A DNA stretch of 38,915 nucleotides, taken from the NCBI GenBank assembly GCA_029866215.1, contig JARWZU010000063.1, positions 1 through 38,915 on the forward strand, in the 5' to 3' direction. Positions 1-38,915 of the stretch are shown piece by piece. The stretch's first letter is position 1. Each line of letters opens with the position of its first letter. The notes beneath the pieces are model-generated. The model saw only the letters and a program-made list of their open reading frames with translations, searched no databases and was not told where the DNA came from. This stretch comes from Akkermansiaceae bacterium (GTDB lineage: Bacteria > Verrucomicrobiota > Verrucomicrobiia > Verrucomicrobiales > Akkermansiaceae). The position numbers were made by a program, and so were the translations under genes.

Positions 1-15
1 GCCAACGTTTTCATC

Positions 16-438
16 ATGTCAGAACCAGAGAACAAGCCATCGAGAGCATTTCTGCCCTATCCCGTTTCGACCTTGAGCCCTCCGATCATTCCGAATGATC
101 TAACTTCGTTCAAATCGCGTGGTATTTCTCAAGTCGAACGCGACCTGCAGCAGAAACTACAGGAGATACGAGAGTCTTACCTCGCGACGATCGATCATTT
201 CAACTGGAACAAGCTCGTTTATGAGGCTGACATTCAGTTTGAGCCGATCATCGGTGGGACTTACTACCTTTACGAAATGCGCGGGCGTCATCTGCTGTCG
301 ATGATTTCTCCAGATGAATGGGCCCAGAAGCACCTCGCGACCGTCCGCTTGAATATGGACCGCCAGTGGAAGATCGTCGAAACGGCAGCCGACGTCGATT
401 CCCGTGAGCTCTTCGGCACGGTCGAGGCAGAATCCTGA
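16..438 (+). CDS. DUF2452 (C1orf50-like) protein of unknown function
   Basis: A 140-residue soluble protein with no signal peptide or membrane segment. The N-terminal third carries an LPYPVSTLSPP segment (about residues 13-23), followed by a predicted helix rich in Gln, Glu and Arg (about 38-62). The most diagnostic stretch is YYLYEMRGRHLLSMISPDEW (about 82-101). It matches the YYLY...G...S.ISP.EW pattern I recall from DUF2452, the family of human C1orf50. No catalytic motif is evident and no function is known. The ATG start gives a protein of normal length for bacterial members. The gene lies just upstream of alr on the same strand, separated by 45 bp that contain a hairpin, so the two may be transcribed separately. 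Confidence 0.75.
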   Translation: MSEPENKPSRAFLPYPVSTLSPPIIPNDLTSFKSRGISQVERDLQQKLQEIRESYLATIDHFNWNKLVYEADIQFEPIIGGTYYLYEMRGRHLLSMISPDEWAQKHLATVRLNMDRQWKIVETAADVDSRELFGTVEAES

Positions 439-444
439 GCGTCA

Positions 445-467
445 ATTCTTGCCAGTGGGGCAAGGAT
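445..467 (+). terminator. Candidate weak terminator after the DUF2452 gene
   Basis: A 9 bp stem with one G-T wobble (445-453 with 459-467, core CTTGCC/GGCAAG) closes a 5-nt loop. It is followed by CTTTAGTTTAA, only moderately T-rich. It fills most of the gap between the DUF2452 stop and the alr start. It could be a weak terminator or an mRNA-processing hairpin. Confidence 0.4.
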
Positions 468-483
468 CTTTAGTTTAACGCTT

Positions 484-1593
484 GTGAGCGAACCCTTCCC
501 AGTTTCTCCGCCGCGCGCATGGGCGGAGATCGATCTCGGCGCGATGAAACAAAATCTCGCCATTGCTCGCGAGGCGTTTGGTGGGGCTTTGATGGTGGTG
601 GTGAAGGCTGGGGCTTATGGCCATGGGCTTGAGGAGATTGCCAAAGCACTCGCCGCCGAGCAGTTGGCATTCTTCGGGGTGGCGAATGTCGGTGAGGCGC
701 GCCGCATCGCGGCAGCAGGAGTCTGCACGCCGATTTATTTATTAGGAGCTACCTGGGCCGAAGAGCGTGAGGAAATTGTGGCCCGCGACTGGGTGCCTTG
801 CATTTCATCGATGGCGGAGGCGGAGCACTTCGATCGGCTAGCTGCGGCAAACGGCAAGCGCTTAAAGGTGCACCTGGCGGTGGATACTGGGATGGGCCGC
901 GGAGGTTTTTTGGCAGAGCACTTGAAAGCGCAGATCGGTGAACTTGATGGCCTGATGAACCTCGAAATCGAGGGGATCGGCTCGCATTTGCCTTCGGCTG
1001 ATGAAGACGAGGACTTCACCCGAGGTCAGTTCCAAGACTTTCGAGACTTGGTCGATGCGCTTGGGGGTACAGGGCGGTTCAAGTGGCGGCATCTTTCGAA
1101 CAGTGCGGGTCTCCTCGGATATGACCAAGGCATTTGCAATTTGTCGCGCCCGGGCTTGATGCTGTATGGCGTATCGCCACTCCTCGGCTTCCAAGAGCGG
1201 CTTGCCACGGTGATGACGCTCAAATCGAGGGTCACTCTGGTACGGACCTTGCCTGCGGGCCACGGGATTTCCTATGGACGGCAATTTGTGACCGAGCGAC
1301 CTACGCGGGTGGCGACCATCGGCATCGGCTACGGCGATGGCTACCCGCGCCATGTCTCGGGGAAAGGCGCCGAGGTATGGATTCGCAACCGGCGATTCCC
1401 GATCCTTGGGAGGATCACCATGGATCAAATCATGGTCGATGTGACCGCGGCCGATGAGATCCACGAGGGGGACGAGGTGGAAATGTTCGGGCCCCACTTG
1501 CCTGTCGCCGAGGTTGCAGAAAAAGCGGAGACGATCGTGTGGGAGATTTTCACGGGAATCACTCCGCGGGTGTTGAGGCACTACAAGGCTTAG
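484..1593 (+). CDS. alr: Alanine racemase
   Basis: PLP-dependent racemase converting L-alanine to D-alanine for peptidoglycan precursors, in the cytoplasm. The 369-residue length fits the family. The N-terminal TIM barrel has the PLP-lysine motif VVVKAGAYGHG with K41 as the Schiff-base lysine; the family usually reads KANAYGHG, so Asn is replaced by Gly at position 43. The C-terminal beta domain has HGISYGRQF, which supplies the second catalytic tyrosine, then IGIGYGDGYPR and LGRITMDQIMVDV. The start is GTG with no Shine-Dalgarno; it keeps the usual short lead-in before AWAEIDLGAMKQN. No cell-wall neighbours lie next to it. Confidence 0.96.
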   Translation: MSEPFPVSPPRAWAEIDLGAMKQNLAIAREAFGGALMVVVKAGAYGHGLEEIAKALAAEQLAFFGVANVGEARRIAAAGVCTPIYLLGATWAEEREEIVARDWVPCISSMAEAEHFDRLAAANGKRLKVHLAVDTGMGRGGFLAEHLKAQIGELDGLMNLEIEGIGSHLPSADEDEDFTRGQFQDFRDLVDALGGTGRFKWRHLSNSAGLLGYDQGICNLSRPGLMLYGVSPLLGFQERLATVMTLKSRVTLVRTLPAGHGISYGRQFVTERPTRVATIGIGYGDGYPRHVSGKGAEVWIRNRRFPILGRITMDQIMVDVTAADEIHEGDEVEMFGPHLPVAEVAEKAETIVWEIFTGITPRVLRHYKA

Positions 1594-1717
1594 TTTCGGA
1601 GTCGGGCCCCGACGGTTTCCACGGCTTTTGAATTTCATGGATTGCATCTGTGATCAGATTTGGAAGAATGGCCCGTCGTGGAACGTAGTTCCAAAATAAC
1701 CCAAACCAAAACTCGCC

Positions 1718-2983
1718 ATGCAACCCATTCTTCATCGTCGCGCCTTTCTCCGAAATTCCACGCTATTGGGTGTGGGCTTAGCGGCAAATTCCGTCTTAGC
1801 GGTAAATTTAACATCGGGGGTCAAGAAAGTGAAGGTGGGGCTCATCGGTTGCGGGGGCCGGGGCGTTGGCGCAATTAGGAATTTCATGGAAGCCTGCAAA
1901 ATCCTAGGGATTGAGGCGGAGTTGGTGGCTGTGGGTGACGCGTTCAAGGAGAAGGCGGAGGGTGCGGGGAAAAGCTTTTCGCTTCCCGCCGACCGTTGTT
2001 ACGGAGGATACGACAACTACCAGAAAGTTCTCGCCAGCGACTGCGACTACGTCGTGATGGCGACCCCTCCAGGATTCCGGCCGCTGCATTTTGCGGCCGC
2101 GGTCGAGGCAGGAAAGCATTGCTTCATCGAGAAGCCCGTCGCCGTCGATGCCCCCGGCGCGCGGTCCGTGATGGCGACTGGGGAACTTGCCGCTGCCAAG
2201 GGGCTCGCGGTGGTGGCTGGAACCCAGCGCCGCCACATGGCGGACTACCTGAGAAATAAGGCCCTCATTGACGCCGGAGCCATCGGCCAAATCAAAGGTG
2301 GGGTGGTCCAGTGGAATGGCACGGTGCCATGGACGAAGCACCGAAATGAAGGGGAATCTGCCGCTTCCTACATGACACGCAACTGGCTCAATTTCACCGA
2401 ATTGTCTGGCGATCATATTGTCGAGCAGCACGTTCATAATCTGGATGTAGCGGTTTGGTTTTTGGGTCGTTTACCGGTGTCGGCGGTCGGCTTCGGGGGG
2501 AGAGCCCGCCGTGAAACCGGCAACATGTTTGACTTTTTCAGCGTGGACTATGACTTCGGAGACGATGTCCACATCCACAGCCAATGCCGACAAATCAGTG
2601 GAACTTACGGGCGGGTGGGTGAATCGTTCACCGGCACCGAAGGGAGCTGTTATGGAGGTGGCAAGCTGAACGGTAAAAAGGTCGTCATTCCCGAGATCAA
2701 AGTCGATTCAAGCAACGGCCAAGTGCAGGAGCATATCGACATGATTCGCAGCGTGAACGGTGGGAATCCTCTCAATCACGCGAAGCGCATCGCTGAAACC
2801 ACGCTGGTCGCGATCATGGGCCGGATTTCTGCATACACCGGAGAAATCGTCCGTTGGAATGACCTCGTGAAAAACGAACAATCCCCGCACTTTGGCGCGA
2901 CCTGCACGCCGACGGCGCTCGACTTCGAGCGTGGCCCGATCACGCTGCCTGCTGAGGTTCCTCCGGTGCCCGGCAAGGCATGA
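1718..2983 (+). CDS. Gfo/Idh/MocA family oxidoreductase with Tat signal
   Basis: NAD(P)-dependent oxidoreductase of the Gfo/Idh/MocA family, 421 residues. The N-terminus has a twin-arginine export motif (HRRAFLRNS, residues 6-14) and a hydrophobic stretch ending near LAANSVLA, so the enzyme is probably exported already folded with its cofactor. The Rossmann glycine motif is GLIGCGGRG (41-49). The family EKP motif is at 138-140 (HCFIEKPVAVD). A downstream HNLDVAVWFLG segment matches the usual substrate-domain H-x-x-D position. Substrate is unknown; exported members in this group are often linked to sugar or glycan breakdown, but nothing here fixes that. It ends 1 bp from the stop of the converging GT2 gene. 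Confidence 0.92.
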   Translation: MQPILHRRAFLRNSTLLGVGLAANSVLAVNLTSGVKKVKVGLIGCGGRGVGAIRNFMEACKILGIEAELVAVGDAFKEKAEGAGKSFSLPADRCYGGYDNYQKVLASDCDYVVMATPPGFRPLHFAAAVEAGKHCFIEKPVAVDAPGARSVMATGELAAAKGLAVVAGTQRRHMADYLRNKALIDAGAIGQIKGGVVQWNGTVPWTKHRNEGESAASYMTRNWLNFTELSGDHIVEQHVHNLDVAVWFLGRLPVSAVGFGGRARRETGNMFDFFSVDYDFGDDVHIHSQCRQISGTYGRVGESFTGTEGSCYGGGKLNGKKVVIPEIKVDSSNGQVQEHIDMIRSVNGGNPLNHAKRIAETTLVAIMGRISAYTGEIVRWNDLVKNEQSPHFGATCTPTALDFERGPITLPAEVPPVPGKA

Positions 2984-2984
2984 T

Positions 2985-3740
2985 TCATAGTGGCGGCATG
3001 CGTTTGCGGATGCGCAGCAGGGCCGCCAGCATGGACCACGCATCGCGCAGGGGTTTGACCGTGCCGCCAGGTTTTTCAATCCAGTTGACGGGGATTTCGC
3101 GCCAAGTAGCGCCGCCTTGCTTGAGCGCGCAGAGCAGCTCTGAGTCGAATGCTAACCCATTTTCTGAAAGCTGGTCAGCGACTCGGCGATAGTCGGACGC
3201 CCGCAGGACTTTTGCGCCACACTGAGGGTCCTCACACTGCAGGCCGAGTAGCCACTGGGCCGCTGTGAGGAAGCCACGATGAAACAGCCCACGCCATGGG
3301 CTCTCCACGATCTCGGTGGTCGCGGTTCGCCGCCGGATGGCGATCACCGATTGGTCGAACTCCAGCGCCGTGGCGATGAGGCGCAATTTTTCCTCCGGGG
3401 TCACGCTGCCGTCTGCATCGACGAAGGTCAGCCAGTCGGCATCCGTTCGAGTCGCCCATGCTTCGCGCACCACGGCACCCTTCCCTTGATGGTCCGCGGC
3501 GAAATGCAGATGCACCTTGGGGAAAATTTCCATAAAAGACTCTCTGAGTTGGTGGAGAGGTTCGCGCTCGTGATCGCCCGAGCCATCGTCCGCGATGACC
3601 CAGTGAATCGTGAGTGGCGATGCCGCAAGAGCCACCGCAAGCTCTGCCCCGAATGACGCCAAGCGCGACGAGTCATTCCAGACGGGAGTGACAAGAACGA
3701 TGGTGACGGATGGATCGTGCATGATTGGATATGAAACCAT
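2985..3740 (-). CDS. GT2 family glycosyltransferase (DPM1/DPG synthase-like)
   Basis: A 251-residue glycosyltransferase with the GT-A fold of family 2. Visible motifs are VTPVWND near the N-terminus, the nucleotide-binding DDGSGD (about 51-56), the metal-binding FVDADG (about 106-111), and QCEDPQCGAKVLR, which resembles the acceptor-side Q.D.QCG.K motif of polyprenyl-phosphate mannosyl/glucosyl synthases. No C-terminal transmembrane helices are present, so it would act at the membrane surface. A second ATG at 3722 (MHDPSVTIV) is an equally plausible start. It diverges from the Agl23-like gene; the pair could supply a lipid-linked sugar and use it, but that link is inference. Confidence 0.88.
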   Translation of the reverse strand: MVSYPIMHDPSVTIVLVTPVWNDSSRLASFGAELAVALAASPLTIHWVIADDGSGDHEREPLHQLRESFMEIFPKVHLHFAADHQGKGAVVREAWATRTDADWLTFVDADGSVTPEEKLRLIATALEFDQSVIAIRRRTATTEIVESPWRGLFHRGFLTAAQWLLGLQCEDPQCGAKVLRASDYRRVADQLSENGLAFDSELLCALKQGGATWREIPVNWIEKPGGTVKPLRDAWSMLAALLRIRKRMPPL

Positions 3741-3790
3741 CAGAATAACATTGCGAGCTTATCATTTCTTTCAAACGATCAACTCCACAG

Positions 3791-5296
3791 ATGACACGAG
3801 CCGCCATCATCGCCTGCTGGATTGCGGTAGTCCTTGCCGGAGGATTTCTACGCTTCGATGAGCTTGCGAGTCGTCCGTTTCATGCCGATGAAGCCACGGG
3901 GGCACGCCTTGCTGCGGTGCGCATGGGATCGGGCGACTATCATTTTGACCCGACTCATTTTCACGGGCCCACCATGGGGTACTTGGCCATTCCGATGTTC
4001 CGCGGGTATGGCGAAAATGAATGGGCTGAAATGACGAAAACCCCACCGCGCCTGCTGGTGGCGATGGCCGGCACCTTGGTCTTCTTGATTCCGCTGGCAT
4101 GGCGGCGGCGTTTTGGCGATGGCCCAACGCTATTCGCGGCGGCGCTGTTAGCGACCTCGCCCTTGTTGGTTTACTACAGCCGGATGTTTATTCACGAGTC
4201 GCTGTTAGTGCTGTTCGGAATGCTAGTGCTGGCATCGTGTGCGCGGGCACCACGCTGGGGGATTCCAGGGATTTTAATTGGGCTAATGTTTGCCACCAAG
4301 GAGAGTTTCGCGATTAGCATGATCGCTTGGATGGCTGCGGCTACCTTGGTGCTCATCGAGCAGCGGCAAGCCCTGAGCCGCGCATGGTGGGCCAACGCGT
4401 GGCAATCCTATGGGAAATCGATCGGCCTCTCGATACTCACCGCTGCATTTGTTTCAGGGTATTTCTATACTGATGGATTTCGCCATCCCACTGGAGCACT
4501 GAATGCCGTCCGCACATTTTTTGAATACAAAACCGTGGGGGGCCACGAAAAATCCATCGGCTATTATTTTGAGCTTTTGGTGCTACCGTTCAAATCCGGC
4601 GGGACTTGGTGGTATGGTACACCCGTGGTGTTTGTCGCCTTGTTAGGATTCGTTGCAAGCTTCCGGCGCGATGTGAACTGCCCACGCGCCATTCGGTTTC
4701 TTGCGTACGCCACGCTCGGCCATTTTTTCATCTACAGCGTCATCGCCTACAAGACGCCTTGGCTTGCGTGCTTGCCTTGGGCGCATGCGTGTCTGTTGGG
4801 CGGACTGAGTCTAGTAGGTTTTTTTAACAAGGATAAATGGCTCAAAATAGCACTCGGTTTGTTAGTAGTGTTCTGCCTTGCGACCCAATGGACCCAAGCT
4901 CGATTTGCGACCGGCCGCTTCGCCTCCGACGAGCGCAATCCCTTCGCCTATGTCCCTACCCGAAGTGACCTCGAAGACCTATCTCCGTGGCTGAAAAAAC
5001 TCGGCCAGACTGCGCCAGAGACCACCCTCGAACCCGTGGCGGTTATCGGAACAGATTACTGGCCGTTGCCATGGTATCTGCGGGCCTTCAAGCGAGTCGG
5101 CTATTGGGGTAACCCGCCAAGCAGCCTTATGGAATTTCCTTTGGTGTTTGCCATGCCCGAGGTGGAAGATGCTGTTTCAAACCAGCTCAAAACAACTCAC
5201 ACCGCTCTACCACGGGGGCTCCGTGCGGGAGTTTCCATCACGCTTTTTGTGAAGAACGAAGTTTGGAACCGATGGATGAAATCCGCAAATGACTGA
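3791..5296 (+). CDS. Agl23-like (TIGR03663-type) membrane glycosyltransferase
   Basis: A polytopic membrane protein of 501 residues. The first hydrophobic helix is followed by LRFDELASRPFHADEATGA (about 22-40). This matches the acidic first-loop motif (R.FHxDEA) of the protein-mannosyltransferase/ArnT-like GT-C superfamily and especially of proteins annotated as flippase activity-associated protein Agl23. About nine hydrophobic segments follow, then a soluble C-terminal part from about residue 385. It probably transfers a sugar from a polyprenyl-phosphate donor on the outer face of the inner membrane; acceptor unknown. It overlaps the apbE-like gene by 8 bp, which suggests co-translation, and diverges from the GT2 gene over a 50 bp gap. 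Confidence 0.82.
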   Translation: MTRAAIIACWIAVVLAGGFLRFDELASRPFHADEATGARLAAVRMGSGDYHFDPTHFHGPTMGYLAIPMFRGYGENEWAEMTKTPPRLLVAMAGTLVFLIPLAWRRRFGDGPTLFAAALLATSPLLVYYSRMFIHESLLVLFGMLVLASCARAPRWGIPGILIGLMFATKESFAISMIAWMAAATLVLIEQRQALSRAWWANAWQSYGKSIGLSILTAAFVSGYFYTDGFRHPTGALNAVRTFFEYKTVGGHEKSIGYYFELLVLPFKSGGTWWYGTPVVFVALLGFVASFRRDVNCPRAIRFLAYATLGHFFIYSVIAYKTPWLACLPWAHACLLGGLSLVGFFNKDKWLKIALGLLVVFCLATQWTQARFATGRFASDERNPFAYVPTRSDLEDLSPWLKKLGQTAPETTLEPVAVIGTDYWPLPWYLRAFKRVGYWGNPPSSLMEFPLVFAMPEVEDAVSNQLKTTHTALPRGLRAGVSITLFVKNEVWNRWMKSAND

Positions 5297-6140
5297 GCCC
5301 GTTCCAGCAGCGCGCCTGTTCACTCACGAGGCGATGAATACGACGTTTTTTCTCAGGATCTGCGAGCCTGATGCAACCACGGCGAATGGGATGGCGAGAG
5401 AATGTTGCGATCAGATTGATCTATTGGAATCTCGCCTCAGTCGTTTTTTTGATGGCAGCGATGTTTCAAGAATCAACCGCATGAGAGCGGGAGAGACGCT
5501 TTACCTCAGTGAGTCTTGCCACCAATGCCTGCTCGTCGCGTTGCAGGGGAATTCGCTAACCGGAGGATTGTTCGACATCACCCTAGGCCGTCCGATCGCC
5601 CACTTGAAATCACGGCAGGATGGCGCCGAGCCTGAAATCGTGGGTCAGTTGATCATTCACCCTGATACTCCCGCCATCACTTGCGAATCCCCTGGCCGTG
5701 AGATCGATCTCGGCGGCATCGGCAAAGGCTTTGCTCTCGATTTGCTTCGGCAGCTCTTGGTCGATTGGGGCGCGGAGGGAGGTCTCCTCGCTGCGGGTGC
5801 AAGCTCACTGATTGCCTTTGGCTCTGCCGCATGGCCTATTGATCTCACGGGAGATTGCGCCACGCAGCGGATTACCTTGATGAATGCCGCACTGAGTGCC
5901 TCGGGTTCGGGCATTCAAGGCAGCCACATCGTCCACCCTAGAGGAGAAAATGCCATGCCTGTGAATCCCTCCCGCCGAGTTTGGGTGAAATCTCCCACCG
6001 CCGCGATGGCAGAAATCTGGTCCACCGCTTTGATGCTACTGGATCCCAAAGACGTTCCTGCTTTCATCGCTGGCGATGATTCGATCGACGCGGTTTACCT
6101 CGATGATGGCGAACACGTCCAGCGAGTGATTTCATGTTAA
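5289..6140 (+). CDS. apbE: ApbE-like FAD:protein FMN transferase
   Basis: Resembles the ApbE family, which moves FMN from FAD onto a Thr/Ser of partner proteins such as Nqr/Rnf subunits; 283 residues. Family landmarks in order are AMNTTFFLRI (15-24), GGLFDITLGRP (92-102), REIDLGGIGKGFALD (137-151), the ALSASGSG segment (201-208), SHIVHPRGE (212-220, usually H.xDPRTG) and AEIWSTALMLLD (241-252, usually ADALSTAL). The acidic metal ligand is therefore Glu242 instead of the usual Asp, with Thr246 retained. There is no lipobox or signal peptide, although ApbE is normally a periplasmic lipoprotein. No Nqr/Rnf gene or flavinylation target is nearby. It overlaps the upstream gene by 8 bp. Confidence 0.85.
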   Translation: MTEPVPAARLFTHEAMNTTFFLRICEPDATTANGMARECCDQIDLLESRLSRFFDGSDVSRINRMRAGETLYLSESCHQCLLVALQGNSLTGGLFDITLGRPIAHLKSRQDGAEPEIVGQLIIHPDTPAITCESPGREIDLGGIGKGFALDLLRQLLVDWGAEGGLLAAGASSLIAFGSAAWPIDLTGDCATQRITLMNAALSASGSGIQGSHIVHPRGENAMPVNPSRRVWVKSPTAAMAEIWSTALMLLDPKDVPAFIAGDDSIDAVYLDDGEHVQRVISC

Positions 6141-6167
6141 GAAAATCCAAGATCGACGCCGACGCTT

Positions 6168-6191
6168 GGTATACTTTTGTGATCCTATACC
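6168..6191. other. GGTATA/TATACC inverted repeat in intergenic gap
   Basis: Two 6 bp arms (6168-6173 and 6186-6191) separated by 12 nt, followed by CTTTTGTT. It sits 28 bp after the apbE-like stop in a 187 bp gap that otherwise shows nothing clear. It may be an operator or a weak AT-rich terminator for the upstream pair. No convincing promoter was seen for the gene at 6328. Confidence 0.3.
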
Positions 6192-6327
6192 TTTTGTTAA
6201 TGGTTTTGGTTTTCTAAAGGTTTGGCGTATGACCTATTCGTTGGATTGAAGAAATTGGATGCGGTTGCAGGCGGGGATTCATGGAATCTTCTTGAGTCGA
6301 TGACGATGATGCTCTAATAAGCCTAGG

Positions 6328-7320
6328 ATGAAACTGATTGTCGATTCATCCCGTTGCGGTCATGTTTCGTTCGATACAGTGGCGGAGTTTGAAAGCGCGA
6401 TTTTAGCTGATCCGCTTGTCGAGGTGGCCCGACCGAGTGGGCGTTTTCTTGCAGAGGGCCAATGCTTGCTTCAGCGAGTTGTCAGAAAATTGGGTTATTC
6501 GATTGTTCCCGATATCGATCCCGAGCGTGCCTCGAATCCCATGAACGATCCGAGGCATCTGTTTGCGGTGCTGATGCGTTTGGATGCGATTCCCTTTGGC
6601 GATTATGGTTTGGCTTTAAATGGCAACCGAAGTGCTTTTCTCTTTGATGCATGGCCCGACCGCCACGATTTGATCGTGGCATTTGCCGAAGAATATAAAA
6701 TCAATCATCTATTCGTATCTGCATCCCAAGCGGCTGATGCCCTACGAGCGCGCCTTCCGAAAACCCATGTTCACTGGATTCCGGAGGGCATCAACCCTGA
6801 TGAGTACCACTTCGATTTGCCTGAGGAGAAGTCGATCGATGTGCTGGCGCTGGGGAGAAAATATGATGCCTATCATCAGGCCATCGTCGGGCATTGTGAG
6901 GAACGCCAGAGGCAATATCGATATGAAAAAGTGAAGGGCCAGCTCGTGTTTGATTCTCGTAGCGAATTCATCGACGGGTTGGCGCGATCCAAAATTGTAG
7001 TTTGTGTTCCTTCGAGTATGACCCACCCCGAACGCTCGGGCGCGATTGAGACCATGACCATTCGCTACCTCCAAGCCATGGCTTCCAAGTGTCTCGTGCT
7101 TGGGCACATGCCCGCGGAAATGGGCGAGTTGTTCGATGATCAACCTGTGATCGAAATCGACATGCAGCAACCGACTCTTCAGCTAGATTCGATCTTAGAT
7201 CACTTCGCCGATTACCTGCCGCTGATTGAGAGAAACTATCAGGCGGTGCACCAGCATCACTCATGGAGTCACCGCTGGGAACAAATCAAGAAAACCTATC
7301 AGAACGCAACGCCGGCATGA
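6328..7320 (+). CDS. Family 1-type glycosyltransferase
   Basis: A 330-residue soluble protein. The C-terminal half has GT-B fold features of glycosyltransferase group 1: VDVLALGRKYDAYH-like start of the second Rossmann domain (about 171-184), IVVCVPSSMTHPERSG (about 225-240) and the donor-binding segment ETMTIRYLQAMASKCLVLGH (about 243-262), in which the family's E.x.A-type helix is recognisable. It ends with WSHRWEQI, as in many group-1 enzymes. The N-terminal acceptor domain is less recognisable. Donor and acceptor are unknown. It stands alone after a 187 bp gap and has no visible Shine-Dalgarno; the three bases AGG abut the ATG. Confidence 0.72.
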   Translation: MKLIVDSSRCGHVSFDTVAEFESAILADPLVEVARPSGRFLAEGQCLLQRVVRKLGYSIVPDIDPERASNPMNDPRHLFAVLMRLDAIPFGDYGLALNGNRSAFLFDAWPDRHDLIVAFAEEYKINHLFVSASQAADALRARLPKTHVHWIPEGINPDEYHFDLPEEKSIDVLALGRKYDAYHQAIVGHCEERQRQYRYEKVKGQLVFDSRSEFIDGLARSKIVVCVPSSMTHPERSGAIETMTIRYLQAMASKCLVLGHMPAEMGELFDDQPVIEIDMQQPTLQLDSILDHFADYLPLIERNYQAVHQHHSWSHRWEQIKKTYQNATPA

Positions 7321-7345
7321 GCGCCGGTTGAGTGATCATTGAGAC

Positions 7346-9955
7346 TCAGGCTTCCTTCGATTTCGCCGTCTTCTTGGCTGCCGATTTCTTCGCCGCGGTT
7401 TTTTGGGCAAGAGCTTTCGGTTCGGCAGCTTTTTTCGTGGGGCGAGGTGGGAAATCGAAGCCGATTTTTCCGTCGGCATGCTCGAAGGTGAGGCTGGCGT
7501 CAAACTTCCGTTTCGTGCGGTTAGAGACGAAGCCCTTGAGGACGTCGGTCTTGCCGGTGCCGATGAGTTTGAGGATTTGCTCTGGCGGGATTTCGCAGTG
7601 GAGGATCGACTTGCCAATGCGGACGCCGTGCGGGTCTTTCTTGGTGACGATCTCGGGGACGTGGTAGGCCTTTTCCGTCGCGTAGATTTTGAAGGAGTTG
7701 CCCTCTGCGGTTTTGGCTTCGCCGATCAGTTGTTCCTCGGTGAGTTCGGGTGGCCCGTCGCGGTCGTCGCTCTCGAAAACGAAATTGATTTTGAATTTCG
7801 CGTCGAGTTCGAGGCCGGCATCGAATGGTTTGTTAAACTTCGAGCGGAATCCCGTGAGTGGGCCCACAAATTTTTTGGTGAACAAGTCGGCGGCTTCCTC
7901 TTCCGTGAGCAGGCGACCGGCGATGTGTTTTTTTCCCTTAAATTTGCACTCGGGCTCGCGGCATTCGTAGGTCGCCTCGGTTTGCTTGAGGCTGGGCGCA
8001 CCGCAGACTGGGCAAGCGACCTTGAGGTCTGGGAAGACCTCGCTTTTGGCAAGATCGGCCGCTTGGCGGGCTTTGGCGCAAATCTCGTTGGTGTAGGCGA
8101 TGATCTCCTTCATGAAATCGCCACGTTTGAGGAGGCCTTGTTCCATTTGGCGGAGCTTGAATTCCCAGTCGCCGGTGAGCTTGGGGGAATAGAGACCTTC
8201 AATTTCCATCTCACGAACGAGTTCGATGAGGCGCATGCCGCTGCCGGAGACAAAGAGGTCGCGGCCTTCGCGGGCGAGATATTTTTGGGAAATGAGTCCT
8301 TCGATGGTCGCGGCACGGGTGGCGGGTGTGCCCAAGCCTCGCTCGGCCATGGCCTCGCGCAGGGCTTCGTCGTCGATGAGTTTACCGGCACCTTCCATCG
8401 CGGAAAGCAGGGTGGATTCGGTCATGCGTGCGGGGGGCTTGGTCTCCTCGTGGAGCACCTCGACTGCATCGACGCTTGCGGTTTCGCCATCAGCGACGGC
8501 GACCAGCTCGTCCTTACCGGCGGCCACCCCGGGGCGGCGACCGTAGACTTCGAGCCAGCCGGGTTTCACGAGGATGCGGCCTTCGGTCTTGAAGGTGTCG
8601 GTGGCGGCGGATGACTTGATCCGCGTGAGGCGGGTGGTTTGCTCAAACTCCGCCGATGGGTAGAACACCGCGATGAAGCGCTTCACGATCATGTCGTAAA
8701 GTTTTTGTTCGGCGTCGCTGAGTTTCGCGAACTTGCCGGTCGGGATGATTGCAAAGTGGTCCGAGACTTTTTTGCTGTCGAAGACGCGGCGCGACTTGTG
8801 GAGGCGTGGGCCATTCTCGGCGTTAACGGCACTATCCGCGCTACCGGCGAGCACGGCTTTTGCGAATTTTGCCACGTCGAGGTCGCTGTTGCCGATGTCC
8901 TGGAGCGTTTCGCGAACATTTCCCGCGTAATCTTCTGGCAGGTAGCGCGAATCGGTCCGCGGGTAGGTGATCATCTTGTGCTTTTCATAAAGCGCTTGGG
9001 CGATCTGGAGAGTTCCCTTGGCGGAAAATGGGGCCTCGCGTTGGAGCGTGGTGAGGTCGTACAGCTGTGGGGAAATCTGGTTGCTGGCCTTCTTTTCCTC
9101 GGTGACGGCGCCGGTCATTCCTTGGCAGCGCGCTTGGATCGCCTCGGCGGTGAGTTGGTCCCAGATGCGCTCGGGCTTCGAGAGTGGAGCGGACTCGTCT
9201 TTTTTCCACGTTTCATCGATCCATTTTCCGAGGTACTCGCCGGATTGGACGCCGAAGGTCGCGTGGACCTCGAAGTAAGCGGTCGGCTTGAATGCCCGGA
9301 TCTCGGCCTCGCGCTGGGCGAGGATGGCGAGGGTCGGGGTCTGGACGCGGCCGGCAGCGGTGATGTTGAATCCGCCGTGGCGGGAGTTGAAGCAGGTCAG
9401 GGCGCGGGTCGCATTCAGGCCGACGAGCCAATCCGACTCCGAGCGGCATTTCGCGGCGTCGGCGAGCGGTTTCATTTGCTCGCCGGAGCGGAGATTGTCC
9501 CACGCGTCGAGGATCGATTGATTGGTCATCGACTGCATCCAGAGTCGTTTGACGGGCTTGGTGATCTCGCCGATTTCCATGATGTAGCGGAAAATGAGTT
9601 CCCCTTCGCGGCCGGCGTCGCAGGCATTGACGATTAGGTCGATGTCCTTGCGCTTGGCGAGCTTGAGGACTTGCTTCAGGCGGGCCTCGGAGTCTGGGAT
9701 CGGGTCGAGGTCAAACTTATCCGGGATGGCCGGGAGGACGCCGAAATTCCATGGCAGCTTCTTGCCATTGGGGCCCATCGGCATGCGGAGTTCGACGAGG
9801 TGACCTACGGCGGAGGTGATGACGGCTTGGTCATTTTCAAAAAAGGCATCGCGGGCCGCGCCGACTTTTTCGAACTTGCCAAGTTTCGCCCCCAAGACGC
9901 GGCCGAGGTCGGTCATGACGCTGGGTTTTTCGGCGATGATCAGTGTTTTTCCCAT
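7346..9955 (-). CDS. topB: DNA topoisomerase III (type IA)
   Basis: Type IA topoisomerase that relaxes and decatenates DNA through a 5'-phosphotyrosine intermediate; 869 residues. It begins with the TOPRIM motif [10 protein letters not shown] (3-12), where AEKPS is typical of TopB rather than TopA (VESPAK). The second TOPRIM motif is [13 protein letters not shown] (110-122). The catalytic tyrosine is Y331 in [14 protein letters not shown] four-Cys zinc element follows (C648, C651, C665, C670), then a C-terminal repeat domain (about 735-835). The last 30 residues are a Lys/Ala-rich tail like histone H1 that probably binds DNA without specificity. The gene lies 96 bp downstream of dprA on the same strand. 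Confidence 0.95.
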
Positions 9956-10051
9956 AAAATTAGTGACCGGTGTGTGGCGGTGGGTTGAGGGACTAGACTC
10001 AAGAATGTTGATTTGGCAAGCGGATTGGTGAGAATTTCGGATTTCGTTTGG

Positions 10052-11149
10052 TTAGCGTCGCGCATAACGGAAGCCGGGATACGCGCGGACGAGCCTCCTC
10101 ATTTCGAGTTTCATCAGGTTGGCGGTGACGGTGTGCGCGGGCAGTCCGCAGCGTTCGATGATCAGGTCCACGGCGGCTTCATCGCTGGTGACTGCTGCGT
10201 AAACGGCGGCTTCCTCCTCCGGTAGCTGGGGAATCTCAGCGGCGGGCTCGACCTGGCTGGCCTTGCGAGCGAAGGGCAATTCGCCGAGATCTTCCAGGAG
10301 GTGGCTGGCGTCGGCCACGAGCGTGGCTCCGTCGCGGATGAGTTGATTGCAACCGGCCGAGGTCGGTTTATCGATCGGGCCGGGGACGGCGAAAATGGGT
10401 TTGCCGTATTCCGATGCGAGGTTTGCGGTAATTAAAGAGCCGGACCACGCCGGGCATTCCACCACCAGCACCGCCCTTGCCCAAGCCGCGACGATACGGT
10501 TGCGCATGGGGAAAGTTTGCTTGTCGGGCGACTTGTTGAGTGGAAATTCCGAGACGACCGCGCCGAAGCCGGAGGCGATTTTCTCGGCGAGGGCGAGATT
10601 TTCCTGAGGAAAGAGCTTGGCGAGGCCCGAGCCGAGCACCGCGATGGTGCGGCCATTTGCGGCGACGGCGGCTTCATGGGCGGCCGTGTCGATCCCGCGG
10701 GCAAGGCCGGAAATGATCGTAAACCCCGCTTGGGCGATCTGGTAGGAAAGCTTTTTGGTCGCCTGCATCCCATAGTGGGTCGCGCGCCGAGATCCGACGA
10801 TGCTGATGGCGTGGCGGTCTCGCGGGGTGATTTCGCCCCAAACGTAGAGAACCAGTGGTGGGTCGTAGGCCTCGCGGAGGGAGGCTGGGTAGTTGGGCTC
10901 GTCCTGAGTGATGACCGAAATCCCGCGCTCGGCCGCTTCGTGGAGCTCGGTGATGGGGTCAGCGTGGTCTTGCCAGGACTGGAGGATCTTGGCGGTCTCC
11001 TCGCCGATGCCATCGACGCGCATGAGCCGATCTTTGTCGGCGCCGAGGATTTTTGAGGGGTCGCCGAATGCCTCCACGAGCCGCCGGACGCGGATCGGTC
11101 CGATTTTTGGCAGCATATTCAGAGCGACAAGTGCTTCTTGGGGGGTCAT
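10052..11149 (-). CDS. dprA: DNA-processing protein DprA
   Basis: Binds incoming single-stranded DNA during transformation and loads RecA; cytoplasmic. From the ATG at 11149 the protein is 365 residues. It starts with a helix-hairpin-helix/SAM-like region (MLPKIGPIRVRRLVEAFG and VDGIGEETA, residues 12-53). The Rossmann-like core follows with ISIVGSRRATHYG (115-127), SGLARGIDTAAHEA (147-160), VLGSGL (171-176), FPMRNRIVAAWA (213-224) and FAVPGPIDKPTSAGCNQLI (253-271). A C-terminal winged-helix segment runs from about 308 to 365. The reading frame is open upstream to 11446 but that part overlaps thiH and has no family similarity. No competence genes are nearby. Confidence 0.94.
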   Translation of the reverse strand: MTPQEALVALNMLPKIGPIRVRRLVEAFGDPSKILGADKDRLMRVDGIGEETAKILQSWQDHADPITELHEAAERGISVITQDEPNYPASLREAYDPPLVLYVWGEITPRDRHAISIVGSRRATHYGMQATKKLSYQIAQAGFTIISGLARGIDTAAHEAAVAANGRTIAVLGSGLAKLFPQENLALAEKIASGFGAVVSEFPLNKSPDKQTFPMRNRIVAAWARAVLVVECPAWSGSLITANLASEYGKPIFAVPGPIDKPTSAGCNQLIRDGATLVADASHLLEDLGELPFARKASQVEPAAEIPQLPEEEAAVYAAVTSDEAAVDLIIERCGLPAHTVTANLMKLEMRRLVRAYPGFRYARR

Positions 11150-11234
11150 GGCAGGGGGAATCGTTGCGGGAAATTTGCGCTTCGTCAAAGGTGGTTTCTC
11201 ATTTCTCTGCGCAGGCTGGATTTCTCGAAACGGC

Positions 11235-12371
11235 TCAAGGGGTCGCGAGCAGAGACTCGTCCCAGTCCTTCCAAACCGGGTCGAGGTTCTGACTTCGCAG
11301 CATGGCGGCGACTTCAGCAGGGCTGCGGGTGTCGTGGATTTGAAATTGTTCGGTCGCCTTTTCGCAGCCGGATTTTGTTTGGAGCTCGACCCGTCGGCCT
11401 TTGACCGTGAGGTGCAAGTCGTCGCTGCCCGCGCCCGTGTATCCACCGGGTTCGGTTTTGGCGCCAGCCGACATGTGGGTCACGCCGAGCGTGGCGATGG
11501 CGTCGCGCAGGGGTGCGGGCTCGCGGGTGGAAACGACGATGCCCACTTGCGGGAAAAGCAGCCGGAATACCGCGATGAGCCGCACGAACGCCCTGTCGGG
11601 TAGGTAAAGCTCGGGGTTTGGCTCGTACTCGTAGTTGCCTGCGTATGGGCGCATCCGTGGGAAGGCGATGGTGAATTGCGCCTTCCAGCAGTGCTTGTAG
11701 AGGTATTCCAAGTGGGCGCAGAGCGCGAGAGCCTCGAATTTCCAATTCGCCAGACCAAACAAGGCGCCGATCCCGATGCGGCGGAACCCACCGGCGTAGG
11801 CCCGCTCTGGGCAATCCAGCCGCCAGTCGAAGTTTTTCTTTGGCCCCGCGGTGTGGAGCTGCTGGTAGGTTTCGCGGTGATAGGTCTCCTGATAGACGAC
11901 GAGCCCCTCGGCACCATGGCCGACGATTTCGGAGTACTGGTCGTCCTCCATCGGTCCCACCTCGAGGGCGAGCGTCGGGATGAACGGCTTGAGGGCATCG
12001 AGGCAGTTTTGCAGGTAGCCGTCGGACACAAACTTCGGGTGCTCGCCGGCGACAAGCAGGAGATTTCGAAATCCCAGTGCGTGAAGGTGTTTCGCCTCGG
12101 TCACCACTTGATCGACCGTCAGCGTCGTGCGGAAAATTCCCGCATCGCGGGAGAATCCGCAGTAGCTGCAGTTGTTCACGCACTCGTTGGAGACATAGAG
12201 CGGCGCAAATAAGCGCATCGTCTTGCCGAAATGGCGGCGCGTCGTCTGCTGGCTGCGGCGTGCGAGTTCTTCGAGCGGCCCACCCGTCGCGTCATCGATG
12301 AGTTGCGCAAAGCGCCGCATCAACGGAGTTGGGGAATGTAACAGGTTTGGAAAAACTTCGGCGAACGCCAT
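11235..12371 (-). CDS. thiH: 2-iminoacetate synthase ThiH (radical SAM)
   Basis: Radical SAM enzyme that cleaves tyrosine to dehydroglycine for the thiazole half of thiamine; 378 residues, the usual ThiH length. The iron-sulfur motif is SNECVNNCSYCGF with C64, C68 and C71. Further ThiH signatures are LLVAGEHPKFVS, EVGPMEDDQY, VVYQETYHRETYQQLH, GPKKNFDWRLDCPERA, RRIGIGALFGL and a C-terminal MSAGAKTEPGGY. These distinguish it from the related tyrosine lyases HydG and CofH. No other thiamine genes are adjacent. It is 85 bp upstream of dprA on the same strand, and the tandem-repeat tract lies on the 5' side of the gene. Confidence 0.93.
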   Translation of the reverse strand: MAFAEVFPNLLHSPTPLMRRFAQLIDDATGGPLEELARRSQQTTRRHFGKTMRLFAPLYVSNECVNNCSYCGFSRDAGIFRTTLTVDQVVTEAKHLHALGFRNLLLVAGEHPKFVSDGYLQNCLDALKPFIPTLALEVGPMEDDQYSEIVGHGAEGLVVYQETYHRETYQQLHTAGPKKNFDWRLDCPERAYAGGFRRIGIGALFGLANWKFEALALCAHLEYLYKHCWKAQFTIAFPRMRPYAGNYEYEPNPELYLPDRAFVRLIAVFRLLFPQVGIVVSTREPAPLRDAIATLGVTHMSAGAKTEPGGYTGAGSDDLHLTVKGRRVELQTKSGCEKATEQFQIHDTRSPAEVAAMLRSQNLDPVWKDWDESLLATP

Positions 12372-12483
12372 GGCGGCGGGGAATGTGGTCCTTCAGAGCG
12401 CCGACGTCAAAGGTGCATTGTGCTTTATCGCTCGGAGTCGGCTTTGCAACGGCACAGCGGACGGATTCCGCTGCTCCATAGCA

Positions 12484-12826
12484 GTTTTACACGCACCTCG
12501 GGTGATTTTACACTTACCTTGTGCCGTTTTGTGCAAACCTAGAGGTCCATTTACATGCACCTTGAGCCGTTCTGTACGGACCTTGGCGGCAACTCGCATG
12601 GACCTTGGGCCGTTCTGCACGGAGGTGGAGCGGTTCTGCACGTACCTAGGGCGAGGCTGCGGCGACCTTGGGGCGGGCTAGCACGCTCCTGGAGGTGTTT
12701 TCGCATGCACCTTGGCACGTTCCGCACGCACCTTGGTACGTTCTGCATGCACCTTAAGGTCCGCTGTCATCACCTTCTAACAGGCTGCACTCACCTTGGG
12801 CGAGGCTGTCATGACCTCGCTTGGGG
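12484..12826. repeat. Degenerate tandem repeat, about 16 units of 20-23 bp
   Basis: Within the 519 bp gap between thiH (minus, 5' end) and the propeller gene (minus, 3' end) lies a run of about 16 head-to-tail units averaging 21 bp. The consensus on the + strand is GTTCTGCAYGCACCTTGG followed by 2-4 bases such as GCC or TAC. The best-kept units are at about 12605-12648 and 12697-12758; outer units are more diverged. Unit lengths vary, so the reading frame is not preserved and short ORFs across the tract are unlikely to be genes. The rest of the gap (12372-12483 and 12827-12890) shows nothing recognisable. Role unknown. Confidence 0.8.
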
Positions 12827-12890
12827 GTGGGAGAGAGGTGGGAGCGAGGTTTTTGCAGGACGTGTCGAAGTGAACTGCGGATTTAGCGGA

Positions 12891-14330
12891 CTACTTCGGG
12901 ATTTCGTTGAGCGTGTAGTAGGCGTTGGTGTGCCAGAGCGGTGCGCCAGATGCCGACTTGATGCCCTTGGAATCCAGGTGATGTACGTGACCGCGGACGA
13001 GGCCGGAGATCTTCAAGCGCACGGATTTTTGATCTCGCGATACGGTGGCGGCGGTGATCTTTGGGATGGCGCGGTCCACTTCTGGGCTGCCATAGGTCTG
13101 TTGGAGGATGTAAGTCCATGCGGCCATCGAGTAGCTTGCAGGGTTTCCAGCGGTGGCGGGGTCGACGGGCTGGGTGAAGTTGAGGGTGAAGCCGTCGCGG
13201 TTGGCGGTCATGGTTTCGATTTCAAAGGGGGTTTTGCCCGTCCATTTGACGCGTTCGAAGGTGAAGGCCTTGGTTCCGCGCGAGGCCCAGCCACGGTTCG
13301 AGCCGCCGACGAAGAGCATGCCGGCTTTTTGGTCGAGGCGGACTGGGATGATGCCGGCTTCAAATCCTTGGAGGAAATGGAAGACCGCGCCTTGGTAGAT
13401 GCCGTTTACTTTCTCTAGGCAGACGCGCTGGACCTGCGAGTGGCATTGCTCGCCGACGTAGAGTTGGTTTTTCCATGGGCCGAACTTGCCGTCGGTCATG
13501 TCGCAGGCGATGCCGGTGGGAGATTGTCCCACGAGCGTGTGCGGGAAGACCACGGCGGGCGGGATGAAGACGGGGTATTTTAGGTGCTCCGTGAGGACGC
13601 GGGATTTGTCGGCGACTTCCGGTGGCGCTGGGAAATTCGCGAGCTTGTGGAATTTGTTGCCGGATGGGTTTCCCTGGAAAGAGCCGGGTTTGAGCCACTT
13701 GAGTGATGACGAGCCATTCCAAAGGCCTTGGTTGTCCATGTAGAAGACGTCGCCTTCGGAATTGAAGCCGATGCCGCCGGGCGAACGGATTCCGGAGCAA
13801 GTTGGGATCATTTTCCCGTCTGGGGTGATTCTGACGCACCAGCCGCGCCAATCGGAGTCGGCGGTGAAGGAGCCGGTGAGGCAGAGGACGACCCAGATGT
13901 CGCCATTTTTGTCCGGATCGCTGCCGAACGCGTATTCGTGGTAGTCGCCGTTGATGCCCCAATCCGAGCAGATGGTCTCGAAGGTGTCGGCTTTTCCGTC
14001 TTGGTCATCATCCTTGAGGCGGGAAACCTCTGGGCGCTGGGTGAGGTAGAGCCAGCCTGCTTTCCAGAACATGCCGAAGGGTTCGTGCAGGCCTTGGGCG
14101 AACTTGGTCCAGGTGACTTTGGAGAGGTCGTCGCCGTAGGCGCCCGAGCAGATCCAGAGGTCGCCGCGGCGGGTGGTGACGGCCACTTTTTGTTCGGGCA
14201 TCAGAGCGATGGAGCCGATTTCCATGACCTCTCCGGGTGGCAGCGGGATTTCCTCGCGGAGGTAGTATTCGGATGGTGTGCTGGCCTGAGCCAAGGTGGC
14301 GGTGATGCAAAGGGCGAGTAAGAAGCGCAT
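12891..14330 (-). CDS. Exported beta-propeller protein (sorbosone/glucose dehydrogenase-like)
   Basis: A 479-residue secreted protein with a signal peptide (MRFLLALCITATLAQAS). The body has repeated propeller-blade patterns such as EIGSIALMPEQKVAVTTRRG, LHEPFGMFWKAGWLYLTQ, RLKDDDQDGKADTFETI, RSPGGIGFNSEGDVFYMDN, QSPTGIACDMTDGKFG and QLYVGEQCHSQVQRV. This layout resembles the soluble PQQ-type glucose/sorbosone dehydrogenase superfamily and the large verrucomicrobial/planctomycete proteins derived from it. A C-terminal domain (about 365-479) looks like a beta-sandwich. PQQ ligands cannot be confirmed by eye. It lies 50 bp downstream of the cytochrome c/PA14 gene, so the two may pass electrons together in the periplasm. 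Confidence 0.75.
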   Translation of the reverse strand: MRFLLALCITATLAQASTPSEYYLREEIPLPPGEVMEIGSIALMPEQKVAVTTRRGDLWICSGAYGDDLSKVTWTKFAQGLHEPFGMFWKAGWLYLTQRPEVSRLKDDDQDGKADTFETICSDWGINGDYHEYAFGSDPDKNGDIWVVLCLTGSFTADSDWRGWCVRITPDGKMIPTCSGIRSPGGIGFNSEGDVFYMDNQGLWNGSSSLKWLKPGSFQGNPSGNKFHKLANFPAPPEVADKSRVLTEHLKYPVFIPPAVVFPHTLVGQSPTGIACDMTDGKFGPWKNQLYVGEQCHSQVQRVCLEKVNGIYQGAVFHFLQGFEAGIIPVRLDQKAGMLFVGGSNRGWASRGTKAFTFERVKWTGKTPFEIETMTANRDGFTLNFTQPVDPATAGNPASYSMAAWTYILQQTYGSPEVDRAIPKITAATVSRDQKSVRLKISGLVRGHVHHLDSKGIKSASGAPLWHTNAYYTLNEIPK

Positions 14331-14380
14331 GGGGACGATGGATGAGAATTCGGTGAAGGTGGATGCCGCGCGTGGTGGGT

Positions 14381-15850
14381 TTATTTCCAGCGGTAGGTGA
14401 GGGTGACGGGCTTGGCGGGGTCGAGATTCAGGGTGGTTTTGCCCTCGGTGGTCTCGAGGGCCGCTCCATCGGTGGTCACGAGCAATTTGTCGCCAAGTGC
14501 GTATTCATGGCCGGTGGTGGCCTTGGTGGCGAGCCGGTCAGAAATCAGGATTTTCATGGCCTTGCCCGATCCGGAAATCGAGAGCTTGCGGGTGAGTCCA
14601 ACTGCATTGGCTTGCCATGAGTCGAGGAGCGTCTGCGAGCCGACTTGGACCGAGAAGGTCGGGTTCCCGGTGGGGTCGAGCTTGTAGCCGCGGAACTTGG
14701 CGGCGGCAGGCAAGGCGCGGGATTTGCTGAGGTTCACGACATTTTCGCCGGCAGGGGGTTCCTTGCCGTTGCCACGCTCGACCCAATGCAGGGCGCCATC
14801 CATGAATTTGCCGGTCCAAACGAGTTCGGTCGCGAGGTTGTCGGCGGAGTAGCTGATGTTGAAGCCGCCGGGGAAGCCGAATCCGATCGCCCGTGCGGTG
14901 CTGCCCGCGATGAAATTCCGATAGATCGCGGGGCGTCCGTCGGCGGCTTCAATCGGGATCGGCTCGCGAGGTGGCGCGGTCTTGTCGGTGAGCCACTTCC
15001 AAGAGTTCGAGGCTGGAGCCTTCCAGCCAAGCGCGATTCCTTGGTTACCCTTGATTTGAAGGTATTCCACGCGGAATGGGTGCGTCCCTGCGGGGAGCGT
15101 CATCGTCCCGCGGCGAGCCCGTGTGCCATTCATCGGACCAGTGCCGCCGATCTTGAGGCATGGTTTGTTGTTAATGGTGACTGTAGCTGCATCGTCAGCG
15201 TCTAATAGAAAGGTGTAGTCGCCGGCGCTTGGTGCTTCAAATGTGCCTTCCCAGACCATCGCGAACGATTCTTTGAAGGGTGAGTCGCTGAGGCTGATGA
15301 TGCCATCGTGTTCCTCCTCCACGCTGATGGGTTTCAATGGGGCGAAGTCTGGTATTGCGCTCCAGGGCCCTTGATAAACGCGGGAGATTAAGCTGCTGAG
15401 CGCGGTTTTTTCGAACGGGAGGGGGTGGAGCTTGAGGATTTCTTCTGCGGTCCATGGCGTGTTGCGGTCGCTGGTGGCGGCACGGATGGATTTCACGAGA
15501 TCTGCGTTCACGGCGCTCGCCTGATTTTCCCATGACGAGCGCACGAACGTGAGGATCGCGGCGATGTGGTCGTCGGGGATGACGGCGCCTTGGGGAGGCA
15601 TCGCGAGGTTGTAGGTTTTTCCTGCTACGTTGATTGGGCCGTGCAGGCCATGAAGTACAATCTTGATGGCGCGGTCGGCATCGCCTGCGACCCATGCGCT
15701 GCCGGCAAGTGGGGGAAAAGCGCCGCCGGTGGCGCCCTTGCCATCGGTGCCGTGACAGGCCGAGCAGTGTTGGGTGAAGAGCTGCCCCCCATCTTGGGCG
15801 AATGCCGAGGCGGTGAGTGCGCAAAGTGAGAAAAGAGAACGGTAGATCAT
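14381..15850 (-). CDS. Secreted cytochrome c with PA14 domain
   Basis: A 489-residue exported protein with a signal peptide ending near AFAQ (residue 19). A class I cytochrome c domain follows: heme-binding C29-S-A-C32-H33 and probable axial ligand Met84 in NLAMPPQG. Residues about 165-290 have the PA14 pattern (KESFAMVWEGTFEAPSAGDY, LDADDAATVTINNKP, PAGTHPFRVEYLQ, GIALGWKAP), a fold often used to bind carbohydrate. The remaining C-terminal 180 residues are beta-rich and of unknown type. It probably shuttles electrons from a periplasmic dehydrogenase, plausibly the propeller protein encoded 50 bp downstream. The shared strand and close spacing suggest one operon. Confidence 0.85.
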   Translation of the reverse strand: MIYRSLFSLCALTASAFAQDGGQLFTQHCSACHGTDGKGATGGAFPPLAGSAWVAGDADRAIKIVLHGLHGPINVAGKTYNLAMPPQGAVIPDDHIAAILTFVRSSWENQASAVNADLVKSIRAATSDRNTPWTAEEILKLHPLPFEKTALSSLISRVYQGPWSAIPDFAPLKPISVEEEHDGIISLSDSPFKESFAMVWEGTFEAPSAGDYTFLLDADDAATVTINNKPCLKIGGTGPMNGTRARRGTMTLPAGTHPFRVEYLQIKGNQGIALGWKAPASNSWKWLTDKTAPPREPIPIEAADGRPAIYRNFIAGSTARAIGFGFPGGFNISYSADNLATELVWTGKFMDGALHWVERGNGKEPPAGENVVNLSKSRALPAAAKFRGYKLDPTGNPTFSVQVGSQTLLDSWQANAVGLTRKLSISGSGKAMKILISDRLATKATTGHEYALGDKLLVTTDGAALETTEGKTTLNLDPAKPVTLTYRWK

Positions 15851-15892
15851 GGCGTAGGGAATGGATACGGCGGAGAAAGTGCCAGCTATCAG

Positions 15893-17212
15893 CTAATCTG
15901 TGGTGGCTGCCGGCTGAGAGGATTTTCTGGCACGGGTGTAATGGGCCGCGATTCCTGAGGCAAGTGCATCCGCATACTCGCGGAAAATGGAAGGGCGGGA
16001 TTTCCCGGCGATTTCCCGCAGACCGTCATAATCTCCGGCTTGGATGCGCGCGTAGTCGACGCTGGAATTCATCACGTAGGGCTCCATGAAAATGACGGGG
16101 CAGTCGTAAAGCCGATTTGCCAACAGATTTCGTAGCCAGAGGTATGGCTGATCCGCGACGGGCCGTGCATTTCCGGAATTGGCCGCATAGGTGAACGCGG
16201 GCAGCGCGGTGGTGGCGGCAAATGCCTCAGCGATGGAGGCCCCGACGCGGACTTCCTCGTCGTGGGTGCGCTGGAGGAGTTTTTTGAGAAGGGCGAAGCG
16301 CTGGTCGGCAAGCGTGACCTCCTCGTTGGTGTAAGCGCCGTTCAAGACGAGATGAAAATGGGATTTTTCCGTCAGGGTCGGGTGGTTCGGATCGCCCCAC
16401 GCCTCGGCATTGAAATGGAGGCACAGCACCAAATCGGGCTTGAGCGTGCGGTTGACGAGATCTGCGCGGGCATGGATCTCTGCGGTGCGATAAAAAAGGC
16501 GCTCGGCGAGTCTTTGAAGCGCGGCGGGCGAGTCTTCCGCGGTGCTTGAGTCCAAGGCGAGAGAGCGCAACGAGTCTGGCCGGAGCGCGGTGACAGGCTC
16601 ATTTTTGCTTCGGACCATCGAAACCTGCGCGCCCATGGCCTCCAACTGAGGCTTGAGTAGATTGGCCACCCGCAAGGTCATGTCGCCCTCGCTGACGGGT
16701 GTGCCTTGGTCGATGACGAACCAACGCGCTTCCATTTTCGCCCACCCGCCGCCGATGTGACCCGGATCGATGGCGATTCGCATCCCCGCGAGGGGCTGGT
16801 CGGCGGATGTTGGCGGAAGCTGGGCTGCGGACCGCCAATCTCGGGGCGACGGAATGGCGGACCCAGGATCCGCGAACCGGAGGTGAAAGGTGCCGCCGCC
16901 CTCAGCATTTCCCGTCTGGATGATCGCCTCGGTTTCACCAATCTGGATCTGGGACTGCCATGCATTTCCCGCCGTGAAGACCGAGGTGAGCAGCTGCTCG
17001 AAGTCGGCGCGGGTGATGGAATTTTGAAACGCAGTGAGCGAATTCCAATCAGGGGAAGCGGCCAGCAGGGACAGCGCGTTCGGCGGCGAAGCGGGGCGAT
17101 TTTCAGGGATCACGACGGGTGGTTCTTTGCGCAGGACGAGAAAAACCACAAGCCCGAACAGTGCGATCAAGCTGGCGACCAATGAAAGGTGGCGCGCGAT
17201 GGGGTGCTTCAT
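15893..17212 (-). CDS. Membrane-anchored N-acetylmuramoyl-L-alanine amidase (Amidase_3)
   Basis: Zinc peptidoglycan amidase that cuts between MurNAc and L-Ala; 439 residues. A single N-terminal transmembrane helix (about 9-27) without a clear cleavage site anchors it in the inner membrane with the enzyme in the periplasm. The catalytic domain begins near residue 143 with MRIAIDPGHIGG (zinc ligand H152). A second ligand is probably E175 (SEGDMTLRVANLL), the third H266 (VLCLHFNAE), and the catalytic Glu is E377 (VIFMEPYVMN). The E175-H266 segment is longer than in AmiC-type enzymes. Residues 45-140 are a separate N-terminal domain I do not recognise. It diverges from ymdB across 75 bp. Confidence 0.85.
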   Translation of the reverse strand: MKHPIARHLSLVASLIALFGLVVFLVLRKEPPVVIPENRPASPPNALSLLAASPDWNSLTAFQNSITRADFEQLLTSVFTAGNAWQSQIQIGETEAIIQTGNAEGGGTFHLRFADPGSAIPSPRDWRSAAQLPPTSADQPLAGMRIAIDPGHIGGGWAKMEARWFVIDQGTPVSEGDMTLRVANLLKPQLEAMGAQVSMVRSKNEPVTALRPDSLRSLALDSSTAEDSPAALQRLAERLFYRTAEIHARADLVNRTLKPDLVLCLHFNAEAWGDPNHPTLTEKSHFHLVLNGAYTNEEVTLADQRFALLKKLLQRTHDEEVRVGASIAEAFAATTALPAFTYAANSGNARPVADQPYLWLRNLLANRLYDCPVIFMEPYVMNSSVDYARIQAGDYDGLREIAGKSRPSIFREYADALASGIAAHYTRARKSSQPAATTD

Positions 17213-17258
17213 TGGGGGAATTGGATTGTGTGAACGCGACCAAGAAGCGAAGCTGAGC

Positions 17259-17287
17259 CGGGCGAGCCATTCAACGCCCGATTTTTT
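17259..17287 (+). terminator. Terminator-like hairpin abutting the ymdB-type start codon
   Basis: CGGGCG (17259-17264) pairs with CGCCCG (17275-17280) over a 10-nt loop, followed by A and six T, and then directly by the ATG at 17288. The layout is that of an intrinsic terminator, but it occupies the ribosome-binding region of the gene. It might be an attenuator or 5' structure controlling the gene, or chance. Confidence 0.45.
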
Positions 17288-18088
17288 ATGCCTGTGATTC
17301 GCATTTTATTCCTTGGTGATATTGTCGGTGAGCCTGGACGCAAGGCGGTGATCGATCAACTGCCGCATCTTAAACAGACCGAGGCACTGGATTTTATCGT
17401 CGTCAATGGAGAAAATTCAGCGGGCGGGAAGGGGATCACCCCGCGGATCGCCATCGACTTGTTACGCGCGGGGGCGGCGGTCATCACCACGGGCGACCAT
17501 GTGTGGGATCAGCAGGAAATTGTGGGCTATTTCCCGACGGAGCCTCGCCTGCTGAGGCCGATCAATTACCCGGAGGGAACGCCAGGGGCTGGAAGCGTCG
17601 TCTTGGAGACCGCCAAGGGCCGCGTGGCGGTGATCCAGGCACAAGGGCGCTCGTTCATTCAGCCGCCGCTGGAAAATCCCTACCTTGCCGTCGAGAAGGA
17701 GGTCGCTCGCCTGCGGGCCGACGGCGTCAAGGTCATCATGCTCGACTTCCACGCCGAGACGACCAGCGAGAAAATCGCGATGGGGCGGATGCTCGACGGC
17801 CAAGTTTCGTTGGTTGTCGGCACCCACACGCATGTACAGACCGCCGATGAGCAAATTTTCCCGGGCGGCAGCGGGTATTTGACCGACGCTGGGATGTGTG
17901 GTCCGGAAGAATCCGTGCTGGGGCGTAACATTGAGTCGGTGGTATGGCGGTTCAAATCGGGGATGCCCACCCGCTTCCCGATTGCGAAGGGCTCCGTCCG
18001 ACTTTGCGGGGTAATGGTCGACGTTGATGCCGAAAGCGGCGCGTGTTTGAGCATCAGGAGGCTGTCATTGATGGTGCCAGAGAGCTGA
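17288..18088 (+). CDS. ymdB: YmdB-type metallophosphoesterase (TIGR00282)
   Basis: Member of the YmdB family of dinuclear-metal phosphodiesterases acting on 2',3'-cyclic nucleotides (Bacillus YmdB, Deinococcus DR1281); 266 residues, normal length. Metal and active-site residues are visible: D11 in FLGDIVGEPGR, E42 and N43 in NGENSAGGKG, H71 in TTGDHVWD, H155 in LDFHAE, and H180 and H182 in GTHTHVQTAD. The ligand that I recall as Asn in GNH is Asp70 here. A start at GTG 17294 (VIRILFLGD) would also fit the family, but ATG 17288 is taken. It is preceded by a terminator-like hairpin and lies ahead of the tRNA-Thr promoter. Confidence 0.92.
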   Translation: MPVIRILFLGDIVGEPGRKAVIDQLPHLKQTEALDFIVVNGENSAGGKGITPRIAIDLLRAGAAVITTGDHVWDQQEIVGYFPTEPRLLRPINYPEGTPGAGSVVLETAKGRVAVIQAQGRSFIQPPLENPYLAVEKEVARLRADGVKVIMLDFHAETTSEKIAMGRMLDGQVSLVVGTHTHVQTADEQIFPGGSGYLTDAGMCGPEESVLGRNIESVVWRFKSGMPTRFPIAKGSVRLCGVMVDVDAESGACLSIRRLSLMVPES

Positions 18089-18155
18089 ATCCCCGCCGAG
18101 GAGCCCTAATTTTTTAAAGTAATTCCAATAAATTTTCTTTTCATTGAGATTTTTT

Positions 18156-18183
18156 TTGACAGACTGGTCGGCTTTGTTACTCT
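18156..18183 (+). promoter_or_regulatory. Strong sigma-70-type promoter for tRNA-Thr/tuf operon
   Basis: The -35 box is a perfect TTGACA (18156-18161). After 16 bp comes TACTCT (18178-18183), preceded by TGT, an extended -10 arrangement. Upstream is an AT-rich stretch (18108-18155) with A/T tracts that could act as an UP element. It lies about 120 bp before the tRNA-Thr gene and probably drives the whole translation and RNA-polymerase block. Confidence 0.7.
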
Positions 18184-18214
18184 CCGCCCGCTCTTCCCCA
18201 CAGCAAGTCAGGGG

Positions 18215-18258
18215 TGCCGCGTCCAGTCTCTCGAATCGAGATCGGCCGCGGTGTTTTT
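18215..18258 (+). promoter_or_regulatory. Two-tier hairpin plus T5 in the leader before tRNA-Thr
   Basis: An inner stem TCTCG/CGAGA (18229-18233 with 18237-18241) sits inside an outer CCGCG/CGCGG stem (18217-18221 with 18247-18251), followed by TG and five T. It lies between the promoter and tRNA-Thr. It could attenuate or help process the leader transcript. Confidence 0.35.
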
Positions 18259-18304
18259 GTCGGGTCGAAGGTAGAGCAATCCACATATAGCAATATTGCA
18301 GATT

Positions 18305-18379
<75 letters not shown>

Positions 18380-18428
18380 GGGAAATCACGAAAAATCTCA
18401 AACCGTCTCAAGCAGAACAACAACCACC

Positions 18429-19613
<1,185 letters not shown>

Positions 19614-19671
19614 ATCCATCGCAAAAGGCTTTGGCTTTCTGCTCCGGCGGGATTTCAAACGCTAGAATTTG

Positions 19672-19697
19672 GGGCACCCCAGTCAAACGGGGTGCCC
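19672..19697 (+). terminator. GC-rich hairpin between tuf and tRNA-Trp
   Basis: A perfect 9 bp stem, GGGCACCCC (19672-19680) with GGGGTGCCC (19689-19697), around an 8-nt loop. No T-run follows, so it is more likely a partial terminator, an RNase processing site or a 3'-end stabiliser for tuf mRNA than a full stop. Confidence 0.5.
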
Positions 19698-19712
19698 TAC
19701 ATTCGCCTCAAA

Positions 19713-19788
19713 ACGGCAGTAGTTCAATTGGTAGAGCATCGGTCTCCAAAACCGAGTGTTGGGGGTTCGAGTCCCTCCTGCCGTGCCA
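19713..19788 (+). tRNA. tRNA-Trp (anticodon CCA)
   Basis: Cloverleaf: acceptor ACGGCAG/CTGCCGT, D-stem GTTC/GAGC (with G-T), anticodon stem TCGGT/ACCGA with loop CTCCAAA (anticodon CCA), variable loop GTGTT, T-stem GGGGG/CCCTC with loop TTCGAGT. The discriminator is G, as expected for tRNA-Trp, and the CCA end is encoded (19786-19788). The tuf-tRNA-Trp-secE order is a common conserved arrangement. Confidence 0.97.
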
Positions 19789-19822
19789 CTTTCATTCCAG
19801 TTTCCAGCTAAGCGACATCAAC

Positions 19823-20056
19823 ATGTTTTCCAAATTATCAACCTTCCTAGGCGAGGTCAAAGGCGAGCTCTACAAGGCGAGCTGGCCTTGGGAGTCTGAT
19901 CCTAAGATTAAAGGTCTCCGGAAATATAAGGAACTGGTGGATTCCACCATCGTGGTGCTGATCGCCATGATCTTGCTCGCTGGATTTGTCCAATTTTGGG
20001 ACTTCTTTCACGTTCTGATCGTCGGCTTCTTCACCAACTTCAATTTCGGCCGTTAA
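19823..20056 (+). CDS. secE: Preprotein translocase subunit SecE
   Basis: Small inner-membrane subunit that clamps SecY in the Sec translocon; 77 residues, the minimal one-helix form. The conserved cytoplasmic amphipathic segment is FLGEVKGELYKASWP (about 8-22), followed by the single transmembrane helix STIVVLIAMILLAGFVQFW (about 41-59). The reading frame is open upstream through tRNA-Trp, but the ATG at 19823, just before the conserved region and after the tRNA, is the sensible start. It is 42 bp before nusG. The insert ESDPKIKGLRKY after the Trp-Pro is slightly longer than in typical SecE. Confidence 0.93.
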   Translation: MFSKLSTFLGEVKGELYKASWPWESDPKIKGLRKYKELVDSTIVVLIAMILLAGFVQFWDFFHVLIVGFFTNFNFGR

Positions 20057-20098
20057 TCCGACGTCCCACCCTCCTACCTCATCTCCGACCGACCCGTC

Positions 20099-20668
20099 AT
20101 GTCAGAATCCAATTCATTCCGCGACCAATGGTATGTTGTCCAGGTCCTCTCTGGCCAAGAAGGCAAGGTCCGTGACCGCATTGCCCGCACCGCAGAAGCC
20201 GAAGGGATGACAGAATACATCCGCGAGGTCCTCGTCCCGACTGAAATGGTCTCGGAAATCCGCCGGGGCAAAAAGACCGAGACCAAGAAGAAATTCTTCC
20301 CAGGCTACATCATCGTCAACATGAACCTCGCCACTGAGGACAATCAACTTGTTGAGAAAACTTGGTTTTTCATTAAAGAAATGGAAGGAGTGATCGGCTT
20401 CGCGGGAACGAAAGATCGGCCCGCGCCGATGCGCCCTCGCGAAGTGGAAGCCATGCTTTCTCAGATCAAAGAGCGCCAAGAAAATGTTCGCCCTGCCATC
20501 AGCTTTGAAGTGGGTGATACTGTCAAAGTCGCTGATGGACCGTTCCAAAGTCAGAACGGAATCGTCGAAGAAATCGACCCAGAACGCGGCAAGCTTCGCG
20601 TCTCCGTCACCATTTTTGGCCGGAGCACTCCGGTCGAACTCGAATATTGGCAAGTCGAAAGAGCATAA
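20099..20668 (+). CDS. nusG: Transcription termination/antitermination factor NusG
   Basis: Binds the RNA polymerase clamp and couples it to Rho or the ribosome; 189 residues. The NGN domain starts with QWYVVQVLSGQEGKVRDRI (10-28), followed by VLVPTEMV and FFPGYIIVNM. The C-terminal KOW domain is VGDTVKVADGPFQSQNGIVE (about 141-160), ending in the VELEYWQVE strand. Position between secE and rplK is the conserved order. No Shine-Dalgarno is present. Confidence 0.98.
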   Translation: MSESNSFRDQWYVVQVLSGQEGKVRDRIARTAEAEGMTEYIREVLVPTEMVSEIRRGKKTETKKKFFPGYIIVNMNLATEDNQLVEKTWFFIKEMEGVIGFAGTKDRPAPMRPREVEAMLSQIKERQENVRPAISFEVGDTVKVADGPFQSQNGIVEEIDPERGKLRVSVTIFGRSTPVELEYWQVERA

Positions 20669-20732
20669 TTTTCTCGACCTACGCCTCCAAATATCCAATC
20701 ACACCTCTCCCGCAAGATAAACCGAATTAATT

Positions 20733-21161
20733 ATGGCCAAGGAAGTCGTCAAACTCATCAAGCTCCAGATCAAAGCCGGAGCCGCCAATCCATCACCACC
20801 TGTCGGCCCTGCCCTCGGTCAAGCTGGTGTCAACATCATGGCGTTCTGTAAGGAATTCAACGCGAACACCCAAGCCCAAGCGGGCGACGTGCTCCCAGTC
20901 GTAATTTCGGTTTACAAGGACAAGTCATTCTCCTTCATCACCAAGAAGCCCCCTGCCGGCAACCTTCTCAAGAAGATCGCGGGCCTTGCTTCCGGTTCGA
21001 AAGAAGCCAACAAAATCAAGGTGGGTAAGATCACCAAGGCTCAGTTGATGGAAGTCGTCAAAATCAAAATGCCAGACCTCAACACCAAGGATCCTGAAGC
21101 CGCTTGCCGCATCCTCGCAGGAACGGCTCGCCAAATGGGACTTGAAATCGAAGGCATGTAA
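20733..21161 (+). CDS. rplK: 50S ribosomal protein L11
   Basis: Component of the GTPase-associated centre of the large subunit; 142 residues, standard length. The N-terminal domain shows [20 protein letters not shown] and [13 protein letters not shown], with the proline pair characteristic of L11. The C-terminal RNA-binding domain shows [19 protein letters not shown] and ends [18 protein letters not shown]. It directly precedes rplA with a 90 bp structured gap, which may hold a translational control site. Confidence 0.99.
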
Positions 21162-21168
21162 CATTTTC

Positions 21169-21206
21169 GCCGGATTCGCTCAAGCGTTTCCGGCACCCGC
21201 AGGAGG
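21169..21206 (+). promoter_or_regulatory. Hairpin and AGGAGG in rplK-rplA gap
   Basis: A symmetric hairpin: GCCGGA (21169-21174), TT, CGCT, CA, AGCG, TT, TCCGGC (21189-21194). That is two stems split by a TT/TT internal loop. Seven bases later is AGGAGG (21201-21206), a perfect Shine-Dalgarno match that is 45 nt from the rplA ATG and only 3 nt from an in-frame TTG at 21210. It could be a ribosomal-protein autoregulatory site or could belong to an N-terminally extended L1; both are inference. Confidence 0.5.
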
Positions 21207-21251
21207 GAGTTGCACCCGCAATTTCCGCCCGAACTGCTAACTAATACCAAA

Positions 21252-21959
21252 ATGGCCAAACACCGCAGCAAACGCTACAAACAGGCAGTCGCCCTTGTCC
21301 AACCCGGCAAGAGTTACTCGCTCACCGACGCAATCAGCACCGTGAAGGGATTCCCGGCGCCGAAGTTCACACCCACTGTCACCCTTTCGTTCCACCTTGG
21401 CGTGGACCCACGGAAGAGCGACCAAATGGTCCGCGGCTCTGTGTCGCTTCCTCACGGCACCGGCCGAAATGTCCGCGTGGTCGTCTTCGCTCAAGGAGCA
21501 GCCGCCGAGGCCGCTATCGCAGCCGGAGCAGAACACGTCGGATACGAAGACCTCATCAAGCGTGTTCAAGAAGGATTCACGGACTTTGATTCGGCGATCG
21601 CAACTCCAGACGCCATGACGGAAGTCCGGAAAATCGCCCGGGTCCTCGGACCTCGTGGCCTCATGCCGAACCCAAAGACTGGCACCGTCACCGATGACAC
21701 CGCCAAGGCAGTGCGCGAAGTGAAGGCCGGCCGCGTTGACTTCAAACTCGACAAAAACGGCAACGTTTCCGGATCGATCGGCAAGGCATCCTTCGAGGCC
21801 TCGCAACTTGAAGAAAATGCCCGCGCCTTCGTCGACAGTGTTGTCCGTGCCAAGCCAGCTTCCGCGAAGGGTAATTACATCCAAGCGGTGACTCTCGCAG
21901 CTTCGATGCTTCCCGGTATTCCTCTGGAAGCCGCCACCTACACCAAAACATCCGCTTAA
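21252..21959 (+). CDS. rplA: 50S ribosomal protein L1
   Basis: Forms the L1 stalk at the ribosomal E site and often represses its own operon by binding mRNA; 235 residues. The start at ATG 21252 gives MAKHRSKRYKQAV, which fits L1 N-termini. Conserved L1 segments include FHLGVDPRKSDQMVRGSVSLP (split by family variation), GTGRNVRVVVFA, AEHVGYEDLI, PDAMTEVRKIARVLGPRGLM and NPKTGTVTDDTAKAV. An in-frame TTG at 21210 preceded by AGGAGG would add 14 residues; the spacing is poor, so it is not preferred. It is followed by rplJ after 20 bp. Confidence 0.97.
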   Translation: MAKHRSKRYKQAVALVQPGKSYSLTDAISTVKGFPAPKFTPTVTLSFHLGVDPRKSDQMVRGSVSLPHGTGRNVRVVVFAQGAAAEAAIAAGAEHVGYEDLIKRVQEGFTDFDSAIATPDAMTEVRKIARVLGPRGLMPNPKTGTVTDDTAKAVREVKAGRVDFKLDKNGNVSGSIGKASFEASQLEENARAFVDSVVRAKPASAKGNYIQAVTLAASMLPGIPLEAATYTKTSA

Positions 21960-21979
21960 TCCACGGCCTGCCATCGCAT

Positions 21980-22516
21980 ATGAATCCTGATAAGAAAATC
22001 ATCATCAACGGCCTGCTGGATCGCGTCAACGCGTCTCCTTACCTAATCGTCATCGATTACACAGGCCTCACCGTCCAACAATTCACGGAACTCCGCAATC
22101 GCCTCGGCGCAGGCGGTGCAAATTGCACGGTCGCTAAAAACAGCTACATGCGCAAAGCCCTCGCCGAAGCAGGTCTCCCTGACATCGGCGCCGATCTCAT
22201 CGGTCAGATGGCCTACGTGATGGGCGATGCAGAAGTGTTCTCGGCGGCAAAGGTCATCAAGAATTTCGAAAAGGAATTCAAGAAACCTGAAATGAAGGTG
22301 GGCCTGCTTGGCAATGCAATCTTGGACGCCGAGGCGCTCAAGGCGATCGCTGACATCCCATCGCGCGAAGCGGTTCTTTCCCAACTCTTGGCAACGATCC
22401 TCGAGCCAGCGACCCGCATTGCTCGCGTGGTCAAGGCCAAGTTCGATCCAGACGGCGACGACTCGACCGAAGAAGCACCCGCTGCCGAAGCCGAAGCACC
22501 TGCTGCCGAAGCATAA
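21980..22516 (+). CDS. rplJ: 50S ribosomal protein L10
   Basis: Base of the L7/L12 stalk; 178 residues. The conserved N-terminal RNA-binding part shows YLIVIDYTGLTVQQFTELRN (21-40), followed by NCTVAKNSYMRKAL and the GLLGNAILDAEALKAIADIPS region. A C-terminal helix (about 130-152) carries the L12-dimer binding sites. The last 22 residues form an acidic Ala/Glu/Pro tail (EEAPAAEAEAPAAEA), an extension seen in some bacteria. The gene lies 20 bp after rplA and 136 bp before rplL. Confidence 0.97.
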   Translation: MNPDKKIIINGLLDRVNASPYLIVIDYTGLTVQQFTELRNRLGAGGANCTVAKNSYMRKALAEAGLPDIGADLIGQMAYVMGDAEVFSAAKVIKNFEKEFKKPEMKVGLLGNAILDAEALKAIADIPSREAVLSQLLATILEPATRIARVVKAKFDPDGDDSTEEAPAAEAEAPAAEA

Positions 22517-22531
22517 ACAATCTGAACTGAT

Positions 22532-22642
22532 GGTGGCGGCGGCTCCCGTTTCCACCTGAACCCACAATGGTTCCTCGTCGGCGCAACGGCTGTTGTTCTG
22601 AAATCCCCAGAGGCTCTGGGGGCGACGATACCGAACAAGGAG
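22532..22642 (+). promoter_or_regulatory. Structured rplJ-rplL intergenic RNA with Shine-Dalgarno
   Basis: The 136 bp gap holds two potential hairpins: GGTGG/CCACC (22532-22536 with 22552-22556) and CCCCAG/CTGGGG (22605-22610 with 22616-22621). They are followed by AAGGAG (22637-22642) 10 nt before the rplL ATG, almost the only convincing Shine-Dalgarno in the window. It may raise or control translation of L7/L12, which is needed in four to six copies per ribosome. Confidence 0.45.
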
Positions 22643-22652
22643 AATACAAAAA

Positions 22653-23027
22653 ATGGCTAATATTGATACACTCGTAGAAGAACTCGGCAAGCTTACCGTC
22701 TTGGAGGCTGTCGCACTTGTTAAACAACTCGAAGAACAGTGGGGCGTTTCCGCCGCTGCACCGGTTGGTGTTGCTGGTCCTGCCGCCGGTCCTGTCGAAG
22801 TTGCCGAAGAGAAGACTGAATTCGACGTCGTCCTCACGGATTGCGGCGCAAACAAGATTGCCGTCATCAAGGCAGTCCGTGAAGTCGCTCCAGGCCTTGG
22901 ACTTGCTGACGCGAAGAAGCTCGTTGAGAGCGCTCCCGCGAAGATCATCGAAGGCGTCGCCAAAGACGCTGCCGAAACAGCAAAGAAAAAGCTCGAAGAG
23001 GCTGGTGCCAAAATCGAGCTGAAGTAA
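22653..23027 (+). CDS. rplL: 50S ribosomal protein L7/L12
   Basis: Stalk protein that recruits translation GTPases; 124 residues, normal length. The N-terminal dimerisation helix pair ([20 protein letters not shown]) is followed by an Ala/Gly/Val/Pro hinge (about 33-52). The C-terminal globular domain shows [38 protein letters not shown] and a terminal [14 protein letters not shown]. It has a Shine-Dalgarno (AAGGAG) at 10 nt. A strong hairpin with a T-run follows 15 bp after the stop codon. Confidence 0.98.
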
Positions 23028-23042
23028 GATCTTTCAGACCTT

Positions 23043-23073
23043 CCCGGGGCAGAGTCATCTGCTCCGGGATTTT
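23043..23073 (+). terminator. Attenuator/terminator between rplL and rpoB
   Basis: An 11 bp stem with one G-T wobble, CCCGGGGCAGA (23043-23053) with TCTGCTCCGGG (23058-23068), closes a GTCA loop and is followed by ATTTT. It lies 150 bp before rpoB. A partial terminator at this place is known in Escherichia coli, where it lowers rpoBC relative to ribosomal protein mRNA. No clear promoter was seen in the remaining leader 23074-23222. Confidence 0.75.
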
Positions 23074-23222
23074 CTGTCGAAATCGACGGGAGATTCTAAA
23101 TCACAAAACATTGAACCAGATTTTCCCGCCGATTCCGACCAATCCTTTCACCGCTTGATTCACCCTGCCTGAGACCGTTCGCGGCTCGGGCTCAATTTGT
23201 AAGAAGAATACCACTACACGCC

Positions 23223-27170
<3,948 letters not shown>

Positions 27171-27215
27171 TTTTAAACGCGAACCCTAACCAAGACCTAA
27201 ACCGTTACTAACAAC

Positions 27216-31427
<4,212 letters not shown>

Positions 31428-31456
31428 TCCCCTCAGCGAAAACGAATCAACGAAGA

Positions 31457-31489
31457 CCCCGGCCTGCCCCCAAGCGGCCGGGGTTTTTT
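31457..31489 (+). terminator. Intrinsic terminator after rpoC
   Basis: Perfect 8 bp GC stem CCCCGGCC (31457-31464) with GGCCGGGG (31476-31483), an 11-nt loop, and a run of six T (31484-31489). It is the clearest Rho-independent terminator in the window and marks the end of the tRNA-Thr to rpoC block. Confidence 0.93.
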
Positions 31490-31551
31490 GTGCCACACCT
31501 GGTAAGGCGTGCTGACGGGCTTCTGTTAGGCTCCATCGACAAGGGCATTGG

Positions 31552-31591
31552 ATGCCAGCACTCATGGCATGAAATCCGATGACTTCATGCC
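31552..31591. other. Overlapping inverted repeats upstream of the TPR operon
   Basis: GGCATGAA (31566-31573) is matched by TTCATGCC (31584-31591) across 10 nt, and its first five bases can instead pair with ATGCC at 31552-31556. The two hairpins exclude each other. They may be an operator (dimeric repressor half-sites) or an RNA switch, about 125 bp before the TPR gene start. Confidence 0.4.
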
Positions 31592-31671
31592 GATTATTTA
31601 AGAGACTGGTTTCATCTGAGTGTCATCCATTTTGACGCAATGAGGAACGCGGGAATTACCAACAATCTGCC

Positions 31672-31700
31672 TTGACACTGTAGTGCACCTCGGGTCAATT
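31672..31700 (+). promoter_or_regulatory. Possible promoter of the TPR-ExbBD operon
   Basis: A perfect TTGACA (31672-31677) is followed after 17 bp by TCAATT (31695-31700), a poor -10 match. Transcription would start only about 8-10 nt before the ATG at 31716. The quality of the -35 supports it, the weak -10 does not. Confidence 0.35.
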
Positions 31701-31715
31701 TTCTTACCCGCCCGT

Positions 31716-34637
31716 ATGCAGCGAAAAACCCAATATTTCCCCACGCGTTTTACTGCAATTTTTTCATGCCTTCTGGGTGTATTGGCGCTGGATGGACTCC
31801 GTGCGCAACCCGCTCCAGCGGCCCCCGCAGCACCAGTTTCGCCTGCGGCGTTGAATCGCTTATTTACTGAAGCGGAGGAGTCATTCACCGCAAAAGATTA
31901 TCCGACGGCGGTTACGAAAATCACCGAGTTGCTCGCGGCGCTTGGACCGAATAAGGACGCGCCGATTGAGCTACTTTATTTCAACAAAGCGCTTGCCAGT
32001 CTTCTGTCCTCTAATGCCGTCGAGGCGGAGGTCGCATTTGCGGATTATTTGCAGCGTTTTCCCAAAGGTGAGTACGCGAGCCGTTGTTATCTCGGGATCG
32101 GGCGTGCTTGTATCGACCAGAACACCCCAGAGAAAAAAGAGCAGGCGGTGCAAGCGCTTCGTAGCGCAGCCCAAGACCCGAAGTACCGCTCGGAAGCCGG
32201 TCTCTGGCTTGGCCAAGTCTACAACGACCTCGGTAGACGCGAGGAAGCTCTCGAAGTCTTCAAGAGTCTCATGGGCTCGGACATTCGTACACCTCAGCAG
32301 ACGACCGCAGCGGTGGAGGTGATTCGACTGCTTGCAGATGCCGGAAACCAAGAAGACTTCGTGTCCTACCTGAGCCGCTTGAGTGACCAAGCGGGTATCC
32401 GTGATGCGATTGCATGGTACGCCAACCAACTGATCGTCCGTGGGGATGAGCTGGTGGGAACTCAATCGTACGATTCCGCTCTCGCGATTTACCGCGCGGT
32501 GCCGCCACGCAGCCAGATCATAGCGATCCAGAAGGTGTCGCTGGAATCGCAGCGTAAGATTCTGAAAGTTCTTGAGAGTCGGGTCGAACTCGAAAAGACC
32601 AAGCCCTTGGGCCAACGCTCATCGGCATCAGAGCTGGTCAATGGTCTCAAACCCGCTATCGAACTGGCGGCAAAAGCGCTTCAATCGGTCGAGGAAAAGA
32701 CCGATCTCGATGCCACCCTGATCATGCGCCGTGGCCGCTGCCTTTACTATCTTGAGCGCTACGAAGAAGCACTCGTCTGCTTCAGGACGATCCGCAACAA
32801 ACACGCCTCCGCGTCCGACGCCAAGTCTGCGGCCTACGCGGAGATCATCATCACTAACGAGCTGAAAAATATCCCCCTGCTCAAATCCCTCTGTGACGAC
32901 TATGTGCGAAAATACCCGACCGCCGACAACGTCGAACAAGTGGCATCTCTCTCAGGTGAGGTACTTGTCCAAACTGGAAATTGGGCAGAAGTCGGTACCC
33001 TCTATCGTGGATTAGAAGCAAAGTTCCCAGACTCTGCCAACCTCGACCGTTTCACGTTTTTCCAAGGACTTGCATGGTTCCAAGATGGCAATTTTAAAGA
33101 AGCCACCACATTCTTTAATAAGATCATCAAAAATTTTCCTGACAGCTCGATCAATGAAAACGCGCACTATTATGTCGCGATGGCGAATTTCCTAACCAAC
33201 AACTACAAGGAAACGCTCAAGTCTTGTAAGGAATACCTCACGAAATTCCCCGATGGAAGATACGCTGGCGACATGCGTTATCGGCTCGCATTCATCGACT
33301 TCAATGACAAAGACGTCGATCAGACGGACAAAATCATCCGCGATCTCACCCAATTCCTCAACGAGCATCCTGACGATGCTTCTGCGGGCTCGATGTACTG
33401 CCTGCTCGCTGACACCTACAAGAAGAAGAACTCAGACAAGGCGGATCAACTCGCCAAGTTCCAAGCGAGTGCGTTGGAGGCATACAAGAAAGCGGTTTGG
33501 GCAGAAACTCCCGACGACGTCATCCAGTATGCATTGGATTCGGCCACGACCCTGCTTTCGGGCAACAAAGACTTTGCTGGGATCGCCACGCTTCATGCGG
33601 AGTTTCTCAAGCGCAAGCCTGATAGCCCGTTGGCTTTGCTTTCGGCATCGTGGGTCGCGAAAATGAAAACTCGCGAAGGGAAGGCTGACGAAGCAGCAGA
33701 AATGCTAGCAAGTTCCCTCAAATCGCGGATCGCGAATCCAAATGCCGAACAAGTAGAGTTCCTGATCGATGAGCTGGTCAAAACCTTGGTTCCTCGCAAA
33801 AAAGCCAACGAAATTGATGTCGATGCCGTCGACAAGCAACTCGTCGATATTCTCAACAAGGCCACTGCGGAGCGTGAGAATGCCACGACCAACGCGCGGC
33901 TTTATTACGCTCGTGCCCGCCTCGCTCAATTGCTCAAACGGCCAGACCGCTCGGATCTCTATTTGAAGGGCATCGCCACGATCAACGCCAAGGACCCAGC
34001 GGTACTGAGCCCTGCATTGTTGGCAGTCTCGGGCGAGATTCTTCTCAAGCTGGGTGATTTCGATGGGGCGACCGCCATGTTCCAGAGGCTGGTGGATCGT
34101 CACCGTGAGGGTATGTTTGCCGATGCTGGACCCGTGGGCTTGGGCTATGTAGCACTGGCGCGCAAACAACCGGCCGAGGCCTTGAAGATTTTTGAAGACG
34201 CACTGGCGCAGAACCCTGGGATGTCGCGCTTCAAGGAAACCACACTTGGCAAGTTGCAAGCCCTGGTCGCGCTTGACCAGTTGGACGCCGCTGAGAAGCT
34301 TGCGCTCCAAGTGGTTGGAGACAAAATGTTCCGCGGTGAAATGGCGGGCAAAGCTTACATTTTCCTCGGTAAGATCTATCGGGCACAAAGTGCGAAAGCT
34401 GCTGAAAATGATGCCAAACTCGAATTGCTCAAAAAAGCACACGGTACCTACCAGAGAGTGTACGTCGCTTATCAGAGCACTCCGGAGGTTTGTGCTGAAG
34501 CGTATTGGCAGGCCTACGAAACTGCGGGAGACCTTGGCAACAAGACGCTTGCCGATGAAACAATCCGCGCTCTGGCCGCCAACCAGAAACTCAAAAACAC
34601 CGAGCGCTTCAAGAAAGCCAGCGAGCTCATCAAGTGA
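31716..34637 (+). CDS. Secreted tetratricopeptide-repeat protein
   Basis: A 973-residue exported protein. From ATG 31716 it has a good signal peptide (FTAIFSCLLGVLALDGLRAQ, about residues 12-31), then an Ala/Pro stretch. A GTG at 31683 would put 11 residues in front of it and is not favoured. The rest is almost all helical repeats of TPR type, for example AEESFTAKDYPTAVTKITEL, GLWLGQVYNDLGRREEALEV, GRCLYYLERYEEALVCFRTI, FQGLAWFQDGNFKEATTFFN, HYYVAMANFLTNNYKETLKS and LLKLGDFDGATAMFQRLVDR. It is likely a periplasmic scaffold, comparable to CpoB/YbgF beside Tol-Pal, though that comparison is inference. It overlaps the next gene by 4 bp (GTGA). Confidence 0.85.
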   Translation: MQRKTQYFPTRFTAIFSCLLGVLALDGLRAQPAPAAPAAPVSPAALNRLFTEAEESFTAKDYPTAVTKITELLAALGPNKDAPIELLYFNKALASLLSSNAVEAEVAFADYLQRFPKGEYASRCYLGIGRACIDQNTPEKKEQAVQALRSAAQDPKYRSEAGLWLGQVYNDLGRREEALEVFKSLMGSDIRTPQQTTAAVEVIRLLADAGNQEDFVSYLSRLSDQAGIRDAIAWYANQLIVRGDELVGTQSYDSALAIYRAVPPRSQIIAIQKVSLESQRKILKVLESRVELEKTKPLGQRSSASELVNGLKPAIELAAKALQSVEEKTDLDATLIMRRGRCLYYLERYEEALVCFRTIRNKHASASDAKSAAYAEIIITNELKNIPLLKSLCDDYVRKYPTADNVEQVASLSGEVLVQTGNWAEVGTLYRGLEAKFPDSANLDRFTFFQGLAWFQDGNFKEATTFFNKIIKNFPDSSINENAHYYVAMANFLTNNYKETLKSCKEYLTKFPDGRYAGDMRYRLAFIDFNDKDVDQTDKIIRDLTQFLNEHPDDASAGSMYCLLADTYKKKNSDKADQLAKFQASALEAYKKAVWAETPDDVIQYALDSATTLLSGNKDFAGIATLHAEFLKRKPDSPLALLSASWVAKMKTREGKADEAAEMLASSLKSRIANPNAEQVEFLIDELVKTLVPRKKANEIDVDAVDKQLVDILNKATAERENATTNARLYYARARLAQLLKRPDRSDLYLKGIATINAKDPAVLSPALLAVSGEILLKLGDFDGATAMFQRLVDRHREGMFADAGPVGLGYVALARKQPAEALKIFEDALAQNPGMSRFKETTLGKLQALVALDQLDAAEKLALQVVGDKMFRGEMAGKAYIFLGKIYRAQSAKAAENDAKLELLKKAHGTYQRVYVAYQSTPEVCAEAYWQAYETAGDLGNKTLADETIRALAANQKLKNTERFKKASELIK

Positions 34638-35527
34638 ATTTCAGACCTATGACACCTTCATCGCGCCCAATCCGCTCCGCCTTGTTCCTTGGCGCGGTCG
34701 CCATGCTGCCCCTGTCGTTGGCAAATGCGGCCGAGCCGATCCGCATCGTGTTCCAGAATGGCCGCTCGGTGCCTGTCTCTGCTGTCATTCTTCAAAATGA
34801 TAGTCTGGTGATGCAGGCGGTCGCCGAAGGCTTCGGGCCTGGTCAAACTTTTCCCTTGGCCAGCGCAGATCACGTTTACGGCGAGCGCCCAGCCGAGCTC
34901 GACCCCGCCATCGCATTGGTGCTCATGAGTCGCCCAGGCGATGCCCTCAAACCCTTGGAAGGACTACTCGCATCGCAGAGAGTCACCGCCAAGATCCCTG
35001 GAAATTTCTGGTTAGAAACGGCTCGTGCGGCGTTGGTAGCTTATGCTTTGAATGGCGACGCGGCGAAGTGCGTGGAAATCGGCAAACAAATTTCCGAAGC
35101 AACACCTGTCCAAGGGATCGACCCATTTGTTGTGCTTGGCAAGGCCCTGCTTGCGCCAGTTTCCACTAGCACCAGTGACCGTGAAGTCGCCTTCCGCGAT
35201 CTAACCACTGATAATTTGCCAGCCGATGTCGGAGCCTACGCCTCACTCCTACGAGCGGAGTTGCTCGATACCAGTAAGCGCGATAGCGATCCCGCGAAGG
35301 CGCTCCAGCAAGAAAACGAAATTCTTGAGGCTTACCTCACGGTGCCGTGCCTATTCCCATCCGGTGGCATGGTGCTTAACGCCGTTGCCGAACTGAAGGC
35401 AGCGGAAATTCTTGCCACTCGTGGCCGCCGTGAAGAAGCGGTTGCACTCCTCAAGTCGTGCATTCGCAATTCCTCCGGAACCTTGGTCGCCGTGGAAGCC
35501 ACTAAACGTCTTGATAGCCTCAAATAA
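34634..35527 (+). CDS. Exported protein of unknown function in the ExbBD operon
   Basis: A 297-residue protein with a signal peptide (SALFLGAVAMLPLSLANAAE, about 15-34). A short beta-rich segment follows (IRIVFQNGRSVPVSAVILQN, about 36-55) that looks like a small SH3-like barrel. The remainder is mainly helical with TPR/SEL-like character, such as FWLETARAALVAYALNGDAA and AAEILATRGRREEAVALLKS. I do not recognise the family. The GTG at 34634 overlaps the TPR stop as GTGA, suggesting translational coupling; ATG at 34649 is an alternative start that also keeps the signal peptide. It lies 42 bp before the exbB-type gene, so it is probably part of the same envelope machine. Confidence 0.75.
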   Translation: MNFRPMTPSSRPIRSALFLGAVAMLPLSLANAAEPIRIVFQNGRSVPVSAVILQNDSLVMQAVAEGFGPGQTFPLASADHVYGERPAELDPAIALVLMSRPGDALKPLEGLLASQRVTAKIPGNFWLETARAALVAYALNGDAAKCVEIGKQISEATPVQGIDPFVVLGKALLAPVSTSTSDREVAFRDLTTDNLPADVGAYASLLRAELLDTSKRDSDPAKALQQENEILEAYLTVPCLFPSGGMVLNAVAELKAAEILATRGRREEAVALLKSCIRNSSGTLVAVEATKRLDSLK

Positions 35528-35569
35528 ACTAGCCTGTTCATTTATCACCCAACTCTCTAATTTAATTCT

Positions 35570-36352
35570 ATGAAAAAAACCATTCAAAAAGCCGTCTACG
35601 CGGCGCTCGTGTTTCTTCCGATGTCCGCATTCGCTGCGGAGGCTGCCAAAGCAGGAGAAGTGAAAAAAACCTTCATCGACGTTCTTGCCGAAGGTGGATG
35701 GTGCATGTGGCCAATCGGCGGCTTCTCGATCGCAACGGTCTGGCTGATCATTGACATCTGGATGCGCACCAACGACAAGAAAATGGTTCCTGCCGAGGAT
35801 GTTTCCATCGCTCAACAATCGTTTCTCGCGGGCGACTACGTCGGGGCTTACCAAGCGATGAAGGCGCTTAACAGCCCATTTGCGAATGTGGTTCGCTCGG
35901 CGCTTTCTTCGATTGGCTATGGCAAGGCAGCAACGGAAGAGGCGCTCGTTGCCGAGGTGGACAAGGTAAATTCCAAGCTCCAAACTCGGATCAACTACCT
36001 TTCCGTCATTGGTGTTTGTACGCCGATGGTCGGTCTCCTCGGAACGGTCTCGGGTATGCGGGGTGCCTTTGCCAGCCTCGGGTCTGCGGGCATCGGCGAT
36101 CCAGCGTCGCTTTCTGGTCACATCGGCGAGGTTCTCATCGCTACCGCTGCGGGTCTCTTCATCGCGATTCCTGCTTTCATGGGGTTCTATTTCCTCCGCA
36201 ACAAACTGCAGGCTGGGATGCATCATCTTGAGGAGGAATCCAGCCGTTTGTTCCGCAACGCGCCATACGAGTATTTGAAGGATGCCGATGTGGGTCAGGA
36301 AGAAACATTCGCTGCTCTGCCAAACTGGGTGCAAGGTCAGCAAGGTGCCTGA
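35570..36352 (+). CDS. exbB: ExbB/TolQ/MotA-family proton channel protein
   Basis: A 260-residue inner-membrane protein. It starts with a signal-peptide-like helix ending MSAFAAEA (about 16-23), as in longer ExbB proteins. Then come TM1 (WCMWPIGGFSIATVWLIIDI, about 44-63), a large cytoplasmic loop, TM2 (INYLSVIGVCTPMVGLLGTV, about 142-161, followed by the family SGMRGAFASLG) and TM3 (VLIATAAGLFIAIPAFMGFY, about 187-206). The GLLGTVSGM and ATAAGLFIAIPA motifs are diagnostic. With ExbD it forms a proton channel that energises an envelope partner. It is followed by two exbD genes. Confidence 0.93.
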   Translation: MKKTIQKAVYAALVFLPMSAFAAEAAKAGEVKKTFIDVLAEGGWCMWPIGGFSIATVWLIIDIWMRTNDKKMVPAEDVSIAQQSFLAGDYVGAYQAMKALNSPFANVVRSALSSIGYGKAATEEALVAEVDKVNSKLQTRINYLSVIGVCTPMVGLLGTVSGMRGAFASLGSAGIGDPASLSGHIGEVLIATAAGLFIAIPAFMGFYFLRNKLQAGMHHLEEESSRLFRNAPYEYLKDADVGQEETFAALPNWVQGQQGA

Positions 36353-36395
36353 GTTGCCTCATCGGCGCAAATCCTAACACTTAACACAAAAAACC

Positions 36396-36833
36396 ATGGC
36401 CGGCGGCGGAGGAGGAGGAGAGAGCGGGGAACCCGAGTTCCAAATTGCTCCTATGATCGATGTGCTGCTCGTGCTGCTCATTTTCTTCATGAGCATCACC
36501 TCGGCCGAGGTGCTGAAAGTGGATAAAAAAATCACGCTCCCTATTTCGGCCCATGCCAAAAAGCGGGATCCAGAAATGTCCAAGCACGAGATTGCCATCA
36601 ATATCCGCTGGGATTCCAAACAAAATAAATCGCTGCTCTTGGTCGATGATATCGCCTATCCCGCTATTTCAGATCTCATCCCTTACCTCAAAGAACGCCG
36701 GGCGAAGGATGACAAACTGCGGGTAGTGATCCGAGGTGATAAGTTGCTCCCAGCAATCGAAGTTCAGCGGGTGATGAACCTTGTCGGTGAAGGCGGGATT
36801 GCCGATATTTCATTCGCTGCTTCTAACAAATAA
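36396..36833 (+). CDS. exbD: ExbD/TolR-family protein, first copy
   Basis: A 145-residue protein with one N-terminal transmembrane helix and a periplasmic domain. The helix motif FQIAPMIDVLLVLLIFFM carries the conserved proton-handling Asp22. The leader MAGGGGGGESGE is unusually Gly-rich. The periplasmic domain (about 45-145) ends with the usual LRVVIRGDKLLPAIEVQRVM-like fold and a GIADISFA strand. It lies 43 bp after exbB and 5 bp before the second exbD. The two copies share the helix motif but differ in their periplasmic domains. Confidence 0.92.
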   Translation: MAGGGGGGESGEPEFQIAPMIDVLLVLLIFFMSITSAEVLKVDKKITLPISAHAKKRDPEMSKHEIAINIRWDSKQNKSLLLVDDIAYPAISDLIPYLKERRAKDDKLRVVIRGDKLLPAIEVQRVMNLVGEGGIADISFAASNK

Positions 36834-36838
36834 TTCTC

Positions 36839-37291
36839 ATGAGCCGCCGCAGCAAAAGAAAGCTATCCGGAGAAGTGAATCTAGGTTTCCAGATTGCGCC
36901 GATGATCGACGTGGTCTTTGTGATCATGCTGTACTTCATGGTCATGGCGGGTGCCGTTCAGGTAGAGAACGCCCATAACACGAAGTTACCAGGAACCGTG
37001 GCGACAGAGACGGATACGCCGATGCCAGATGAAATCGCCGTCCGGATTGAGGATGATGGCCAAGTGTACCTCAACGACGATCCGCTCGATACGCCGGAGG
37101 CAAAGCAACTGCCAGAGTTCACCAATAACCTCAAGCAGCTCCACGACAGCAGTATGGCCTCGAAGTCTGAGGTGCTAGTCACAATCTACGCCAACGAACT
37201 TGCTCGCTACGAGCGGGTGGTCGACGTGCTCGATGCCCTCAGCCGTGCAGAGATTTCTAATGTGACTTTCCAAGCAGGAAGTCCTGAATAA
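36839..37291 (+). CDS. exbD: ExbD/TolR-family protein, second copy
   Basis: A 150-residue protein with a basic cytoplasmic start (MSRRSKRKLSGE), then the transmembrane motif FQIAPMIDVVFVIMLYFMVM with the conserved Asp24. The periplasmic domain shows DEIAVRIEDDGQVYLNDDPL, a strand pattern typical of ExbD, and ends with VVDVLDALSRAEISNVTFQA. It is clearly diverged from the first copy, so recent duplication is unlikely. It lies 5 bp after the first exbD and 38 bp before the toroid gene. Two distinct ExbD proteins beside one ExbB suggest a mixed dimer. Confidence 0.92.
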   Translation: MSRRSKRKLSGEVNLGFQIAPMIDVVFVIMLYFMVMAGAVQVENAHNTKLPGTVATETDTPMPDEIAVRIEDDGQVYLNDDPLDTPEAKQLPEFTNNLKQLHDSSMASKSEVLVTIYANELARYERVVDVLDALSRAEISNVTFQAGSPE

Positions 37292-37329
37292 CTTTAAATT
37301 CTCGCAGATCGCCCAACCCAATCACGACC

Positions 37330-38877
37330 ATGGAACTTTACGACAGCGAAGGAAATCTCATCCAAGTCAAGGAGCGTAAGATGGGCTTCTGGGCAAAAAT
37401 CGGCGGTGGCTCGTTGATGTTTGCGGCGTTGTTTCACGTGGTGTTGCTGGTTGTTGGTGGGTTTTGGATTTTCCAAGTCATCCGGGAGCCCGAAAAGAAG
37501 GTGGATTTCATGCCACCCGGCGGCGGCGGCGGCGGTGAACGTGGAGCCGAACACCAAGTTCAACAGAAAAAGCGTGCGCAAATCACCCCAACGACCAATG
37601 CCAAACGCGTCTTCGCCGAGGGAGCTCAAGCGTCGTACTCGATCCCTGAGCAAGGTGATAGCTTTGGTGAGATGTCGACGCTCAGTTCGCTGAGTGGCGG
37701 TGGGATGTCGGGCGGCCTGGGAGGCTCTGGCAGCGGTGCAGGATTTGGCAAGGGGGCAGGTGCTGGCGGAGGTCTCGGTATGGGCGCTGGCGCCGGAAAA
37801 CTTTTCGGCCTGATCCCAGAGACGATGCGCAAACGATGCTCAAAGGAGGATCGCATGGCCCGTCTCGCCGAGAACGGTGGAACTCCAGCATGCGAAGACG
37901 CCGTACTAAAATCACTCCGCTGGTTCAAGTCGACTCAAGCAGCCGATGGGTCATGGGGCGATTCGAATAAAGCTGCGATGACTGGACTCGCGCTGCTCGC
38001 TTATTTTGGGCACTGCGAAACTCCTGCATCTGAAGAATTCGGCGATTCATGCATGAAAGGCATCGGCTATTTGGTCAACCGAGCGCTGAAAGCGGACGGT
38101 AAGATGTCGGCGGACTTCACTGTCAATGGCTGGGTGTATGAGCACGCGATCGCCACCTACGCGCTCGGTGAGGCCACTACTTTCTGTAAGGAGCTCAAGA
38201 TCGAGATTCCTTCATTGGTGGAAATGACAGAAAAAGCTGGCCAATTCATCATCGACAACCAGCACAAGAGCGGTGGCTGGGCGTACCTTTACGCGCTGGA
38301 GAAAGGCCATCCCGATGTTTCGATTGTTGGGTGGCAGATCCAAGCCCTCAAGGCTTGCAGCCACACGGGAATCAAATACAAGGGCTTGAATGCATGCATC
38401 AGTAAAGCCTTAGAGTATGTCAATGCCCGGCAAGATGACAATGGGGGTTATGGCTATACCAGCAAAAAACCGTCCCGAGAAAAAACCTATTATACCCTGA
38501 CGGGAGTGGGGATGCTTTGCAACCAGATGTGGGGCAAAGGGGCTCAAACTGAAGTGAGTAAAGCAGCAAAATACATCCTCGAAAACACCAAGTTTGACTA
38601 CAATGACAAAAGTGGTGATCTGTATGTTCATTATTACGAATCTCAGGCGATGATACAGTTAGGCGGCGATGGCTGGAAAAAATACAACGAGATCTTCCGC
38701 GACCAAGTGCTGAACAATCAGACTGAGGATGGCTCATGGAAAGCGTCGGGTGGCACCAACTCGTTGGGGGGCAGCTCGGGCAAAGTTTATCGCACGGCTC
38801 TCTGCACTCTGATGCTCGAAGTTTATTACCGCTTCCTGAATTCCGACAGCGGTGGCAAGCGGCGTTCTGGGATTTGA
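37330..38877 (+). CDS. TonB-like transmembrane helix fused to a squalene-cyclase-like alpha/alpha toroid
   Basis: A 515-residue protein. A short cytoplasmic part precedes one transmembrane helix (about 27-49, SLMFAALFHVVLLVVGGFWI) that contains His36, recalling the Ser/His helix of TonB and TolA. A Gly-rich, low-complexity linker follows (about 62-160). The C-terminal domain (about 175-510) belongs to the prenyltransferase/squalene oxidase repeat superfamily: QW-like repeats at ADGSWGDS (about 204), SGGWAYL (about 313), DNGGYGYTS (about 369) and EDGSWKAS (about 464). I see no DxDD acid motif of squalene-hopene cyclase, so catalysis is doubtful. Being last in an exbB-exbD-exbD operon, it is placed where TonB or TolA would be. 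Function unknown. Confidence 0.85.
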   Translation: MELYDSEGNLIQVKERKMGFWAKIGGGSLMFAALFHVVLLVVGGFWIFQVIREPEKKVDFMPPGGGGGGERGAEHQVQQKKRAQITPTTNAKRVFAEGAQASYSIPEQGDSFGEMSTLSSLSGGGMSGGLGGSGSGAGFGKGAGAGGGLGMGAGAGKLFGLIPETMRKRCSKEDRMARLAENGGTPACEDAVLKSLRWFKSTQAADGSWGDSNKAAMTGLALLAYFGHCETPASEEFGDSCMKGIGYLVNRALKADGKMSADFTVNGWVYEHAIATYALGEATTFCKELKIEIPSLVEMTEKAGQFIIDNQHKSGGWAYLYALEKGHPDVSIVGWQIQALKACSHTGIKYKGLNACISKALEYVNARQDDNGGYGYTSKKPSREKTYYTLTGVGMLCNQMWGKGAQTEVSKAAKYILENTKFDYNDKSGDLYVHYYESQAMIQLGGDGWKKYNEIFRDQVLNNQTEDGSWKASGGTNSLGGSSGKVYRTALCTLMLEVYYRFLNSDSGGKRRSGI

Positions 38878-38897
38878 GCCCATCAAACGCTAAGTTT

Positions 38898-38913
38898 GCC
38901 CCGTGGTTGGGGC
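38898..38913 (+). terminator. Hairpin at window end, probable operon terminator
   Basis: GCCCC (38898-38902) pairs with GGGGC (38909-38913) around a 6-nt loop, 20 bp after the toroid stop codon. The sequence ends 2 bases later, so a following T-run cannot be checked. Confidence 0.4.
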
Positions 38914-38915
38914 TA

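Follow-up and report, generated by a model that had tools for sequence, protein, structure and literature searches.

The stretch of DNA analysed here – the window – is 38,915 nucleotides long and makes up a whole contig (JARWZU010000063.1) of a 3.0 Mb assembly (GCA_029866215.1) from an Akkermansiaceae bacterium. Between positions 31716 and 38877 six open reading frames follow one another on the forward strand, the first two overlapping by 4 bp and the remainder separated by 42, 43, 5 and 38 bp (Table 1); these ORF calls bear out a first-pass annotation of the same DNA, which had described six co-directed genes with gaps of no more than 43 bp. The last gene, which encodes a protein ending in an alpha/alpha-toroid (hereafter the toroid protein), stops 38 bp short of the point at which window and contig end together. 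Scans of the locus for promoters and terminators gave no signal above that of shuffled sequences. Judged by eye, a gene upstream in the window is presumably rpoC, and six of nine ORFs inspected near the toroid at loci outside the window's class are ones that we take, from a motif and their matches to each other, to encode MutL. Neither neighbour is general, and such housekeeping genes were rejected as partners of the six.

Table 1. Genes and protein features of the six-gene locus, in window coordinates.
Feature	Position	Strand	Basis and remarks
Large exported TPR protein	31716..34637	+	ORF, Pfam, NCBIfam; GTG start at 31683 (984 aa) or ATG at 31716 (973 aa)
Small exported protein, 297 aa	34634..35527	+	Beta domain at the N-terminus plus TPR-like helices; family recurs in this slot
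ExbB/TolQ-type channel, 260 aa	35570..36352	+	Pfam MotA_ExbB; Thr159, Thr192, Pro201
ExbD/TolR-type protein a (ExbDa), 145 aa	36396..36833	+	Pfam ExbD; Asp22
ExbD/TolR-type protein b (ExbDb), 150 aa	36839..37291	+	Pfam ExbD; Asp24
Toroid-tipped transducer, 515 aa	37330..38877	+	Pfam, AlphaFold2, fold search
Membrane helix of toroid protein, residues 17-51	37378..37482	+	His36 in A-3X-H context; SHLS-like, His alone of the motif
Disordered Gly-rich linker of toroid protein, residues 54-167	37489..37830	+	AlphaFold2, alignment; opens at the VDF-[LM]-P stretch
Alpha/alpha-toroid domain, residues 186-496	37885..38817	+	AlphaFold2, fold search, 18-row alignment

The three central genes encode the parts of a motor. 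MotA_ExbB is matched by the channel (3.3e-24) and ExbD by both smaller proteins (3.4e-18 for ExbDa, 1.5e-20 for ExbDb), all above the curated Pfam cut-offs, and with the residues of the proton path intact the first-pass calls of one ExbB-type and two ExbD-type proteins hold. Among NCBIfam models TolQ and TolR score highest for the three proteins, all far below cut-off. In profile alignments Thr159 and Thr192 of the channel fall on Thr145 and Thr178 of TolQ, and Pro201 on the proline of TolQ TM3; all three are invariant across an alignment of seven sequences. Asp22 of ExbDa and Asp24 of ExbDb fall on Asp25 of ExbD. Passages of a 2026 review (PMC12905483) name the threonine pair of TolQ/ExbB and the aspartate of ExbD as essential, and place the TM3 proline within a network that senses the transducer. 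Because these residues are kept, the motor looks, from its sequence, chemically competent.

The two genes in front encode exported proteins that share a TPR character. The larger matches TPR families in Pfam; its ATG start at 31716 opens, by eye, on what resembles a signal peptide. Likeness to CpoB, the TPR partner of Tol, had been suggested at first pass, and here the signals divide: the protein scores above the cut-off of the YbgF model TIGR02795 (103.8 bits against 90.1) but falls far under that of the CpoB equivalog (49.1 against 383), leaving the likeness weak. The smaller protein had been described as a secreted unknown. That it is exported stands; that it is unknown does not, for it appears to be a second TPR-like protein. 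It matches no Pfam family, yet its model (mean pLDDT 73.6, eight sequences) combines a beta domain with helices, and a relative matches TPR models below cut-off. A fold search returned nothing at E<=0.001, TPR proteins being among the best of its weak, mostly TPR-type matches.

The last gene product has the layout that had been read from the letters – a single helix, a flexible Gly-rich linker and a large folded domain. AlphaFold2 (18 sequences, mean pLDDT 73.6, pTM 0.67) gives one helix, a linker whose residues all fall below a pLDDT of 50, and a confidently modelled toroid. The closest fold neighbour is squalene-hopene cyclase (2sqc; Z 25.4, rmsd 3.0, 282 residues aligned at 19% identity), to which sequence profiles also point (1.5e-10); AprG, GH76 and sugar epimerases follow at Z 21-23. 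The SQHop families are the sole Pfam matches (SQHop_cyclase_C 2.3e-7; 30.6 bits against a cut-off of 26.1). DxDD is the catalytic motif of class II terpene cyclases. Within the last 350 residues it is absent from the window's toroid and is found in one only (L244) of 188 distinct toroids: the fold of a terpene cyclase fits while its motif is missing, and we rejected that assignment. A thioester-type toroid was likewise set aside, the C.EQ pattern occurring in just two of the 188. Five polar residues of the toroid – E230, H272, D329, S331 and Q338 – are invariant in the 18-row alignment. Toroids 87-89% identical to that of the window occur in MAGs named Akkermansiaceae, which points to Verrucomicrobiales as the order.

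Evidence that the six genes belong together came from their distribution. We searched 57 genomes from the order, 288 from the phylum and a further 40 reached via named loci, these being the best 80 of 565 confirmed. Relatives of the toroid protein – head-only proteins and free toroids included – occur in 53 of the 57 order genomes (E<=1e-5), and in 139 of the 288 from the phylum at E<=1e-40. Because a search with ExbB alone also draws in ExbBs of a general kind, we added the small exported protein, the most specific marker. It is present in 29 of the 57 order genomes: that of the window, every genome of families f3 (11) and f4 (14), and three of f2. The matching ExbB, recognised by an E under 1e-90 or, in G044, as a gene truncated where the contig ends, follows closely, being found in the window's genome, all f3, all f4 and two f2 genomes; both proteins are missing from the 13 genomes of genus g2. 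The complete order TPR–small protein–ExbB–ExbD–ExbD–toroid, counted also where an extra ExbD or an extra transducer intervenes, is found at 24 of the 80 named loci, and two more (L108, L129) come close to it; at the other 54, in some owing to contig ends, no complete motor lies beside the toroid. Beyond the class we took 20 stretches, each representing a different family, from among the toroid matches listed; several are cut by contig ends. In 12 the toroid directly follows ExbB–ExbD–ExbD, and in nine of these 12 a called TPR gene belongs to the run. Groups of Verrucomicrobiota that lie far apart carry the six-gene operon. We rejected chance grouping because synteny holds both within the class and beyond it, and a breakdown of gene order among relatives, named at the outset as one finding that would count against a machine, was not what these loci gave: order is kept far beyond close relatives. 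In 11 of the 26 operon loci a second motor set with its own TPR gene directly follows the toroid, the ExbB of this second set being uncalled in L108. Since such a set sits at the end of contig C27 in the window's genome, the locus probably continues past the window.

A central issue is whether the toroid protein engages the motor that precedes it. TonB and TolA dock by way of a Ser-3X-His-6X-Leu-3X-Ser motif, according to passages of PMC12905483. The window's helix keeps the histidine (His36), but Ala replaces the Ser at -4, Gly the Leu at +7 and Ile the Ser at +11. For a wider view we counted 170 toroids, 18 of the 188 distinct sequences having been dropped as shorter than 430 aa or without a predicted helix, and scored as His toroids those with a helix histidine and a small residue at -4; eighteen rows of the YLVHII type, with the histidine at the helix's far end, were thereby not scored as such. 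Of the 58 toroids encoded behind an ExbD gene 54 have the histidine, against 44 of 112 others (Fisher p 1e-12, a test that ignores kinship), leaving 68 of the 170 with neither an ExbD gene in front nor the histidine. Among the 98 His toroids Ser stands at -4 in 49 and Leu at +7 in 18. Outside the class, in a recount by kinship of 23 toroids, the histidine is found in nine of 12 behind an ExbD gene and in seven of 11 others; all 16 of these His toroids have Ser at -4 and nine have Leu at +7. Four motor-adjacent toroids (L170, L239, L244, L245) are without it, three of them among the 12 outside the class.

In a FastTree tree of the toroid domain, one that came with long-branch warnings, the histidine changes at least 10 times, eight of these changes being forced by well supported branches. 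A kinship-controlled test on eight independent pairs found 3.0 in agreement and 0.4 opposed on average, with a median p of 0.375. The link between histidine and motor thus runs in the expected direction and is not significant once kinship is controlled. Whole genomes give a parallel picture: this motor (E<=1e-60) is present in three of 32 genomes fetched via His-less toroids and in eight of nine fetched via His toroids without a complete motor beside them, one genome belonging to both groups. No motor was found in one genome that has a His toroid (G089). In genus g2, where this motor was found in none of the 13 genomes, the position lacks the histidine in all 21 toroids examined, from 12 loci.

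The part of the protein in front of the toroid – its head – is not peculiar to toroids. Residues 18-151 of the window's protein match proteins of L081 with vWA and PA14-like domains at 42-43% identity (E 2e-23 and 3e-22), values that the composition bias of the Gly-rich part may inflate. Thirty ORFs, some cut by the ends of their stretches and some near-duplicates, carry the head without a toroid. DxSxS is a motif of vWA domains, and it follows the head in 14 of the 30. Pfam recognises vWA above cut-off in the head protein of L200, and below it in those of L075, L081, L087, L192 and L202; the head proteins of L082, L084 and L089 match no family despite DxSxS, and for them the vWA reading is weak. 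PA14 scores 28.5 bits in L199 and 25.2 in L130, both over the cut-off of 24; L083 just reaches the cut-off, and L080, L081 and L118 fall short of it. One further feature is common to toroid, vWA and PA14-like transducers: the VDF-[LM]-P stretch, which on sequence grounds is a candidate motor box. Alignment suggests that the head of the toroid protein and that of the vWA transducers of PVC bacteria are of common descent, with composition bias a possible contributor to the match.

What occupies the slot behind the motor varies too. Among the 11 genomes of f3 a vWA-type transducer lies there in four (L192, L200, L202 and L046, the last cut and judged by DxSxS), in six (L193-L198) no head protein follows immediately, and the remaining one is cut. 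Among the 14 of f4 the slot holds a toroid in nine (L044, L053, L055, L059, L061, L064, L184, L186, L188), a head truncated where the contig stops in L190 and nothing recognisable in L187 and L191, while L185 and L189 are cut. Altogether eight motor operons of f3 and f4 have no transducer in the slot (G025, G052, G003, G024, G028, G032, G036, G040). The second motor operon of G049 (L199) carries in its slot a PA14 transducer with an N-terminal SAM domain; in Haloferula sp. BvORR071 (L130) a toroid is followed by a PA14 transducer. With toroids, free toroids and head-only proteins pooled, genomes of f4 hold between three and 11 matches to the toroid protein against one motor of this type, or two in G049. 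Client-specific, Ton-like use is therefore indicated.

We consider it likely that the products of the operon make up a force system across the envelope, driven by the PMF and with the toroid protein as its force transmitter, and that the tips are probably exchangeable. ExbB, probably in five copies by analogy, would surround the ExbDa/ExbDb pair to form an inner-membrane motor. The single helix of the toroid protein would dock on the outside of ExbB via His36, much as TonB and TolA do, and the flexible linker of some 114 residues would span the periplasm; the toroid would then grip a partner and be pulled by the motor, while the two exported TPR proteins probably serve as periplasmic scaffold or receptor. 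A role as force-transmitting partner of its own motor is the most likely one for the toroid protein. Gene order and its conservation, the motor residues, the common head, the histidine and the fold are observed, whereas assembly, docking, the force and its direction are inferred. Because one or two motors face several toroid, vWA and PA14-like proteins of the same head within a genome, the tips are probably client adaptors, as in Ton, rather than one housekeeping tether, as in Tol. The PMF-machine reading offered in the first-pass annotation survives in its synteny, motor residues, transducer layout, His36 and separateness from Ton and Tol; it loses 'undescribed' and the 'unknown' gene, and keeps a weak resemblance to CpoB.

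Other explanations share part of this evidence. The operon could be a tether of the Tol-Pal type, drawing in the outer membrane during division and using the TPR proteins in the manner of CpoB. The preference of the three motor proteins for TolQ and TolR models, all far below cut-off, and the passing of the YbgF model by the TPR protein are in keeping with this. Against these stand the several parallel transducers per motor, which suit a diversity of clients better than a single tether, the absence of Pal and TolB among the six genes, and genus g2, which manages without this motor (none of 13 genomes); we regard a tether as somewhat unlikely. It is improbable that the toroid is an enzyme anchored in the inner membrane, terpene-cyclase-like or active on glycans, whose gene just happens to lie in one operon with a motor that serves another purpose. 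Its fold neighbours are enzymes (squalene-hopene cyclases at Z 25; AprG, GH76 and sugar epimerases behind), polar residues E230, H272, D329 and S331 are conserved, and the 68 toroids with neither ExbD gene in front nor histidine would be at home under it. But DxDD is missing from the window's toroid and from all but one of the 188, most motor-adjacent toroids retain a docking helix like that of TonB, and both the head and the operon slot are shared with proteins that bear vWA or PA14 in place of the toroid.

The remaining alternative concerns which motor is at work. The toroid's true partner might be the set downstream (ExbB2–ExbD–TPR2), or the two motors might share it, with the first as accessory; the position of the downstream set directly after the toroid at the 11 operon loci, and the lack of any called transducer with this head in that set, fit such an arrangement. 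In f4, at other named loci and outside the class, though, the toroid comes after the first motor with no second directly behind, and we hold this explanation to be very doubtful. Returning to a force system built on the first motor, a broader form can be put forward tentatively and at a little less than even confidence: a third force system of Verrucomicrobiota beside Ton and Tol, in which one PMF motor and its TPR scaffolds would drive interchangeable toroid, vWA and PA14 transducers on an SHLS-type head, each serving its own periplasmic or outer-membrane client (glycan or macromolecule uptake, for example). Where the motor was lost the histidine would be lost also, and toroids would persist unpowered and anchored.

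The envelopes of PVC bacteria are unusual. A motor arm with exchangeable folded tips would extend the principle of Ton and Tol beyond the TonB and TolA domain, and proteins of this kind now named terpene-cyclase-like could become envelope parts. The system offers a direct genetic test, with motor, His36 and tip as its targets.

Comparison with known systems places the locus more exactly. With TonB-ExbB-ExbD it has in common the motor families, the essential Thr and Asp residues, the helix-linker-domain layout and the histidine of the helix; it differs in its two ExbDs, its TPR partners and a toroid tip in place of TonB_C, a domain matched twice in the window's genome, on contigs C70 and C45, away from the locus. 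With Tol-Pal (TolQ-TolR-TolA) it shares a motor that scores highest, below cut-off, on TolQ and TolR models and a TPR protein nearby, whereas Pfam finds no TolB, Pal or TolA-type C-terminal domain in the six genes. The earlier statement that this is neither a standard Ton nor a standard Tol locus is accordingly upheld. From the squalene-hopene cyclases and other class II terpene cyclases, whose alpha/alpha-toroid fold it has, the protein is set apart as a single toroid without DxDD, tethered to the membrane and encoded behind a motor. The mucin utilisation loci of Akkermansia (MUL1/MUL2) are, like the present locus, envelope machinery of a related group, but the g2 genomes, which we infer are probably Akkermansia, are without the window's motor. 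Aquatic Akkermansiaceae show no MUL1 synteny according to passages of PMC13174399; passages of PMC12418764 and PMC11790493 contain no MUL1 gene list.

The closest counterpart is found in PVC bacteria themselves, for which operons of a TPR gene, a TolQ-like gene, two TolR-like genes and a vWA transducer are described in section 8 of PMC12204202 (Williams-Jones et al. 2025). To call the present system undescribed was thus too strong: the same plan, with a vWA-tipped transducer, is on record there. None of the words 'squalene', 'prenyl' and 'toroid' appears in the text of PMC12204202, and no toroid- or PA14-tipped version was recognisable among the best-ranked open-licence PMC literature. The two share the TPR gene, the tolQ-like gene and two different tolR-like genes, followed by a protein with a disordered linker and an SHLS-type helix, of whose motif the window keeps the histidine alone, and the homologous operon bears a vWA-type tip in L192, L200 and L202 (and in the cut L046). 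They part at the tip, which in the window is an alpha/alpha-toroid with no vWA domain and in L199 is PA14, and in the second exported TPR-like protein that the window's unit includes. The family of TonB-like force transmitters was described only recently, and the toroid gives it a new kind of tip, not something categorically new.

The membrane helix and linker that form the head of the toroid-tipped transducer also carry other tips. In the fetched locus L199 the transducer's place behind the motor is occupied by a SAM/PA14 protein, in what is a second motor operon within one genome. Loci L081 and L085 each hold a tandem of three head proteins, arranged in the order PA14-like, vWA-like, PA14-like; no ExbB was called within the fetched 16 kb of either.

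The toroid gene of the window lies at the very end of its contig. A second motor-TPR set stands directly behind the operon in 11 of the 26 complete or nearly complete operon loci found among the best 80 of 565 confirmed loci, and a set of this kind in the window's own genome (G000) is located at the end of contig C27 (L095). Comparison of the ends of the two contigs revealed no overlapping sequence.

Coordinates of features in the window and in two fetched loci
Feature	Location	Coordinates	Description
Toroid gene to contig end	window	38878-38915	38 bp
Transducer-like protein	L199	3180-4817	SAM domain, His helix, PA14 tip
Toroid copy	L066	4860-6358	broken or with stops

Arrangements vary in family f2, where loci L067, L070, L201 and L203 show either a different motor order (toroid, then TPR) or a 997-aa exported protein behind the motor; by eye, the latter appears TolB/propeller-like. 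Outside the class, six loci (L234, L236, L239, L242, L245 and L246) carry near the operon a gene that we take, from a sequence motif, to be mutL; this is perhaps an old, fixed position.

Matches to broken or stop-containing toroid copies also occur in genomes G037, G041, G042 and G045. At L170 the operon is complete and its toroid helix lacks the putative docking histidine; a second His-less toroid, L156, lies on a contig of the same assembly, as judged by accession prefix.

Genus g2 loci L066, L068, L071 and L073 contain one to three intact toroids without the histidine, some with fragments alongside, and no motor adjoins these toroids. In PMC7671984, six terpene cyclase/mutase genes of A. 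muciniphila are assigned to hopanoid synthesis; if toroids of the g2 type belong to these six, that assignment may be wrong for some of the genes.
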